From positions 18,242 through 82,241 of the forward strand of contig JAENYP010000017.1 in the NCBI GenBank assembly GCA_016841725.1: a DNA stretch of 64,000 nt. Direction: 5' to 3'. The stretch is from Thermincola carboxydiphila. Lineage in GTDB: Bacteria > Bacillota > Thermincolia > Thermincolales > UBA2595. Position numbers and translations under genes: made by a program. Each line of letters opens with the position of its first letter. The first letter of the stretch is position 1. Below are positions 1 through 64,000 of this stretch, piece after piece. A model generated the notes under the pieces. That model ran no database searches. It worked only from the letters and a program-made list of their open reading frames with translations, and had not been told where the DNA came from.

Positions 1-905
1 AGGATCCAGGTGGTGGTAATGAGGATCCAGGTGGTGGTAATGAGGATCCAGGTGGCGGTAATGAGAATCCAGGTGGTAATGACAATCCGGGAGATGACCC
101 ACCCGTAGACGACCCACCCGTAGACGACCCTCCGGTTGAAGACCCTCCCGTCCCAAACAATACAGATCCCTTTGAATATGCCGTGCTGGGCCAGGGCAAG
201 GGCACCGGAATGTTCCAGTTAACCGGTGATATCAAGATTCAGGGGCCGATGCATTCCAATTCGAGCATTCATTTCAATAACAATGGAAATAATGCCGGGA
301 TTACAGTCTCGGGACCTGTCAGTACAACAGATGAGATCAAGATCATCGGAAAAAGCGGTGATTTCTCCGGAGTTGAAATGAATGTGGGAGTACCGCCCGT
401 TGTCATGCCGGAAATAAACTGGGACTATATCAGGGAAAATGCTACTCAGGTATATGACAAGAAAACCTCTCTGGACGGGAATGAAATTCATGAAGATGAT
501 GTGATTTTTGTTGACGGAGACCTCACTTTAACCGGAGAGGTCAGCGGAAGTGCCCTGATTGTGGCTACCGGGGACATAACCATCAGCGGAGACTATGATT
601 ATCCCAGTTCAAATTATGCAGTTGTTGGTTTATTTGCCGGAAAAAATCTTAAACTGTTCGGGGACGATGGCAGGCTTGACCTGCCCGGAGTAGACGGACC
701 GGAAATACGCGGGCTAGTTATTGCCTTGAATAACGTAAGTACTCAGGGAGAAGCCAAGATAACGGGAAGTGTGCTTTGTGGCAATAATATTGAATGTGGC
801 AGCGGGGAACTTCAAATAGAATACGTTGATGGGAACGACAATCCTGTTTACGATGTATTCGATATCATAGGGACAAAGATCATTGCCAACTATGATGAGC
901 TGTAA
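1..905 (+). CDS. C-terminal part of a pilus-locus surface protein with Gly/Asp/Pro-rich repeats (5' end outside window)
   Basis: The reading frame is open from the first bases (codons begin at base 3) and ends at the TAA at 903-905, so the N-terminus lies before the window. The first part encodes three near-perfect heptads DPGGGNE (21-bp repeats), then acidic DDPPV repeats, a typical extended linker. From about base 170 the protein turns into a beta-rich domain full of Gly, Asn and Val (TGDIKIQG, SGDYDYP, ITGSVLCG), suggesting a parallel beta-helix or carbohydrate-contacting fold. It lies 42 bases before pilM, so a PilX-like or other pilus-associated adhesin role is inferred from context. I do not recognise a precise family. 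Confidence 0.7.
   Translation, partial: DPGGGNEDPGGGNEDPGGGNENPGGNDNPGDDPPVDDPPVDDPPVEDPPVPNNTDPFEYAVLGQGKGTGMFQLTGDIKIQGPMHSNSSIHFNNNGNNAGITVSGPVSTTDEIKIIGKSGDFSGVEMNVGVPPVVMPEINWDYIRENATQVYDKKTSLDGNEIHEDDVIFVDGDLTLTGEVSGSALIVATGDITISGDYDYPSSNYAVVGLFAGKNLKLFGDDGRLDLPGVDGPEIRGLVIALNNVSTQGEAKITGSVLCGNNIECGSGELQIEYVDGNDNPVYDVFDIIGTKIIANYDEL
3..150 (+). repeat. In-frame tandem repeats (21-bp and 15-bp units)
   Basis: Three copies of a 21-bp unit encoding DPGGGNE are followed by degenerate copies and then by 15-bp units encoding DDPPV. The array stays in frame with the surface protein, so it is a coding linker that could vary in length by slippage. Confidence 0.8.
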
Positions 906-947
906 TTTCCCCGGTTAAAGACCTACAGACAAGGAGTGGAGCATTAC

Positions 948-2039
948 ATGGGACTTTTTTCGAAAACGATTTCCTGTATCGGGCTGGATATCGGTGAACA
1001 CCGGATGAAACTGGTTAAAGCTCAAAAGGCCGGGACCGGTTATGAGATAACCGGCTATGGAGTTGTTCCGACCCCGCCCGGTTTGATGGAAGGAAGTATG
1101 ATTATTGATGAGCAGGGGATTATTGCCACACTGGGGAAACTGGTCGGTAAAGTTCAGCTAAATACACCCCGGGTTGCTCTGGCTGTGTCCGGTGAGAATG
1201 TCATTGTGCGGAATTTGTCGGTACCTGCCATGCCTGACCGGGAACTGGCGGAAGCTATCAGAATCGAGGCCGAGGCCCAGCTTCCTATTCCGGGGAAGGA
1301 TGTTACCATAGATTTTATAAAATGTGGTCTTACTTCTGACGGAACTGTCAAAAAGCAGGAAATTCTGGCGGTAGCGGTGAGAAATGACATTATTAAGAGA
1401 ATGACCCGGATTGCTGCAGCTGTCGGGCTTGAGCCTGTGATTATCGATGTTGAGCCTCTTGTCCTCCAGAGGGCGCTTAAGATCCTGAACCCAGGTATAG
1501 TACCGGTCGATGGAAGTTATGCCATAGTAAATATTGGCAAAGGCTCCTCAAGTATCGCCGTATTTGAGAATGACAGGCTGTCATTTACCAGGACCCTTGG
1601 GTTTGGCGGAGACAAGCTGAGTATGGCTCTGGTCAACCACTATAATATGCCCCTGGAAGAGGCGGAAGGGACCAAAAAACTGATTGATTTTAGTGGTGAT
1701 TCCGACCAGCATGGACTTACGGTATTGCTCTACCAGAAAGCAGAGATTATCCTTCCGGTAATCGGTGAACTGGTAAAGGAACTGGGCCGCTCACTGGACT
1801 ATTATCTGGCCCAGCACAGGGGGCAGCGGTTTTCTAAGATATTCATTACAGGGGGCAGCGCTCAGCTTAAGGGGCTGGATACATATATGGCTGATGAGCT
1901 TGACCTTCCGGTGGCGGTGTTCAACCCGACCCGGCATATGCAGTTATCGGGCAAGGTACAGTATCTGGAAAAAGAAATCCAGGAAGCCGGAACGGCCCTG
2001 ACACAAGTTGCCGGCTTGGCCTTAAGTGAGGTGGAATAG
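948..2039 (+). CDS. pilM: Type IV pilus assembly ATPase-like protein PilM
   Basis: A 363-aa actin-fold protein of the PilM/FtsA type. The N-terminus (CIGLDIGEHRMKLVK) is the phosphate-1 strand of the sugar kinase/actin superfamily, and ITGGSAQLKGL near residue 300 is the adenosine motif. In type IV pilus systems cytoplasmic PilM binds the PilN N-terminus and forms the inner alignment complex. ATG 948 is chosen over the GTG at 936 because AAGGAG (931-936) lies 11 bases ahead. The gene abuts pilN (stop TAG, then ATG), so the genes are translationally coupled. The family assignment is secure; pilus function is inferred from the cluster. Confidence 0.9.
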   Translation: MGLFSKTISCIGLDIGEHRMKLVKAQKAGTGYEITGYGVVPTPPGLMEGSMIIDEQGIIATLGKLVGKVQLNTPRVALAVSGENVIVRNLSVPAMPDRELAEAIRIEAEAQLPIPGKDVTIDFIKCGLTSDGTVKKQEILAVAVRNDIIKRMTRIAAAVGLEPVIIDVEPLVLQRALKILNPGIVPVDGSYAIVNIGKGSSSIAVFENDRLSFTRTLGFGGDKLSMALVNHYNMPLEEAEGTKKLIDFSGDSDQHGLTVLLYQKAEIILPVIGELVKELGRSLDYYLAQHRGQRFSKIFITGGSAQLKGLDTYMADELDLPVAVFNPTRHMQLSGKVQYLEKEIQEAGTALTQVAGLALSEVE

Positions 2040-2600
2040 ATGCAAAACCGGATTAATTTACTTAACCCATCAACTTCAATAAAGACCAAGCCTGCATCTG
2101 AAGGTCCCAGCAAAATTCTGGTGGCCATCTGCATCTTAAGTGTAGTTTGTTGTATCGGAACATATTTATATGTATTTGGCATGGAGAAATATACCTTGGG
2201 TAAGGTTGCCGGGACAAATAACGAGATTGACGGCTTAAAAGAAGTTTCGGAACAATTGAAAACCAGGGGCGCCCTGGCAGCTGAAAAGAGTAAATCCGAA
2301 CAAAATATCAACCGGCTCATTTACGAGAGACCGGAGATGTCCAGATATCTGGCGGAAATAGAGAAGATAATTCCCGCCCCGATAAGTCTTACACACCTGC
2401 AGATTAAGAACGAGCCTTTTGAGGTTGTCCTGAAGGGTGACTCACTGTCACACCTGGAAGTGGCCCGGTTTGGCAAGAATGTACAGGATTCGGTTTATTT
2501 CAAGGACGGGATTATAAGCTCCAGTATCAGGAAGGTCGAAGAAAATGTTATTCAATATTCAATCACCATTACCCCTGAGAAAAAAGGGGGGAATAAATAA
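2040..2600 (+). CDS. pilN: Type IV pilus inner-membrane assembly protein PilN
   Basis: A 186-aa bitopic protein with a short cytoplasmic N-terminus (MQNRINLLNPS, the PilM-binding INLLP-like motif), one membrane segment at about residues 24-46, a coiled coil and a small ferredoxin-like periplasmic-type domain. This is the PilN architecture. It directly follows pilM and overlaps pilO by one base (TAATG). With PilM and PilO it would form the alignment platform of the pilus machine. Confidence 0.88.
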   Translation: MQNRINLLNPSTSIKTKPASEGPSKILVAICILSVVCCIGTYLYVFGMEKYTLGKVAGTNNEIDGLKEVSEQLKTRGALAAEKSKSEQNINRLIYERPEMSRYLAEIEKIIPAPISLTHLQIKNEPFEVVLKGDSLSHLEVARFGKNVQDSVYFKDGIISSSIRKVEENVIQYSITITPEKKGGNK

Positions 2601-3229
2601 TGAAGCAATCCATGACAGGAAGAGAAAAGAATTTGATTACCCTGGCAGTAACAATAATTTTTTGTGCACTGTTTATAACGTATTTAATATTACCCGGAAT
2701 AGATAAAAATAAATCTGCACAGGCCAGGCTTACCGAAGCGGGGGCAAGGCTGGAACAACTTCAAATGGCTGAGGAGACTATGAATACCTCCGAGGAAGAA
2801 CTGGATCAGATAAAAGACGATCTGCAGGAGTATCGTAGACAGCTCCCGGTGTCACCGGAATCAGCGGAACTACTCTATTATCTGAACCAGGCCGCCGAAA
2901 AAAGCGGTGTTACCCTAATGAAGTACGAGTTTAACGAGAGTGAAGCAGATGCCGATAAGGAACCTGAGAATGGCCTGGTTTTGGTAGGCGGCAAAGTTGG
3001 TGTTCTGGGAGCCTATACACAGGTGAATAATTTTGTAAACCAGACCGAAAAACTAACCAGAATAACCCATAACCGGGTGATTACAATTAACGAAATCAAG
3101 GAAAAGGCTGCACTTGAGTGTACTATTGAATTCACTTCTTATGTGGCTGCATATGGCGCCACGAATTTTAAGCATACCGGTGATATTCCCAATGCAGCCG
3201 CCGGGAAACAATCACCTTTTAAATTCTAG
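2600..3229 (+). CDS. pilO: Type IV pilus assembly protein PilO
   Basis: A 209-aa protein with one N-terminal membrane helix (residues 14-33), a long charged coiled coil (about 40-90) and a C-terminal alpha/beta domain, matching the PilO/GspM plan. Its start overlaps the pilN stop. PilO pairs with PilN in the membrane. Sequence identity across PilO is low, so the call rests on topology, size and position after pilM-pilN. Confidence 0.85.
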   Translation: MKQSMTGREKNLITLAVTIIFCALFITYLILPGIDKNKSAQARLTEAGARLEQLQMAEETMNTSEEELDQIKDDLQEYRRQLPVSPESAELLYYLNQAAEKSGVTLMKYEFNESEADADKEPENGLVLVGGKVGVLGAYTQVNNFVNQTEKLTRITHNRVITINEIKEKAALECTIEFTSYVAAYGATNFKHTGDIPNAAAGKQSPFKF

Positions 3230-3254
3230 GTCAAATAGCGGGGGGGAAGGGGTT

Positions 3255-3731
3255 ATGCAAAGGGAGCTGCGGTCTGAATCGGGATTTACCCTGATTGAAC
3301 TGGCTGTGGTGCTGGTACTTATCGGCATTGCCGCTGCCCTGGTACTGCCTCTGGGACTGTCAAAAGCGGCAAACTCAGCAGCTCTGGATACCGAGGCTCA
3401 GAAACTGGCCGGAACTATCAGGCTGGCCAGGCAGAAGTCCATTACCCAGGATGTTCCCGGAACGACTTACGGAGTCCGGTTTAAAAACTCAACTAATGCC
3501 ACTTCTTACAGGCTGTTTTCACGGAACCCTGCCACAGGTTCCAGTTGGACAGGGGAAGAGCAGGAGTTGGATAAACATGTCATTATAGATTCTGCCGGCC
3601 ATGTGGAAATTGTCTTTGACAACTCCGGTAATACTACTGACACAGGAATAGTTGTATTAATGGAAGTAAGCGGCAATAACAGGACCATAACCCTGGAAGT
3701 AAACTCTCTGGGCACAGTTGATATCCAATAA
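3255..3731 (+). CDS. GspH/FimT-type pseudopilin with type III prepilin cleavage site
   Basis: A 158-aa prepilin-like protein. The N-terminus carries the class III signal [13 protein letters not shown] with Gly before Phe at the PilD cleavage site and Glu at +5, followed by a hydrophobic helix. The rest is beta-rich, as in GspH/FimT minor pilins. The start is ATG 3255, not an upstream in-frame ATG, because it is preceded by a GGGGGGAAGGGG purine tract and puts the signal at residue 10. It is the last pilus gene before a strong terminator. Confidence 0.85.
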
Positions 3732-3764
3732 CCTGAGATTGACAACAGGCCGAAATCACTTCAT

Positions 3765-3810
3765 AATAGTAAATAACACCGGAGTTTCCGGTTGTTATTT
3801 ACTATTTTTA
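3765..3810 (+). terminator. Rho-independent terminator after the pilus operon
   Basis: Near-perfect long stem: AATAGTAAATAACA-CCGG pairs with CCGG-TTGTTATTTACTATT around an AGTTT loop, followed by TTTATTT. It separates the pil cluster from aroC. Confidence 0.85.
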
Positions 3811-3834
3811 TTTGAATTTACAGGAGTGGTAGAT

Positions 3835-4995
3835 TTGTTAAGATACCTGACAGCCGGGGAATCTCACGGCAGGGCTTTGACAGCATTGGTCGAAGGGCTT
3901 CCGGCCGGAGTTCCCCTGACAGAGGACTACATAAACATTCAGTTGGCGCGACGCCAGGGAGGGTATGGCAGGGGCGGCCGGATGAAAATTGAAAAAGACC
4001 GTGTCAGCATAACTGCCGGAGTAAGAGGCGGCCTCACTACAGGGGGCCCCGTTTCTTTGGTTATCGAAAACCGGGATTGGGCTAACTGGTCTGAGATTAT
4101 GTCCCCCGGGGCTGATGCCAGGCTTGATGAACGGGTGGTGACAAAACCAAGGCCGGGGCATGCTGACTTGGGCGGCGCCCTCAAATACGGTCATACTGAC
4201 ATCAGAAACACCCTGGAACGGGCCAGCGCCAGGGAGACGGCTGCCAGAGTGGCCGCCGGGACAGCAGGACGAGCCCTGGCGGAGCAGTTCGGCATCAGGA
4301 TATTTGGTCATGTAACCGCTATTGGGAGCATAGAAATTAGTGAAATCCCCGGTGACACTGAAGAAATATCCCGACGGGCTGCCCAGTCGGAGTTACTGTG
4401 TGCGGACAGTGCGACAGAAGCTAAAATGAAACATGAAATTGACCGCTGCCGGGATGATGGTGATTCCCTGGGCGGGATTTTTGAAATAATCGTTACCGGA
4501 CTGCCGCCCGGGCTGGGCAGTCATGTACAGTATGACCGCAGGCTTGACGGTAGGCTGGCCCAGGCAGTAATGAGCATCCAGGCAATCAAGGGTGTAGAGT
4601 TTGGGATTGGGTTTCGCGCAGGAAGGCTGACCGGCTCACAAGTGCATGATGAGCTATTTCACAGCCCCAGAGACGGGTTCTGGCGGAATACCAATCGGGC
4701 CGGGGGCCTGGAGGGCGGGATCACCAATGGGGAGCCGCTGGTGCTGCGGGCTGTGATGAAACCTATCCCGACACTGTATAAACCTCTCAGGAGTGTGGAT
4801 ATGCATACAAAGGAACCCTATGAGGCTTCCATTGAGAGGTCTGATGTTTGTGCCGTCCCCGCTGCGGTGGTAGTGGGTGAGGCTGTGGTTGGTTTTGAAA
4901 TTGCCAGGTCAATTGCGGAGAAGTTCGGCGGGGACAGCCTGGCAGAGATGAAACGGAATTATGATGCCTATGTTGAATATGTAAAGCGGGTGTAG
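3835..4995 (+). CDS. aroC: Chorismate synthase
   Basis: A 386-aa protein that makes chorismate from 5-enolpyruvylshikimate-3-phosphate using reduced FMN, the last common step of aromatic amino acid synthesis. Signature sequences are visible: LTAGESHG at the N-terminus, [24 protein letters not shown] and the [14 protein letters not shown] block. Start TTG 3835 follows AGGAGTGG; an upstream in-frame extension to 3718 would run through the terminator and is rejected. It begins the aroC-aroK-aroB operon, with aroK 2 bases downstream. Confidence 0.96.
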
Positions 4996-4997
4996 AG

Positions 4998-5522
4998 ATG
5001 CCAAATTTGGTTTTGATAGGTTATATGGGTACAGGGAAAACAACAGTTGGCAAAAAATTGGCCAGAAGGCTGGGAATGAAATTTGTGGATACCGACCATG
5101 AAATTGAACGGGTAACCGGATTGAGTATTAACGATATTTTTGATAAACACGGGGAAATTCGCTTCCGTTCCGAGGAGAAGGCGGCTGTCAGGAGAATAAC
5201 CCGTGAAGACAACATGGTTATTGCAACCGGCGGCGGGGCGGTACTTGACAGCGAAAATGTGGAATTGCTGCAGCAGGACGGACTGTTGGTCTGCCTGGAT
5301 GCCAAGCCGGAAATCATCCATGAAAGGACAAAAAGGAAAAAGACCCGTCCCCTGCTGAGGACAGAAGACCCTTTGCAGAAAATCATCAAAATGCTCGCAG
5401 ACCGGGAGCCATATTATGCCCTTGCATCTTTCAGGATTGATACCTCACACCGGGAACTTGACGATGTGGTTGAAGAGGTAAGGCGGATATTCGAAAGCTA
5501 CAGGAAAAACAGGGAGCGATAG
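4998..5522 (+). CDS. aroK: Shikimate kinase
   Basis: A 174-aa P-loop kinase phosphorylating shikimate at the 3-hydroxyl. The Walker A GYMGTGKTTVG is at residues 8-18, the shikimate-binding DTDHEIE follows at about 32, GGGAVLD lies near residue 76 and the LID region KKTRPLL near 113. Two bases separate it from aroC and five from aroB, indicating one transcript. Confidence 0.95.
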   Translation: MPNLVLIGYMGTGKTTVGKKLARRLGMKFVDTDHEIERVTGLSINDIFDKHGEIRFRSEEKAAVRRITREDNMVIATGGGAVLDSENVELLQQDGLLVCLDAKPEIIHERTKRKKTRPLLRTEDPLQKIIKMLADREPYYALASFRIDTSHRELDDVVEEVRRIFESYRKNRER

Positions 5523-5527
5523 AATTC

Positions 5528-6613
5528 ATGATAACTGTTCAGGTAAATCTCGGCAGTAAAAGTTACCCGATACATATCGGTGACAACATTCTCCCTGACC
5601 TGGGGGCATATGTTAAGGAACTGGGGATTGGCAGCAGGATTATGGTGGTCACCAACCCGAAGGTTGGGGCGCTTTATGGCAGGCTTGTTACTAAAAGTCT
5701 GGAAGCAGCGGGCTTTAAAGCAATTGTTGCTGAGGTGCCTGATGGGGAAAAATATAAGTCCCTGGAATCAGCGGGACTCCTTTATGATACTGCCTTTGCC
5801 AACGGCCTTGACCGCGGCTGTGCGGTACTGGCCCTGGGAGGCGGCGTAATCGGCGACCTGGCCGGATTTATTGCGGCAACATATATGAGAGGGGTTCCCT
5901 TTATACAGGTCCCTACGACACTCCTGGCCCAGGTGGACAGTAGTGTGGGAGGAAAGGTGGCTGTTAACCACCCCAGAGGGAAAAATATCATTGGGGCATT
6001 TTACCAGCCCAGGATGGTCTTTACTGATATAAGTACACTCCATACCCTGGAAGAACGGCAGTTCAGAGCCGGCATGGCGGAAGTTATTAAATACGGCATC
6101 ATCAGGGACAGCGAATTTTTTGCCTTCCTGGAAAAGGAGGCCCCGGAAGTAAAAAAGCTGGATACCGGGGCAATTATTCATGTTGTGCAAACCTCCTGCC
6201 GGATTAAAGCAGAAGTAGTGGCAGAGGATGAAACTGAGCAGGGTGTCAGGGCTATTCTTAACCTGGGCCATACTTTTGGCCATGCCTTTGAGGCGCTGAC
6301 CGGGTACACTAAATTTGTCCACGGTGAGGCCATAGCCATTGGCATGGTATCTGCCGCAAGGGCTGCGGTACAGACAGGTCTGCTGCCGGAAACCGACCTG
6401 GCTCGGATTGAGAGGCTGATTGACAGATATAGTCTGCCCGGCAGTTTCGGGGATCTGGATATTACAGAAATAATAAAAAGCATGTACCATGACAAAAAAG
6501 CAGTTGCCGGTAAAATCAGATATATACTGCCAGAGATTATCGGCAGGGTTGGAATTGTTTCAGAGATACCTCATGAAATCCTGAAAATTGTACTACAGGG
6601 ACAGCGGAATTAA
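5528..6613 (+). CDS. aroB: 3-dehydroquinate synthase
   Basis: A 361-aa NAD- and divalent-metal-dependent enzyme converting DAHP to 3-dehydroquinate. The NAD-binding segment ALGGGVIGDLAGFIAATYMRG and the metal-ligand region NLGHTFGHAFE are clear, along with PTTLLAQVDSSVGGK. Standard family length. It closes the aroC-aroK-aroB run; the fourth pathway gene aroQ lies about 8.6 kb downstream. Confidence 0.95.
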   Translation: MITVQVNLGSKSYPIHIGDNILPDLGAYVKELGIGSRIMVVTNPKVGALYGRLVTKSLEAAGFKAIVAEVPDGEKYKSLESAGLLYDTAFANGLDRGCAVLALGGGVIGDLAGFIAATYMRGVPFIQVPTTLLAQVDSSVGGKVAVNHPRGKNIIGAFYQPRMVFTDISTLHTLEERQFRAGMAEVIKYGIIRDSEFFAFLEKEAPEVKKLDTGAIIHVVQTSCRIKAEVVAEDETEQGVRAILNLGHTFGHAFEALTGYTKFVHGEAIAIGMVSAARAAVQTGLLPETDLARIERLIDRYSLPGSFGDLDITEIIKSMYHDKKAVAGKIRYILPEIIGRVGIVSEIPHEILKIVLQGQRN

Positions 6614-6679
6614 GTATACTAAGGCAATTGGGGGCAAAAACTAAACCGGAGGGAAAGTATTAACTTTGGGGGTGCTTCT

Positions 6680-8107
6680 GTGTTAGCAAAGGGTGATCTT
6701 CAGGAAATACTCCAACTGGCAGTTGCCAGGGGGGGCGATTTTGCAGATATATTTGTTGAAGAAAAAAAGACAGCTGCCGTGGCTTGTGAGGCTGATAAAA
6801 TTGAACGGATTAATTCAGGCATAGATAAAGGCGCTGGAATCAGGGTAATTTCCGGAGATGCGACAGCTTATGCATATACCAATGACCTTTCAAAGGAAGG
6901 GCTTGCCAAGGTTGCCGGGGTAGTCAGCGCTGCTTCTGAAGGTGGACGTGATGTTACGGTAGATCTTAGAGAAATTAAACCTGCAGTTGAGTTCGGAATT
7001 GAACAAATGCCTGACACCGTCAGCATTGATGACAAGGTAGAGATGGTTCTCAGAGGCAACAGGGCGGCAAGGGGATTTGACCCCAGGATTAAGCAGGTTA
7101 CTGTTGGACTGGGGGATGTTATTCAGAATGTTGTGATTGCCAATACAAAAGGTGATTATGTCCATGACCGGCGGGTAAGAACCCGGTTTATGATAAATAC
7201 GGTTGCCATGGATAATGGTGTAATCCAGACCGGATACGATGCCGTTGGAGGTTTTTTGGGTTTTGAACTTTTAAAGGAATACAATCCTGAAGATGTAGCC
7301 CGGGAAGCAGCAGGAAGGGCTGTTAAAATGCTGGAAGCCAAACCTGCACCTGCGGGGAAGATGGAAGTGGTAATGGCCGGAGAAGCAGGCGGCACCATGG
7401 TGCATGAGGCTTGCGGTCATGGCTTGGAGGCAGATCTGGTCCAGAAGAAACTCTCAGTTTATGCCGGTCAAAAAGGCCAAAAGGTGGCCTCTGACCTGAT
7501 TACTGTTGTTGATGATGCCACGATAAAAGGGAAGTACGGCTCTTTCAGGTTTGATGATGAGGGAACTGAGGGACAGAAGACGGTACTCATCAAGGACGGA
7601 ATACTGGAAGAATATATGTATGACAGGCTTACGGTGATGCGTGAAGAAGGGGTCAGGCCGACCGGCAACGGAAGGCGCGAGTCATACCAGGACAGGCCTA
7701 TTCCCAGGATGAGCAATACATATATTGCCCCAGGGAAGGAGGATCCCGAAAAGATAATCAAAAATGTAAAAAACGGACTGCTGGTCAAAAAGATGGGCGG
7801 CGGTCAGGTAAATACAACCAATGGTGATTTCGTTTTTGATGTGGCCGAGGGATACCTTATCAGAGAAGGTGAGATCACTGGGCCGGTAAGAGGGGCGACC
7901 CTAACCGGCAATGGTCCCGAGGTGCTGCAGACAATTGATATGGTGGGCAGGGACCTGGGCTACACTATAGGCACCTGCGGCAAAGACGGCCAGGGGGTAC
8001 CGGTTTCCGATGCCCAGCCAACTATCCACATCCCGCAAATAGTTGTGGGAGGAACGGCACATGGCGATGAAAACAGCCCACAGGTAAAACGGATTAGAAG
8101 GATATGA
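6680..8107 (+). CDS. tldD: TldD-family metalloprotease subunit
   Basis: A 475-aa member of the TldD half of the TldD/TldE (PmbA) heterodimeric zinc protease. The active-site HExxxH is present as HEACGH, followed by GLEADLV, and the C-terminal block TIGTCGKDGQGVPVSDAQPT is typical. Start GTG 6680 is the only good start near a weak GGGGG site. TldD/TldE unfold and degrade small proteins and mature some modified peptides such as microcin B17. The partner pmbA is at 13752, separated by unrelated genes. Confidence 0.92.
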   Translation: MLAKGDLQEILQLAVARGGDFADIFVEEKKTAAVACEADKIERINSGIDKGAGIRVISGDATAYAYTNDLSKEGLAKVAGVVSAASEGGRDVTVDLREIKPAVEFGIEQMPDTVSIDDKVEMVLRGNRAARGFDPRIKQVTVGLGDVIQNVVIANTKGDYVHDRRVRTRFMINTVAMDNGVIQTGYDAVGGFLGFELLKEYNPEDVAREAAGRAVKMLEAKPAPAGKMEVVMAGEAGGTMVHEACGHGLEADLVQKKLSVYAGQKGQKVASDLITVVDDATIKGKYGSFRFDDEGTEGQKTVLIKDGILEEYMYDRLTVMREEGVRPTGNGRRESYQDRPIPRMSNTYIAPGKEDPEKIIKNVKNGLLVKKMGGGQVNTTNGDFVFDVAEGYLIREGEITGPVRGATLTGNGPEVLQTIDMVGRDLGYTIGTCGKDGQGVPVSDAQPTIHIPQIVVGGTAHGDENSPQVKRIRRI

Positions 8108-8115
8108 AGATCAGG

Positions 8116-8150
8116 GAGCGCTCAGGGCAACGAATGAGGCGCTCACTTTT
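8116..8150 (+). terminator. Terminator after tldD
   Basis: GAGCGCTCA pairs with TGAGGCGCTC with one bulge around a 10-base loop, followed by ACTTTTTTG. Confidence 0.75.
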
Positions 8151-8193
8151 TTGCGCTTTTCCAGACGGCGCTTAAGGTCGGGAAAAGTTTTTG

Positions 8194-8223
8194 TTGAAGT
8201 AACTAAATATACAGTGATATAAT
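8194..8223 (+). promoter_or_regulatory. Sigma-A-type promoter for the acetyltransferase gene
   Basis: TTGAAG at 8194-8199 and TATAAT at 8218-8223 are 18 bases apart, with the start codon 34 bases after the -10 box. Confidence 0.6.
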
Positions 8224-8256
8224 TACTACATATTTTCGAGGAAAGGTTATGGTTAG

Positions 8257-8712
8257 ATGATTTATCGCAAAGCCAGAATAAGTGATGCTGAATGCATACA
8301 TGCACTGATTACACACTATGCCAATGAAGGGTTGATGCTGGCCCGCTCCAGGGCTCTGATATACGAACACATCAGGGACTTTACTGTTGCCGAAGATAAT
8401 GGTAAGGTGATAGCTGCCGGAGGGCTGCATATTCTATGGGAGGACCTGGCCGAGGTACGGGCTCTGGCAGTTGCCCCCGAGTATACCAAACAGGGTATAG
8501 GAAGGGGGCTTATTAGCTGCTTTATCAGAGAATCATGGGACCTTGGGATTCTCCGGGTTTTTTCTCTTACCTATCAGGCAATTTTCTTTAAGAAATGCGG
8601 TTTTAAGGTTGTCTCTAAAGAAATTCTGCCACACAAGGTATGGAAGGAATGTATAGAATGTCCAAAGTTCCCTAACTGTGATGAAACGGCTGTGCTTCTC
8701 GAAATAAACTGA
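8257..8712 (+). CDS. GNAT N-acetyltransferase, short ArgA-like N-acetylglutamate synthase type
   Basis: A 151-aa single-domain GNAT. The acetyl-CoA motif appears as VAPEYTKQGIGRGLI near residue 77, and the C-terminus has the CIECPKFPNCDE motif seen in the short N-acetylglutamate synthases of clostridia and actinobacteria. That family makes N-acetylglutamate for arginine synthesis without the kinase-like domain of classical ArgA. The gene is monocistronic, with its own promoter and terminator. Substrate is inferred from the motif; no arg gene lies nearby. Confidence 0.8.
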   Translation: MIYRKARISDAECIHALITHYANEGLMLARSRALIYEHIRDFTVAEDNGKVIAAGGLHILWEDLAEVRALAVAPEYTKQGIGRGLISCFIRESWDLGILRVFSLTYQAIFFKKCGFKVVSKEILPHKVWKECIECPKFPNCDETAVLLEIN

Positions 8713-8723
8713 TTATCTTTAAC

Positions 8724-8755
8724 GGAGCCCCCAGAGACCGGCCTTTGGGGGCTTA
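8724..8755 (+). terminator. Terminator after the acetyltransferase gene
   Basis: GCCCCCA pairs with TGGGGGC, with an internal GACCGGCC loop region, followed by TTATATT. Confidence 0.7.
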
Positions 8756-8986
8756 TATTATTCCTATAGATGGAATTTCTGCATAACCTAAAGTAGTCAC
8801 TATTTTCCTAATTTAATCTTAATGAAAACCAAAAAAAGGATTAATCATGGTGGTGTCGAACTGGAAGATTGATACAGAGCAATATTTCTGCATAACACAG
8901 CCTTTCAGGTGGAACGGTATAATTGCATGATATTGCTTCGGCAGTGGTGTTGGGATTCAGTTGGTATCCGATTGGGGTGGGTTTAG

Positions 8987-10399
8987 GTGAACCGGTTTTT
9001 CGATGTTGATGTTTTGTTAAGCCTGTTTGAGAGTATGCATATTGGGATTATCTTTGTGGACCCGGATGGTATTATCCGGTACTGTAATGTCCCTGCAGGC
9101 ATGATGAAAAACATCCGCAAGGAAGCCCTTGTGGGCAGAAAACTGCAAGACTGCCACCCTGAAGAGGCATATGGCAAAATAGAAGAAATGATTAGAAATA
9201 CCGGTGGAAAAAAATTTGCAGAATGGAAAAAAATTGACGTTCATTCAGAACCTGACCTGGAGAAACTGGTATCACCCGTATTCGCCCCTGATGGGGAGTT
9301 CATTGGGATGGTATTGGTAAATCTGGATATCACCGGTAAACGTGAGCTTACGGACCGTATCCGCAAATCACAGAAGGAACTATCGGCTCTTTTTAAGGTG
9401 AGCCACACAATTAATTCATCACTTAACCTTAATGATGTCCTTTTTAAAATTCTGCTTCTCGCGGTAGAAGTAATAAATTTTAAGTCAGGTACAATTTATC
9501 TCCTGGATGAGGCAAGAGAAAAGCTTATCCCTATGGCTACCACAGACTGCCTGCTTGGAGAGACCCCTGTGGAAACAATTGACTTCGGTTCTCCTGACAG
9601 CATTATTGCCTTTGCAGTAAGGTCCGGGGAAATGGTAAGCCTGGAACGGGGCAGACCGGGCTTTGATAAGATTGTAAAAAGGACTGAAACAAATGCAGTG
9701 TTTGTTCTGCCGCTAAAGGACCAGGACAAGTGCCTGGGGGCGCTTGTGGTGGAAAGTGAGGAGTGGGATGTCTTTGGCTTTGAGGAACAGGAACTTTTAC
9801 ATACTTTTGCCAATCATGCCGCCGCAGCCATAAAAAATGCCCAGTTATTTGCCAGGACTCAAAAAATGGCATTTGTTGACGGACTTACCGGGTTATATAA
9901 CCGCCAGTATTTTGACCAGATTCTGGATCAGGCAGTTGCCCAGCTGAAGAGAAAAGACCTGTACCTGACCATTATTATGGTTGATGTCAATGACCTGAAA
10001 TTTATCAATGACTTTTTTGGACACATCATGGGTGACCAAATTATCAAAGCTGCTGCCCATGTCCTGCAGCACAGCGTTAGGGACAGTGATACCGTATGCC
10101 GTTACGGGGGGGATGAACTCGTTATTCTTCTTCCCAATACAACCAGGGAGGAAGCGCTTATCGTTCATAAGCGGATTCTGGAGAATGTAGCCAAATGGAA
10201 TGAGGAGGAAAATGATAACCAGGATAGATCTCTTGCACTGAGTATCGGCACAGCAACGGCATTTGGCCGGGACGGCCTCAGTGATATACTGACACGGGCA
10301 GACCAGAGCATGTATGAGGACAAAAGGAGATATAAGCTGGGGATTCATGATGAGACTCCTATTGAGCGTGCCAAAAAGCAATATTATTCATCTTCATGA
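8987..10399 (+). CDS. PAS-GAF-GGDEF diguanylate cyclase
   Basis: A 470-aa soluble signalling protein: PAS domain at about residues 10-120, a GAF domain at about 140-290 and a GGDEF domain at about 300-455. The catalytic loop reads YGGDELVILLP (GGDEL, an active variant), with VDVNDLKFINDFFGH as the substrate region. It should make cyclic di-GMP in response to a small ligand or redox cue sensed by PAS/GAF. Start GTG 8987 is uncertain because no strong ribosome site is seen. It may connect to the type IV pili encoded upstream, but that is inference. Confidence 0.88.
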   Translation: MNRFFDVDVLLSLFESMHIGIIFVDPDGIIRYCNVPAGMMKNIRKEALVGRKLQDCHPEEAYGKIEEMIRNTGGKKFAEWKKIDVHSEPDLEKLVSPVFAPDGEFIGMVLVNLDITGKRELTDRIRKSQKELSALFKVSHTINSSLNLNDVLFKILLLAVEVINFKSGTIYLLDEAREKLIPMATTDCLLGETPVETIDFGSPDSIIAFAVRSGEMVSLERGRPGFDKIVKRTETNAVFVLPLKDQDKCLGALVVESEEWDVFGFEEQELLHTFANHAAAAIKNAQLFARTQKMAFVDGLTGLYNRQYFDQILDQAVAQLKRKDLYLTIIMVDVNDLKFINDFFGHIMGDQIIKAAAHVLQHSVRDSDTVCRYGGDELVILLPNTTREEALIVHKRILENVAKWNEEENDNQDRSLALSIGTATAFGRDGLSDILTRADQSMYEDKRRYKLGIHDETPIERAKKQYYSSS

Positions 10400-10447
10400 C
10401 AGTTATACTAATGCAGAATGCTGCTAATGCAAGGGGAAGATAAGACG

Positions 10448-11905
10448 GTGTCAATTAAGGAAGAATTAAAGAAAAAGCCTTATTTTAAATGGATAGTTCT
10501 TTGTAATGTGGCCGCAGGTACTTTTATGGCCACCCTGGATGGGAGTATTGTTAATGTGGCTTTGCCGACAATATCTGTTGACTTCGGTGTTGGCAAGGAG
10601 ACCCTGCAGTGGGCGGTCACTGCATACCTGCTGACTATTTCGAGCCTGCTCCTGGCTTTTGGCAGGCTGGCAGACATCATTGGCAAAAACAGGGTATATG
10701 CAGCGGGTTTTCTTGGTTTTGCGCTGGGTTCAGCCCTGTGCGGGACAGCCGGTACTGTGCAGCTGTTGGTAATCTTCAGGATTGTCCAGGCGGTGGGAGC
10801 TGCAATGATGATGGCAAATGCCATGGGGCTGGTAACTTCCTGTTTTCCTCCCAGGGAGCGGGGCCGGGCTCTGGGAACCATGGGAACCGTAGTTGCCCTG
10901 GGGAGTCTCACAGGACCCAGTTTGGGAGGTTTTTTGGTCAGTAGTCTGGGATGGCGGGCAATATTTTATATTAACATTCCCATCGGTATTATGGGATTTA
11001 TAGCATCCTTGTTTATCCTCCCGAGGGACAAGGATATACTGCAAAAGCAGAAATTTGATTATTTAGGGGCCGTGCTGTTTGGCAGTGGAATAACGTGTTT
11101 TCTTTTGGGGCTGTCTGAAGGCCAGGAATTTGGCTGGGCTTCCCAGCGGGTACTGATTCTCCTGGTTGGTTCGGCTGTCCTTCTGGGATCGTTTTTTATC
11201 ACAGAACTGAAAATCAGGCAGCCGATGATTGAACTTTCCCTGTTCCGCAACAGGCTGTTTTTCGCCGGCAATGTGGCGGGATTGCTGTCTTTTGTGGCCA
11301 TGTTCTTCACTACTTATCTGCTGCCATTCTATATGGCTGAGATACTTGATCTGAAGGCATACCAAATGGGACTGGTGATGACTGCTTTTCCGGTGGTTAT
11401 GGCCCTGACAGCTCCCTTGAGCGGCTGGCTGTCAGATAAAACAGGGCCTCTTTTGCTGACTACCGGGGGATTGAGTATCAATGCAATTGGCTTGTATTTA
11501 CTGGCAAATATCAGTGTAGATATGTCGCCCCTGTCACTGGTCTGGAAAATGGCTTTAATGGGACTGGGAACGGGAATGTTCCAGTCACCTAATAACAGTT
11601 CTGTTATGAGTACGGTTCCGCTCCCCAAACTGGGGGTTGCCGGAGGGGTTGTGGCCACCATGAGAAATGTTGGCATGGTAGTGGGAGTTGCTCTTTCGGT
11701 GGCGATTTTTAATTCCAGATTTGCAGCCCTGAAATCTGTTCTGCCCTGGCAGACTGCCTATGTTGAGGCCCTTGGCCTTGTCTTTAAGGTGGCAGCATTA
11801 ATAGCCCTTTGCGGGGCCGCGGTTTCCTTTGTAAGAGGCGGGGGTGCAACAGGGAGTTCTGCCGGACCGGAGAGTGGCATAACTACTGCAAAAAGTGATA
11901 GTTGA
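10448..11905 (+). CDS. MFS drug exporter, DHA2 (EmrB/QacA) family
   Basis: A 485-aa membrane protein with about 14 hydrophobic helices. It carries motif D1-like LDGSIVNVALPTI in helix 1, motif A-like GRLADIIGKNRVY after helix 2, and motif C-like GPSLGGFL in helix 5. These mark the 14-TM DHA2 proton-driven drug exporters. GTG 10448 is preferred (AAGGGGAAG eight bases ahead); ATG 10418 would add ten residues. A strong terminator follows. Substrate unknown. Confidence 0.88.
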   Translation: MSIKEELKKKPYFKWIVLCNVAAGTFMATLDGSIVNVALPTISVDFGVGKETLQWAVTAYLLTISSLLLAFGRLADIIGKNRVYAAGFLGFALGSALCGTAGTVQLLVIFRIVQAVGAAMMMANAMGLVTSCFPPRERGRALGTMGTVVALGSLTGPSLGGFLVSSLGWRAIFYINIPIGIMGFIASLFILPRDKDILQKQKFDYLGAVLFGSGITCFLLGLSEGQEFGWASQRVLILLVGSAVLLGSFFITELKIRQPMIELSLFRNRLFFAGNVAGLLSFVAMFFTTYLLPFYMAEILDLKAYQMGLVMTAFPVVMALTAPLSGWLSDKTGPLLLTTGGLSINAIGLYLLANISVDMSPLSLVWKMALMGLGTGMFQSPNNSSVMSTVPLPKLGVAGGVVATMRNVGMVVGVALSVAIFNSRFAALKSVLPWQTAYVEALGLVFKVAALIALCGAAVSFVRGGGATGSSAGPESGITTAKSDS

Positions 11906-11962
11906 GAGAAAAATGAGAAATATACAAAAAATAAAAAAATGGAAGGGATTTTACAGGTGCAT

Positions 11963-12010
11963 AACCAGGGGTTGTCTCAGTTTTAGAGACTGCCCCTGGT
12001 TCTTTTTTCT
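11963..12010 (+). terminator. Terminator after the MFS gene
   Basis: AACCAGGGG pairs with CCCCTGGTT, with an additional GTCTC/GAGAC pairing inside, followed by CTTTTTTCTC. Confidence 0.9.
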
Positions 12011-12068
12011 CATTTTGAGGCATAATTAATTTTACGGGAACTTGTTAGCAGATTTAAAGGAGGCCGCC

Positions 12069-12845
12069 ATGAAAAAAAGAAAAGCACTGCTCCTGCTTTT
12101 GGTTCTGGCAGCAGGGGTTATCTTATATTTCTGGGAACCATGGAATGCCCGCAGGGAAGAACCGGAACCTGAAAATGCTGCAGACATCATGGAAGAAGCC
12201 AGGGATGCAGCAGGGGATATCGAAAACTATACGTATAAAACACAGGTATCGGTGGGCAATCAGGTAGATGTAGACATACTGAACAGGGTTGACCGGGAAG
12301 AGGAGCGGCAGATGGTTGATTTTACCTGGCAGATACCCAAAATGTCGGGAGAGACATCGATGTATATCCAGGGTGACGAGGTATATGTTTTAAGCCCCGT
12401 AAAGAAGAAATGGGGGAGACCTGAGGAAGACCCCACAGTAGGGCCGTTTGTTGAGTTTTTTTACAGGCAGCTGGATCTGGTAGATCCGGTGTCAAACCTT
12501 CTCCGTGCAGACATACAGAACGGGAATGCTGCAGTGACAAAAAACTCCGCGGAAAAAGATGTGGGGACGGAATATGTAATTGAGATAATCCCTGAGGCCG
12601 GGGCTCTTTCAGAGTTAACTGATGCCATGCCGCCACAGCTGAAAGGGGCTGAGTTAAAGGAAATAAAACAGGTATTCCGGATTTCCCGGGAAAGTTATCT
12701 GCCGGTGAGATACGAGGTTCACGCCAGGGTCTCCTTTTTTGGCCTGGCATCCATGAAGTTTATGGTGGTCAGTGTACCTAAAGATTATGACAAAACTGAA
12801 CTTAACATTCCCAAGGAGCTGGAACAAAAAGTGAAAGGGCAGTAA
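12069..12845 (+). CDS. Membrane-anchored LppX/DUF6612-like sensor or carrier protein
   Basis: A 258-aa protein with a basic N-terminus and one hydrophobic helix (residues 5-22) but no lipobox Cys, followed by a charged linker and an extracellular beta-rich domain (ENYTYKTQVSVGNQ, SMYIQGDEVYVLS, GTEYVIEIIP). The pattern of an EARDAAGDIENYTYK helix then strands recalls the LolA/LppX-like and DUF6612 folds of Gram-positive envelope proteins. Start ATG 12069 follows AAAGGAGG. Function unknown; the fold call is tentative. Confidence 0.7.
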   Translation: MKKRKALLLLLVLAAGVILYFWEPWNARREEPEPENAADIMEEARDAAGDIENYTYKTQVSVGNQVDVDILNRVDREEERQMVDFTWQIPKMSGETSMYIQGDEVYVLSPVKKKWGRPEEDPTVGPFVEFFYRQLDLVDPVSNLLRADIQNGNAAVTKNSAEKDVGTEYVIEIIPEAGALSELTDAMPPQLKGAELKEIKQVFRISRESYLPVRYEVHARVSFFGLASMKFMVVSVPKDYDKTELNIPKELEQKVKGQ

Positions 12846-12861
12846 TTCAGCCCTTTCACTT

Positions 12862-12908
12862 TTTATGCAGATAGGAGAGTAAAAACCTTATCCTATCTGC
12901 ATAAAAAA
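12862..12908. terminator. Bidirectional terminator hairpin
   Basis: TTTTATGCAGATAGGA and TCCTATCTGCATAAAA form a 16-bp perfect stem, with T or A runs on both sides. It would serve the + strand lipoprotein-like gene and the convergent gene at 12952-13254. Confidence 0.85.
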
Positions 12909-12966
12909 GGCTAAGCTTCGCTGAAAGCTAGCCCAAAGGCGGTTAGCGAAGCTAAGCCTTTTTAAA
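12904..12966 (-). repeat. Second hairpin at gene end; shares a dispersed repeat with 17377-17412
   Basis: AAAAAGGCTAAGCTTCGCT pairs with AGCGAAGCTAAGCCTTTTT (19 bp, one mismatch). On the minus strand it terminates the convergent gene, and its left arm holds that gene's stop codon. Read on the minus strand, the core GGCTTAGCTTCGCTAA followed by CGCCTTTG recurs after efp, so the hairpin arm is a repeated sequence. Confidence 0.7.
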
Positions 12967-13254
12967 TGATGCAGCCATTGAAGTTGCCAATATTGAGTTT
13001 GCTTTAGCAAAGTAGGTAATCCTGAGTACTTCGGCAATCTGTTCTTCACTGACACCCATTCCGCGCAGGGTGTTGGAAATTGACTCCACACCCTTATCAG
13101 CTCCTTCTGCGGCGTCCACCGCCAGGGAAATCATCAGTTTTGTCTTGATGTCAAGGGAGCTTTCAGCAAATACCAACTCCTGCAGACCCTTCATCAATTC
13201 AAAGAACTTTTCATCCCGGTCTTTAATGGCGGCAATAAAAGGCAGCAATTCCAA
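12952..13254 (-). CDS. Carboxymuconolactone decarboxylase/AhpD-fold protein lacking the CxxC
   Basis: A 100-aa all-helical protein. The segment LDIKTKLMISLAVDAAEGADKGVESIS followed by GVSEEQIAEVLR matches the AhpD/CMD helical hairpin, but the usual CxxC redox pair is replaced (no Cys at all), so peroxidase chemistry is not expected. The start is the TTG at 13252-13254, eight bases after AGGAG; the GTG further upstream would overlap the ribosome site. It is the only minus-strand gene in the first 20 kb and is flanked by a shared terminator and palindrome A. Confidence 0.7.
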   Translation of the reverse strand: MELLPFIAAIKDRDEKFFELMKGLQELVFAESSLDIKTKLMISLAVDAAEGADKGVESISNTLRGMGVSEEQIAEVLRITYFAKANSILATSMAASFKKA

Positions 13255-13362
13255 GATGCTCACTCCTTTCCAAAAAACAGATTTTGTTTGGTGATAATTA
13301 TTCGCGATGGTACTAATATTCCCTTCTTAAATAAAAATAATTTTAAATGTTACTGCAGAAAT

Positions 13363-13678
13363 GGGTGTGTAAATGACCGTGGAATATGGTGTGCTGTTGT
13401 ATGAGATTTTCCTGGCACTGCCGCCGTTATGAGTCTTGCTGCAGAGCCCCGGCAACAAGGCAGGGAGTCCCCGGATGTCCGAAGATGGCGAAGGCCGCCG
13501 GGAAGTTTTGGCTTGCCAAAACGAGAGGCGGCCATCTTAATTTAAAAACCCAATGAGCCATCGAGTTCGGGGACGCTGCCTTGTTGCCAGGGGGTTGGCA
13601 GCTTAGACTCATAGGCGGCAGTGTGGAAAATCGCTACAACAGTACTCCATATTCGGTTTACGGTCATTTACGACAGCC
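13363..13678. repeat. Long palindromic repeat element, copy A (about 316 bp)
   Basis: The two ends are inverted copies of about 100 bp: both begin near TAAATGACCGT and run through ATATGG, a TGTTGTA block, ATTTTCC, CACTGCCGCC, TATGAGTCT and GGCAACAAGGCAG. The centre is a further hairpin (AAGATGGC, GGCCGCC, GTTTTGGC and their complements). The whole element can fold into one large hairpin. No gene overlaps it. Related copies lie at 20130, 30538 and, more distantly, 47287. Confidence 0.85.
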
Positions 13679-13751
13679 TATGGTGCAGGAATATTCTTAC
13701 TTCCATTGAATTATACTACTTTAGAGAGCGTGAAAGGAGTAGTGATTCTGT

Positions 13752-15095
13752 ATGGTGAGCAGTTTTGCCGAACTGGCAAAGCAGGTGGTGGACAAGGCCC
13801 AGGGGTTGGGCGCCAGCCACTCGGAAGCTTTTTTAATTAAATCAAAAGACCTTAGCATTGATGTCAGGGAAGGCTTTGTGGAAACATTAAAACTTGCCGA
13901 GGACCGGGGTCTCGGTTTACGGGTATTCCGTGACGGGAGAATTGGTTTTGCCTATACCTCTGACCTGGGGAATACGGCTGTTGATGAAATTGTGCGGCAG
14001 GCCCTGGCCAATTCCGATAAGACCAGCCCAGATGAATTTAATATAATGCCTGGGCCCGGAGGGCCCTATAATGAGCTGGACCTCTTTGACCCCCGCATAC
14101 AGCAGGTTTCGGTTGATGAGAAAATCGAAATTGCCAGAAGGATTGAAAAATCTGCTGCCGGTTTTGATAAACGGATTACCATTACCGAAAGGTCTTCATA
14201 TTTTGATGCCGAATATGAGGTTATCCTGGCCAATTCCCTGGGGATAACGACATCTTATCAGGGGGCCTATTGCGGCTGTTACGCAGACCTGGTTGCCGAG
14301 GAAGACGGTGATAACCAGACCGGGTTTGCCCTTAAAATAGGCTTGAAGTTTAACGACCTGGACCCGGAAAAGATTGGAGAAGAAGCTGCCCAAAAGGCAG
14401 TCAGGAAGCTAGGCGCCAAATCAATCAATACTCAGAAGGCAGTCATTGTGTTTGACCCACATATCGGGACCAGTTTTCTGGGAATTATTTCTCCAGCCCT
14501 GTCGGCAGAGGCAGTGCAAAAAGGAAAATCCCTGTTTTTCGGAAAAGTGGGCCAAAGGGTTTCTTCAGATAAGATTACCATCATAGACCATGGTTCAATG
14601 CCTGGAGGCATTGCTTCTGCACCTTTCGACGGGGAAGGTGTGCCGACTGCGAAAACTGTCCTTATCCAAAACGGAGAACTCAGGGGATACCTGCACAACA
14701 CTTATACAGCTGCAAAAGACAAGGTATGGTCAACCGGCAATGGTATCAGGAATTCCTTTAAAAGCACTCCTGAGGTGGGGACTACAAATTTTTACATTGA
14801 ACCCGGTACTGTACACCCTGATGATCTTATAAAGGATATCACCAGCGGACTTTATGTTACTGATGTGATGGGCATGCACACAGCAAATCCCATTTCGGGT
14901 GATTTTTCTGTCGGCGCTTCGGGCATCTGGATTGAAAACGGCAGGCTTACCAAGCCTGTAAGGGGTGTAGCCATTGCCGGGAATATCCTGGACCTCCTTA
15001 ATGAAGTGGAGGAGGTCGGCTCTGACCTAACGTTCTTCGGTGGTAAGGGGTCGCCTACCATAAGGGTCTCCCGGATGATGATCAGCGGTTCATAA
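13752..15095 (+). CDS. pmbA: PmbA/TldE-family metalloprotease partner subunit
   Basis: A 447-aa member of the PmbA/TldE half of the TldD/TldE protease. It shares the two-domain layout of TldD but lacks HExxxH, as TldE subunits do; FDPHIGTSFLGIISPALSAEAVQKGKSL-type sequence marks the equivalent region. The Start is ATG 13752 or GTG 13755 after GAAAGGAG. It should pair with TldD (6680-8107), which supplies the zinc site. Promoter elements for it would lie just after palindrome A. Confidence 0.9.
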   Translation: MVSSFAELAKQVVDKAQGLGASHSEAFLIKSKDLSIDVREGFVETLKLAEDRGLGLRVFRDGRIGFAYTSDLGNTAVDEIVRQALANSDKTSPDEFNIMPGPGGPYNELDLFDPRIQQVSVDEKIEIARRIEKSAAGFDKRITITERSSYFDAEYEVILANSLGITTSYQGAYCGCYADLVAEEDGDNQTGFALKIGLKFNDLDPEKIGEEAAQKAVRKLGAKSINTQKAVIVFDPHIGTSFLGIISPALSAEAVQKGKSLFFGKVGQRVSSDKITIIDHGSMPGGIASAPFDGEGVPTAKTVLIQNGELRGYLHNTYTAAKDKVWSTGNGIRNSFKSTPEVGTTNFYIEPGTVHPDDLIKDITSGLYVTDVMGMHTANPISGDFSVGASGIWIENGRLTKPVRGVAIAGNILDLLNEVEEVGSDLTFFGGKGSPTIRVSRMMISGS

Positions 15096-15194
15096 ACAGG
15101 TTGAGCAGGCACTGGAACAAATCAAATAAATACTATTCAAACTAGAGAAATTATGTTAAAATTTCATAGTGGAAGATTTTAGTCTGGAGTGATA

Positions 15195-15632
15195 ATGTTG
15201 CCAAAAGTACTTGTGATTAACGGTCCCAACTTAAATCTGCTGGGGAAGAGAGAGCCGGATATTTATGGTCCCCAGACCCTGGATGATATTAATAGTAAGC
15301 TGGCAGTGCTTGCAAAGGAACTGGGACTGGACCTGGAGTTTTTCCAGTCCAATCATGAGGGCGAAATTGTTGACAGGATTCATAGGTGTGTTTCGGGCAT
15401 TAATGGTATCCTCATTAACCCCGGAGCCTTTACACATTACAGTTATGCCATACGTGACGCTGTAGCTGCAGTGGGTGTTCCGTGTGTAGAGGTGCATTTG
15501 TCCAACATCCATGCCCGTGAAGAGTTCAGGAGTAAATCAGTAATTGCGGCAGTGTGCCTGGGCCAGGTTTCGGGTTTTGGAGCCATTAGTTATTTGCTTG
15601 GCCTGAGGGCGCTGGCAGAAGAGGTAATATAA
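15195..15632 (+). CDS. aroQ: Type II 3-dehydroquinate dehydratase
   Basis: A 145-aa enzyme dehydrating 3-dehydroquinate to 3-dehydroshikimate. The signature [19 protein letters not shown] opens the protein; the catalytic Tyr is in this stretch, and the [15 protein letters not shown] and [14 protein letters not shown] segments carry the active-site Asn and His residues. ATG 15195 is preferred over GTG 15189 because GGAG at 15186 needs spacing. It overlaps the next gene by one base. Confidence 0.95.
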
Positions 15633-16699
15633 TGAACCAAAAAATAGAAGCTGTTCGTAAAATAATCAGGGATAACCAGCTTGACGGACTTGTTGTCACC
15701 AAGCAGCAAAATTGGCAGTATCTGAGCGGTTTTACCGGCACAAATGCGGTCCTGATTTTCACTTTATCTGATAATTACTTAATTACTGATTTCAGATATT
15801 TGGAACAGGCACAGTTGGAAACAGAGGGTTTTCATATTATTAAGCCGCGTACCCTGGTTGAAGATGCCATGGTGGATCTGGTGACCAGCCTTGGGCTGAC
15901 CAGAGTTGGCTTTGAAGGGGATAACCTGACATACAGCCAGTATGCAGACTATAACAAAAAAACTTCGGGTGTGGAATGGGTTTCCTTTACCCAAGCTGTG
16001 GAAAAGATACGCCAGGTAAAAGATGACCGCGAAATTGCCGCCTTAAGAAAGGCTGCCTCCATTACCGATATGGCCTTTGACTATATACTTAATTTTATCA
16101 AGCCAGGTGTCAAAGAATCGGAAATAGCCCTGGAAATTGAGTATTATATGAAGAAAAAGGGCGCTGAAAAATCTGCTTTTGATATTATTGTGGCTTCAGG
16201 ACCGCGGGCTGCGCTTCCCCACGGTGTGGCCACAGATAAGGAACTGTCTGCAGGTGAACTGGTAATCCTTGATTTTGGGGCAGTTTTTGCCGGATTTCAT
16301 GCAGATATGACCAGGACTGTTGTCCTTGGTGAGCCTGACGCTGACCAGAAGAAGATTTATGATATAGTACTGAATGCACAAAAACGCGCTATAGAGGCCG
16401 TTAAGCCTGGTATCAGATGCTCTCAGGTGGACCTGGTGGCACGTGACTTTATCACTGTAAACGGCTATGGCGCCAATTTTGGGCACGGATTGGGCCACAG
16501 TGTGGGACTGGAAATACATGAAAAACCCGCTTTTGCCCCCAGGGATGATACTGTTTTACAGCCAGGAATGGCCATGACTGTGGAACCCGGTATCTACCTG
16601 AGCAATTGGGGCGGGGTTAGAATAGAAGATCTGGTTTTAGTTACCGGCAGTAGCTGTGAAATACTTTCCAGGTCATCCAAAGAACTTATCGTACTTTAA
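15632..16699 (+). CDS. Xaa-Pro aminopeptidase/dipeptidase (peptidase M24B)
   Basis: A 355-aa pita-bread metallopeptidase: a creatinase-like N-terminal domain (to about 125) and a catalytic domain. Two-metal ligands are visible in ILDFGAVFAGFHADMTRT, HGLGHSVGLEIHE and TVEPGIYL plus the final VRIEDLV. It removes residues preceding proline. Overlap of its ATG with the aroQ stop and the short gap to efp give the order aroQ-pepP-efp common in clostridia and bacilli; linkage to EF-P (a polyproline factor) is a known recurring neighbourhood. Confidence 0.93.
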   Translation: MNQKIEAVRKIIRDNQLDGLVVTKQQNWQYLSGFTGTNAVLIFTLSDNYLITDFRYLEQAQLETEGFHIIKPRTLVEDAMVDLVTSLGLTRVGFEGDNLTYSQYADYNKKTSGVEWVSFTQAVEKIRQVKDDREIAALRKAASITDMAFDYILNFIKPGVKESEIALEIEYYMKKKGAEKSAFDIIVASGPRAALPHGVATDKELSAGELVILDFGAVFAGFHADMTRTVVLGEPDADQKKIYDIVLNAQKRAIEAVKPGIRCSQVDLVARDFITVNGYGANFGHGLGHSVGLEIHEKPAFAPRDDTVLQPGMAMTVEPGIYLSNWGGVRIEDLVLVTGSSCEILSRSSKELIVL

Positions 16700-16774
16700 T
16701 TGCGTGCGGCTGCGAAGGCAGCAGGTCTATTGGGAATAATACATACTAATTACTGAGGAGGTCTGGATTAGGAC

Positions 16775-17332
16775 ATGATTTCTACCAATGATTTTAAAAC
16801 GGGCGTAACTGTTGAAATTGATGGAGAGGTATTTGCCGTAGTGGATTTCCAGCATGTTAAACCGGGCAAGGGATCTGCTTTTGTGCGTACCAAGCTGAAA
16901 AATGTGAAAACCGGAGCAGTTGTGGAAAGAACCTTTAATGCCGGGGAGAAAATGCCCAGGGCTCACCTTGACCGGAGGGAAATGCAGTACCTGTATAATG
17001 ACGGGGATGCCTTTAATTTTATGGACAACCAGAGTTATGACCAGATCAGTATCAGCAGGGAACAACTCGGAGATGCCATTAAGTACCTGAAGGAAAACAC
17101 AAATGTGAGTGTCCTCATGTACCAAGGCAGTCTTATCGGTGTCGACCTTCCCAACCAGGTGGAACTTGAGGTTACTGCCACTGACCCGGGTATCAAGGGG
17201 GATACCGCTTCCGGCGGTTCCAAGCCGGCGACGGTGGAAACCGGTGCAGTTGTTCAGGTTCCTTTCTTCGTAGAGGTTGGCGATGTCCTGCTTATTGATA
17301 CCCGTACCGGGAATTATATCAAACGAGTTTAA
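16775..17332 (+). CDS. efp: Translation elongation factor P
   Basis: A 185-aa three-domain EF-P that relieves ribosome stalling at proline runs. The KOW-like N-terminus [37 protein letters not shown] is textbook, with Lys in the PGKGSAF loop as the tip residue, and the C-terminus ends in [20 protein letters not shown] site precedes ATG 16775. Confidence 0.97.
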
Positions 17333-17376
17333 ATTTCTGTTTAAATTGCCCTGAAAAAAGTCATACTAATGTTAAG

Positions 17377-17412
17377 AAGGCTTAGCTTCGCTAAGCGCCT
17401 TTGAGCTTACTT
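17377..17412 (+). repeat. Short hairpin after efp, copy of the 12930-12966 repeat
   Basis: AAGGCTTAGC-TTC-GCTAAGCGCCTTT forms a compact stem. The same core, GGCTTAGCTTCGCTAA, lies on the opposite strand at 12940-12963. It may act as a weak terminator between efp and the next gene. Confidence 0.6.
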
Positions 17413-17431
17413 TTTGAAGGGGGTTTATCTC

Positions 17432-17896
17432 TTGAAAAACACTAAGGAAAAAATTGCTTACCTTCAGGGACTGTCTCGGGGTTTGGATGTAGAAGAGTCA
17501 TCCAAGGAAGGTAAGGTGCTGTCAGGAATAATCACGATTCTTGATGATTTGGCGGAACAAATTGAAGATATTGAAATTGCCCAGGATGACCTGGAAGATT
17601 ATGTTGAGAGTATTGATGAAGACCTCTTTGACCTCGAGGGAGACCTGTTAGGTGAAGTAGACCTGATTGATGAGGATATTGTAGAGGTAGTCTGCCCCAA
17701 CTGTGAAGAGACAGTCTGTTTTGAAGCAGATATTATTGATGACGAGGATCTGATAGAGGTTACCTGCCCCAACTGTGATGAGGTAGTATTTATAAATGAC
17801 CAGGACCTCATTGAGGGATTGGGAGCCGATAGAGGGCTATCTTTGGGCGATGACAGGGGAATTTCACTGGTCGGAGGAGTTGAAGAGGATATCTAG
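17432..17896 (+). CDS. CD1247-like acidic zinc-ribbon protein
   Basis: A 154-aa strongly acidic protein. The N-terminal helix pair (TKEKIAYLQGLSRGLDV, then a run of Asp/Glu heptads) matches the CD1247 N-terminal domain of clostridia. Two Cys pairs, VCPNCEE and TCPNCDE, spaced 34 residues apart, form a zinc ribbon. TTG 17432 is preferred (GAAGGGGG ahead); the upstream TTG at 17414 lies within the ribosome site. It sits after efp and before the spoIIIA region, as in other Peptococcaceae. Function unknown. Confidence 0.82.
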   Translation: MKNTKEKIAYLQGLSRGLDVEESSKEGKVLSGIITILDDLAEQIEDIEIAQDDLEDYVESIDEDLFDLEGDLLGEVDLIDEDIVEVVCPNCEETVCFEADIIDDEDLIEVTCPNCDEVVFINDQDLIEGLGADRGLSLGDDRGISLVGGVEEDI

Positions 17897-17942
17897 AGGA
17901 TAGAGTTTTGCCAAGCTTAAAATATTAAAGGATATTATGCGG

Positions 17943-17997
17943 GGGGTACACCCCAAAGTTTTTTGTGAACTTTGGGGTGTACCCCTTGTTTTTGTGT
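17943..17997 (+). terminator. Strong terminator closing the efp region
   Basis: An 18-bp perfect stem (GGGGTACACCCCAAAGTT with its complement) around TTTTGTG, followed by TTGTTTTTG. It marks the left border of the accessory island. Confidence 0.93.
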
Positions 17998-18117
17998 GGG
18001 AATAAAGTATTGTGGGAGTAGGGAAAAAAGGATATTGACCAAAAAGGGAGAAAATGTAAGTAAATAAAAATAAAATAAGAATAGTGAAGAAACACATAAG
18101 GTGAAGGGGGAGCTATT

Positions 18118-18837
18118 ATGAACATAAGAATAGTTGTAGCTGACGATGAACCATCTACAGCAAAATACTTAAAGAATGTTATTGATGAAATTCAGGGTGC
18201 CAATGTCGTTAAGGTGGTAAATAACGGAAAGGATGCTATCCGGTGTGTTGATGAATATAAGCCGGATGCGGTATTTCTGGATATAAATATGCCCGATATG
18301 TCAGGAGTAGATGTTGCCCGGTATTTAAAACGAAAGTATCCAGACATAAGTATTGTTTTTGTATCTGGTTATTCGGAATATGCTTTAGAAGCATATGAAC
18401 TTTCTGCCTGTGATTATATTATGAAGCCTTTTAAAGGGGAAAGGATACAAAAAACTATCCATAGGCTGAAAGAGAAAGAATTAGCCACAATTCCATCTGG
18501 AAAGCAGAAGGAAAGAGAATTACTTATTGAAACAGTTCAGAAAAAAGTATTTATTAAACTAAGTGAAATCCTATTTCTTGAAAGCAAAAGGCCTAAAATC
18601 TTGATTAAAACTGTCTGTAATGAATTTTTAACCAGAGGCGATTTACAAACATTTGAAAACATGCTTTCACAGGACGGATTCTTTAGAAGCCATAAAGGAT
18701 ATATTGTCAATTTAGACTATGTAAAAGAAATACTACCTTCAGGCAGAACTTATGAAATAGTTTTAAACAGTGGTGACAAAGTTTTATTAAGCCGGAATCG
18801 GGAAAAAGTTCTTAGACAAGTGTTTAAAATTAAGTAA
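18118..18837 (+). CDS. LytTR-family response regulator (orphan)
   Basis: A 239-aa protein with an N-terminal receiver domain and a C-terminal LytTR DNA-binding domain. The receiver shows the acidic pair DDE at residues 9-11, the phosphoacceptor in VFLDINMPD (about residue 58) and the conserved Lys in YIMKPFK. LytTR begins near residue 135 with FIKLSEILFLES and includes FFRSHKGYIVNLDYV. GGGGGAG lies before ATG 18118. No histidine kinase is nearby. The gene is AT-rich relative to the core genes. Direct repeats just downstream are possible binding sites. Confidence 0.92.
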   Translation: MNIRIVVADDEPSTAKYLKNVIDEIQGANVVKVVNNGKDAIRCVDEYKPDAVFLDINMPDMSGVDVARYLKRKYPDISIVFVSGYSEYALEAYELSACDYIMKPFKGERIQKTIHRLKEKELATIPSGKQKERELLIETVQKKVFIKLSEILFLESKRPKILIKTVCNEFLTRGDLQTFENMLSQDGFFRSHKGYIVNLDYVKEILPSGRTYEIVLNSGDKVLLSRNREKVLRQVFKIK

Positions 18838-18876
18838 GCATTTTATTCTACTAGCGGACATTCGCAGCAAATATTT

Positions 18877-18908
18877 ACCCATTTAGCAGAACATTGACCC
18901 AAATAGCA
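18877..18908 (+). promoter_or_regulatory. Direct repeats, possible LytTR operator
   Basis: ACCCATTTAGCA (18877-18888) and ACCCAAATAGCA (18897-18908) recur with a 20-bp period, with a weaker AGCA-ending third copy at about 18858. Two-turn direct repeats are the usual LytTR target layout. They lie between the LytTR gene and a broken secreted-protein gene. The link is inferred. Confidence 0.4.
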
Positions 18909-19110
18909 TACTAGTATTGATTAAAATGGGAAAACATGTTAAATATAATATAGTTAAACATTTTGCCGGAAGGGGGTAAGTAGGCTTTCGAAATATAAGA
19001 TGAAAGTCATTAGCTAATTACTTTTGCAGCAGGAAATGATTCTGAGGTTATTTTCCAAGGGGAGGAAATTACTGACTTAAATGAATTGCTCCAGCGCGCT
19101 ATTCTAGGGA

Positions 19111-19695
19111 TTGGATAATAGAAAAATAGTAACAAAAGCAATTGTAAAAAATCAAAACGGAAAGTCTTTACCTGTAGATATAATTTCTACAACTCAACTA
19201 TTAAAAGTTGAGAAGCTTGATAACAATGAATATACTTATTCTTATGCAACGACAATATTTGCTGATACGAAGCTGGAGGAGGAAGATGTTTCTAACAAAG
19301 CTTTTTCAACAATGGATGCGAAAGATAAAAGCCCTTGGGATCCGGAAACCGGTGGAGTATGAGCATATTCAACTCTTTATCACACTTCTTTTATGACTGG
19401 CGGATATACTTATTATGACTTGTATAAGGTAACCGGCGGTTGGCAGGTTCTTTCAGGTTACGCAATTTCTGATAAAAAGGTTGTTATACAACAACATGGT
19501 TATACTCCCACTGGGTTCACAATCTCACAGAATACAACACAATATCCCTCGACAATGAGTTTTAGTTACAGTCTGCCTTCTAGCTGGGAAGGCATAAGGG
19601 CTGGCCGTGTAGGAAGCAACCAGTACTGCAAAATAACAAGAAGTTCATCAACCTGGGATTTCTGGATGGACAATTTTCTCCTTACTGATTTTTAA
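19111..19695 (+). pseudogene. Hypothetical (probably secreted) protein gene interrupted by an in-frame TGA
   Basis: The frame 19111-19362 (83 codons from TTG) continues in the same frame after TGA at 19360-19362 to TAA at 19693-19695. The combined product would be about 194 aa, Tyr/Ser/Thr-rich (MTGGYTYYDLY, SSWEGIRAGRVGSNQYC), resembling the style of the secreted protein at 22454. Upstream, another frame (ending at 19113) could encode the lost N-terminus. No redox motif surrounds the TGA, so a nonsense mutation is favoured over selenocysteine. Family not recognised. Confidence 0.55.
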
Positions 19696-20129
19696 AGTTG
19701 ATTTGCTCTTTTTTGATTTAGACACAGTTTTATATTAGAGTGCCCTTGCAAACTGATTTTCACTAAATTAATTGATGAGTTCAAATCTATCTACTTTTTA
19801 AGGAAATATTACGATAATATGCCCCAGTGCTACTTAGGAACTTTCCCTTGGTGCCATCAAGGGCTGAGCAAAGCGAAGTTCATCGAAGGCGTAGCCGACA
19901 ACCTTTTTCATCCAAGAACACAGCAAAGACCCTTTGACGAGGGTGGGCGATGCCGTTTTTTGGCATCAGCGACCTAATTATAGAAAACGGGGAAATTTAT
20001 TTTAAAACAAATAAGATTTAGGCGTAATTATAACTCTGGTTTTCCAGTTTATCAAAAAGGGGTCAAATACGGCATGCTGGTTATAATGGTATCAGCCGAA
20101 GATAATGGAGTAATGAGTAGAAACTAGTA
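19696..20129. other. Intergenic stretch without a recognisable gene
   Basis: About 430 bases with no credible open frame. A hairpin GCGATGCC-GTTTTTT-GGCATCAGC lies near 19948-19972, and a patch with AGCAAAGCGAAG and GAAGGCGTAGCC (about 19868-19895) looks like debris of a coding or mobile sequence. The palindrome B repeat begins at its end. Confidence 0.4.
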
Positions 20130-20389
20130 GGCTCTCGGAAATGACCGTGGATGGAATATGGTGAGCTATTGTACCGATTTTCAGCACTGCCGATGGAGAA
20201 ATCTAACCTTGTTCCTGGCGAAGTCCGGAAACACCGCCAATTCGGCTCCTGCCTCAATGGCGGCGCGGGCCGTCCGTGGCCCGCGTCCCGGACTTCGCTT
20301 AGCGGAACTGCGGTAATATTTCTCACAGCGTCAGTGCAAGGAAAATCTTGTACAATACCTCACCATATGTCACGGCCATCTTCGAAGCC
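20130..20389. repeat. Long palindromic repeat element, copy B (about 260 bp)
   Basis: Ends are GGCTCTCGGAAATGACCGTG and, inverted, GGCTTCGAAGATGGCCGTG. Both arms then share ATATGGTGAG, TATTGTAC, GATTTTC and GCACTG. The centre folds on GAAGTCCGG with CCGGACTTC and a GC-rich GCGGGCC/GGCCCGC stem. It ends only a few bases before the IS element at about 20395. Confidence 0.8.
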
Positions 20390-20394
20390 TACGG

Positions 20395-22125
20395 GGAAAA
20401 AATCGCGAAGAACAGTATTTGGGCATGAGAAACAATCCTGATAGCAGTACCAGGAGTTTTACACAAGATATCTAAATCAAGCCGAGAATTAAGCTACAAG
20501 AGAGTTGTCAGGGTCCAAGCATTGAAGGACAATAGGTCGTATGTCAAGTGCCTGATGTTTAACCCAAGCATCAATATGCAGGCACATGCTGGTCAAAAAG
20601 ACTCTGAAATACTAGGCTCTGGAGCTGCGAATTCTGCCTTTGGTTTCGAGATGATAATCCTCTTTAAGACGTTTAAAGTAACGTTCAACAGTAGTGCGGC
20701 GTTTGTAAAGAGATTTCCACTGCTGAGAATTTCTTGGGATTCGGGTAAAGAACCTGAGATTATCTTTTTCATAAGTGTAAAATACTCGGCGGTAATCTTT
20801 AGTAGAGCAAGGATTAGAACAGGAAATGTTCCAATTTTTGCGTGTAGTGGGGCAGCGCCATTTATGACGCTGGCGGTCATAGCAAATAACCGCAGTAAGA
20901 CATGATATGGCCTTGGGGATAACAGGGATGCCATCCTTGGTAAAGGAAATATCCCCTTTGCAAGAGATATTGCCGGCATTGCGTTGGTTTAAATCAATAA
21001 CAGCTCCGATGTCATAATGAGATAAGAGCCGGTAAATTCCATAAGCATCATGTGCAGAGTCTAAAAGGCAGTTTCCAAACTTAAAATCAGGGTACTGCCT
21101 GATAATGTCAAGGAATGCCGGTATGAAAACAACACTATCATGACGTTGTGCCTTGAAAAAATTAATATAGATTGGTAAGTCATATGGGCTATCGGCAGCA
21201 GAAAAAGCATAGAGCCCACGTCCATAGTAGTATTCTTCACGGTAGCTATCCCAGCCCCATGAAGCATCGGGATCGCTATAGAGCCGGTTACACCGGCAGT
21301 TAAAGGTTTTCTGTTCTCTACACGAACAGACCATTTTTCCGTACCGGCTGGCACCGGTACGGACGGAAGAACCATCCCTTGCGATATTGAGCTTATTAAT
21401 ATCACCCAATAGTCCATGGTTAGCAGAAGGGAGTACAAAACACTCTTTATAAATTTTTTGCAGTAGGTCATAGGGCTGAATCTTAGAAGCAGGTGGATGA
21501 TTTAAATAGCGGGATACCAAACGCCCAACAATACTTGGTTTGCGTAACGGAGCCTTTTCGCCTTTCTTTTTCCCTCTTAGCGGCTTACGCCGGGGTTTGC
21601 GTAACTTAGGAGACAGATGGGGAGAATCGGCCAACCAAAGACGATTCATAAAATCATAAAAAGTGCCGACACCAGGGATGCTATCGGTTGTGAAACCGCT
21701 ATAGATGGCCCAGAGAGGAAATGCTCTCATAGTTTTCACCAACTCATCAACAGATTTTGGGTGTGTTAGTTCCATAAGTAACAGTGACCTGAATAAATCC
21801 ACCGGGTCACGGGCGGAAGAGCCGCGCGTGCTGTAGCGATGGGATAAAATTTCATATACAGGGGTAAAATCAGTGATCCAGACTTTGGCCAGTTCAACAT
21901 GATACAAGAGCACTGTCCCATATTGACCAATATCAAAATAATTAATACGCAGCTGCTCAATAACAAAATGCTGAAAATCTTCATGAGATCGAGAGGGTTT
22001 TAACACAACAACACACCACCATAATCGTTAGTAGGCTGTAAAATAATCCTCCATCGCGATTATGAGGCGATTTTCAGAAAGTCAAGAGAACAAATGTTCT
22101 GATTTTCGACAAAGTAATAGGTGGA
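20395..22125 (-). mobile_element. Insertion sequence carrying one DDE transposase gene (ends approximate)
   Basis: A transposase gene on the minus strand with roughly 100 bp of flank on each side. Possible terminal similarity: AATCGCGAAGAACAGTATTTG near 20400 (left) against the inverted right-end AATCAGAACATTTG near 22110. The inverted ends are imperfect and no target duplication could be confirmed, so borders are tentative. It lies directly beside palindrome B. Confidence 0.55.
20489..22006 (-). pseudogene. IS4/IS5-like DDE transposase with amber stop near the C-terminus
   Basis: From ATG at 22006 the frame runs 464 codons to TAG at 20612-20614, then continues in frame for 40 more codons (YFRVFLTSMCLHIDAWVKHQ and onward) to TAA at 20489-20491. 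Full length would be about 505 aa. DDE-type features: ARDGSSVRTG, LDSAHDAYGIYRLL and RRTTVERYFKRLKEDYHLE near the end. The residue at TAG is most likely Trp (TGG to TAG). Loss of the last 41 residues probably inactivates it. The exact IS family is uncertain. Confidence 0.75.
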
Positions 22126-22218
22126 GGAAAAAACAAAAAGTCCAAGGCGCAAAGCCTTGAACATAAAGGAAATTCTATTTCCGAGAGACTTAAAACTATT
22201 GAAAGGAGGTGATTTGTT
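22007..22218. other. IS right flank and leader region
   Basis: Contains the IS right end to about 22125, then a small CAAGGC-GCAAA-GCCTTG hairpin (about 22142-22158) and a perfect AAAGGAGGTGAT ribosome site just before the small open frame at 22219. Confidence 0.4.
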
Positions 22219-22335
22219 ATGCAAAAAATTAACCGTGCACCACTGAAATATAGTGGTTCGGCGGCTCGCTCTGAAAAGCCATCGAAGCTATTGTCCAGAA
22301 GCTACTGCCACGAACCACTATGCCTGTTATTATAA
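22219..22335 (+). CDS. Possible 38-aa peptide gene or structured leader
   Basis: ATG 22219 is preceded by AAAGGAGGTGATTTGTT, an ideal ribosome site, and opens a 38-codon frame rich in Lys, Arg and Ser, ending in CLLL and TAA. The same DNA holds a 10-bp perfect inverted repeat, TAGTGGTTCG (22251-22260) with CGAACCACTA (22311-22320), plus CCACTGAAATATAGTGG. So it could be a peptide, an attenuator-like leader for the secreted protein gene 118 bases downstream, or both. No family recognised. Confidence 0.4.
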   Translation: MQKINRAPLKYSGSAARSEKPSKLLSRSYCHEPLCLLL

Positions 22336-22453
22336 TAGCATGTCGAAGAACCAAATGGCAACCCTGAAATGAAGGCAATTAACAGTTTTTCGTTCTTGGG
22401 ACATAACTTATTTATAGTACAAAAACAGGACAGTAAAAAGGAGGTTTTAAAAC

Positions 22454-23269
22454 ATGAGAATTCGTTTATTCAAGATTTTTATAATCTTGACCGTAATTGT
22501 AGGTACGATGCTACCTTACGTGGTATCTGCACAGCCAACAGAAAAATATGAAGTTGTCGGTAGTGAGTTAGAAGCTGACGAAAATATATCCATCGATTTA
22601 CCCATTAAGCCGCCTAAAGTTAAATCAATATCCGAGGATAAACATGGCACAAAAATGCACATCAATTATAGGGCAACTCATAAAGTAATTAAAACTGAAG
22701 AAATTGATGAAGGAAAAGTTTATTCTATAGTAAGCGAAATTGATGTCCCGTTGAAAGTCAAAATCACTAAAAACCAGAATATAGTTCAAAAACTATTCAA
22801 CAACATAGCATATGCTGCAATCGGTTCTAATGATGCATCAAACCAGACTGATTATAGCATGATACATCAACGACTAAGATTATATTGGAATTACAATGAC
22901 TATACAGACGGAACGAGATACTTCATATTAACAAAACAGCAGGCATGGTGGAGTAGAGATGAAACCCGCCAACAAGTTTATAATGCAAAATTCAGAGCAG
23001 CTATGATAGGAAATGATATTACTCAAACAGGGGGAGGGCAAGTCTACACTTATACCAGCCCATCTTCTTTTACTCCCACCTGGACATCTGGTTCGTCTTA
23101 TACCGAATCGTTGGTTGTGGTAGATCCTGGTTACTCAACCTATTCAAACTGGCCTTGGATTGAGCCACTTTCCCAGTTTGGATTCAGTGGAGGTGCAATA
23201 GAAAGTGATATCTATGACTCGTATGGCACAAAGCTCACTCATTTAAACACAGAAGTATCTCCTCATTAG
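22454..23269 (+). CDS. Secreted hypothetical protein
   Basis: A 271-aa protein with a clear signal peptide (MRIRLFKIFIILTVIVGTML, cleavage near VVSA-QP at residue 25). The mature part has a charged N-terminal half and a Tyr/Trp/Ser-rich C-terminal half (YWNYNDYTDGTRYFIL, TYTSPSSFTPTWTSG). It has no Cys, repeats or known catalytic motif. GGAGG lies before ATG 22454. Composition is AT-rich like the rest of the island. It resembles in style the broken gene at 19111. Function unknown. Confidence 0.75.
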   Translation: MRIRLFKIFIILTVIVGTMLPYVVSAQPTEKYEVVGSELEADENISIDLPIKPPKVKSISEDKHGTKMHINYRATHKVIKTEEIDEGKVYSIVSEIDVPLKVKITKNQNIVQKLFNNIAYAAIGSNDASNQTDYSMIHQRLRLYWNYNDYTDGTRYFILTKQQAWWSRDETRQQVYNAKFRAAMIGNDITQTGGGQVYTYTSPSSFTPTWTSGSSYTESLVVVDPGYSTYSNWPWIEPLSQFGFSGGAIESDIYDSYGTKLTHLNTEVSPH

Positions 23270-23634
23270 CTATAATAAATTAAAAAAAAGTTACTCCTTT
23301 GCAGGCGACCCTATAACAGAAGAATTGTTGGCGTATAGACCGCCAGCAAAACGTATTAGGCCTTAGCTTTATTTCGACCAGAAACGTCTTGAACTCCTTG
23401 TCCGTTCTTATGTACCCTTGACAACGGGATTCTGCTCTCGTTGTCAAGGGACGGGTGGGAGTTTACCTCGGATTATTAATGATATAAAGTATGATTCCAC
23501 TGCAGAAACCCCCTGCTTTTTTCGCCTCGTATCAGGATTTCACCCAACTTGCGTCGAAATATGAAGTATTAAGGATATTCTCAGAGATATCGTGACATAT
23601 TTAACGCAAACAATATTTTGAGGTGATTTCTGCC
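23270..23634. other. Upstream region of the IS1182-type remnant with a 12-bp hairpin
   Basis: CCCTTGACAACG (23415-23426) pairs perfectly with CGTTGTCAAGGG (23439-23450) around a 12-base loop; no T run follows. No open frame is credible. It is probably the left end of the IS1182-type element that carries the transposase remnant. Confidence 0.45.
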
Positions 23635-24668
23635 GTGTTTAGAGAAAATAAGACTCATACGCAAACGGACCTGTTTAATAGTAAAAGCAGCATGGACTCC
23701 CGCTTGAAAGAGAGACTGAAAAAGAGGTGGGCCGGACTATTTTATCAACATGTTTTTTCTCAAGTCGATGAAAAGTTATTTGCTCCCCTTTACTTCAGTG
23801 ATAATGGTCGTCCTAATTTTCCCGTCAATATCTTTGCGGGCCTCGATATCATTAAGCACTTAAAAGGCTATGTCGATGAGGTTCTCTCTGACAAGTATGC
23901 CTACAACTATCAGATTTCCTATGCCTTGGGCCTGCGAAGCATAGGCGAACTTTATTTTGGCCCCGAACCTTCTGTGATTTTCGGGCTAGACTCTATAACT
24001 ACACGCTGGATCACCCCCAGGAAAGCGATACGATCTTTCAACAGTTTGAAAAACTCGTACAGCACTTTATTGAAGTAGCTCAGTTAAATACCGACGAACA
24101 GAGAATAGATTCATCTCAAATCATGTCCAATATCAAACGGGCCGGACGGCTTGCTCTGGCTTATGATGTTTTACTTCAAGGGATTAAAGCCTGCCCTCCT
24201 GAAATCCTGAGTCCTGCCCTGAAGGAGTTTTGGGTTCCCAATTACAAAACCAAACTCCTTTACAAATTGAAAGATTCGGAAGCCTTTTCACGATTAGAAA
24301 AGCTTTTGAATTTGGGGGCTGATCTGATCGAGCTCGTGAAGGAGAATCCTGAACTCAGTATCCATCCGGATATTCAGTTGCTCCGACGATTTCTCAACGA
24401 ACAAGCAATTTTTAATGATGAACGCAAGGTATGGTTAGCCAAAGATGACAAAGCTATCGCGGCAAGTTCCCTGCAGTCGGCCTATGACACGGAGGCAACG
24501 TACCGGAAAAAGGCAGGCAAGAATCATGTTGGCTATGTGATTAACCTTGCAGAAACGTGCGCTGAAGACAACACGGTGCAAATCATTACCCATTATCAAC
24601 TGGAACCCAATAGCACGAGTGATGTCGAGATGATCCAAAAGGTTCTTCCGGAACTTCGATATCCATAA
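23635..24668 (+). pseudogene. IS1182-family transposase, frameshifted and truncated
   Basis: The N-terminal part (from GTG 23635, VFRENKTHTQTDLF, then FPVNIFAGLDIIKHL) and the following frame (RLYNYTLDHPQESDT, MSNIKRAGRLALAYDVL, AGKNHVGYVINLAETC) belong to one IS1182-type transposase. A frameshift near 23980 separates them, and a TAA at 24666-24668 ends it long before the usual C-terminus with its catalytic Glu. It cannot make an active enzyme. Confidence 0.85.
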
Positions 24669-24855
24669 GATGGTAAATGGCTGATTGAAAAAGCGGTCAG
24701 CAGAGAAGAAGGCTGTTGTTTTCTAAACTTTCTTCAGTAGAATCAAAGTATAAGTAAAAAACATTAACCTCTCAGATGCTCAATGATAGAGTTTATTTTA
24801 ACCTAATAAAAATTTAAAGATAATACAAGATTAACGGGAAGGGGATAAAATAAGG

Positions 24856-25296
24856 ATGCATAAACCAATAACACTTAAAATAATATCATTATTTTTATTA
24901 GTTATATCTGTTTATGGATTTGCCCATTTTATTTCAATAACACCAACTGTATCTGATGTAGCCTCATCTTCAAAACTGACACTTATCGTAAAATTTTATA
25001 TTTCTTTTGCTTTCGTTTTCTTATCGATTATAAGCCTGAACCTTGAAAGAATAGTTAAAGGAAAATTTGTTTTGAATAAATTTTTTATTGCACTTTGGGT
25101 AATTCCCTTAACTGCCTTATTTTTAGTCCCGGTGTTTTGGATGTACAATGTTATACCTAATATTCCTGTTATTCTTATAGATAACAGCAAGGTCTTGACC
25201 ACATTTATTAGCTCATTATTGGCTCAAGCTCTGATAAACTCATTATTTAATTTTCCTTTAAAACCCAACCTTTTAGAAAAAAGAACCTGTGATTGA
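24856..25296 (+). CDS. Small four-helix membrane protein
   Basis: A 146-aa hydrophobic protein with about four membrane segments (residues 5-26, 41-61, 73-98 and 112-130) and short loops. No motif recognised. It is AT-rich and monocistronic, between transposon remnants. Existence is supported by length, a consistent hydrophobic pattern and an AAGG site right before ATG 24856; function unknown. Confidence 0.55.
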   Translation: MHKPITLKIISLFLLVISVYGFAHFISITPTVSDVASSSKLTLIVKFYISFAFVFLSIISLNLERIVKGKFVLNKFFIALWVIPLTALFLVPVFWMYNVIPNIPVILIDNSKVLTTFISSLLAQALINSLFNFPLKPNLLEKRTCD

Positions 25297-26238
25297 AATT
25301 AGCCGTTACAATAGCTTCCCCAAAAAAACTTATTTGAAAGGGTTTTTCATATCACCCCAACTCGGGGCAATTACAGCAGAGCTGTTACTGTCCTAAGACA
25401 AGCCATTTGACAGTGGTCATGACAGGCTAAACGTCAGTAGACGGCATAATTGAATAAGACACCATAAATTTCAATAGGACAACATGTACATCAGTGGGAC
25501 AGGCTGCTCGACAAATAGACAGAAAAGATAGCAGGACAAGATAAATCACAGTGAGATAAAGTATTTGCCATTGCCAGTGGGTCAAAAAATACTTCATAAA
25601 GACAGGAAAAGAGACAGGCCCGGAGAACCGGGCCATAATACTATGACAACTTCATTTGAAAACCGTCCAGCATGAGCTTAACAAGCTCCAGTCTTTTCTT
25701 GCTGTGCTGTAAATTGTAACTGATAAAATAGAATTAACAAAAATCGTTAATTAAGAATGATGTACAGTATTTACCATTAATTGAGGACCAGGATTCCATC
25801 GAAAAAATTATCTCAGATCTCAAATGGACTTGGGTTACCAATTTATTAGATCCCCCGCCGGATAAATTTAAACATTTAATAACTTTTGAGGATGAATCAG
25901 GCTACTGTATCCTCTGTACTTTTTCCCTGAATCCAGGAGGTTTGGAGTATCAGGATATCAAAATGATGGTGTATGGATGGTAGGATTATCTTCAAGTTCT
26001 GCCTTATTAGAGTTAATTGATCAGTTTGAATCCAATAATAAGAATCTCGTTAGCTGGTTACCTCTGAAAGCTCAGGGGTAATTCTAGCCCAGCCACCAAA
26101 GGTTCTGTTAGCAAATTCAGGTCCATGGGAGTTGGTTACAATTAGCCCGGTATGATAAGCTGAAGCTTCCGGGATAATCGGTTCATTTATGGTTATAGAA
26201 CAAAATCTTACTAGAGAGCAGCTTTTTCAAAGGTTATA
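25297..26238. other. Gene-debris region of the accessory island
   Basis: No intact gene. Broken coding traces are visible. On the + strand about 25745-25983 reads IEDQDSIEKIISDLKWTWV and LITFEDESGYCILCTFSLNP with no start codon, and a shifted frame follows from 25979 (MVGLSSSSALLELIDQFE). On the minus strand about 26215-26082 reads EASAYHTGLIVTNSHGPEF then TFGGWARITPELSEVTS. On the minus strand about 25650-25710 a short SKKRLELVKLMLDGFQ trace ends beside a GGCCCGG/CCGGGCC hairpin. These are decayed insertions. Confidence 0.5.
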
Positions 26239-26451
26239 ATGCCTGCACTATTTTATTTGCTTTGGAATGTGGTAAACAAGAGTAAAATCGATCTCTTATT
26301 CTACGAACTTTCCGCTCTTTACTTAAAATATGTTATGTTAACAACGACTTTCTTAATATGGTGTATAGTATATTTTGTTCTATATAAACTGGGGTTAAAT
26401 CTTGTAATGGATGTATACTTTACAACCGGAATGATTAAAGGAGTTGCATGA
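26239..26451 (+). CDS. Small membrane protein preceding a lipoprotein
   Basis: A 70-aa protein with two hydrophobic segments (about 1-12 and 29-53). Its stop overlaps the start of the next gene (ATGA), implying translational coupling, which is the main support. Weak AAAGG site. Family unknown. Confidence 0.45.
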   Translation: MPALFYLLWNVVNKSKIDLLFYELSALYLKYVMLTTTFLIWCIVYFVLYKLGLNLVMDVYFTTGMIKGVA

Positions 26452-26861
26452 ATTTGCGTAAAGCAGTGCTATTAATACTATGTCTAATAGTGTTTGCAGG
26501 TTGCAGTAAGGTTACGCCTACCGCCGATACGTTAAACTTTATTGGTGAAACTGAAAACTGGAAGGTAGAACTAATTCAAACCGTTCCGATTCCACAGAAC
26601 CCGCCTGAAAAGATGTCTTCACATAAACTTATAGTACAATATAAAGGTATCCCTACTAACCTTGGTTTGGTCAAATACGAATATAAAATTCGTGGTGAAA
26701 GCGGAAGTGGAGAGGCTCATGCTGACAATAACGGCTATGTAACTAAAGGAGGCGTTGCCGGGAATATTCATTTATTAGAGAAGGATGAAACAGTTACTGT
26801 AACTGTACAGTGGGATGATAAAAAGGAGGAAATAGAATTACGATATCCAAAGTCCAAATGA
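26448..26861 (+). CDS. Lipoprotein of unknown function
   Basis: A 137-aa exported lipoprotein: signal MNLRKAVLLILCLIVFAGC with the lipobox Cys at residue 19. The mature domain is beta-rich (WKVELIQTV, HKLIVQYKG, VKYEYKIRGESGSG, ETVTVTVQWDD), suggesting an Ig-like sandwich. AAAGGAG lies six bases before ATG 26448. It is the last gene of the island before spoIIIAA. Confidence 0.75.
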   Translation: MNLRKAVLLILCLIVFAGCSKVTPTADTLNFIGETENWKVELIQTVPIPQNPPEKMSSHKLIVQYKGIPTNLGLVKYEYKIRGESGSGEAHADNNGYVTKGGVAGNIHLLEKDETVTVTVQWDDKKEEIELRYPKSK

Positions 26862-26930
26862 TATAAAGCAAACTTGCCTAGACCAAACCGTTCGCTTAAA
26901 ACGAAATAAATTTCTAGAATAATCATCTCA

Positions 26931-26975
26931 CAGGCTTTGTGGATTTTGCCGTAAGGCCTGTTTTTTTTGCGCCCA
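26931..26975 (+). terminator. Terminator at the island's right border
   Basis: ACAGGC pairs with GCCTGT with an inner TTTGTGG...CCGTAA region, followed by TTTTTTTTG. Confidence 0.65.
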
Positions 26976-27032
26976 TTTTTAATCATAAAACTTGTACATC
27001 AACCATAACTATATAGGGAAGGGGGACAAAGT

Positions 27033-28055
27033 ATGGCTGACGGCGCTGCTGTTCAAAGCAAGAACTGTATAAAAGACAGGGATACGATGGTATGTATGAT
27101 TTCCCGTGATATACTGCCGGTCCTGCCCAACAGGATCAGGGAGATTATTGTGGAACTGCCTGGCGATACCCTCAACCAGATTGAGGAAATCCGCCTGCGC
27201 CAGGGTAAACCCCTGATTGTTGGCCTCACCAGGGAAGATGCCTTGGTGACCCCCCTGGGACAGGTGACCACTGTCCCGGAGTTTGGCTATATGGTAACTG
27301 ACCAGGACATGAAAAGGACTGTCCAGTTGATCAGTGGTTCCTCGATATATGCCTTTGAAGAAGAACTGAAAAACGGTTTTATTACCATCAGGGGCGGTCA
27401 CCGGGTGGGGATAGCAGGCAAGGTGGTTGTGGACCGCGCTAAAGTTAAAACTGTTAAATATATTACGGGATTAAACATCCGGGTAGCCCGGGAAGTGACC
27501 GGGGCTGCAGACAGGGTCCTGCCCTACCTGATTGACCCTGTTTCCGGTGAGTTCTGCCATACACTGATTATATCACCGCCCCGGTGTGGGAAGACCACAC
27601 TGCTTAGGGATATTATCCGACAGGTGAGTACCGGGATACCCAAACTGGAGTTCGGGGGCTGCCCTGTTGGAGTAGTTGATGAGCGTTCCGAGATTGCCGG
27701 GTGTTATCATGGGATACCGCAAAAAGACGTGGGGATAAGGACAGATGTCCTTGATGGATGCCCCAAGGCAGAGGGAATGATGATGCTTATCAGGGCTATG
27801 GGCCCCCGGATTATTGCAGCTGATGAAATAGGCAGGCAGGAAGATGCTGCTGCCCTTGAAGAGGCATTGAATGCGGGGATTAAGGTATTGACTACTGCCC
27901 ATGGGGCCGGTCGGGAGGAAATTTCCCAGAGGCCGGTACTCAGGTACATCATGGAACAGGGCATTTTTGAGAAGCTGATTATCCTGGGGCGGTCAAGGGG
28001 TGTTGGCACTATAGAGGATATTATAGACTGCAGAGCCGACAAATCCCTTTTATAA
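27033..28055 (+). CDS. spoIIIAA: Stage III sporulation protein AA (secretion-type ATPase)
   Basis: A 340-aa ATPase of the SpoIIIA-SpoIIQ channel between mother cell and forespore, related to type II/IV secretion ATPases. Walker A is ISPPRCGKTTLLRD (about residue 178), Walker B includes IIAADEIG, and the N-terminal region has the family sequence EEIRLRQGKPL. ATG 27033 follows GGAAGGGGG. It is mother-cell specific and sigma-E controlled in Bacillus. First of eight collinear genes. Confidence 0.95.
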   Translation: MADGAAVQSKNCIKDRDTMVCMISRDILPVLPNRIREIIVELPGDTLNQIEEIRLRQGKPLIVGLTREDALVTPLGQVTTVPEFGYMVTDQDMKRTVQLISGSSIYAFEEELKNGFITIRGGHRVGIAGKVVVDRAKVKTVKYITGLNIRVAREVTGAADRVLPYLIDPVSGEFCHTLIISPPRCGKTTLLRDIIRQVSTGIPKLEFGGCPVGVVDERSEIAGCYHGIPQKDVGIRTDVLDGCPKAEGMMMLIRAMGPRIIAADEIGRQEDAAALEEALNAGIKVLTTAHGAGREEISQRPVLRYIMEQGIFEKLIILGRSRGVGTIEDIIDCRADKSLL

Positions 28056-28096
28056 CAACAGAATGATTCCCTAAAAACAAATTGAGGTGAGGCCTG

Positions 28097-28615
28097 ATGA
28101 TAAAAATCCTTGGCGCATGTGTAACCCTTGGCGCTTGTGCCACAATAGGATTTACGTGGGCGGGGGTATATGAGAAGCGGCCCCGGCAGCTGATATATTT
28201 GGGACAAGGGCTGCAGCTCCTGGAAACCGAGATATTGTACGGGGCCACCCCTCTTCCGGAAGCGATGGAACAGGTTGCTGCCAACTGCAGTCCCGAGATT
28301 GCCGGACTTTTCAGCTGCACGGCAGCAGAACTGCGCAAGATGGAGGGGGTAACTGCAGGTGAAGCATGGGACAGGGCGCTGGCCAAGTTTTCTGTAAAAA
28401 CGGCTTTAGCGCAGAAAGACCTGCAGATTCTGAGGAGGTTTGGGGTCTCCCTGGGGGCATCAGATCGGGAGGACCAGGCCAAACACCTCAAAGTTGCTCT
28501 CAGCCAGATAAAACTGGCGGCTGCCGAGGCTGAAGCTGCTGCAAAGAAAAACGCGACTGTTTATAAATACCTGGGTATTCTGGGTGGTTTACTGCTGGTC
28601 CTGATTCTGTATTAA
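28097..28615 (+). CDS. spoIIIAB: Stage III sporulation protein AB
   Basis: A 172-aa protein with an N-terminal membrane anchor and a C-terminal hydrophobic segment (YLGILGGLLLVLILY), related to GspF-like platform proteins. Motifs RPRQLIYLGQGLQLLETEI and TPLPEAMEQV are typical of SpoIIIAB. GAGGTGAGG precedes ATG 28097. Confidence 0.95.
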   Translation: MIKILGACVTLGACATIGFTWAGVYEKRPRQLIYLGQGLQLLETEILYGATPLPEAMEQVAANCSPEIAGLFSCTAAELRKMEGVTAGEAWDRALAKFSVKTALAQKDLQILRRFGVSLGASDREDQAKHLKVALSQIKLAAAEAEAAAKKNATVYKYLGILGGLLLVLILY

Positions 28616-28670
28616 TTGTCTTGATTCCAGATTAGGGAGAAAGCAAAAGTTTGTTAAGGGAGGTCTGTAA

Positions 28671-28868
28671 ATGGATACCGACCTGATTTTTCAATTAGCC
28701 GGAATTAGTATTGTAATAACAGTAATATATACTGTTTTAAAGCAGGCGGGAAGGGATGAATTCGCCTTTTCCACTCTTCTGCTGGGTATCGTTATTGTCC
28801 TGGCAATGATTATTCCCAAGATTGCCGGGTTGTTTGAGACAGTGCGCTCTGTTTTTCAAATTTATTAA
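28671..28868 (+). CDS. spoIIIAC: Stage III sporulation protein AC
   Basis: A 65-aa protein with two membrane helices, the usual size for SpoIIIAC. GKEE-like sequence is replaced here by GRDEFAF in the loop. It follows AAGGGAGG. Part of the channel's membrane platform with AD and AE. Confidence 0.93.
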   Translation: MDTDLIFQLAGISIVITVIYTVLKQAGRDEFAFSTLLLGIVIVLAMIIPKIAGLFETVRSVFQIY

Positions 28869-28882
28869 GAGGTGAATCTCTC

Positions 28883-29269
28883 TTGGAAATCATACAAATC
28901 GTCGGCCTGGGTATTGTGGTAACCATTCTTATAGTTATTATAAAACAACAGCGGCCGGAACTGGCCATTCAGTTAAGTATTATCACCGGAGTGGTTATCT
29001 TCTCCATGATGCTGGGAAAAATCAATTCAGTGGTGACCCTGATGAAGGATCTGGCCCAGAAGTCAAATGTCAGTGTCCTGTATATGGGGACAATCATGAA
29101 AATAATTGGGGTAGCCTATATAGCTGAATTCGGAGCCCAGATATGCAGGGATGCCGGAGAAGGGGCAGTAGCCTCCAAGATAGAGTTTGCGGCCAAGGTA
29201 ATTGTGATCGTGCTGGCGATTCCGGTTATTGTGGCTGTGTTTGATTCACTTCTGAAACTGATACCTTAA
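28883..29269 (+). CDS. spoIIIAD: Stage III sporulation protein AD
   Basis: A 128-aa protein with four hydrophobic helices. TTG 28883 is used (GAGGTGAATC ahead). The C-terminal segment EFGAQICRDAGEGAVASKIEFAAK is highly characteristic of SpoIIIAD. Third gene in a tightly packed AC-AD-AE run. Confidence 0.95.
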   Translation: MEIIQIVGLGIVVTILIVIIKQQRPELAIQLSIITGVVIFSMMLGKINSVVTLMKDLAQKSNVSVLYMGTIMKIIGVAYIAEFGAQICRDAGEGAVASKIEFAAKVIVIVLAIPVIVAVFDSLLKLIP

Positions 29270-29308
29270 GCGATTTTTACATAAAAGATTCTTAGGGAGT
29301 TGGACACA

Positions 29309-30538
29309 TTGATAAATAAATCCGCTTTCCGGGGATTTATACCACTGGTCATATTAAGCCTGTCTGTTATCCTGTGTTTTGCTATGCCGGCGGCATTAGC
29401 GGCAGAGAATGAAAACACCTCTCCCGGTGACACGACTGATGTAAGTTCGGAAGCAGAACTGAAGGAACAAATGACCGGACTGGACATGGAAACAATTGAG
29501 AAACATCTTGCTGAACTAAACCGGGATATGAACACATATATGCCAAAGCTGGACCTCAAGGAGATGTTGGCAAAGCTGGCGCATGGGGAACTGGGGGTCG
29601 GTTTGGGAGACATCTTTTCAGGACTGTTAAAATACCTATTTAAAGAAATGGTGGCAAATTCGAGACTGATGGGGCAGCTGCTGATACTTGCTGTGCTTTG
29701 TGCTATCCTGCAGAATGTACAGTCAGCCTTTGAAAAGGGAACCGTAGGGAAGCTGGCCTGGTCGGTGTGCTTTCTGGCCCTCCTGTCCCTGGCCCTGGGT
29801 TCATTTACGATAGCTATTCAGACCGGGCGGCAGGCCATAGAGGATATGGTATCATTCATGCATGCAATGCTTCCGGTCTTGATCACACTGCTTACGGCAA
29901 TGGGCAATATCACTACGGCGTCACTCTTTCACCCCCTGACCCTGATAGTGCTGAGTACTATCAGCACACTGATAAAGAACGTGATTTTCCCACTCATATT
30001 TTTTTCGGTAATACTGGGACTTGCCAATAAAATTACCACCCGGGTCGATGTCTCCAAACTGGCAGACCTGCTGAAAAACTGGAGCATGGGTTTGTTGGGA
30101 CTGTTTTTCACGGTGTTTCTCGGCTTCATGATGGTTCAGGGCATAGCTGGTTCCGTTGCCGACGGTGTTGCCATGAGGACAGCAAAATTTGGTATCGGGG
30201 TATTTGTACCGGTGGTGGGCAAGCTCTTTTCCGATGCCCTGGAAGCTGTTGTGGGGACATCACTGCTGCTGAAAAATGCCGTCGGACTGGTGGGAATTCT
30301 GGCCGTTTTTTTTATTTGTGCCTTTCCGGTGTTAAAAATATTAGCACTGATGCTTATCTATAAAATTACGGCTGCTCTGATTCAGCCGATAGGAGATACA
30401 CTGATTGCCGATTCCCTGAACATTATGGGTAACAGCCTTACAATCGTATTTGCCTCAGTGACAGCGGTAGGAATAATGTTCTTTTTTGTAATTGCCATAG
30501 TGGTAGGGGCAGGAGATTTCAGCCTCATGCTAAGGTAG
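29309..30538 (+). CDS. spoIIIAE: Stage III sporulation protein AE
   Basis: A 409-aa polytopic protein with a signal-like N-terminus and about seven to eight membrane helices, matching SpoIIIAE. TTG 29309 is favoured over TTG 29300, which lies right against the AGGGAG site. The stop codon TAG (30536-30538) coincides with the left boundary of palindromic repeat C, so the insertion occurred exactly at the gene end and did not harm the coding sequence. Confidence 0.94.
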   Translation: MINKSAFRGFIPLVILSLSVILCFAMPAALAAENENTSPGDTTDVSSEAELKEQMTGLDMETIEKHLAELNRDMNTYMPKLDLKEMLAKLAHGELGVGLGDIFSGLLKYLFKEMVANSRLMGQLLILAVLCAILQNVQSAFEKGTVGKLAWSVCFLALLSLALGSFTIAIQTGRQAIEDMVSFMHAMLPVLITLLTAMGNITTASLFHPLTLIVLSTISTLIKNVIFPLIFFSVILGLANKITTRVDVSKLADLLKNWSMGLLGLFFTVFLGFMMVQGIAGSVADGVAMRTAKFGIGVFVPVVGKLFSDALEAVVGTSLLLKNAVGLVGILAVFFICAFPVLKILALMLIYKITAALIQPIGDTLIADSLNIMGNSLTIVFASVTAVGIMFFFVIAIVVGAGDFSLMLR

Positions 30539-30703
30539 GTTCCGGGAAATGACCGCATTAATATAGTGAGGTATTGTACCTTTTCCGCACTGCCGCCTAT
30601 GAGTCTAAGCTGCCACCACCGGCTGTAAGGCAGCGTCCCCGAATTCGTTGGCTCACAGGACAGTACAACACCTCAACATATGGCACGGTCATTTCCGGAG
30701 CCA
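30538..30703. repeat. Long palindromic repeat element, copy C, inside the spoIIIA operon
   Basis: Begins GGTTCCGGGAAATGACCGC and ends, read inverted, GGCTCCGGAAATGACCGTGC. The left arm carries ATATAGTGAGGTATTGTACC, then CACTGCCGCCTATGAGTCTA, identical to the inverted right arm of copy A, and GGCAGCGTCCCCGAA. The right arm is shorter (about 50 bp), so this copy has an internal deletion of one arm. It separates spoIIIAE from spoIIIAF by about 260 bp, whereas neighbouring genes are 0-60 bp apart. Confidence 0.85.
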
Positions 30704-30795
30704 ACCTAGGCAAAAAAAATAAGTAAGATGCGATGCCAGAATACGAAAGAAAAAGTGATAGTGAAAGAACAGAAACAATCCAGGGGGAAAGTTAC

Positions 30796-31458
30796 ATGGA
30801 AACATTACGATTAATGGTAAAAAGCATTCTGGTAATTATACTGATGACAGCCTTCCTGGAAATTGTTTTACCCAGAAGTGATATCAAAAGGTATATCAAC
30901 CTGATTATAGGGATGTTCATCATAATTGCTGTTTTAAATCCGATTCTGGCGATATTTAATACCGGTTTCGATTTTGAGGTACTCAGCGCTGTCCCGGACG
31001 GGATAACCGGGGATACCGAAACCCTGATAAACCAGGGCAAAGACATGGCCCGGGCGAGGGACAACAGGGTTGCCGGTGATTATAAGGAGAAATTGGAAAA
31101 GCAGGTGAAGTCTTTGTCGGGCCTCTATCAGAATACCAATGTGGCAGATGTGCAGGTTGATATGGTGGCCGACACAGCAGCGCCTGACTTCGGAAAAATC
31201 AACAAAATAGTACTCTGGATTGATGATTCGACAGCAGTAAACAGTGAAGGAGAAGACAGCGGGAACAGCCAGGGACAGGTCAATATAGATGAAGTAGAGG
31301 TGAAAATAGAGGTGGATCAGGGCGGACAGGAGAATTCGCAAGGCCTGGAGAATTCGGAAAATTCGGGCCCTGACAGGGGACTGAGGGAAATGGTTGCTGA
31401 TTTTTATGGCCTGTCACCGGAACAAATTGAAATTAGAAATCAGGAGGTGTTACCATGA
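30796..31458 (+). CDS. spoIIIAF: Stage III sporulation protein AF
   Basis: A 220-aa protein with two N-terminal membrane helices (METLRLMVKSILVIILMTAF, then YINLIIGMFIIIAVLNPIL) and a soluble C-terminal domain with a ring-building motif fold, ending LSPEQIEIRNQEV. Start ATG 30796 follows CAGGGGGAAAG; an upstream ATG at 30733 lies against the repeat and has no site. It overlaps spoIIIAG by four bases. Confidence 0.93.
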   Translation: METLRLMVKSILVIILMTAFLEIVLPRSDIKRYINLIIGMFIIIAVLNPILAIFNTGFDFEVLSAVPDGITGDTETLINQGKDMARARDNRVAGDYKEKLEKQVKSLSGLYQNTNVADVQVDMVADTAAPDFGKINKIVLWIDDSTAVNSEGEDSGNSQGQVNIDEVEVKIEVDQGGQENSQGLENSENSGPDRGLREMVADFYGLSPEQIEIRNQEVLP

Positions 31459-32135
31459 GTAAGGTTACAGAATTTATCAGGAAATTACTGGGCAGTGGAA
31501 ATGAAGCCGGAGAAAAACGTCCTACCGCCAGGAGAGTGAATACACTGATGCTTGTGGCAGCTGCAGGGGTTCTGCTGATAGTCCTGGCAAACACCTTTGG
31601 TACCGGGACTAATGCCCCGGGTGAGCCTTCAAACGAGCTGTCAGACCCGGGGATAATGTCAGGTCAAAACGGTGATGACAGCCTGGGTGGAGACAGTAAG
31701 CAGACAGAAGGTCTTTCATCGGGGATTACCGACCTGGAAAATCTCCTGGCCCAGCGGCTGGAACAGGCATTGGTCCGGATCAGCGGTGCCGGTGAAACCA
31801 GGGTTACCGTAAACCTTGCCTCCACTACTGAAAAGGACTATGCCGTTAATACGACTACAAATAAAAAAGACACCCTGGAACGTGATCAGAAGGGGGCAAA
31901 CCGCACTATTACGGAGATAAATGAAGACGGCCAGATTGTTCTGGTACGGGAAACCCAGGGCAATCGTGAGATGCCGGTGGTCGTAAAGGAACTCAAACCT
32001 GAGGTTAAAGGGGTTATTGTGGTATCAGAAGGAGCCGAAAACCCGGAGATAAAGGCCAGTCTGATGATGGCAGTACAGGTTTACCTGGATGTCCCTTTAT
32101 ACAAGGTAGTGGTCCTACCAATGGAAAGCAGGTGA
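31455..32135 (+). CDS. spoIIIAG: Stage III sporulation protein AG
   Basis: A 226-aa bitopic protein: membrane helix near residues 30-45, a Ser/Gly/Asp linker, then a ring-building domain (QALVRISGAGETRVTVNLAS and VKGVIVVSEGAENPEIKASL). In Bacillus SpoIIIAG forms a large ring in the intermembrane channel. AGGAGG site; ATG overlaps the spoIIIAF stop. Confidence 0.94.
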   Translation: MSKVTEFIRKLLGSGNEAGEKRPTARRVNTLMLVAAAGVLLIVLANTFGTGTNAPGEPSNELSDPGIMSGQNGDDSLGGDSKQTEGLSSGITDLENLLAQRLEQALVRISGAGETRVTVNLASTTEKDYAVNTTTNKKDTLERDQKGANRTITEINEDGQIVLVRETQGNREMPVVVKELKPEVKGVIVVSEGAENPEIKASLMMAVQVYLDVPLYKVVVLPMESR

Positions 32136-32139
32136 TCAG

Positions 32140-32781
32140 ATGAGTATGTTATTTATAAAGAAAAAAGGTTTGTGGACCGGGCTGTTTATATTAGGGGTAT
32201 TCCTTATAGCAGCAGGCTTCTTCCAGATTGGCGGCATTCCATCGGGCGGTGATACCGGAACTGTGGACAGCGCAACAGAGGACAATCCAATAGAGGACAA
32301 TCCAACAGTGGACAATCCAACAGTGGACAATCCAACAGTGGATAGTGCAAAAGGGGACAGCACAACAGAGGATGCAGCAATTGTGGACACCGGAACTAAA
32401 AATAATGAAACTGGGAATGAGAGTACAGATAATGGCGCCTTTTTCGTGGAATACAGGCTGGAACGTGACCGGACCAGGAGCCAGCAGATAGATTTGCTGC
32501 GGGAGATTGTAAATAACAGTAATTCTTCAGATGATATCAGGAAAGAGGCCCAGACGAGGTTGTTGGCCATTTCACAAGCCATCGATACCGAAATGAAGCT
32601 GGAGAATCTGATTAGAGCAGAAGATTTTAAGGATGCAGTGGTTTTTGTTGAGGAAAAATCGGTTACAATAATAATACAGTCACCCGTGCTTACACAGCCT
32701 GACAGGGAGAAGCTGACTGCCATCACTGCAAGGGTTACCGGCATTAATGCCGAAAACATTGCAGTTTTTGCAAAATTATAA
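32140..32781 (+). CDS. spoIIIAH: Stage III sporulation protein AH
   Basis: A 213-aa bitopic protein whose C-terminal domain (about 95-213) matches the EscJ/FliF-like SpoIIIAH that binds SpoIIQ; VEYRLERDRTRSQQIDLLREI and DREKLTAITARVTGI are typical. The linker (residues 45-85) carries repeats of PTVDN, encoded by 15-bp units. Final gene of the spoIIIA operon. Confidence 0.94.
   Translation: MSMLFIKKKGLWTGLFILGVFLIAAGFFQIGGIPSGGDTGTVDSATEDNPIEDNPTVDNPTVDNPTVDSAKGDSTTEDAAIVDTGTKNNETGNESTDNGAFFVEYRLERDRTRSQQIDLLREIVNNSNSSDDIRKEAQTRLLAISQAIDTEMKLENLIRAEDFKDAVVFVEEKSVTIIIQSPVLTQPDREKLTAITARVTGINAENIAVFAKL
32281..32345 (+). repeat. 15-bp tandem repeats in the spoIIIAH linker
   Basis: Four adjacent units of GACAATCCAACAGTG (first copies diverged as ATAGAG) encode DNPTV. 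They sit in the flexible linker between membrane helix and ring domain, so unit number can vary in frame. Confidence 0.8.
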
Positions 32782-32898
32782 GAAATTGTACGGTTTTGTA
32801 ATATTCGTAATATTGTATACTTGTGTAAAACATATTGAAATATGGTATAGCACCGCATATAATTATAAAAAGCAGGCTTTAACATCAAAATCTATATT

Positions 32899-32932
32899 CT
32901 CAGGTTGTAAAAACACAACCTGAGTTTTATGT
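32899..32932 (+). terminator. Terminator after the spoIIIA operon
   Basis: CTCAGGTTGT pairs with ACAACCTGAG around AAAAAC, followed by TTTTATGTTG. Confidence 0.75.
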
Positions 32933-33010
32933 TGTTTATGATGGGAATTAATGTTGTTTATGAGGGGCAAGATTTGTGACAATTAGGACAAACGATGGAG
33001 GGGATTAATT

Positions 33011-34960
33011 ATGGTAAAACCCACTAAGGTGGAAATAACCGATACCACTTTAAGAGATGCACATCAAAGCCTGTGGGCTACCCGGATGAGAACTGAAGAT
33101 ATGCTGCCGATATGTGAAAAGCTGGACCAGGTGGGTTACCACTCCCTGGAGGTTTGGGGAGGGGCTACCTTTGATGTATGCCTGCGCTTTCTAAATGAAG
33201 ACCCCTGGGAACGGCTGAGGCAGTTAAAAAAAGCAGTGAAAAATACCCCTTTGCAGATGCTGCTGCGGGGCCAGTCTCTGGTGGGGTTAAAACACTATCC
33301 CGATGATACGGTCGAGGCCTTTGTTGACAAGGCGGTGCAGAACGGGATTGATATTATCCGTATTTTTGATGCCCTTAATGATATCAGAAATCTGGAAGTG
33401 CCCATTAAAATGTCGAAAAAAGCGGGAGCCCATGTACAGGCAGCCGTTGTATATACCATCAGCCCGGTACATACCCTGGACCACTATCTGGAAACTGCGC
33501 AGAAGCTTGCCGAGTTGGGTGCAGATTCTCTCTGTATCAAAGATATGGCCGGACTGCTGTCACCACATGTGGCCTATGACCTGGTAAAAACAATTAAGAA
33601 GCGCCTGAATCTGCCTTTACAGCTGCACAGTCACTACATTGGCGGTTTGGCAGTTGGGGCCTACCTGAAAGCAGCAGATGCAGGTGTTGATATTGTCGAT
33701 ACTGCCGCACTGCCGCTGGCCTTCGGAGCATCCCAGCCGCCGGTGGAAACAGTTGTCAGGATTCTGCAGGAATCTCCCCATGATACCAGGCTGGATATCC
33801 ATACCCTGTTTGAGGTATCCAAGTACTTTGAGGAGCTCAGGAAGAAGTATGGATTTGAACGTGGAGTTACCAGACTTACTGATATGAGGGTATTTGAACA
33901 CCAGGTGCCCGGAGGCATGATTTCCAACCTGGTATCTCAGCTTGAGGAACAAAAGGCCCTGCACCGGATTCATGAAGTGCTTGCAGAAATACCTCTGGTC
34001 AGGGAAGATATGGGTTTCCCGCCGCTGGTTACCCCGACCAGTCAGATAGTCGGTACCCAGGCAGTACTTAATGTGCTGACAGGTAAGCGTTACAAGCTGG
34101 TGCCCGGTGAAGTGCGCGCCTATGTTCAGGGACAGTACGGAAAACCGCCTGCTCCCATAAAGGAGGAAATTATCCAACAAATCCTCGGAGACAGTGATGT
34201 AAAACTGATTAAAGGCCGGCCGGCTGACTTGCTTGTGCCGATAATGGATAAAATGAAAAAGGAAATACAGGATCTGGCAGAGTCTGAAGAAGATATACTG
34301 TCATACGCGATGTATCCCCCGGTTGCCAGGAAGTTTTTTGAGTGGCGCCTGAACAGGGGACTGGATACCGAAGATGCGGCCATTGAGCCTCCCGCTATAG
34401 AAAAGCCAAAAGATGAAGAGGCCGGTCTTCCGGAAAGCAGTATACAGGGTAAACCAGACTCAGATGGTATAGTGACTAAGGAGGGAAAATCCATGAACTT
34501 ATCAGAAATCAAAGAACTTATAAAAATGCTGGATGAAACAGATATCTGTGAACTCCAGTTGGAAAGCGCCGGTGTTAAGATTGCCATCAGAAAATCCGGG
34601 GCTGCGCCGGGAACAGGCTTTACAGCCTCTCCTGAAACCGCCGGCAATAATGTCAGAGCTGCAGCAGTTGAAGCTGCTGCCGAAGCGCCTGCAGAAGAAA
34701 AGGCAGCCAATAGAGAACATTTGATTCCAGTTGTGGCGCCAATGGTAGGGACCTTTTACCGCTCCCCGGCTCCTGAGGCCGCTCCTTTTGTAGAGGTAGG
34801 CCAGATGGTGACTGAAGGTCAGACGGTATGTATCATTGAGGCAATGAAGCTGATGAATGAAATTGAGGCTGAGATTTCAGGCCGTATTGTTGAGATTCTC
34901 GTGGATAATAACCATCCCGTTGAGTACGGACAGACACTGTTCCTTATAGAAAAGGTTTAA
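33011..34960 (+). CDS. Pyruvate/oxaloacetate carboxyltransferase fused to a biotin carboxyl carrier protein
   Basis: A 649-aa protein in two parts. Residues 1 to about 465 are the carboxyltransferase (5S/PycB/OadA) domain, with the family N-terminus [21 protein letters not shown] and metal/pyruvate-site residues (QLHSHYIGG). After a linker, residues 495-649 are a complete AccB-like [22 protein letters not shown], and the biotinyl domain with EAMKLMNE. It would carboxylate pyruvate with AccC (35034) or decarboxylate oxaloacetate. Most PycB proteins end in a short biotinyl tail, not a whole AccB. The fusion region contains an internal ribosome site and ATG. Confidence 0.92.
34493..34960 (+). 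CDS. accB: Internal in-frame start for free biotin carboxyl carrier protein (AccB)
   Basis: Inside the carboxyltransferase fusion, AAGGAGGG (34478-34485) sits seven bases before ATG 34493, in the same frame. From there the sequence is a textbook 155-aa AccB, beginning [13 protein letters not shown] and ending with the EAMKLMNE biotin site. So the same DNA may yield a fused carboxyltransferase-BCCP and a free BCCP for acetyl-CoA carboxylase. Translation from this site is inferred, not shown. Confidence 0.6.
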
Positions 34961-35033
34961 GGGGCAGGATATTTCAGTTCAGCAATGTTCCCAAAAACGT
35001 ATTTGATAACGTACCCGATAACGGAGGTGTAAG

Positions 35034-36377
35034 ATGTTTAATAAGATACTTATAGCAAACAGAGGGGAAATAGCTCTGCGAATTATCAGGGCCTGCAAGG
35101 AAATGGACATCGCTACCGTGGCTGTTTATTCCGAAGCTGACCGGGATTCGCTCCATGTAAGGTTTGCCGATGAGGCATATTGCATAGGTCCTGCCCAGTC
35201 AGTTTCCAGCTATTTGAATAAGGCCAACATTATAAGCGCTGCCCAGGTTTCCGGGGCGGATGCGATACACCCGGGCTATGGTTTCCTGGCAGAGAATGCA
35301 GATTTTGCCGAGATTTGTGAACAAAGCGGTATCAGGTTTATCGGACCAGGCCCGGAGGCGCTGGAGAATATGGGGGCCAAGGCAGTGGCCAGGGAAACCA
35401 TGATTAAAGCAGGAATTCCTGTTGTGCCTGGTACTGAAGGCATTATCTCAGACATGGATGAGGCGGTTAAAATTACCAAGAAAATAGGCTATCCGGTCAT
35501 GATAAAGGCATCTGCAGGCGGTGGCGGCAAAGGAATGCGGGTCGCCCAGTCCAAAAATGACCTTGTCCAGGCAATTCAGACAGCCCAGTCGGAGGCCCAA
35601 GCCGCATTCGGCAATGCTGAGGTATATATTGAGAAATATGTTGAAGAGCCCAGGCATATAGAGTTCCAGATTCTTGCCGACAATTACGGCAATACCGTCT
35701 ACCTCGGAGAACGGGACTGCTCTATCCAGAGACGCAACCAGAAACTGCTGGAAGAAGCGCCTTCCTCGGCCATAACGCCTGAACTCCGGGAGGAGATGGG
35801 GGGACTTGCTGTCCGGGCTGCCAAGGCTGTTAATTATTCCAATGCCGGTACGGTGGAGTTTCTCCTCGATAAACACAATAAATTTTATTTTATTGAAATG
35901 AATACCCGGATACAGGTTGAACACCCGGTAACTGAACTGGTAACGGGAATAGACCTGATAAAGGAACAGATAAGGATTGCGGCCGGTGAAAAGCTGGGGT
36001 ATACTCAGGAAGATATCCGGATTAATGGATGGGCCATTGAATGTCGCATCAATGCCGAAGACCCCCACAGAAATTTCATGCCTTCACCGGGGCAGATTAC
36101 AGAATACCTGGCACCCGGGGGTACGGGGGTCAGAATCGACAGCGCCGCTTATACCGGATACCATATTCCGCCTTATTATGACTCCATGATTGCCAAACTG
36201 ATTGTTTGGGGCAAGGATAGGGATGAGGCTATCGCCAGGATGAAAAGAGCCCTGGAGGAATATGTCATTGAAGGGGTGAAGACTACGATACCCTTCCAAC
36301 TTCGTATCCTTGAGAATGCATTTTTCCAGCGCGGTGAATTTTATACAAACTTTATCCAGAGACGGCTCGAGGATTAG
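35034..36377 (+). CDS. accC: Biotin carboxylase (AccC/PycA)
   Basis: A 447-aa ATP-grasp enzyme carboxylating biotin on BCCP. Signatures: [20 protein letters not shown], the glycine-rich [10 protein letters not shown] (about 163-172), [14 protein letters not shown], and [14 protein letters not shown]. It lies 73 bases after the carboxyltransferase-BCCP gene; GGAGGTG precedes ATG 35034. The pair could serve as a pyruvate carboxylase or in fatty-acid synthesis. Confidence 0.96.
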
Positions 36378-36382
36378 AGAAT

Positions 36383-36410
36383 TTGCAAATAACTGTGTAT
36401 CTGGTATAAT
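36383..36410 (+). promoter_or_regulatory. Sigma-A-type promoter for asp23
   Basis: TTGCAA (36383-36388), 16-base spacer, TATAAT (36405-36410), followed by GGAGG before asp23. Confidence 0.6.
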
Positions 36411-36452
36411 ATTCATATAATAGCAGTTACCACGGACAAAGGAGGTAACCTG

Positions 36453-36854
36453 ATGGAAAAAAAGGATTTTGTAGAACGCCATGACACTGAGCTTGGGAGT
36501 ATCCGTATAGCTGATGAGGTTGTGGCCATTATCGCCGGACTGGCAGCTACCGAAGTTAATGGAGTTGCCGGAATGAGCGGTGGCCTGGCAGGCGGAATCG
36601 CCGAAATTCTTGGCCGGAAAAACCTGTCAAAAGGTGTTAAGGTGGAGGTTGGCGAAAAAGAAGCCGCAGTGGATATGTTTATCATCGTCGAATATGGAAT
36701 CAGGATTCCCGATGTAGCTATTCAGATTCAGGAAAGTGTTAAGAGAGCAATTGAGAGTATGACAGGTCTCAATGTTGTTGAAGTAAATGTTCATATTCAG
36801 GGAGTGGTATTTACGACCCCTGACTCCAAAGAAGAAGACCATAGGGTAAAGTAA
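36453..36854 (+). CDS. Asp23/Gls24 family envelope stress protein
   Basis: A 133-aa Asp23 protein. Core sequences IRIADEVVAIIAGLAATEVNGVAGMSGG and VEVNVHIQGVVF are diagnostic. Asp23 proteins coat the inner face of the membrane through AmaP, encoded next. AAAGGAGG precedes ATG 36453. A terminator-like hairpin lies between it and amaP, so amaP may be expressed at a lower level. Confidence 0.93.
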   Translation: MEKKDFVERHDTELGSIRIADEVVAIIAGLAATEVNGVAGMSGGLAGGIAEILGRKNLSKGVKVEVGEKEAAVDMFIIVEYGIRIPDVAIQIQESVKRAIESMTGLNVVEVNVHIQGVVFTTPDSKEEDHRVK

Positions 36855-36859
36855 AACAG

Positions 36860-36886
36860 ACCCCCTGATTATTCAGGGGGTTTAAA
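36860..36886 (+). terminator. Hairpin between asp23 and amaP
   Basis: ACCCCCTGA pairs with TCAGGGGGT around TTAT, then TTAAAC. The T run is short, so it may be a partial terminator or processing site. Confidence 0.6.
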
Positions 36887-36914
36887 CGGTTTTGATGAAG
36901 GGAGTTGGGCCACT

Positions 36915-37466
36915 TTGAAGTTTTTTGACAGGGTCCTGTTGTCGTTATATTCACTTGGAATAATCTTCATACTGCTTTTGGCAGGACTGTCAGCCGCAGG
37001 TTGGACAACCCCTGTGGAGTGGCTGCGCATAACATTGCTGCACACTAATTACCGCCTGGTGCTAGGCGCAATAGCTCTGGTGTATTTTGCACTCAGTGTC
37101 AGGTTCCTTTTCCTGGCGCTGTCCAGTGTAAAACCCCCTGCTCAGGCAGTGGTACAGGAAACCGGGATGGGGCAGGTCAGGGTCTCTGTTGATGCTCTGG
37201 AAAACATGGTACGCAGGGTTACGGCACAGATAAAGGGTGTCAGGGAGGTCAACCCCCGGGTTGCCTGCATGCCTGAGGGGGTAAGCGTCTTTTTACATGT
37301 TTCCATGGCGCCTGAGACAAACATTCCCGGAACTTCTGACGAAATTCAGCAAAAGGTCGGGGCGTATATTGAGGAGATTGCCGGAATTAAGGTTCAGGCC
37401 GTCAAGATTCTGGTAAACAGTATATCTGCCTCAGAAAACAGCCAGAGCGCACGCAAGCTGAACTAG
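36915..37466 (+). CDS. amaP: Alkaline shock response membrane anchor protein AmaP
   Basis: A 183-aa protein with two membrane helices (about 7-27 and 43-67) and a C-terminal Asp23-like domain (VRVSVDALENMVRRVTAQIKGV). AmaP tethers Asp23 to the membrane. TTG 36915 follows AGGGAG. The asp23-amaP-DUF2273 order is conserved in Firmicutes. Confidence 0.88.
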   Translation: MKFFDRVLLSLYSLGIIFILLLAGLSAAGWTTPVEWLRITLLHTNYRLVLGAIALVYFALSVRFLFLALSSVKPPAQAVVQETGMGQVRVSVDALENMVRRVTAQIKGVREVNPRVACMPEGVSVFLHVSMAPETNIPGTSDEIQQKVGAYIEEIAGIKVQAVKILVNSISASENSQSARKLN

Positions 37467-37481
37467 AAAGGAGTGGTTGCT

Positions 37482-37697
37482 TTGTCCGGGAAAACATTGC
37501 AGGAATTTATCGCCAACAATTTCGGAAAACTGCTGGGCGTGTTAAGTGGCCTGCTTTTAGGATGGATGATTATTGAGTATGGGGTGTTGCAAACCTTTTT
37601 TGTTATTATTCTGGTTGTCCTGGGATACATATTTGGCAAGCAGCTTGACGAAGGGGACAGCCTCAGCGCCTTTCTTGACAGGATATTTAAGCGATAA
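37482..37697 (+). CDS. DUF2273 small membrane protein
   Basis: A 71-aa protein with two hydrophobic helices and the family pattern FGKLLGVLSGLLLGWMII and VLGYIFGKQLDEG. It accompanies Asp23/AmaP. TTG 37482 is chosen over GTG 37473, which touches the AAAGGAG site. Confidence 0.9.
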   Translation: MSGKTLQEFIANNFGKLLGVLSGLLLGWMIIEYGVLQTFFVIILVVLGYIFGKQLDEGDSLSAFLDRIFKR

Positions 37698-37739
37698 CAG
37701 GGATACAATAATTATACCAAATGATTTCCGGAGGGTCAT

Positions 37740-38171
37740 ATGAGCAGAAGGGCAGCGCGCCAAGCGGCGTTACAGGTACTCTTCCAGATGGATATCGGGC
37801 AGATGAAATTTGATAATGCCCTTGATTTTGTTATCGTAGAGAACAAACTGGACCAGAAACAGGTGCAGTTTATTAGGGATATTATTTCCGGAGTTCTTGA
37901 GCATATGGATGAACTCAACCGGATTATTAATGAAATTGCCCTGGATTGGGATATGGAGCGTTTGGCAGGGGTGGACCGCAGTATTCTCAGGATGGCTCTC
38001 TATGAACTTTGCTATTCCGAGATGCCGCCAAATGTTGCTGTCAATGAAGCCATCGAACTTGGAAAGACATTTAGTACTGCCGAATCCGGTAAGTTCATTA
38101 ACGGAATTCTTGGCCGGGTTGTCAAGAACCTTGGCGATTACCGCCGGGTCACAACTAATTCAGGATTATAG
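37740..38171 (+). CDS. nusB: Transcription antitermination factor NusB
   Basis: A 143-aa helical RNA-binding protein that joins NusE/S10 in rRNA antitermination. N-terminus SRRAARQAALQVLFQMD and C-terminal FINGILGRVVKNL are diagnostic. GGAGGG precedes ATG 37740. Its place after DUF2273 and near folD/xseA is a common clostridial order. Confidence 0.95.
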   Translation: MSRRAARQAALQVLFQMDIGQMKFDNALDFVIVENKLDQKQVQFIRDIISGVLEHMDELNRIINEIALDWDMERLAGVDRSILRMALYELCYSEMPPNVAVNEAIELGKTFSTAESGKFINGILGRVVKNLGDYRRVTTNSGL

Positions 38172-38211
38172 GCGTGAGTATAGGCACGAGTATAAGTGCG
38201 AGGTGCATGGG

Positions 38212-39180
38212 ATGGAAATGTTCCTGGGAATAGATACGAGTTGTTATACAACTTCCCTTGCTGTTATTGACGGTGAGGGAAATTTACTTTCTGAGGCCAG
38301 AAAAATTTTGGATGTTCGTAGTGGCGCCAGAGGTCTTGCTCAGAGTGAGGCGGTATTTCAGCACATCAATAATCTGCCTTCACTTTTTGAGCGCATTGCC
38401 ATGAATTATTCCCAAGAGAGTTTTTCCGGAATTGCGGCAAGTGTCCGCCCCAGACCGGTAAAAGGTTCTTATATGCCGGTATTCAGGGTTGCCGAAAGCT
38501 ATGGACATATAATTGCCGCAATGCTGAACATCCCTTTTGCAGAAGTCTCGCACCAGGAAGGGCACCTAGCAGCAGGCATTATGTCGGCGGGCGGCCCGGG
38601 GACGGGAGAGTTTCTTGCCGTACATCTTTCAGGAGGAACCACTGAACTGCTGCGGGTCAGAAAAGGCCTCCGGCCTGATGAACCATACTTTTCAATTAGT
38701 ATTATCGGAGGAACCAGTGATCTTCACGCCGGACAGTTTATTGACAGGGTGGGAGTAAGGCTGGGGCTTCCCTTTCCGGCAGGACCGCACCTGGAACAGC
38801 TAGCCGCACAGGCCATGGGAGATATATCTGTTCCTTCTTCCGTAAAGGGCTGTGAAATTAGCTTTTCAGGCCCTGAAGCGGCGGCGCTGCGCCTGATTGA
38901 GGGGGATACACCTCCAGCGGAAATTGCCAGGGCTGTAGAGAAATGTGTGGCTAACACCCTGGAAAAAGTAATCAGGAAGGCTGTATTGGAGACCGGTTTA
39001 AGGGAAGTCTTGATTGTTGGCGGAGTTGCTGCAAACAGCTGTATCAGGGAGAGGCTGGGTGAGCGTTTACAGCACAAGGCAGTGGGAGCCAGGGTTTATT
39101 TTGCTTCCCGGGAACTTAGCGGTGATAATGCAGCCGGGGTGGCTCTCCTCGGAATGAGCAGGTTTAGAAATAAATGGTAA
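38212..39180 (+). CDS. TsaD/Kae1-family glycoprotease-like paralog (peptidase M22)
   Basis: A 322-aa ASKHA-fold protein. It has GIDTSCYTTSLAV at the N-terminus (phosphate loop), the HxxxH metal motif as HQEGH (about residue 116), VHLSGGTTELLRV and LIVGGVAANSCIRERL. True TsaD carries out tRNA t6A synthesis; this protein is shorter and more divergent, as in a second TsaD-like protein found beside nusB in Peptococcaceae. A role in t6A synthesis is therefore uncertain. Confidence 0.75.
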   Translation: MEMFLGIDTSCYTTSLAVIDGEGNLLSEARKILDVRSGARGLAQSEAVFQHINNLPSLFERIAMNYSQESFSGIAASVRPRPVKGSYMPVFRVAESYGHIIAAMLNIPFAEVSHQEGHLAAGIMSAGGPGTGEFLAVHLSGGTTELLRVRKGLRPDEPYFSISIIGGTSDLHAGQFIDRVGVRLGLPFPAGPHLEQLAAQAMGDISVPSSVKGCEISFSGPEAAALRLIEGDTPPAEIARAVEKCVANTLEKVIRKAVLETGLREVLIVGGVAANSCIRERLGERLQHKAVGARVYFASRELSGDNAAGVALLGMSRFRNKW

Positions 39181-39189
39181 GCTTCTTAC

Positions 39190-39219
39190 GCGCATGCGGC
39201 TGCATGTGCTTTTTTTATT
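39190..39219 (+). terminator. Terminator after the TsaD-like gene
   Basis: GCGCATGC pairs with GCATGTGC around GGCT, followed by TTTTTTTATTT. Confidence 0.85.
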
Positions 39220-39259
39220 TCAGAAAAATATTAGATTAGGCAGGAATAGATGGAATAAA

Positions 39260-39348
39260 TGTCGAAATTTGTCGAAGATACTTTTGTACAGTGATATTGG
39301 AAGTGACGTACCCTGTCTTCCAATATATAAACCACGAACTCATGTTCG
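39260..39348. promoter_or_regulatory. Cluster of possible regulatory sites: tandem 0A-like boxes, a hairpin and a LexA-like palindrome
   Basis: TGTCGAA occurs twice in tandem (39260-39266 and 39270-39276), matching the Spo0A box, ten bases apart. ATATTGGAAG/CTTCCAATAT forms a 10-bp hairpin (39295-39327). CGAAC-TCAT-GTTCG (39335-39348) resembles a Gram-positive LexA box, though its centre departs from the consensus. The only downstream gene is the cytochrome at 39551. Function is inferred. Confidence 0.4.
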
Positions 39349-39403
39349 TATTTTACCATAATTTGAGCAATCTATCAACAAATTTAGGGAGAAAAAGGAG
39401 GCA

Positions 39404-39478
39404 ATTCATCACCCGCCTACGCTCTCACTAGCGTGAGCAAGGTAGCTTAGAGGCGGGAGACTTCTTGCTGCAGGCGGT
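39404..39478 (+). mobile_element. Possible IS200/IS605-type end or structured RNA remnant
   Basis: AGGAGGCAATTCATCACCCG begins a block in which CCCGCCTA pairs with TAGAGGCGGG around a GCTCTCACTAGCGTGAGC hairpin, then GACTTCTTGCTG. This resembles the 3' end found after TnpB genes of IS605-type elements. No tnpA or tnpB is present. Confidence 0.35.
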
Positions 39479-39550
39479 TAAATTAGGAGGTGAAAAGTAG
39501 GTTATCAGCTAAGCAGACCCACTAATAAGGTATAAAGGGGCGAAATAAGG

Positions 39551-41326
39551 ATGAGAAAATTGCAGCCGCTATTTTTAAGGGGGTTCCTGTTTCCGGTTAT
39601 CATGTTATCTCTGTTTATTACTGTTACTTTTGCCGGTCCCGCATTTGCTGATACCATAGGTCCTACATATTCGGGAATCAGTCCTGTAGAGGGGGCACAG
39701 TTAAGTACTGGAAAAGTTACAATATCAGTTACTGCCAAAGATAATGATAAGGTAAGTGATGCTTCAGTCATTATGAAGGTAGACGGGACAGCGGTTTCAC
39801 CGATAAAAGAGTATGGCTGGCTTAGTGAATGGGAGGATGACTATACAATACTAAATATTTATTACCCTGCTAACCTGTCACAGGGTGACCATACAATATA
39901 TGTGGGAGTAAAAGACGTTAGGGGAAACTTCTCTGAATACACGTGGTCCTTAACAGTGGCTGCGCCGCCGCAGATAACTTCAAAGACCCCCCTTGAGGGC
40001 GCTATAGTGACTTCTCTGAAACCCGAGATTTCGGCTGTAGTGAAAAACATTGAGGTAATTGATCCAGACTCTCTGCTAATGACTCTTGACGGAAAAAAGG
40101 TAAATGCTGAATACGATACGGCCACCGGCAGGGTTTCTTTTACACCGTCTGCAGATATTGACAATGAATCTGTTCATACGGTGACTCTTGAAGTATCCGG
40201 TCAATCAGGGAGTACAGTTCAGGCCCAATGGACCTTTAAGACAAATACATATGAGGAAATGGCTTTTAATGTGAAGGATGAAACATGCCAATCCTGCCAC
40301 CCGCGGTCAGAGCACTTGATGACTAACTGTGCCGGGTGTCACGGGACTAATCTGAATGCCAGCAGGCCGGTTTATCCCGTTGATGACTGTTATAAATGCC
40401 ATTTTGAATCATCTAATTATCCTGTTTCATATCACAGCAGCGGATTACCCGTATATGTGGCACCGGAGCATCCTGTACAGGCAACTGACAGCTGCATCGC
40501 TTGTCACGATAAAACATGGCAGACAGATATCCCCCAGTATCATACCATTACAGATACTGCTGACCGTCACCTGACATCATCAGCAGGCTGTGAGGAATGC
40601 CATGCCAAAAGCCTGACCAGGGAACACTACAGAAGGACTGACAGCGCCGGTAACAGCCTGACCTGTAACACCTGTCACACCAGCGAAGCAGCCGAGGTTC
40701 AGGATGCTATCACCAATGAGGATTCATCATGTGCGGCATGTCACGATTTGGGAGAGTCAGGAGGCCATCCGGCACACGAGGGAGGGCTGGATGCAGCCTG
40801 TCAGACCTGCCACTCGAGCTCTATACTAAGTGAACCCCAGTTCCACAGCCAGAACGGATGTCAGGTATGCCACAGTGAAAATGCCCCGGAAATAGTGCAG
40901 TATTCTATTGATACCCGCAACACAAGCTGTTTTTCCTGCCACAATGAGGGGCACAATGTCAATATGATACCTAAGGTTCCTAAAGATATACCTTTGTACC
41001 CGGGATTTGAGTGGACTGTTCCCCAGGATGCCCGGATTTTTGCAGGAGAGCTCTGGTTTGACAAGCAGTATGAATCTGCCGGGGCTAAAATAATAATTTC
41101 AGACAGGCAGCAGTCAGTTGATGGGAACGATGTCGCCTCATGGTATGAGCTGGAACTGGGTCAAAACGGTTGGACAAAATCAAAGGAAAACATTAATACT
41201 GCAGATAATTTCTCAGTAACCTATACTAAGGAAAACAGGATGGTTACTGTCAATTTCTATGCAGGAGAAACCAATGATCCGGCAGCTCCATTTGTAGGCC
41301 ATAAAATAGAAATGCTGTATAAATAG
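39551..41326 (+). CDS. Secreted decaheme c-type cytochrome with Ig-like N-terminal domains
   Basis: A 591-aa protein with a signal peptide (cleavage near AFA-DT at residue 34). Residues 35-240 hold two Ig-like sandwich domains (VTISVTAKDNDKVSDASV; HTVTLEVSGQSGSTVQAQW). Residues about 245-470 carry ten CxxCH heme motifs (QS, AG, YK, IA, EE, NT, AA, QT, QV and FS as the xx pairs), and the last 120 residues form a further beta domain. Such proteins move electrons across the Gram-positive cell surface, to minerals or partner cells. Expressed alone after a long leader. Confidence 0.93.
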   Translation: MRKLQPLFLRGFLFPVIMLSLFITVTFAGPAFADTIGPTYSGISPVEGAQLSTGKVTISVTAKDNDKVSDASVIMKVDGTAVSPIKEYGWLSEWEDDYTILNIYYPANLSQGDHTIYVGVKDVRGNFSEYTWSLTVAAPPQITSKTPLEGAIVTSLKPEISAVVKNIEVIDPDSLLMTLDGKKVNAEYDTATGRVSFTPSADIDNESVHTVTLEVSGQSGSTVQAQWTFKTNTYEEMAFNVKDETCQSCHPRSEHLMTNCAGCHGTNLNASRPVYPVDDCYKCHFESSNYPVSYHSSGLPVYVAPEHPVQATDSCIACHDKTWQTDIPQYHTITDTADRHLTSSAGCEECHAKSLTREHYRRTDSAGNSLTCNTCHTSEAAEVQDAITNEDSSCAACHDLGESGGHPAHEGGLDAACQTCHSSSILSEPQFHSQNGCQVCHSENAPEIVQYSIDTRNTSCFSCHNEGHNVNMIPKVPKDIPLYPGFEWTVPQDARIFAGELWFDKQYESAGAKIIISDRQQSVDGNDVASWYELELGQNGWTKSKENINTADNFSVTYTKENRMVTVNFYAGETNDPAAPFVGHKIEMLYK

Positions 41327-41346
41327 ACCTTTTTTATCAAAATTAT

Positions 41347-41376
41347 TTGCATAAATTTCAAGCCGTATGATATACT
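41347..41376 (+). promoter_or_regulatory. Promoter for the NiCo riboswitch/CDF gene
   Basis: TTGCAT (41347-41352), 18-base spacer, TATACT (41371-41376). Confidence 0.6.
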
Positions 41377-41384
41377 CTTAATAA

Positions 41385-41475
41385 AGGATCAGGCAGCCGG
41401 ACTGTCCGGTGAGCCGGGCTTCTACGCAGCAGGATAGCCTGTGGGACCTCAACGGAACCACAGGCTTTATTAATT
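41385..41475 (+). promoter_or_regulatory. NiCo (czcD-type) riboswitch with overlapping terminator
   Basis: The 5' leader of the metal exporter gene carries CAGGCA, then a small CCGGA/TCCGG hairpin, the conserved AGCCGGGC, CAGCAGGATAG and CTGTGGGAC, in the order known for the NiCo aptamer of Firmicutes czcD genes (Co2+/Ni2+ or Fe2+ sensors). The 3' part forms AGCCTGTGG with CCACAGGCT, followed by TTATT: a terminator overlapping the aptamer. Metal binding would prevent the terminator and switch the exporter on. Sequence recall, not a covariance search. Confidence 0.7.
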
Positions 41476-41488
41476 GGAGGGATGTCTT

Positions 41489-42697
41489 ATGACGCTTGAA
41501 CAGGAGAGCGCTGAAAAAAAAGCGGTGGCTTTGAGTTCGGTATTTGCCTCACTATTGCTTACAGGAGGGAAAATGGCTGTTGGGTTGTACACCGGAAGCC
41601 TGGGTATACTCTCAGAAGCTGCCCACTCGGCCCTGGACCTTTTTGCTGCCCTGATTACATATTTTGCTGTCAGGGTGTCAGACAGACCTGCCGATGAGGA
41701 GCATCATTACGGGCACGCCAAGGTGGAGAATTTTTCTGCCCTTATCGAGGCCTTGCTGCTGCTCCTTACCTGTGTGTGGATAATTAAGGAAGCTGTAAAT
41801 AGGTTGTTTTTTGTACATGTGCCTATTGAGGTAAATGTATGGAGCTTTACTATCCTGGTGGTATCCATTCTGGTCGATTTTTCCCGGTCAAGGGCCCTTG
41901 CCGGAGCAGCAAAAAAATATAACAGCCAGGCCCTGGAAGCTGATGCCCTGCATTTTTCCAGTGATATTCTAAGTTCGGCTGTAGTGCTGGTTGGTCTGGT
42001 TTTTGCACGGTTTGGGATAAACTATGCTGACCCTGTGGCAGCATTGATAGTAGCAGTTATTGTCATTGTGGCCAGTGTACGCCTGACCGTGAAAACGGTT
42101 AATGCACTCCTCGATAAAGCTCCTCGCGGCCTGGACAGGGATATTGCCAATGAAGTAATGGAGACACCCGGGGTTGTCGGAGTTCATAAGGTACGCCTGC
42201 GTGTAGCCGGGGGCCGCATTCACGGTGACATGCATGTGGTTATCGACAGGAACATATCATTTGTGGAAGGGCACCGGATTGCGTCCCTGGTGGAGGAAAA
42301 GCTGTCAAGGCATAGTAACGATATTTTGGTCCACTTTGAGCCTGAGGATGATTGGGAAGCCGTAAACAGCAGCATTCTTAAAACAGAACAGGCTGTCACC
42401 CGGTTAATGGTTGAGAAAAGCCCGGGAATAAAGGGATACCACAACCTTGTTGTCAGGAGGGGGCCGGGAGGCACTGATGTGATTATACATATTGTAATGC
42501 CCGGGGATATTTCTGTGTCCCGAGCCAGGGAGTACTGTGATGACATTGAAAGTGAGATTAAGAAGGAACTTGAAGATACTAATATGCATTTTCATATAGA
42601 GCCCTGTGAAGGTCTTTGTAATGACTGTCAGATTTGCCCGGACTGTGAAGAAAAGGATGAAATGACTCAAAAGGGTGAAAAGGATGAAAAGGGATAA
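41489..42697 (+). CDS. Cation diffusion facilitator (CDF) metal exporter with Cys-rich tail
   Basis: A 402-aa CDF transporter: six membrane helices, with HxxxD-type metal ligands in AAHSALDLFAALI and DALHFSSDILSSAVV, and two cytoplasmic domain repeats. The C-terminus ends with CNDCQICPDCEE, an extra Cys-rich tail that may bind metal. ATG 41489 follows TTGGAGGG. It exports divalent metal in exchange for protons. The riboswitch ahead points to Co/Ni (or Fe) as the signal. Confidence 0.92.
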   Translation: MTLEQESAEKKAVALSSVFASLLLTGGKMAVGLYTGSLGILSEAAHSALDLFAALITYFAVRVSDRPADEEHHYGHAKVENFSALIEALLLLLTCVWIIKEAVNRLFFVHVPIEVNVWSFTILVVSILVDFSRSRALAGAAKKYNSQALEADALHFSSDILSSAVVLVGLVFARFGINYADPVAALIVAVIVIVASVRLTVKTVNALLDKAPRGLDRDIANEVMETPGVVGVHKVRLRVAGGRIHGDMHVVIDRNISFVEGHRIASLVEEKLSRHSNDILVHFEPEDDWEAVNSSILKTEQAVTRLMVEKSPGIKGYHNLVVRRGPGGTDVIIHIVMPGDISVSRAREYCDDIESEIKKELEDTNMHFHIEPCEGLCNDCQICPDCEEKDEMTQKGEKDEKG

Positions 42698-42856
42698 AAG
42701 AAACGAGAATCAGGTGTAGCATGTGACTTTATTGAGAGTAATATATAAAAACTACTCAAACTGTTAAAGGTAAATAGGATATTTTGACGAATATCATCAT
42801 ATAGCTCTAAAATATTATTATTTAACTTTTAAATAGTATTACTTAGTGGAGGTTTA

Positions 42857-44467
42857 ATGGTGTACAGCGGTTGTAAAAAGAAAAATTACGGAACAGTTAG
42901 TTACAGACTTCTAAATAAAAAGGTAATTGAAGATAATCTTGATACACTGATGTCCATTAATAAAAGAGTCAGTGTAACAGATGCTTTCCCCGACTTGTTT
43001 GGGGTTGATGACAGACAGGTGCTGCTTTCCTCTGTTTCCCGGTTAAAGAAGACTGTTCTTAATGAAACAGACTCGTATAGGTTTATAAAGGTCAATAATT
43101 TACTGTCGGTAATCGGAGAGATTTTTTCCGGAGAACAGTTTGTATTAAATGAAATAATGGCAGTTACCAGGTCCCGGCAGGTAAGCAAGGATATCAAAAT
43201 TCTTTTTTTGTCTTTCCTTGTTGACATTGGGATGGAAGAAGAGGTTATTGCGACACTTTTTGATCTTGACGAACTGGCGGAAATGGCTGAGTTTGCGACT
43301 GATAACCTGATAGGCCTTATCAGGGGAGATCTTGGAGATAAGCTGCTCTTTTTACAGGAGTTTGGCGGTTTTGATGACCAGGGGCAGGAGGAAATAATGA
43401 AACAGCTTGCTGAGGAAAATACCGATGCTGCTGCTGAAATGCTGGGTGTCCTGGCATATGCCTATGAAGCTGGTATTGCTGCTCCGGCTGTAAGTCTCCT
43501 GGGTAAGAATCTCAGGGCGCGAAAAGTGAGTATCCTGAATGAACTTGCATCCTGTAATGACAAGTTTATTATCGCTTTAGCCAGGCGCGTTCTTTCAGAG
43601 TGCAATAAGGACGGAAGGCGTAAGCCGTCACGCAGAAAATGGGAAAAACCCAATGGAGAGCTATATGATGCGGTTGTAAGTTCAGTAGACGGACAGGGTA
43701 ACAGGGCTGTTTGGCTTGCATGGAAACTGCCTAACCGAAAGAATAGGATAGTGGCCTTTAATTTGCTGTTGAATACGGCTACAGGAATCAAGGACTGTTT
43801 CGGTATCCCGGTTCTGACCAAAAAGGATTTTGAAAACATGATTCAAGAAATATCCCGCAGTGCGGTTGTTTTGAGAAATGACTATAAATACTGTATGTCA
43901 CTGGTTAGAGGGGCTTTGAAAAAAAACCTTTCAGAAGGCTACCGTATACCCATGGAGTTTGCTTTTTGGCGCCGGTGTATGGATGATGATATTTATCCTG
44001 AAGAATATGTTCCCGTATATAATGAATTTGTTCCTGAGACAGAGAAACAGATACAGGACTGCTATGACCGTCTGGAGATGCTTTTTGAGGAACGGGAATT
44101 TGCGGTTTGGTATGAAGAAACACCTGAAGTTTATGATACGGCTGAGGAGATTATGGCATTGGCTGACAGAAACACCGGTCAGACCTATGCCAGAAAAGTT
44201 ATGAAACTGGAGAACCGGATCATTAACAAAGTGATTAAGCCCATGCTGCCTGTAATCAAAGACCGCCTAAAAATAACAATTGATTTTCTGCAAAGGGCAG
44301 GCAAGGAGACTCTTGCCAGGGAAGCAGTTGTTTGCCTGATTACACTTGATTCTGTGCCTGTTGAGCAGCACCCGTTTATTAGGAGAATGTGTTTTGAAAG
44401 CATTTCATCTGCGATAAATAACCTGAAAAACGGGGTCGATATCAGAGTAGACCCTGAATATATGTGA
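42857..44467 (+). CDS. Unknown 536-aa helical protein
   Basis: A soluble, almost wholly helical protein with no membrane segment. Short helical pairs repeat (EEVIATLFDLDELAEMAEF; AAAEMLGVLAYAYEAGIAAP; NELASCNDKFIIALARRVLS), suggesting HEAT-like solenoid repeats, and a second half beginning near residue 270. GGAGG lies before ATG 42857. It stands alone between the CDF gene and arsR. Family not recognised; function unknown. Confidence 0.75.
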   Translation: MVYSGCKKKNYGTVSYRLLNKKVIEDNLDTLMSINKRVSVTDAFPDLFGVDDRQVLLSSVSRLKKTVLNETDSYRFIKVNNLLSVIGEIFSGEQFVLNEIMAVTRSRQVSKDIKILFLSFLVDIGMEEEVIATLFDLDELAEMAEFATDNLIGLIRGDLGDKLLFLQEFGGFDDQGQEEIMKQLAEENTDAAAEMLGVLAYAYEAGIAAPAVSLLGKNLRARKVSILNELASCNDKFIIALARRVLSECNKDGRRKPSRRKWEKPNGELYDAVVSSVDGQGNRAVWLAWKLPNRKNRIVAFNLLLNTATGIKDCFGIPVLTKKDFENMIQEISRSAVVLRNDYKYCMSLVRGALKKNLSEGYRIPMEFAFWRRCMDDDIYPEEYVPVYNEFVPETEKQIQDCYDRLEMLFEEREFAVWYEETPEVYDTAEEIMALADRNTGQTYARKVMKLENRIINKVIKPMLPVIKDRLKITIDFLQRAGKETLAREAVVCLITLDSVPVEQHPFIRRMCFESISSAINNLKNGVDIRVDPEYM

Positions 44468-44484
44468 AATATCCCCAAATTCCC

Positions 44485-44517
44485 TTGAGGCCGCAATGAA
44501 AAGGATTGCGGCCTCAA
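44485..44517 (+). terminator. Strong hairpin after the unknown gene
   Basis: A 13-bp perfect stem (TTGAGGCCGCAAT and complement) around GAAAAGG. No T run follows directly, so it may be a terminator or a stabiliser. Confidence 0.6.
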
Positions 44518-44606
44518 ACATTAAACTTCCCTATGCCGTTTACCGCAAAGGGAGGTTTTTTTAGTATTTACAAAACTATGCGGTTAGTTTACAATAACAT
44601 TAGAAC

Positions 44607-44639
44607 ACTTGAACAATTGTTCAAGTAATAAAGTATAAT
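44607..44639 (+). promoter_or_regulatory. ArsR/SmtB-type operator overlapping the arsR promoter
   Basis: ACTTGAACAATTGTTCAAGT (44607-44626) is a perfect 20-bp palindrome of the ArsR/SmtB kind. TTGAAC inside it can act as -35, with TATAAT at 44634-44639 (19-base spacer). The repressor would block its own promoter until metal binds. Confidence 0.75.
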
Positions 44640-44657
44640 GGTTACCGGGAGGCAATT

Positions 44658-45017
44658 ATGAAGAAAGTGCTCGACAGGTGTGAGGTAGTTTGTATTAACC
44701 ATGAGGCAGTAAACCGTGTCAGGGAAAAAATGCTTGATGAAGAGGTGATCAGGAGTATTGCCGATATATTTAAGGCGCTGGGTGACCCTAATCGGGTAAA
44801 AATTATCAGGTATCTGGCCCAGGAGGAATTGTGTGTATGTGACCTGGCACAACTGCTGGGTATGAGTCTGTCGGCGGTTTCCCACCAACTTAGGGCGCTG
44901 CGCAGCCGCAGGCTGGTTAAATTCCGCCGGCAGGGGAAAATAGTATATTATTCACTTGATGATGCCCATATTGTCGATTTGTTTAACCAGTGCCTGGACC
45001 ACGTAACCCATGACTAA
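44658..45017 (+). CDS. ArsR/SmtB-family metal-responsive repressor
   Basis: A 119-aa winged-helix repressor. The alpha-3 site carries ELCVCDLAQLLGMS, the metal-binding Cys pair of CadC/ArsR types, preceded by N-terminal Cys residues (CEVVC); the recognition helix is SLSAVSHQLRALRSRRLV. Loss of metal allows binding to the palindrome at 44607. It precedes the P-type metal ATPase by 69 bases and very likely regulates it. Cd/Pb/Zn sensing is inferred. Confidence 0.9.
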   Translation: MKKVLDRCEVVCINHEAVNRVREKMLDEEVIRSIADIFKALGDPNRVKIIRYLAQEELCVCDLAQLLGMSLSAVSHQLRALRSRRLVKFRRQGKIVYYSLDDAHIVDLFNQCLDHVTHD

Positions 45018-45086
45018 TCAGGAGTCGCACGTATCCTGAAGGCGTAATAGTGTTGTGTTCGACTGACATAATCGGGAGGGGAAGTT

Positions 45087-47249
45087 ATGAAAAACGGCTA
45101 TATTGCTGAAGGGAATGTAATTGAATCTGGAGTGGCCGGTTCCGGGGAAATTAATTCTGTTATTGAAGTATCTGGAATAGACTGACTGGACTGTGCAGGG
45201 AAGCTGGTTAAAAAAATTGAACAACTTCCCGGTGTGGCTGAGGTTCAGCTAAATTTTGGAGCAGGTTTGATAAAGGCGGTACACAAAAACATATCAGTTG
45301 AGGATGTTATCAGGCTTATCAAGTCCAATGGCTATGATGCCAGGGTTCAGGGTGGCCCGCAGGATGCTGCCAAGCCTGCGGGCAAACTAAAGACCAGGAA
45401 GGTTTTGGCTGTGGTCTCCGGGCTGATGCTGGGAGCAGGGTTGGTTTCCGAGTGGGCCTGGCCTTCCGGCGGTTTTCAGGTATATTTGTATGCCGCAGCT
45501 ATGGCTGCGGGAGGGTATTATGTATATAAAACGGCATTAAACTCACTGAAGAGCCTCATTTTGGATATGAATGTCCTGATGAGTGTTTCATCTGTCGGAG
45601 CAGTCTTTCTGGGACAATGGTCAGAGGGAGCGACAGTCGTGTTCCTGTTCAGTGTGGGTAACCTGCTGCAGGCATATACCATTGATAAAACGAGAAGTTC
45701 AATTAAAAAAATGATGCAGCTGGCTCCCAAGGAAGCAAGAGTAATAACCGGTGACGGCAGTGAATCCATGATTCCCGCAGAAACAGTTACTGTTGGGGAT
45801 ACGATTTTGGTGAAGCCGGGGGAGAGCATACCTGTGGACGGAACTGTAATAAAGGGCCTGTCCTGGGTGAACCAGTCCTCAATAACAGGTGAGTCCAAAC
45901 CGGTTGAAAAAACTGATGGGGAAGAAGTTTTTGCGGGTTCTCTTAATAATGAGGGCAGTCTCTTTATTAAATGCACCCACCTGGCTGCAGACAGTACTCT
46001 GGCAAAAATGATCCAAATGGTTGAAGAGGCACAGGCTAAAAAAGCCCCTTCACAGCAGTTGGTTGATGTCTTTGCCAGGTATTATACCCCTGCGGTCATT
46101 ATAGGTGCGGTTTTAGTTGTTGCAATACCTGTGCTGCTGCTGGGCCTGCCCTTTGCAGACTGGTTCTATAAGGCACTGGTACTCCTGGTTATTTCATGTC
46201 CCTGTGCACTGGTTATTTCCACTCCGGTATCTATAGTGTCGGCTATCGGCAATGCGGCGAGAAACGGTGTTTTAATCAAGGGCGGTGTATACCTGGAGGC
46301 TCTAGGAAAGGTAAAAAACATTGCTTTTGATAAAACCGGGACAGTAACAACAGGTATGATGAGTGTGACAGATATTTACCCTGTTAATGGCATTGACAGT
46401 GAGCAGCTTTTACAGGCTGCCGGCGCTGTGGAACGGTTTTCCGAACATCCCCTGGCCAGGTCGGTAATGGCTGAAGTGTCAAAAAGAAAAATTTCCCTGC
46501 CGGATTCAGATTCCTTCCGCTCATTTCCCGGGAAGGGTGCAGTATGCAAGGTGAATGGCAAAGAAATTTATGCCGGGAACAAGCGGTTTCTAAATGACCT
46601 TGGCATTCCTATGGAGGAAATTGCACAGACGGAAGCAGATCTCGAGAATGCAGGGAAATCAATCATATTTGTCACAACTTCAAGAAGATTGCTGGGTATT
46701 TTGGGGATAGAGGATGTTCCCAGGGCTTTAGCGGGGGATGCCATGCAGCAGCTGCAGCTGCTCGGCATTGAGAAGATTGTTATGCTCAGCGGCGATAATG
46801 AGGCTACTGCGGCTAATATTGCCGGAAGACTGGGAATTAAAGAGTACCGTTCCAATTTGCTTCCCGATGATAAGGTCAGGGAAGTCGAGGCCCTCACCCG
46901 GGAAGGGGAGACTGTTATGGTTGGGGACGGGGTGAATGATGCCCCAGCCCTGGCAGTTGCCACTGTGGGCATAGCCATGGGAGCGGCAGGCACCGATACG
47001 GCATTGGAAACAGCAGATGTTGCCCTGATGAATGACGAATTGCTGCATATTCCTGCTGTGATCAAACTCGGCAGAAAGACAAGGGCGATTATCGGACAGA
47101 ATGTTGTCACAGCTGTTGCCCTGAAGCTGATTTTCCTGGTTCTGACACTTGCAGGGATATCTAATCTATGGATGGCAGTGTTTGCTGATACGGGGGCTTC
47201 GGTTTTGGTGACCCTAAATGGGATGAGGCTGGCCCGCCACCGTTTTTGA
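45087..47249 (+). CDS. Cd/Zn/Pb-type P1B ATPase with in-frame TGA (putative selenocysteine) in the metal-binding motif
   Basis: From ATG 45087 (GGAGGGG ahead) a 720-codon frame contains one stop, TGA at 45183-45185 (codon 33). It falls in an HMA domain: VSGID-TGA-LDCAGKLVKKIEQLPG, where family members read GMDCxxCA. TGA therefore stands at the first metal-binding Cys (UxxC). The rest is intact: MSVSSVGAVFLGQW, SCPCALVIST membrane site, DKTGTVT phosphorylation site, GDGVNDAPAL. A hairpin with a GG-containing loop follows the TGA (45189-45209). Read as Sec, it is a metal exporter; read as stop, translation would have to restart, perhaps at 45234 without the first HMA strand. I favour Sec. Confidence 0.85.
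45189..45209 (+). promoter_or_regulatory. Candidate SECIS hairpin after the ATPase TGA
   Basis: GACTG-T-GC pairs with GC-TGGTT around loop AGGGAA, using G-T wobbles and one bulged T. The G of the loop lies about 12 bases after the TGA, slightly closer than typical bacterial SECIS, so this is only suggestive. Confidence 0.3.
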
Positions 47250-47286
47250 TTTGTGCATGCTGGTGAAAATGGCTCATGGCTGTGTT

Positions 47287-47418
47287 GCGCGAATGACCGT
47301 AATCCTCGACGTCGGGGGTCCCCCCATTTTGTCGGGACGGCGGCTCCGCGGGAGCCGGGGTTCCGGTAACAAAATGGGGGCTTCGTCCAGTACGCCTGCG
47401 GTTACGGTCATTCGTGCG
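47287..47418. repeat. Imperfect palindrome, copy D (divergent relative of the long palindromic repeats)
   Basis: Left end GCGCGAATGACCGTAA and inverted right end GCACGAATGACCGTAACC match the ends of copies A-C at AATGACCGT. Inside, CCCCCATTTTGT and ACAAAATGGGGG, plus GGCTCC/GGAGCC, pair. The middle is unrelated to A-C. It lies between the metal ATPase and the LysM gene. Confidence 0.65.
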
Positions 47419-47541
47419 CTTTGTACCCGTGAAAAAAATGACAAGCCGCTTGTAACCATTGGCTGTTGTCATACATAAGCTGATATTGACGGTGAATACA
47501 GGTAAAACTGCCGGCTGAACCCGGCGTATGGAGGTTGAAAG

Positions 47542-48297
47542 ATGAAGTATACTGTTAAAAAGGGTGACAGTATGTACAGCATTGCCAAACACTTTGGCAT
47601 CCCCTTTGCGGAAATTGTTAAGGCAAACCCCGGTATCCAGGACCCTGATGTGATTTACCCGGAACAAGTGATTGAAGTGCCATTTGTGGCAGGCAGCGAA
47701 GGCATGATTCCCGAATCCGGCCCGGACAATGGCGGCACCGGATATCTGGGAGGAATGAGGTTTGGATATCCCGGGATAACGGAGTTTCCCGGAGCGCCAG
47801 GTTTACCCGGAGGGATGGCCCCCGGTTATTCCGGAGCACCCGGTTTCCCCGGAGCGCCCGGTTTCCCCGGAGCGGCAGGTTTTCCGGGAGGGATGGCCAC
47901 CGGTTATTCCGGTGAACAGGTATGGGGTTATCCCGGAGGTATGCCTGGATTTTCTGAAGGGCCGGCCGGTGATTATCCCGGCAATGAGGGTTCGTTTTTT
48001 CCGGGACTTGGTCCCAGTGGGGATCTCGGAGAGGGCATACCCGGTATCCCGGGTGGTTTAGATTCCCAGCAGTCCGGATTTATGCCCGGACAAATCATAA
48101 GCCAGGGGGAAAAAGGAAAACATGTTCAAATACTGCAGCATCGGCTGAAAGAGCTGGGGTACTTCCGTGGCCGTGTTAATGGTCGCTACGGACGTGGAAC
48201 AATGTCTGCAGTATCAAGGTTTCAACAGGAGTGCAGCATGCCGGTCAACGGTATGGTAGATTATTATGTCTGGAGCAGTCTTGGTATAAGGGAATAG
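47542..48297 (+). CDS. LysM - collagen-like - peptidoglycan-binding protein
   Basis: A 251-aa protein with no signal peptide. N-terminal LysM: YTVKKGDSMYSIAKHFGIP, about residues 2-46. The middle (about 60-170) is Gly/Pro-rich with collagen-like triplets (GAPGFPGAPGFPGAAGFPG). The C-terminus (about 183-251) is a PG_binding_1 domain (GEKGKHVQILQHRLKELGYF). Lack of a signal suggests a spore-coat or cortex-binding protein made in the mother cell, like SafA-type LysM proteins; this is inferred. Confidence 0.8.
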   Translation: MKYTVKKGDSMYSIAKHFGIPFAEIVKANPGIQDPDVIYPEQVIEVPFVAGSEGMIPESGPDNGGTGYLGGMRFGYPGITEFPGAPGLPGGMAPGYSGAPGFPGAPGFPGAAGFPGGMATGYSGEQVWGYPGGMPGFSEGPAGDYPGNEGSFFPGLGPSGDLGEGIPGIPGGLDSQQSGFMPGQIISQGEKGKHVQILQHRLKELGYFRGRVNGRYGRGTMSAVSRFQQECSMPVNGMVDYYVWSSLGIRE

Positions 48298-48311
48298 GGG
48301 TCAGCTAACTT

Positions 48312-48341
48312 AAGTTGCCGGTAGGCGGCTTCTTTTTTTTA
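48312..48341 (+). terminator. Terminator after the LysM gene
   Basis: AAGTTGCC pairs with GGCGGCTT around GGTA, followed by CTTTTTTTT. Confidence 0.8.
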
Positions 48342-48394
48342 AATAAGTTTTTATTAACTATCCGGTGTTTGTGAAAAAAAATATTATAAACATA

Positions 48395-48423
48395 TTGTTA
48401 TACAAGCCTGTCTGTAATAATAT
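48395..48423 (+). promoter_or_regulatory. Promoter for nfnA with long leader
   Basis: TTGTTA (48395-48400), 17-base spacer, TAATAT (48418-48423). It leaves a leader of about 120 bases before nfnA, containing TAGCAGG and a CGACTTTTCG hairpin; no known riboswitch recognised. Confidence 0.5.
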
Positions 48424-48552
48424 ATATAGGTAGTGGCACCTGCTGTTTTTTTGGGAAAAACTTGACCTGAATAGCAGGAATCGACGACTTTTCGCCGAAT
48501 ATACTAAAAATTACGAAAAGTTTCTTTCGAAAAAGGGAGGGAGTAAGTTTTC

Positions 48553-49398
48553 ATGTACAAGATACTAAAAAAAGAAGTTTTGTCACCAACTCTGAAACTG
48601 TTTGAAATCGATGCCCCAAAAGTTGCAAAGAAATGTCAAGCGGGACAGTTTATCATTCTTCGGATTGATGAAAAGGGTGAGAGGATTCCGCTGACTATCG
48701 CTGATTTTGACAGGGAAAGAGGGACTATTACTCTTATCTTTGCAGAGGTAGGCAAAACAACCCAGCAGTTGGGCCAAATGGAAGCCGGGGATGCTCTTCT
48801 GGACTTTGTTGGACCACTTGGACGGCCGTCAGAGATAGAGAAGTACGGCCGTGTAGTATGTATTGGCGCCGGCGTGGGTATAGCACCGGTTTTTCCTATT
48901 ACCAGAGCCCTTAAAGAAGCCGGTAATGAGGTTATCGGGATTGCCGGCGCAAGGAACGAGGAACTGCTTTTCTGGACAGATGAGTTCAGGGCGCAGTGTG
49001 ATGAATTTCATATCTGTACAGATGACGGTTCTGCCGGGGAAAAAGGATTTGTGTCCAACATCCTGAAAAAGATTATTGAAGAAAAAGGACAGGTTGACTA
49101 TGTTATAGCAATAGGTCCGATTCCGGCTATGAAGGTTTGTGCAGAATTGACCAAGCCATATGGAATCAAAACTTTTGTCAGCCTGAACTCCATTATGGTT
49201 GACGGAACCGGTATGTGTGGTGCCTGCAGGGTTACTGTAGGTGATGAAACCAAGTTTGCCTGTGTTGACGGTCCTGAGTTTGACGGTCACCTGGTTGATT
49301 TTAATGAACAAATGCGCCGTGCCCAAATCTTCAAGGATGAGGAGCAGCGTGCCTTAGCAGCAGGAAGTTGTGGAGGAGGTGGCTGTGGATGTCACTAA
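48553..49398 (+). CDS. nfnA: NADH-dependent ferredoxin:NADP oxidoreductase subunit NfnA (SudB-type)
   Basis: A 281-aa FAD/NAD-binding protein of the dihydroorotate-dehydrogenase electron-transfer type, with a ferredoxin-reductase fold: FAD-site RIPLTIAD near residue 48 and NAD-site GAGVGIAPVFPI near 98. A C-terminal [2Fe-2S] site, GTGMCGACRVTVG plus the later Cys, is present, and a tail GSCGGGGCGCH. NfnA with NfnB couples NADH and reduced ferredoxin to NADPH by electron bifurcation. It overlaps nfnB by 10 bases. Confidence 0.92.
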   Translation: MYKILKKEVLSPTLKLFEIDAPKVAKKCQAGQFIILRIDEKGERIPLTIADFDRERGTITLIFAEVGKTTQQLGQMEAGDALLDFVGPLGRPSEIEKYGRVVCIGAGVGIAPVFPITRALKEAGNEVIGIAGARNEELLFWTDEFRAQCDEFHICTDDGSAGEKGFVSNILKKIIEEKGQVDYVIAIGPIPAMKVCAELTKPYGIKTFVSLNSIMVDGTGMCGACRVTVGDETKFACVDGPEFDGHLVDFNEQMRRAQIFKDEEQRALAAGSCGGGGCGCH

Positions 49399-50783
49399 AC
49401 AATAGCCCTATTAAGAATGATATGCCATGCCAGGACCCTAAGGTAAGAGCAAAGAACTTTGAAGAAGTAGCTTTAGGTTACACCGTGGAGCAGGCACTGG
49501 ATGAAGCCAACCGCTGCCTGGGATGTAAGAAGGAACCATGCCGTCAGGGATGTCCGGTTCAGGTACCAATACCGCAATTTATCGCAAAAATCCAAGAGAG
49601 CGATTTTGCCGGAGCAATCGCCACCATAAAAGAAAAGAATGCCCTGCCGGCTGTCTGTGGACGGGTTTGCCCACAGGAAGCCCAGTGCGAAAAATACTGT
49701 GTCCGCGCTAAAAAAGGCGATCCCGTTGGAATTGGGCGCTTGGAGAGATTTGTTGCTGACTTGGAAAGGTCACAGGGGGTCAATCCTGTTGAGTGCGCTC
49801 CTCCGACCGGTAAAAAGGTTGCCGTTGTTGGCTCAGGGCCTGCCGGACTGACTGTTGCCGCTGACTGCGCTCAGGCGGGACATGATGTAACTATTTTTGA
49901 AGCCCTTCACGTGCCCGGTGGTGTTCTCATGTATGGTATTCCCGAATTCCGTCTCCCTAAAGCTATTGTTCAGGCCGAAATTGAAAACCTGAAGAAGATA
50001 GGCGTCAAAGTTGAAGTGGATGCAGTTATCGGTGCAATCGACACTGTTGATGAGCTTCTCGAAAACGAGGGTTTTGATGCCGTATTTATTGGAACGGGCG
50101 CCGGACTTCCGTACTTCCTGGGCATTCCCGGGGAAAACTTAAACGGTGTCTATTCAGCCAATGAATTCCTGACCAGGACTAATCTTATGAAGGCTTACCT
50201 GTTCCCCGAGTATGACACTCCTATCAAGGTAGGCAAGAAGGTTGCTGTTCTTGGCGGTGGTAATGTGGCCATGGACTGTGCCAGGACAGCTCTGCGTCTC
50301 GGCGCTGAAGAAGTTCACATTGTATACCGCCGTTCCATGGAAGAACTGCCGGCGAGGGTAGAGGAAGTGCATCATGCCGAGGAGGAAGGGGTTATCTTTG
50401 ATATCCTGACCAATCCAACTGAGATTATAGGTAATGACCAAAACTGGGTAACTGGCATGACATGTCTCAAGTTTGAGCTTGGTGAACCTGATGAGTCAGG
50501 CCGTAGAAAGCCTGTTGCCATTGAAGGTTCAGACTTCCATATGCCAATGGACACAGTTGTTGTGGCTATCGGGCAAGGACCTAACCCATTGGTTCCAAGA
50601 ACTACTAAGGGTCTGGATACCAACAGGAAGGGGAACATTGTTGCCAGTGAAGAGACTGGAGCTACTTCCAAACCGAGTGTATATGCAGGTGGAGACGTCG
50701 TAACAGGCGCCGCTACAGTTATCAAGGCAATGGGAGCAGGCCGGGTATCGGCAACAAGTATCTGTGAGCTGCTCAAAAAATAA
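49389..50783 (+). CDS. nfnB: NfnB / glutamate synthase small subunit-like flavoprotein
   Basis: A 464-aa protein with N-terminal [4Fe-4S] Cys motifs (RCLGCKKEPCRQGCPVQVPI), then two dinucleotide-binding sites: VAVVGSGPAGLTVAADCA for FAD and VAVLGGGNVAMDCARTALRLG for NADPH. This is the GltD-like fold of NfnB. It starts inside the nfnA end (ATG 49389), with a GGAGG site within nfnA. Together with NfnA it is the transhydrogenase of clostridial energy metabolism. Confidence 0.93.
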   Translation: MSLNNSPIKNDMPCQDPKVRAKNFEEVALGYTVEQALDEANRCLGCKKEPCRQGCPVQVPIPQFIAKIQESDFAGAIATIKEKNALPAVCGRVCPQEAQCEKYCVRAKKGDPVGIGRLERFVADLERSQGVNPVECAPPTGKKVAVVGSGPAGLTVAADCAQAGHDVTIFEALHVPGGVLMYGIPEFRLPKAIVQAEIENLKKIGVKVEVDAVIGAIDTVDELLENEGFDAVFIGTGAGLPYFLGIPGENLNGVYSANEFLTRTNLMKAYLFPEYDTPIKVGKKVAVLGGGNVAMDCARTALRLGAEEVHIVYRRSMEELPARVEEVHHAEEEGVIFDILTNPTEIIGNDQNWVTGMTCLKFELGEPDESGRRKPVAIEGSDFHMPMDTVVVAIGQGPNPLVPRTTKGLDTNRKGNIVASEETGATSKPSVYAGGDVVTGAATVIKAMGAGRVSATSICELLKK

Positions 50784-50870
50784 AGGACCTGTTTCGGACA
50801 AGGGATATTAATATGTTTTTTAGTGAGAAACCTGTTAAATTAAAAATAATTATCATGAAAAATTATAATA

Positions 50871-50905
50871 GGACAGCCACTGGGATATTTGCCGGTGGCT
50901 AGTCC
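50871..50905 (+). terminator. Hairpin after nfnB
   Basis: GGAC-A-GCCAC pairs with GTGGC-TA-GTCC, with CTGG/CCGG-type closure near a GATATTTG loop. No T run, so weak. Confidence 0.45.
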
Positions 50906-51033
50906 TCCTACATAGTAGTGAATTAATTCACAACTGCCGTTTTTACGGTAACAAAATTCGATCCTGCTAGAGAATCAAGATTAAGTAAATAAATAATAAT
51001 AAGTTATTAAGAGAACAGGGAGGTAATGTATTT

Positions 51034-51663
51034 ATGTCAATGTTAGACAAGTCATGTAAAGAATTTATTGATGTCCTGGCATCAAAGGCTCCGGTTCCGG
51101 GTGGCGGCGGAGCGGCAGCGCTGGGTGGAGCTGTAGGAATGGCACTGTCCAACATGGTTGGGAATCTTACAGTTGGCAAGAAGAAGTATGCTGATGTTGA
51201 AGGTGAAGTTAAAGAATTAATCGAGAAGGGTAATAAGGTAATAGCTGATCTGGAGTCTCTGGTAGACAAAGATGCTGAGGTGTTTGAGCCCCTGTCAAAG
51301 GCTTACGGACTGCCCAAGGATACTCCTGAACTGGCTCAGAAAAGGGAAGAAACCCTGGAAAACTGCTGCAAGGTAGCCTGCTCGGTTCCCATGGACATTA
51401 TGAGGGCTGCTTTTGAAGGTATTAAGATTCATGCCAGAATGGGTGAAATCGGTACAATGATTGCCATCTCCGATGTAGCCTGTGGCGTCGTTTTCATGAA
51501 GGCCGCTCTCATTGCTGCCAGCATGAATGTTATTATTAATGTTAACTCCATTAAGGATGCTGAGTTCAACAAGGCTACCCAAGAGGAAATGGACCGCTTA
51601 CTTGCTGAAGGTACCAAGATTGCAGACGATACACTTGCACTTGTTACCAAAAAGCTTGCCTAA
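51034..51663 (+). CDS. fchA: Formiminotetrahydrofolate cyclodeaminase
   Basis: A 209-aa helical enzyme converting 5-formimino-THF to 5,10-methenyl-THF plus ammonia. The N-terminus includes the substrate-binding ASKAPVPGGGGAAALGGAVG, and VDKDAEVFEPLSKAYGLP follows. GGGAGGTAATG precedes ATG 51034. It adjoins folD by 28 bases, so the two likely form a folate one-carbon operon. Confidence 0.93.
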   Translation: MSMLDKSCKEFIDVLASKAPVPGGGGAAALGGAVGMALSNMVGNLTVGKKKYADVEGEVKELIEKGNKVIADLESLVDKDAEVFEPLSKAYGLPKDTPELAQKREETLENCCKVACSVPMDIMRAAFEGIKIHARMGEIGTMIAISDVACGVVFMKAALIAASMNVIINVNSIKDAEFNKATQEEMDRLLAEGTKIADDTLALVTKKLA

Positions 51664-51691
51664 TCAAGAATTATAATAAGGAGGTAGAATA

Positions 51692-52555
51692 ATGGCTGAA
51701 AGATTAGCCGGAAAAGCTGTTGCTGATGCCATGAAGGAAGACCTCAGCAAAAAGGTTGAGGAACTGAAAGCAAAGGGTATTATGCCCAAACTGGGGATTG
51801 TCCGGGTCGGCGCCCGCCCCGATGACCTTTTTTATGAAGGCGGCGCTAAGAAAACATGTGATACTATCGGTATGGCTTATGAAGTGTTTGAGTATCCTGC
51901 CGATGTTACTCAGGAAGCATTTGAAAAAGCCCTTTCTGATGTTGGGGCTAACAAGGAAATTAACGGTATCCTGATGTTTGCTCCATTGCCTAAGCATCTG
52001 GACGAGCGTAAGATCAGGTCTCTGATTCCGGTAGAAAAAGATGTTGACTGCATGACTCTTGGAAGTGCAGCCAAGGTATTTGCTGATGACCTGACAGGCT
52101 TTCCACCCTGTACCCCGACTGCCTGTATGGATATCCTGAAATTCTATGATATTCCCTTAAAAGGCAAGAAAGCAGTTGTCCTGGGCCGCTCTCTGGTTGT
52201 AGGAAAACCTGTTGCCATGCTTCTACTGAGGGAACATGCCACAGTTACTATCTGCCATTCCCGCACTGAGAATCTTCCTGCAGTATGTGCAGATGCCGAT
52301 GTCCTGATTGCAGCAGTTGGCCGTGCCAAGATGGTCAAGGCTGACTTTGTAAAGCCCGGTCAGGTTGTTATTGATGTCGGTATTAATGAAGATCCTGATA
52401 ACCCCGGAAAATACTGTGGTGACGTAGATTATGCCGCAGTTGAGCCAATTGTTCAGAAGATTACCCCCGTACCCGGTGGGGTAGGCTCTGTTACTACTGT
52501 TGTTCTCTGCAAGCAGACCATAATGGCATGTGAGATGCAAAACGGACTGGCTTAA
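51692..52555 (+). CDS. folD: Methylene-THF dehydrogenase/methenyl-THF cyclohydrolase
   Basis: A 287-aa bifunctional enzyme with active-site Tyr and Lys region [15 protein letters not shown] and the NADP-site [18 protein letters not shown], followed by [22 protein letters not shown] and [13 protein letters not shown]. Links the formyl and methylene folate pools. Co-located with Nfn it suggests an NADPH-using one-carbon branch. Confidence 0.95.
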
Positions 52556-52589
52556 GAGCCCTGGTTTTTGAGTATTAAATTGTAATATG

Positions 52590-52662
52590 GACAGGGGTAG
52601 ATGAATTCCTGCGGCGGACGACAGACTCTGCCTTACGGAACACAACTACCCCTGTCTTAATA
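52590..52662 (+). terminator. Large hairpin/terminator after folD
   Basis: GACAGGGGTAG (52590-52600) pairs perfectly with CTACCCCTGTC (52646-52656) around a 45-base loop that itself contains TTCC/GGAA pairing, then TTAATATTTTAAGG. Could be a structured element as well as a terminator. Confidence 0.6.
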
Positions 52663-53053
52663 TTTTAAGGCTCAAAAATAATTTACTCCCGACATTAAGC
52701 GATCTTAATTAGATACAAAAAACTCTTTAAAATAGTTAAAACTTATGGTATAATATAAAAAAAGAAATGGTAAAATATGTGAAAATGATAACAAGTTCAT
52801 TTATCCTGTATTTGCGGTTCCTTTCCGGTTATTGAATTAGGGGGGAATGTAAATGGTTAAATGAGTCTGGTCTAGCAGTAGCTTTAGTGTATATTCCGTC
52901 ACTAAAGCTTTTTCGTTTTCGGTGACTTTTGGTGCTAAACAGGAATAACATACATAAAAAGAACATGAGTCCGGCATAGATTGTGAAAGTGCACACAAAA
53001 TGCCGCCCTGAAACCACAATTCTAACGTACTCTTAGGGGAAGGGGGGAGACTA
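52661..53053 (+). other. Promoter-bearing intergenic region; possible short transcript
   Basis: TATAAT at 52749-52754 (weak -35) and a terminator-like GCTTTAGTG/CACTAAAGC hairpin followed by TTTTT (52881-52914) could bound a roughly 150-base transcript. AGGGGGGAATG at about 52840 precedes only a start-stop triplet and a three-codon frame. No other gene is visible. Confidence 0.35.
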
Positions 53054-53239
53054 ATGTCAGCTATTATATCTGCAGGAATAGGTTTGATATTGCTGATCAG
53101 CTTCACAATAAGTGCTTATATTACTTTTGGCAAATTCAGTATCAGGAGTTCGTTGACCAGAGTAGCAGTATTTTTGGCGTTGGCTGTAATTTTATCTGTA
53201 GTCACCTTTACAATTTCTTTAACTGTGTATTATACGTAA
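53054..53239 (+). CDS. Small two-helix membrane protein
   Basis: A 61-aa protein with two hydrophobic segments (about 3-24 and 36-58) joined by a short basic loop (FGKFSIRSSLTR). AGGGGAAGGGGGGAG precedes ATG 53054, and a strong terminator follows at once, so it looks like a monocistronic gene. Family unknown. Confidence 0.6.
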   Translation: MSAIISAGIGLILLISFTISAYITFGKFSIRSSLTRVAVFLALAVILSVVTFTISLTVYYT

Positions 53240-53251
53240 TAGGAAAGGGAT

Positions 53252-53322
53252 AAGGGATATCTCATCAGGACCGCCTGCAAGAAAGGCAAAACAGGTGCCT
53301 GCTGAGAGATCCCTTTTTTATT
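53252..53322 (+). terminator. Strong terminator after the small membrane protein gene
   Basis: AAGGGAT-A-TCTCATCAGG pairs with CCTGCTGAGAGATCCCTT around a long loop, followed by TTTTATT. Confidence 0.8.
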
Positions 53323-53342
53323 AAGCGGCCAACATTACCGGA

Positions 53343-54101
53343 TTATAATTTCCGGCACTCTTGTTCAAGAACTTCTTTTAAATAATCTGCAGTTTTTTGG
53401 ATGTTTTCCATTTTGCTGAAAATGAGTGTAAATTGAATGACTGCCATATTGGGGTCAATATCATCAACTAAATTTTCAATTAGCCCACGGTTTTTCTTAT
53501 TCATTTTAATTGTTAGATCCATTTCGGATTTTTTCACCTTTGCATATACCCTGATTTCTTCAAGTTCCTGGGCAAAAAACGTAGTAGGGTCATAACTAAA
53601 TTCCTGTAAAACCCCGTCAAAGTCCCCTGAATGCTTTTTTTCATGAAAACCAAGTGTTGCCATGGCATCAAAGAACATTTTTAGATAGGTGTTTGGAATT
53701 ACCAATATATCATCATGGTCAACTGGGTCGATAGCCTTGCGAATATCGGCTTTTGTCTGGAGATAGTATCTTGTCCTGCCTCTGGAAATTGGCATATTCC
53801 TGGCAAAAGGAATTTCGAAACTAACAGGTATTACCTCTTCATAGCCAGGTGTAATTACCATTTTTTCAGCAATGATTACTGATGAAACTTCCTTGTTTAA
53901 AATTCTTGACTGCTTCTTCTCGTAATAGGATGATTTTAGCATGAGGCTAATTTCAATTTTTTTAACCTCCTGTTCCACGCTGCCTCCTGAGATTTTAACG
54001 GTGCCTTTCAGGCTCTCACCAGGTTCTACCTGGGGGTTGGGTATTTCCAGGTCGATAGTAGCCGCACCAATACCCATACTGGCCAACATCTTTTCTAGCA
54101 C
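53343..54101 (-). CDS. spo0M: Sporulation-control protein Spo0M
   Basis: A 252-aa arrestin-like protein: beta-sandwich N-terminal domain (IDLEIPNPQVEPGESLKGTVKISGG) and a C-terminal helical extension (DYLKEVLEQECRKL). Spo0M regulates sporulation initiation in Bacillus. Start GTG 54101 follows GGAGG nine bases ahead. Convergent with the small membrane protein gene. Confidence 0.88.
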   Translation of the reverse strand: MLEKMLASMGIGAATIDLEIPNPQVEPGESLKGTVKISGGSVEQEVKKIEISLMLKSSYYEKKQSRILNKEVSSVIIAEKMVITPGYEEVIPVSFEIPFARNMPISRGRTRYYLQTKADIRKAIDPVDHDDILVIPNTYLKMFFDAMATLGFHEKKHSGDFDGVLQEFSYDPTTFFAQELEEIRVYAKVKKSEMDLTIKMNKKNRGLIENLVDDIDPNMAVIQFTLIFSKMENIQKTADYLKEVLEQECRKL

Positions 54102-54355
54102 AGAACTTACACCTCCGGATTATTTTATGGTCTTTCGGGTCAATCTGACGTAAAGAATTATGTTTTGATTATGATATTATAGCTTGACAATAATTAATTA
54201 GTTTTTATTCAACAATTAGCCAAAAATCTCCTTCCTTCTAATTGAATTTAATTATATGCCAACCAAATAGAGGAGTTTTCTACACTTTAAGAGAATTATT
54301 TTCGCTTATATGTCAATTAAATGCAAAATATTACATAAACAAGGGGAGAGCAGCA

Positions 54356-55255
54356 TTGGAACAGGCTAAAGTGAATCCTTATCTCGCGGTTTTTTTCGGA
54401 GTAATTGCAGTCTCTTTTTCCTCCCTGTTTGTTAAACTTTCAGATGCGAATTCATTTACAATAGCCTTTTACAGACTTTTTATCACTTTTATGATTCTCC
54501 TTCCCATAGCCTGGAAAGAAAAAATTACCGGAATGCGGGAGATCACCTTCAGGGACGGCTTGCTGGCATGTCTGAGTGGCACATTTCTTGCTGTGCATTT
54601 TGTTGTTTGGTTTATTTCACTGGAATATACCAGTGTTGCCAGTTCGGTGGTCCTGGTGACCACACAGCCTATTTGGGTTGTGGTTGGTTCATATATTTTT
54701 TTCAGGGAGAAAATTGGACTTAAAGCCCTTGCTGGAGGAGCTATAGCATTGCTGGGCGGTATCATGATCGGTGTGGGCGATTTTGAAATAGGCGGAACGG
54801 CACTGCTAGGTGATATTCTGGCTCTTGCCGGGGCTGTTGCGGTGTCAGGATATCTCATTATTGGCAGGAGAATCAGGGGCAGGGTAGGGCTGCCGGTATA
54901 TACCTTTCTTGCTTACGGGAGCAGCAGCATTATTCTGGGCATAACCACAGCAGTGGCTGAAATGCCATTTTATCCTTACCCGCTGCGCGAATGGGCGCTA
55001 TTTTTTGGCCTGGCCTTTGTCTGTACTGTGCTCGGACATACTGTTTTCAATTGGACTCTCAGGTATATCCAGGCCTCGGTAGTGGCTATTGCGATACTGG
55101 GAGAACCTTTAGGCGCCATTTTATGGGCCGCGGTTTTCCTGAGAGAAAACCCAACTCCGCAGCAGCTGGTTTCCGGTGCCATCATAGTATTTGGGCTTTA
55201 TATCTTCACCAAATACAGCAGGCAGGATATCCCGGCTGAGCCGATTAACCGGTAA
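54356..55255 (+). CDS. EamA-family (DMT superfamily) transporter
   Basis: A 299-aa protein with ten membrane helices in two EamA repeats: AVSFSSLFVKLSDANSFTIAFYR (repeat 1) and the second repeat near ALAGAVAVSGYLIIGRRIRG with GEPLGAILWAAVF at the end. Substrate unknown; relatives export amino acids or metabolites. TTG 54356 follows AAGGGGAGAG; an upstream extension to 54242 has no site. Its last bases overlap the next convergent gene. Confidence 0.88.
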   Translation: MEQAKVNPYLAVFFGVIAVSFSSLFVKLSDANSFTIAFYRLFITFMILLPIAWKEKITGMREITFRDGLLACLSGTFLAVHFVVWFISLEYTSVASSVVLVTTQPIWVVVGSYIFFREKIGLKALAGGAIALLGGIMIGVGDFEIGGTALLGDILALAGAVAVSGYLIIGRRIRGRVGLPVYTFLAYGSSSIILGITTAVAEMPFYPYPLREWALFFGLAFVCTVLGHTVFNWTLRYIQASVVAIAILGEPLGAILWAAVFLRENPTPQQLVSGAIIVFGLYIFTKYSRQDIPAEPINR

Positions 55256-55976
55256 AAGCACAGGGGCCGGTCACACACTTGCCACAGGCATCGGTTAGGT
55301 CAAGATCGGGATATAACCGGTCATTTTCCAAAAGCCTCTGGTAGCATTTGTGCCTGTCAAAATCTGCTTCCCTAAGGGCTTGGACCGGGCAGATTTTGAC
55401 ACAATAAAGGCAGCCGTTGTCTCTGTTGCAGGCATGAATTAATTTTGGCCTGGGGCTTGGTTCCAGATATGTGTCCAGTATAGCTGTGCCAAACCTTCCG
55501 GCACAGCCTTGCTTGGTAATAATCATATTATTGCGCCCGAAACTGCCCAGACCGCAGGCATATGCTGCGTGCCTGTGGGACCACTGGGCAATTAATTTTT
55601 CCCGGTCAAACTCATATGTAGGGAGCAGCCAGGCCATCTGAACTCCCAAAGGTGACAGGGTTTTGCTTAAGTCCCGGCAAATAGAGTCAATAAGTTTGTT
55701 GGTGATAACATAAGTTTCAGCCCATTTTCGGGAAGCATACTCCCCTTCCCGGTTGCCAACGATAATTTCTTTGCTGAAGGGAATAAAAAAAGCGACCACA
55801 GACTTTGCCCCCGGAAGTATCTCGGCAGGAAGCAGGTGTTCGGGGCCGATTACGGATTTTAGCGTTTGGAATATCGGGTCACCCGCATCGGCATAACCTG
55901 TTAAAGCTTGGCGGAATATAGGTTCACTACTGGCGGACACTTTTTCATGAATCAGGTTTTCAATTATTTTTTTCAT
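55245..55976 (-). CDS. QueG-like/epoxyqueuosine reductase-related iron-sulfur protein
   Basis: A 243-aa protein on the minus strand. It has AVVAFFIPFSKEIIVGN-type core, AAYACGLGSFGRNNMIIT with a catalytic-region motif, and an [4Fe-4S] segment NGCLYCVKICPVQALRE plus a final CGKCVTGPCAF. This is the epoxyqueuosine reductase superfamily, but shorter than QueG and lacking the second ferredoxin block, so cobalamin-dependent QueG function is doubtful. Start ATG at 55976 follows GAAAGGAAAA. Confidence 0.75.
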   Translation of the reverse strand: MKKIIENLIHEKVSASSEPIFRQALTGYADAGDPIFQTLKSVIGPEHLLPAEILPGAKSVVAFFIPFSKEIIVGNREGEYASRKWAETYVITNKLIDSICRDLSKTLSPLGVQMAWLLPTYEFDREKLIAQWSHRHAAYACGLGSFGRNNMIITKQGCAGRFGTAILDTYLEPSPRPKLIHACNRDNGCLYCVKICPVQALREADFDRHKCYQRLLENDRLYPDLDLTDACGKCVTGPCAFTG

Positions 55977-56178
55977 GTAATTTTCCTTTCTGAAGGGATA
56001 CAAACAGCTAATTAAGGTTATTGTAACATAAAACATGCCCGAAAGTGGACAAACAACAAATTTCAGCAGGAATATGTCAGTTTGATGGATAATTAATACC
56101 AGATGAAACACAGATTCAAGACAGTGAGGGAGCAGGGCCGATTAACATACAGGGCTTGCCTTTCTGCCAATAGTTATA

Positions 56179-56205
56179 TATAATACCCTCATAGGGTATT
56201 ATAAT
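56179..56205. promoter_or_regulatory. Palindromic operator-like site before the HesB gene
   Basis: ATAATACCCT-CAT-AGGGTATTAT (10-bp perfect arms) overlaps a TATAAT -10 box at 56200-56205. A repressor binding here could block transcription of the HesB-like gene. No matching regulator is visible. Confidence 0.5.
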
Positions 56206-56245
56206 GTTGTTTCATTAATTTTAAATAAAAAAGGAGCGATTCAAA

Positions 56246-56557
56246 TTGATTAGTTTTACAGATGCAGCACAGGAAGAAATGAAAAAAGTGCTGGATGCAA
56301 ATGATTCGGAAATGATTAGAGTTGCCTTTGCCGGAATGGGTTGAGGCGGCCCAAGTTTTGGTCTGGCTTTGGAAAAGTCAGCTAAAGACAATGATGAAAT
56401 CTTCGAATATGAAGGTTTTAAGGTTGTAATCAGCAAAGATTATAGTGACATGTACAAAAACCTCGTTATTGACTGGGTTGATAATTACATGGGCAAGGGT
56501 TTTAGCGTATCCGAAAAAGATGCGGGCGGCTGCAGCAGTTGCTCCGGAAGTTGTTAG
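56246..56557 (+). CDS. HesB/IscA-like selenoprotein (in-frame TGA at the first conserved Cys)
   Basis: TTG 56246 (AAAGGAGCG eight bases ahead) begins a 103-codon frame with a TGA at 56342-56344 (codon 33): AFAGMG-TGA-GGPSFGLALEKSA. IscA-family proteins have a Cys at this place (the GGCxG motif), so Sec replaces it. The C-terminus ends GGCSSCSGSC, like the usual C-terminal Cys pair of the family, in extended form. HesB-like selenoproteins of this type are known in clostridia. A hairpin with a G-containing loop follows the TGA (56351-56372). Function: Fe-S assembly or metal handling. Confidence 0.9.
56351..56372 (+). promoter_or_regulatory. Candidate SECIS hairpin in the HesB-like gene
   Basis: CCAAG pairs with C-TTTGG (one bulge) around an 11-base loop containing GG, with the first loop G 16 bases after the TGA, fitting the bacterial SECIS spacing range. 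Confidence 0.5.
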
Positions 56558-56611
56558 GATGCAGTAGGCTCATAGATTCGGTTTTGAAAATATTTGACAA
56601 TTAGAAAATTT

Positions 56612-56646
56612 ACACACCAATCCTAAATGGGTTGGTGTCTTTGTTT
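56612..56646 (+). terminator. Terminator after the HesB-like gene
   Basis: ACACCAA pairs with TTGGTGT around TCCTAAATGGG, followed by CTTTGTTTT. Confidence 0.7.
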
Positions 56647-56804
56647 TAATGGGGGTGGGATAGTTCCTTTTGCTACTGATAGCAAGGAGGTGGCTGAATA
56701 AAAAATATAGACTCCTTTTGCAGGAATTATTCTAATTATTGCAGTAATATACCATATATTACCCTGATTCGACAAATGACGATATTGTGTAAGGGTGGAA
56801 TATT

Positions 56805-59800
56805 ATGGACTGGATAATTCCTTCTGTTATTGCAACACTTTTGGGTACAGTATTGTTAACACACGTATATTGGTATTTATTTATCAGATACCGTGAGCAT
56901 TTTATGAAGATATGGGCAATTAGCTGGACAGTTTATGCACTAAGATTTACTTTAGAACTGTTGGCGAAATCCGGAATGAATTGGACGTTGATTGTGGCCG
57001 GACAGCAGTTTGCGACCCTGGCAAGTGGTTTGCTGTTTATGTGGGGGACATATTCGTTTCTGGGGAAACAACTGTCAAGGTGGCCCCTGTACGCCGTTTT
57101 GGCTGACGGTATATGGGTCATTGTCGGATTAACTTTAGGTATACCGCTGCATATTTTAAATTTGCCTACCTTTTTATTCCTCGGACTAGTCTATATCTGG
57201 ACCGGCGTGACGCTTCTCCGGTCCAGGGATCTGGAAGGGCTGGGGAAGTTGTTCACCGGATGGGGATTTGTGTTATGGGGGATACATAAGCTAAATTACC
57301 CTTTCATAGATTTTGCTCCAGGGTTTGAGCCATGGGGATATCTGATAGCGGCAGTTCTTGAGTTTGTCGTGGCCACCGGTATCCTGTTGGTATATCTTGA
57401 AAAAATGAGGGCTGTCTTATCTTCCGGTGAAGCGAGGTTCCGCAGACTGGCTGAAAATGCCCAGGACATTATTTATCGCTGCCGCCTGAAGCCCAACCGT
57501 GGTTTCGAATATGTCAGCCCTGCTGCTACTGATATTACGGGTTATACTCCGGAAGAGCATTATGCAGATCCGGACCTGTTATATAAAATCACCCATGCCG
57601 ATGACCTGGATATACTGAAAGAGCTTCCGGTGCTGACAGTTGAGCAGAGGAAACCAGTTATTATACGAACTTTCAGAAAAGACGGGAATATGGTTTGGAC
57701 TGAGCACCATACGGTGCCTTTTTATGACGAGACAGGTTGTCTGGTGGGGTTCGAAGGGATAGCCAGAGACATTACGAGACGAAGGCAGGCAGAAGAAGAG
57801 TTAAGGAAATCGGAACGGCGTTTTCGGGTGATTCTGGAAAATGTCAGGTTGTTAACTGTTACGCTGGACCTAAAGGGAAAGGTCACCTTCTGTAATGATT
57901 ATCTGCTTGAACTTACCGGATGGCGGCGCGATGAAATTCTCGGGAACTGTTGGTTTGATACCTTTATGCCCGAAACTACCAGAAATCAGCTCAGAGACGG
58001 TTTTTTTAGCCTGTTTACAGAGAATGCGGGCCCTGATGACCTGCATAAGGTTACTGTAATCCAAACAAAACAGGGGGAACTGAGGACGGTTTCATGGAAC
58101 ACAACACTACTAAGGGATATTACCGAGGAGATTATCGGGCTGACCTGTTTTGGTGAAGATATTACCGAACGAATACAGGCTGACGAAGTATTAAAAAGAT
58201 ACCAGCTGTTGTTTGAACACGCCAGTGATATTATACTTTTTTTCCGCCGTGACGGCACAATACTCGAGGCCAACACTGCTGCGGTAAATACCTACGGTTA
58301 TTCCAGGGAGCAGCTGCTGACAATGAATGTTTGCGACCTGCGGGCCCATCATACAAAAGCGCTGCTTGCGGGACAGATTGACCAGGCAGAAGAGAATGGC
58401 CTGCTTTACGAGACAATGCACCAGCTCAGGGATGGGAAAATCATGCCTGTTGAGGTGAGCCTGCAGGGAACGGTATTGGAGAATGAAAAGGTACTCCTTG
58501 GGATCGTACGTGACATAACGGACCGGAAAAAGGCAGCAGAGACAATAAATTACCTGGCATATCACGACCCACTGACAGACCTCCCCAATAGAGTACTGTT
58601 TTTTGACCGCCTTACTGTTGCTATAGCAAATGCTCAAAGAAATAAGCAGATGCTTGCTGTGATGTTTCTTGATTTGGACCGCTTTAAACTGGTTAATGAT
58701 ATCATGGGTCATGCAATGGGGGACCAGTTCCTGAAAAAGGTTGGTAAACAGTTGAAGGCCTGTGTCAGGTCAAATGACACTGTAGCCCGTATCGGTGGTG
58801 ACGAATTTACTATTCTGCTGCCTGACATAAGCAGGGAGGAAGATGCAGGGAAGGTTGCCAAAAAGATTATTGACAGCCTCAAAAAACCATGGATTATTAA
58901 CAGTTATGAGTTCCAGATAACAGTAAGTGTCGGGATAGTGCTATACCCGAATGACGGCGAAGATGCAGAAACACTCACCAAGAATGCGGATACAGCCATG
59001 TACCGGGCCAAGGAACAGGGTGACAATTACCAGTTTTATACCCCGTCAATGAATCTAAAGAATGTGCAGCGCATGGAAATTGAGGTGGCTTTGCGGAGAG
59101 CTTTGGAAAATGAGGAATTCCAGATATATTATCAGCCGCAGGTTAATATTGAAAAAGGTCTGATTGTCGGATTTGAGGCACTCCTCAGGTGGAACCACCC
59201 GCTAAGAGGTGTTATCCTGCCAATGGAATTCATCGGTGTGGCGGAAGACACGGGATTAATCCTTCCGATTGGTGAATGGGTATTGAAAACAGCCTGTGCC
59301 CAGAACAAGGCATGGCAGGATGCCGGTTATCCACCGGCAAGGATTTCAGTAAACCTGTCAGCACACCAGTTCAGACAGAGAAATCTGGTGGATATGATAG
59401 CATCTATATTGGTGGAAACGGGTCTGGAACCCATGTGGCTGGAACTTGAATTAACAGAAAGTACGGCAATGCAGGATGTAGAGTTCAGTCTGGTTATGAT
59501 GAAGAAACTAAGGGAAATGGGAATCAGGATTGCTATGGATGATTTTGGGACAGGTTATTCGTCTCTGGGCTACCTGCGGAAGTTCCCACTTACCACTCTT
59601 AAGATTGACAGGTCGTTTGTGCATGATGTGCTGACAGACCTTGAGGATGCGGCTATTGTAGCCACAATTATAGTTATGGCCCAGAACCTTAAGCTTAATG
59701 TGATTATAGAAGGGGTTGAAAGTGAAGAACAGCTAGCCTTTTTTGAACAACAGGAGTGTTATGAAATGCAGGGATACCTGTTCAGTAAACCGGAACCTGC

Positions 59801-59855
59801 CGGTGAAACAGAAAAAATGCTGCAAAAGCTGTCAGCTCTTCAGGTGAACATTTAA
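56805..59855 (+). CDS. Membrane PAS-PAS-PAS-GGDEF-EAL protein
   Basis: A 1016-aa c-di-GMP signalling protein. An N-terminal integral membrane module of about seven helices (residues 1-200), then three PAS domains (about 215-330, 340-455, 465-575), a GGDEF domain (IGGDEFTILLPD near 665) and an EAL domain (FEALLRWNHPL near 790, with DDFGTGYSSLGYL). Both catalytic motifs are intact, so synthesis and hydrolysis of c-di-GMP are possible and may be switched by PAS ligands. It stands alone, before xseA. Confidence 0.93.
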   Translation: MDWIIPSVIATLLGTVLLTHVYWYLFIRYREHFMKIWAISWTVYALRFTLELLAKSGMNWTLIVAGQQFATLASGLLFMWGTYSFLGKQLSRWPLYAVLADGIWVIVGLTLGIPLHILNLPTFLFLGLVYIWTGVTLLRSRDLEGLGKLFTGWGFVLWGIHKLNYPFIDFAPGFEPWGYLIAAVLEFVVATGILLVYLEKMRAVLSSGEARFRRLAENAQDIIYRCRLKPNRGFEYVSPAATDITGYTPEEHYADPDLLYKITHADDLDILKELPVLTVEQRKPVIIRTFRKDGNMVWTEHHTVPFYDETGCLVGFEGIARDITRRRQAEEELRKSERRFRVILENVRLLTVTLDLKGKVTFCNDYLLELTGWRRDEILGNCWFDTFMPETTRNQLRDGFFSLFTENAGPDDLHKVTVIQTKQGELRTVSWNTTLLRDITEEIIGLTCFGEDITERIQADEVLKRYQLLFEHASDIILFFRRDGTILEANTAAVNTYGYSREQLLTMNVCDLRAHHTKALLAGQIDQAEENGLLYETMHQLRDGKIMPVEVSLQGTVLENEKVLLGIVRDITDRKKAAETINYLAYHDPLTDLPNRVLFFDRLTVAIANAQRNKQMLAVMFLDLDRFKLVNDIMGHAMGDQFLKKVGKQLKACVRSNDTVARIGGDEFTILLPDISREEDAGKVAKKIIDSLKKPWIINSYEFQITVSVGIVLYPNDGEDAETLTKNADTAMYRAKEQGDNYQFYTPSMNLKNVQRMEIEVALRRALENEEFQIYYQPQVNIEKGLIVGFEALLRWNHPLRGVILPMEFIGVAEDTGLILPIGEWVLKTACAQNKAWQDAGYPPARISVNLSAHQFRQRNLVDMIASILVETGLEPMWLELELTESTAMQDVEFSLVMMKKLREMGIRIAMDDFGTGYSSLGYLRKFPLTTLKIDRSFVHDVLTDLEDAAIVATIIVMAQNLKLNVIIEGVESEEQLAFFEQQECYEMQGYLFSKPEPAGETEKMLQKLSALQVNI

Positions 59856-59906
59856 GCTTTTGTTTTTCCCCGGTGGTCTTCGGGTGAGGGTATCATTATA
59901 CATCAC

Positions 59907-59936
59907 TGGAACCTCCGGGTTTTGTTATGGTATAAT
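59907..59936 (+). promoter_or_regulatory. Possible promoter for xseA
   Basis: TGGAAC (59907-59912) and TATAAT (59931-59936), 18 bases apart. Confidence 0.4.
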
Positions 59937-59970
59937 AAGTGATAATCATACAGAAAGGCGCTGAATCACC

Positions 59971-61185
59971 GTGAAAATCATTTCTGTCAGTAATCTAAAC
60001 GGTTACATCAAGGAAAAACTTGATTCTGACGTTTTATTGAGCAATGTCTGGGTCAGAGGGGAAATATCCAATTTCAAACACCATTCCTCAGGGCATATGT
60101 ATTTTACCCTTAAAGATAAAAAGGGGGCTGTTAAAGCCGTGATGTTCCGAAGCAGGAACAACAGCCTTTTTTTTGAACCCAAAGAAGGCATGGCAGTTAT
60201 AGCAAAGGGTTATGTTTCGGTATACGAGAGGGATGGGGCGTACCAGCTCTATGTTGAGGAAATGCATCAGCAGGGAGTTGGCACTCTGTATGTGGCCTAC
60301 CTGCAGTTAAAAGAAAAGCTGGAAAAAGAAGGGCTGTTTGACCCCAAAAGGAAACGCCCCCTGCCCAGATTTCCACAGCGGATAGGTGTGGTTACCTCAC
60401 AGACCGGGGCAGCTGTTAGGGATATCGTTACTGTTATTCACCGGAGATACCCCCAGGCCCATATTATTTTGTTCCCGGTTGCGGTACAGGGTGATGAGGC
60501 TCCTGGCCAGATTTGTGAGGGAATCCGCCTTGCAAATGAGATGAAAAACCTGGATGTCCTTATCGTCGGCAGGGGTGGCGGGTCTATTGAGGAGTTATGG
60601 GCTTTTAATACAGAGGTGGTGGCCCGCAGCATATTTGCCAGCAATATCCCTGTAGTATCTGCAGTAGGACATGAAACTGACTTTACAATTGCCGATTTTG
60701 TTGCCGATATGCGTGCACCTACTCCTTCGGCGGCAGCAGAGATTGTGGTCCCTGATTTCAGGGAAATCCAAAAGAATATAGATATGCTGGAACAGAGGAT
60801 GATACTTGGGCTGAAAAATATGATATACACATCCGGGGAAAAGGTAAATTCCCTGACCGGAAGCCCGGTGATGAAAAGGCCCCAGGACAAATTGTACAGG
60901 ATGATGCAGGACCTGGACCATGTGACCAGAAGGATGGCACAGGCAGCAAAATTGAATTTAACTGAAAAGAAATCGTGTCTGGCCCTCCAGGTTTCCAGGC
61001 TTGATGACTTAAGTCCTCTGGCCACAATGAAAAGGGGCTACAGTATCTGCCGTGAGGCAGGAGGAAGAGTGGTTAACAGTGTTAAGGGTTTCAGAACGGG
61101 AGACACGGTAGAGGTTATTGTGGCCGATGGCTCGGCTGACTGTGTCGTAAAAAACATAAAGGAGGGCGCTTATGGCCGCAGATAA
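59971..61185 (+). CDS. xseA: Exodeoxyribonuclease VII large subunit
   Basis: A 404-aa protein with an N-terminal OB-fold (VWVRGEISNFKHHSSGHMYFTLKDK) and the catalytic core containing VVTSQTGAAVRDI, IVGRGGGSIEELWAF and VSAVGHETDFTIADFVAD. It pairs with XseB to degrade single-stranded DNA. Start GTG 59971 follows AGAAAGG. Overlaps xseB by 14 bases. Confidence 0.95.
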   Translation: MKIISVSNLNGYIKEKLDSDVLLSNVWVRGEISNFKHHSSGHMYFTLKDKKGAVKAVMFRSRNNSLFFEPKEGMAVIAKGYVSVYERDGAYQLYVEEMHQQGVGTLYVAYLQLKEKLEKEGLFDPKRKRPLPRFPQRIGVVTSQTGAAVRDIVTVIHRRYPQAHIILFPVAVQGDEAPGQICEGIRLANEMKNLDVLIVGRGGGSIEELWAFNTEVVARSIFASNIPVVSAVGHETDFTIADFVADMRAPTPSAAAEIVVPDFREIQKNIDMLEQRMILGLKNMIYTSGEKVNSLTGSPVMKRPQDKLYRMMQDLDHVTRRMAQAAKLNLTEKKSCLALQVSRLDDLSPLATMKRGYSICREAGGRVVNSVKGFRTGDTVEVIVADGSADCVVKNIKEGAYGRR

Positions 61186-61429
61186 GAAAAATGCTGAACC
61201 TACCTTTGAAGAGGCATTAAATGAGCTGGAAACCATAGTCAGGCTTATGGAGGGGGGGAACCTGGATCTGGAAGATGCATTGGCCAGGTTTGAAAAAGGG
61301 ATTGCTCTGTCCAGGATTTGCAGCAAAAAACTGGAACAGGCAGAAAAACGAATTGAAATGCTGCTGTGCCAGGAGAATGGGGAAATAATCCTGAAACCTG
61401 CCGGAGTAATGGAGCAAAAGGATGAATAA
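61172..61429 (+). CDS. xseB: Exodeoxyribonuclease VII small subunit
   Basis: An 85-aa helical protein; FEEALNELETIVRLMEGGNLDLEDALARFEKG is the family signature. ATG 61172 lies within the xseA end, after GGAGGGCG. It overlaps ispA by 8 bases. Confidence 0.95.
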   Translation: MAADKKNAEPTFEEALNELETIVRLMEGGNLDLEDALARFEKGIALSRICSKKLEQAEKRIEMLLCQENGEIILKPAGVMEQKDE

Positions 61430-62321
61430 AGATACCTTTAAGAGGGAAATAAATGATAAAGTCAGGTTAATCGACCAGGCTTTGGATAATTACCTGTTCA
61501 ATAGTGCCGCAATACCGGAAACACTTCATCATGCAATGAGATACAGTGTGTTTGCCGGAGGGAAGAGGCTAAGGCCGGTACTGCTGCTGGCATCTGCAGA
61601 GGCTGTAGGGGGGGATGCCGTCCTGCTGCTGCCTGCTGCGTCTGCCTTTGAAATGGTGCATACTTATTCCCTGATTCATGATGACCTGCCTGCTATGGAT
61701 AATGATGATTTTAGGCGTGGTCAGCCCACCAATCACAAGGTTTTTGGTGAAGCTATGGCCATATTGGCCGGTGATGGGCTGCTCACAGAGGCATTTGGGT
61801 TAATAACTGAGTGCTGCGTTTCAGGGAACATTTCGCCGGAAACGGTTGTCACTGTAATTAAAGAATTATCACAGGCAGCAGGTCCCTTCGGGATGATTGG
61901 CGGACAGGTTGTTGACATTCATTCAGAAAACCAATCTATAGATAAAGATGTTTTGGAGTACATTCATTCTCATAAAACGGGTGCCCTGTTTAAGGCCTGT
62001 GTCCGTGCCGGGGCTATTATGGGAAGGGGCAGTGCAGAACAATTGGCGGCTTTGACCAGGTATGCTGAAAATCTCGGTCTGGCCTTTCAGATAACGGATG
62101 ATGTTTTGGATGTTGAGGGTGATTCGGGAAAACTAGGGAAAACAGTTGGTAGTGATGAAAGACTGAAGAAAGCAACTTACCCTTCACTTTACGGGCTTGA
62201 GGAGTCCAAAAAGCTGGCCGCAGATGCGGTGGACAGGGCTCTAAAGGCTCTGGATATGTTTGACAGGGAAGCAGATTTGCTCAGATGCATTGCAAGATAC
62301 CTTTTGGAACGGGAAAACTGA
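61422..62321 (+). CDS. ispA: Farnesyl diphosphate synthase (geranyl/farnesyl transferase)
   Basis: A 299-aa prenyl synthase with the two Asp-rich motifs DDLPAMD (first, chain-length type for short chains) and DDVLD (second), plus FAGGKRLRPVLLL. It condenses DMAPP and IPP to farnesyl diphosphate. In many Firmicutes this gene sits before OLE RNA or dxs; here the following genes are DUF212, OLE RNA and oapA. Confidence 0.95.
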   Translation: MNKDTFKREINDKVRLIDQALDNYLFNSAAIPETLHHAMRYSVFAGGKRLRPVLLLASAEAVGGDAVLLLPAASAFEMVHTYSLIHDDLPAMDNDDFRRGQPTNHKVFGEAMAILAGDGLLTEAFGLITECCVSGNISPETVVTVIKELSQAAGPFGMIGGQVVDIHSENQSIDKDVLEYIHSHKTGALFKACVRAGAIMGRGSAEQLAALTRYAENLGLAFQITDDVLDVEGDSGKLGKTVGSDERLKKATYPSLYGLEESKKLAADAVDRALKALDMFDREADLLRCIARYLLEREN

Positions 62322-62343
62322 CTGCATCAAATGGAGGAACCCG

Positions 62344-62787
62344 GTGGATACAGCATTTCAAGAAATAGCAAAAAATACGGCTTTATTGGCTGCAATGATG
62401 TCATGGCTGTTAGCCCAGGCTTTGAAATTTGTCATTGGACTTGTGACTGACGGTGAAATAAATCTTGTCAGATTGGTGAAAAGCGGCGGTATGCCCAGCA
62501 GTCATGCAGCTTTTGTCACTTCTGTTGCTGTCGGTGTCGGCAAACAGCATGGCTTTGACTCCGGAGTGTTCGCTTTGGCTGCTGTTGTAGCCTTGGTTAT
62601 AATGTATGATGCCGCAGGTGTAAGACAGGCTGTGGGTATTCAGGCACAAACTCTTAATGAACTGCTGCACGATTTGTACAGCGGAAGCGCTATTACTCCG
62701 GTGAAGATCAGAGAAATACTTGGGCATACTCCTGTTGAGGTTATCGCAGGTGCCGTACTCGGACTAATTGTTGCCCTGATTCTCTAA
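62344..62787 (+). CDS. DUF212 (YuiD-like) membrane phosphatase-family protein
   Basis: A 147-aa protein with about four membrane helices, related to the PAP2 superfamily (GGMPSSHAAFVTSVAVGVG gives the SxxH site, and DAAGVRQAVGIQAQTLNEL). Divergent PAP2/DUF212 proteins are thought to act on lipid or prenyl phosphates. GTG 62344 follows GGAGG. Its neighbourhood with ispA fits an isoprenoid or undecaprenyl role, as inference. Confidence 0.85.
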   Translation: MDTAFQEIAKNTALLAAMMSWLLAQALKFVIGLVTDGEINLVRLVKSGGMPSSHAAFVTSVAVGVGKQHGFDSGVFALAAVVALVIMYDAAGVRQAVGIQAQTLNELLHDLYSGSAITPVKIREILGHTPVEVIAGAVLGLIVALIL

Positions 62788-62813
62788 ATTATTGTCCTTT
62801 ATTCTATAATGTA

Positions 62814-62842
62814 TTGAATAATGAATTGTTTCATGATATAAT
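62814..62842 (+). promoter_or_regulatory. Sigma-A-type promoter for OLE RNA
   Basis: TTGAAT (62814-62819), 17-base spacer, TATAAT (62837-62842), 23 bases before the first stem of OLE RNA. Confidence 0.65.
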
Positions 62843-62864
62843 TGCTCTTTGATGAAAACACAAT

Positions 62865-63466
62865 GTAGGTGGCGCAGTATTCTAGTCAGGACTGCCACTT
62901 TGAAGGCGGGCCTAAAAATCCGTCAAAGGGCATATCGATGAAGTTCCTGGTTCCGGCTGCTGACGCCCAGTTGGGGGTCGGTTCTGGGAGTAAGGGGGAA
63001 GGGCGATCTACAACGGCATGTAGGCGTTGACCCAGCCTCCGTGGAGGCCCGGGAAGCATACCGGCTTTTAGCAAGGGTAACTTCCCGGGAGAAACCTGCG
63101 TATATGATGCTGTGCTACGGTACAGTGTTTAAAGCAGTGTAGCCTGCCTTGAGTGGTGCTGGTGGATTATGGGTTATCGGACCTGTTGAATGCGGGCCCG
63201 CTTTCGACAGAACCGCTGTTTGAAACCACCACTGCAAAAGAGGCTAAAAGTGTTCCAGTCCTGTTGAGGAAAACTCCTAGACTGTTTAGTTTTACTAAGG
63301 CATGATAGGGATTAAAGTGTGGACTAAGTGGTAATTCAGCCCCGTAAGCGGCGACGCTACGGATTCATCATAAAGGGAAACCGCCGGAGCGGTAACGCGA
63401 CGGAGATGAATGGGAAAACCAGCTGGACCTTAAGCCACAATATTTACTTATCGTGCTGCCACCTAC
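62865..63466 (+). ncRNA. OLE RNA (ornate large extremophilic RNA)
   Basis: About 600 bases without any gene between ispA/DUF212 and oapA, the well-known OLE RNA position. The 5' GTAGGTGGC (62865-62873) pairs with 3' GCCACCTAC (63458-63466), closing the RNA with a long-range helix. Internal hairpins include CCCGGGAAGC/CTTCCCGGGAG pairing and GCCGGAGCGGTAAC-type turns. OLE binds OapA, which is encoded next, and is membrane-associated, with roles in energy and stress adaptation in Firmicutes. The call uses context, length and closure; an Rfam model search would confirm it. Confidence 0.85.
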
Positions 63467-63518
63467 CATATACTTAAAACACAACCAAGCTGCCGATGCT
63501 TGTATGAGGTGAAATTAT

Positions 63519-64000
63519 TTGGGTAATAATAAGCCTAGTTCCCTCAAATTTGCAATACTTACGGGAACCGGGGCGTTTATTGCGGCCGTTTTTTTTAGCT
63601 TTTTTTCTGAAATAGTTTTACCAAAATTGCAGTTAATTATGCTGTCTTTTTTGTCATTGTTAATCGTTATCTTTGTTGGCATAATTTTTGATATGATCGG
63701 AATTGCGGTGGCGGTTGCCGATGAGAAATGGTTTCATGCCAAGGCATCTAAGAAATTGCGGGGCGCCGGCCAGTCCATCCTGATGATTCGGCATGCAGCA
63801 AAGGTTGCTACCATTTGCAATGACGTTGTGGGCGACATCTGTGGGACGGTCAGCGGTGTTTTCGGAGTAACTATAGTATTCCAGTTGGCTTCAGGAAGAC
63901 CGTCATGGGATGAATCCATTCTGACAATGATCATGACAGGAATGGTGGCCTCACTTACAGTTGGCGGAAAAGCTCTCGCCAAAAGCAAGGCAATGGTTGA
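63519..64000 (+). CDS. oapA: OLE-associated membrane protein OapA (cut by window end)
   Basis: An open frame from TTG 63519 (GAGGTG ahead) to the window edge, at least 160 aa. It has two N-terminal membrane helices (FAILTGTGAFIAAVFFSFF; IMLSFLSLLIVIFVGIIF) and later segments with the conserved DVVGD (DxxxD) motif in ATICNDVVGDICGTVSGV and TVGGKALAKS. Residue pattern and position match OapA, the membrane partner of OLE RNA. The 3' end lies beyond the window; dxs might follow. Confidence 0.88.
   Translation, partial: MGNNKPSSLKFAILTGTGAFIAAVFFSFFSEIVLPKLQLIMLSFLSLLIVIFVGIIFDMIGIAVAVADEKWFHAKASKKLRGAGQSILMIRHAAKVATICNDVVGDICGTVSGVFGVTIVFQLASGRPSWDESILTMIMTGMVASLTVGGKALAKSKAMV

Follow-up and report, generated by a model that had tools for sequence, protein, structure and literature searches.

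Selenocysteine-containing P1B-type ATPases are already on record as a selenoprotein family (COG2217 ZntA/TIGR01525; ABB15669.1), which is listed in PMC2398784 (2008) and PMC5029168 (2016) as well as in PMC9312934 (2022) and PMC13188914 (2026). According to the latter, the majority of transporter selenoproteins of this sort have been linked to resistance against metals or metalloids, but what they do needs more study; biochemical work on any selenocysteine-containing P1B ATPase was not found in our literature search. Selenocysteine is likewise predicted in metal-site-like motifs of putative mercuric transport and mercuric-reductase-like metal-binding selenoproteins (PF02411, NF041115; PMC13188914), which differ from the ATPase analyzed here in being other proteins and not P-type ATPases. 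When compared via the published tables, the listed ATPase family and the gene described in the following have TIGR01525 and the UxxC motif in common, and no distinguishing feature was found by family and motif. The selenoprotein ATPase family has been known since at least 2008, and the present gene is an additional and clear member of this predicted family. Since the family is already published, the novelty implied by an earlier annotation made from the letters only (the sequence-only reading) is absent.

The gene was found in a window of 64,000 nucleotides, this term denoting the whole stretch of Thermincola carboxydiphila DNA that was analyzed (GCA_016841725.1, contig JAENYP010000017.1, positions 18,242 to 82,241, forward strand). 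Its features are, in window coordinates:

45087–47249, forward strand: predicted selenocysteine-containing P1B-type (ZntA/CadA-like, P1B-2) heavy-metal ATPase, 720 aa with Sec33 (translation, TIGR01525/TIGR01512, ZntA 4umv)
45159–45335, forward strand: N-terminal HMA domain, residues 25–83, with the motif G-I-D-U-L-D-C (PF00403; HMA structures)
45183–45185, forward strand: UGA codon 33, predicted selenocysteine at the first position of the HMA CxxC motif (alignment column with TGA or Cys only)
45198–45230, forward strand: candidate bacterial SECIS hairpin, stem 45198–45206/45222–45230 and loop 45207–45221 (fold and comparison)
46197–46205, forward strand: transmembrane CPC motif, Cys371-Pro-Cys373 (motif search; ZntA alignment)
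47184–47198, forward strand: ADTGA, residues 700–704 with Asp701, in the last transmembrane helix, a P1B-2 signature (alignment with ADTGA of ZntA)

Translation of the frame gives 720 codons with a single internal stop, the TGA of codon 33 in the context VSGID-TGA-LDCAGK, exactly as the sequence-only reading had claimed. The protein scores well above the curated cut-offs of both TIGR01525 (616.5 bits versus 346.25) and TIGR01512 (518.9 bits versus 313.5), thus bearing out the proposed assignment to the P1B-type metal ATPases, and is also matched by PF00122 and PF00702 in the profile search. Its best match among solved structures is ZntA (4umv; HMA domain 1mwy/1mwz) with 470 bits and residues 27–719 aligned. 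With ZntA it has the architecture, the CPC motif and ADTGA in common, and the GIDULDC sequence aligns residue by residue with GMDCAAC, the difference being that the first cysteine of the HMA motif in ZntA (residue 59 of 4umv) is replaced by Sec33, which is where the TGA had been placed previously. The HMA region matches the structures of ZntA (1mwy), CadA (2aj0) and CopA HMA domains, while its PF00403 score of 23.9 bits, obtained with selenocysteine read as cysteine, is 0.9 under the cut-off of 24.8. Downstream motifs are intact, as had been stated: besides CPC and ADTGA, the catalytic motifs DKTGT, TGES, HP and GDGxNDAP are all present (residues 415, 267, 454 and 613, respectively). Family and context point to a P1B-2 pump of the Zn/Cd/Pb type, this being the predicted class of transported metal.

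Ordinary ORF calling puts the start of the ATPase gene at 45234, whereby the HMA domain is lost. The UGA might mostly act as a true stop, with a product starting downstream, for example at GTG 45234, and lacking the HMA domain, and with read-through being minor or regulated by selenium. A 671-aa ORF beginning at this GTG indeed exists, and in ZntA-type pumps the HMA domain is not required for basic transport. Nevertheless, this reading is very unlikely, as no Shine-Dalgarno-like sequence precedes 45234, whereas a plausible and strong one, GGGAGGGGAAG, is located 5′ of ATG 45087; moreover, all TGA homologues share a conserved HMA motif surrounding the UGA, and a downstream start leaves the alternation of TGA and Cys described below unexplained.

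A first homologue scan, in which each species was represented by one genome, gave 80 loci, and in the homologues reaching codon 33 this column holds 25 TGA and 57 Cys codons but no third residue. This set was then enlarged by relatives from the phylum search and deduplicated; of the resulting 95 distinct homologues, 29 show TGA and 66 Cys, hence the alternation suggested for codon 33 was found and unrelated residues were not. None of these 95 homologues has another in-frame TGA between the 15th codon ahead of the site and the gene end. Four Cys rows (L073, L077, L088 and L092) have an N-terminus unlike the normal HMA motif and in twelve the second cysteine is replaced by Glu; leaving out both groups does not change the picture. 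Among the TGA rows, G30, C36 and A37 are invariant (25 of 25) and 24 of 25 retain Asp32. Taxonomically, the TGA version is found in Thermincolaceae and related Bacillota, in Natronincolaceae and in Actinomycetota/Coriobacteriia. Within the same class, codon 33 is TGA in every genome whose match reaches it, and a phylum sample of 199 genomes yielded 38 strong matches, 13 of which have one in-frame TGA. In a tree computed from the columns outside the HMA domain, the TGA/Cys state switches at least seven times, with at least five switches forced by well-supported branches (six and four, respectively, in an earlier tree). For example, the TGA protein from Natronincola adjoins the Cys protein from Anaerovirgula, and in Natronincolaceae the Cys protein L044 is sister to the TGA protein L025.

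A further TGA clade from the same phylum (L125–L130, e.g., L126 on the reverse strand), the proteins of which are 43–47% identical to the Zn/Cd-type pump of the window, bears the motif G-[IL]-T-U-x-D-C. Here, Thr replaces the Asp preceding selenocysteine, as in copper-type HMA motifs, so that the exact set of putative ligands varies, and a changed metal is possible in this clade.

An in-frame stop is also what a decaying gene would show, and a pseudogene, an error at 45183–45185 or a code with TGA reassigned to Trp has accordingly to be weighed. These explanations are refuted by the homologue data and their probability is virtually nil. The same TGA is carried by many independent assemblies, which excludes a sequencing error, there is no further in-frame stop across about 700 codons, and the core of the closest relative, L101, differs from the window gene by 121 synonymous versus 49 nonsynonymous codon changes (the L015 row, which loses register after the HMA domain, was left out of these counts, and the stretch upstream of the TGA has too few codons for such a comparison). 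Homologues show Cys but never Trp at the site. Besides, the ATPase gene itself terminates with TGA (47247–47249); hence, the code is standard, TGA is still used as stop and recoding is confined to one codon.

The genome is 99.99% complete and encodes all the selenocysteine genes that were to be looked for, i.e., tRNA-Sec (71.7 bits, anticodon TCA), SelA (631 bits), SelB and two SelD proteins. The selA gene (G000:C37:33603-34970) is located directly before one of the selD genes. Both selD genes (G000:C37:35023-35949 and G000:C25:82355-83272) have one in-frame TGA each. SelB was detected above the cut-off in all 13 phylum-sample genomes with the TGA version but also in 22 of 23 with the Cys version, its presence therefore being consistent but non-discriminating.

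The sequence-only reading had also mentioned a second selenocysteine gene in the window, and this one turned out to be real and HesB-like:

56246–56557, forward strand: predicted HesB/IscA-like selenoprotein, Sec33 corresponding to TGA 56342–56344 (profile matches; TGA of relatives)

It starts with TTG at 56246, ends with the stop codon at 56555–56557 and shows the TGA in the context GMG-U-GGPSFG. While below the cut-offs of TIGR01911 (57.5 versus 66.35 bits) and NF038090 (66.8 versus 85 bits), it passes the wider TIGR00049 (61.3 versus 58.8), and its relatives from the class likewise have an in-frame TGA. This putative selenoprotein gene is an independent sign of selenocysteine decoding outside the ATPase operon. 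A second HesB/IscA-like copy with in-frame TGA is present at G000:C3:44554-44829.

Downstream of codon 33, the candidate SECIS element can form nine pairs and has a loop starting with GU, with 12 nt between UGA and stem and 21 nt between UGA and loop. A loop starting with GU fits the described bacterial SECIS elements. In the alignment of six relatives, 92.6% of cells pair and two pairs show compensatory change, compared with 22–61% in slid controls; with only six sequences per hairpin alignment, this covariation is supportive but not overwhelming. The hairpin of the window itself has one C-A mismatch and modest stability (MFE z-score between –1.0 and –1.8), and owing to this weak value the case for the hairpin rests on the comparison. 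An Rfam scan of the UGA region gave no match. In Actinomycetota, the stem is different (CGC[GA]CC-GUG-GG[CU]GCG), with one G-C pair exchanged for A-U, and the GxTU clade shows a third stem form with three compensated pairs, so that the SECIS search after the UGA resulted in a conserved hairpin with compensatory changes in three clades. Moreover, folding downstream of codon 33 is stronger in 23 selenocysteine genes (median z –0.9) than in 57 Cys genes (–0.2; p = 0.002). Taken together, the alternation with Cys, the selenocysteine machinery, the hairpin and the TGA terminator argue for UGA being read as selenocysteine, and the gene almost certainly encodes a selenocysteine-containing P1B-2 ATPase pump, as judged from sequence comparison.

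Two genes with predicted roles in metal homeostasis are encoded upstream:

41474–42697, forward strand: CDF (FieF-like) cation efflux transporter (TIGR01297, 242 bits; PF01545)
44658–45017, forward strand: ArsR/SmtB-family metal-sensing repressor (NF033788, 103 bits; SmtB 1r1t, CadC 1u2w)

The repressor gene is separated from the ATPase start by 69 nt. The nearest solved structures of its product are SmtB (1r1t, 107 bits) and CadC (1u2w, 84 bits), and it carries a CadC-like ELCVCD motif as well as a C-terminal DxH...H motif. A relative of this repressor is encoded near the ATPase in 15 of 23 TGA-version and 35 of 52 Cys-version loci. The CDF gene is found upstream of the ATPase gene in close relatives only (L015, L016, L017 and L019), and a link between both transporters was consequently rejected. 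Further elements of the neighborhood are a 536-aa ORF between the CDF and repressor genes (42857–44467) without Pfam or NCBIfam match, a multihaem c-type cytochrome with bacterial Ig-like domains (39551–41326) just upstream of the metal-efflux genes and, soon after the ATPase stop, a GC-rich inverted-repeat-like stretch seen by eye (47315–47385, CCCCCATTTTGT ... ACAAAATGGGGG), possibly a terminator or repeat element.

For the function of the system, the following scheme can be proposed. With rising metal concentration, the SmtB/CadC-like repressor encoded upstream would switch the ATPase gene on. SelB together with the selenocysteinyl-tRNA would bind the hairpin at 45198–45230 and selenocysteine would be inserted at codon 33. 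The HMA site would then offer Asp32-Sec33-x-x-Cys36 at the position of Asp-Cys-x-x-Cys in ZntA. The first thiolate would thereby be replaced by a selenolate, which, being deprotonated at cell pH, might bind soft metal ions more readily. The HMA domain might tune or feed the transmembrane CPC/Asp site carrying the ion, and the pump would export metal ions of the Zn/Cd/Pb class.

In this scheme, Sec33 probably acts as a metal ligand in the HMA domain. Its counterpart in the homologous HMA domains of ZntA and CopA is an established metal ligand, and this, together with the retention of Asp32 and the location of the ATPase gene behind a metal-sensor gene, speaks against a redox role. The latter would mean that selenocysteine is inserted but that a Sec33-Cys36 selenenylsulfide switches the HMA domain, or that Sec33 serves as a readily recovering thiol. 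UxxC is the usual motif of redox selenoproteins, and most families in the published survey tables are thiol oxidoreductases; still, a redox function of Sec33 appears rather unlikely. Returning to Sec33 as metal ligand, it is cautiously favored that this residue may make the exporter selective for soft metals (Cd, Pb, Hg), with its output depending on both metal and selenium supply.

If this is true, selenium would serve metal coordination and not redox catalysis in this ATPase family, and would have been swapped with cysteine several times in evolution. The many natural selenocysteine/cysteine pairs, some of them in close relatives such as Natronincola (Sec) and Anaerovirgula (Cys), represent a good set for probing selenocysteine at a metal site.
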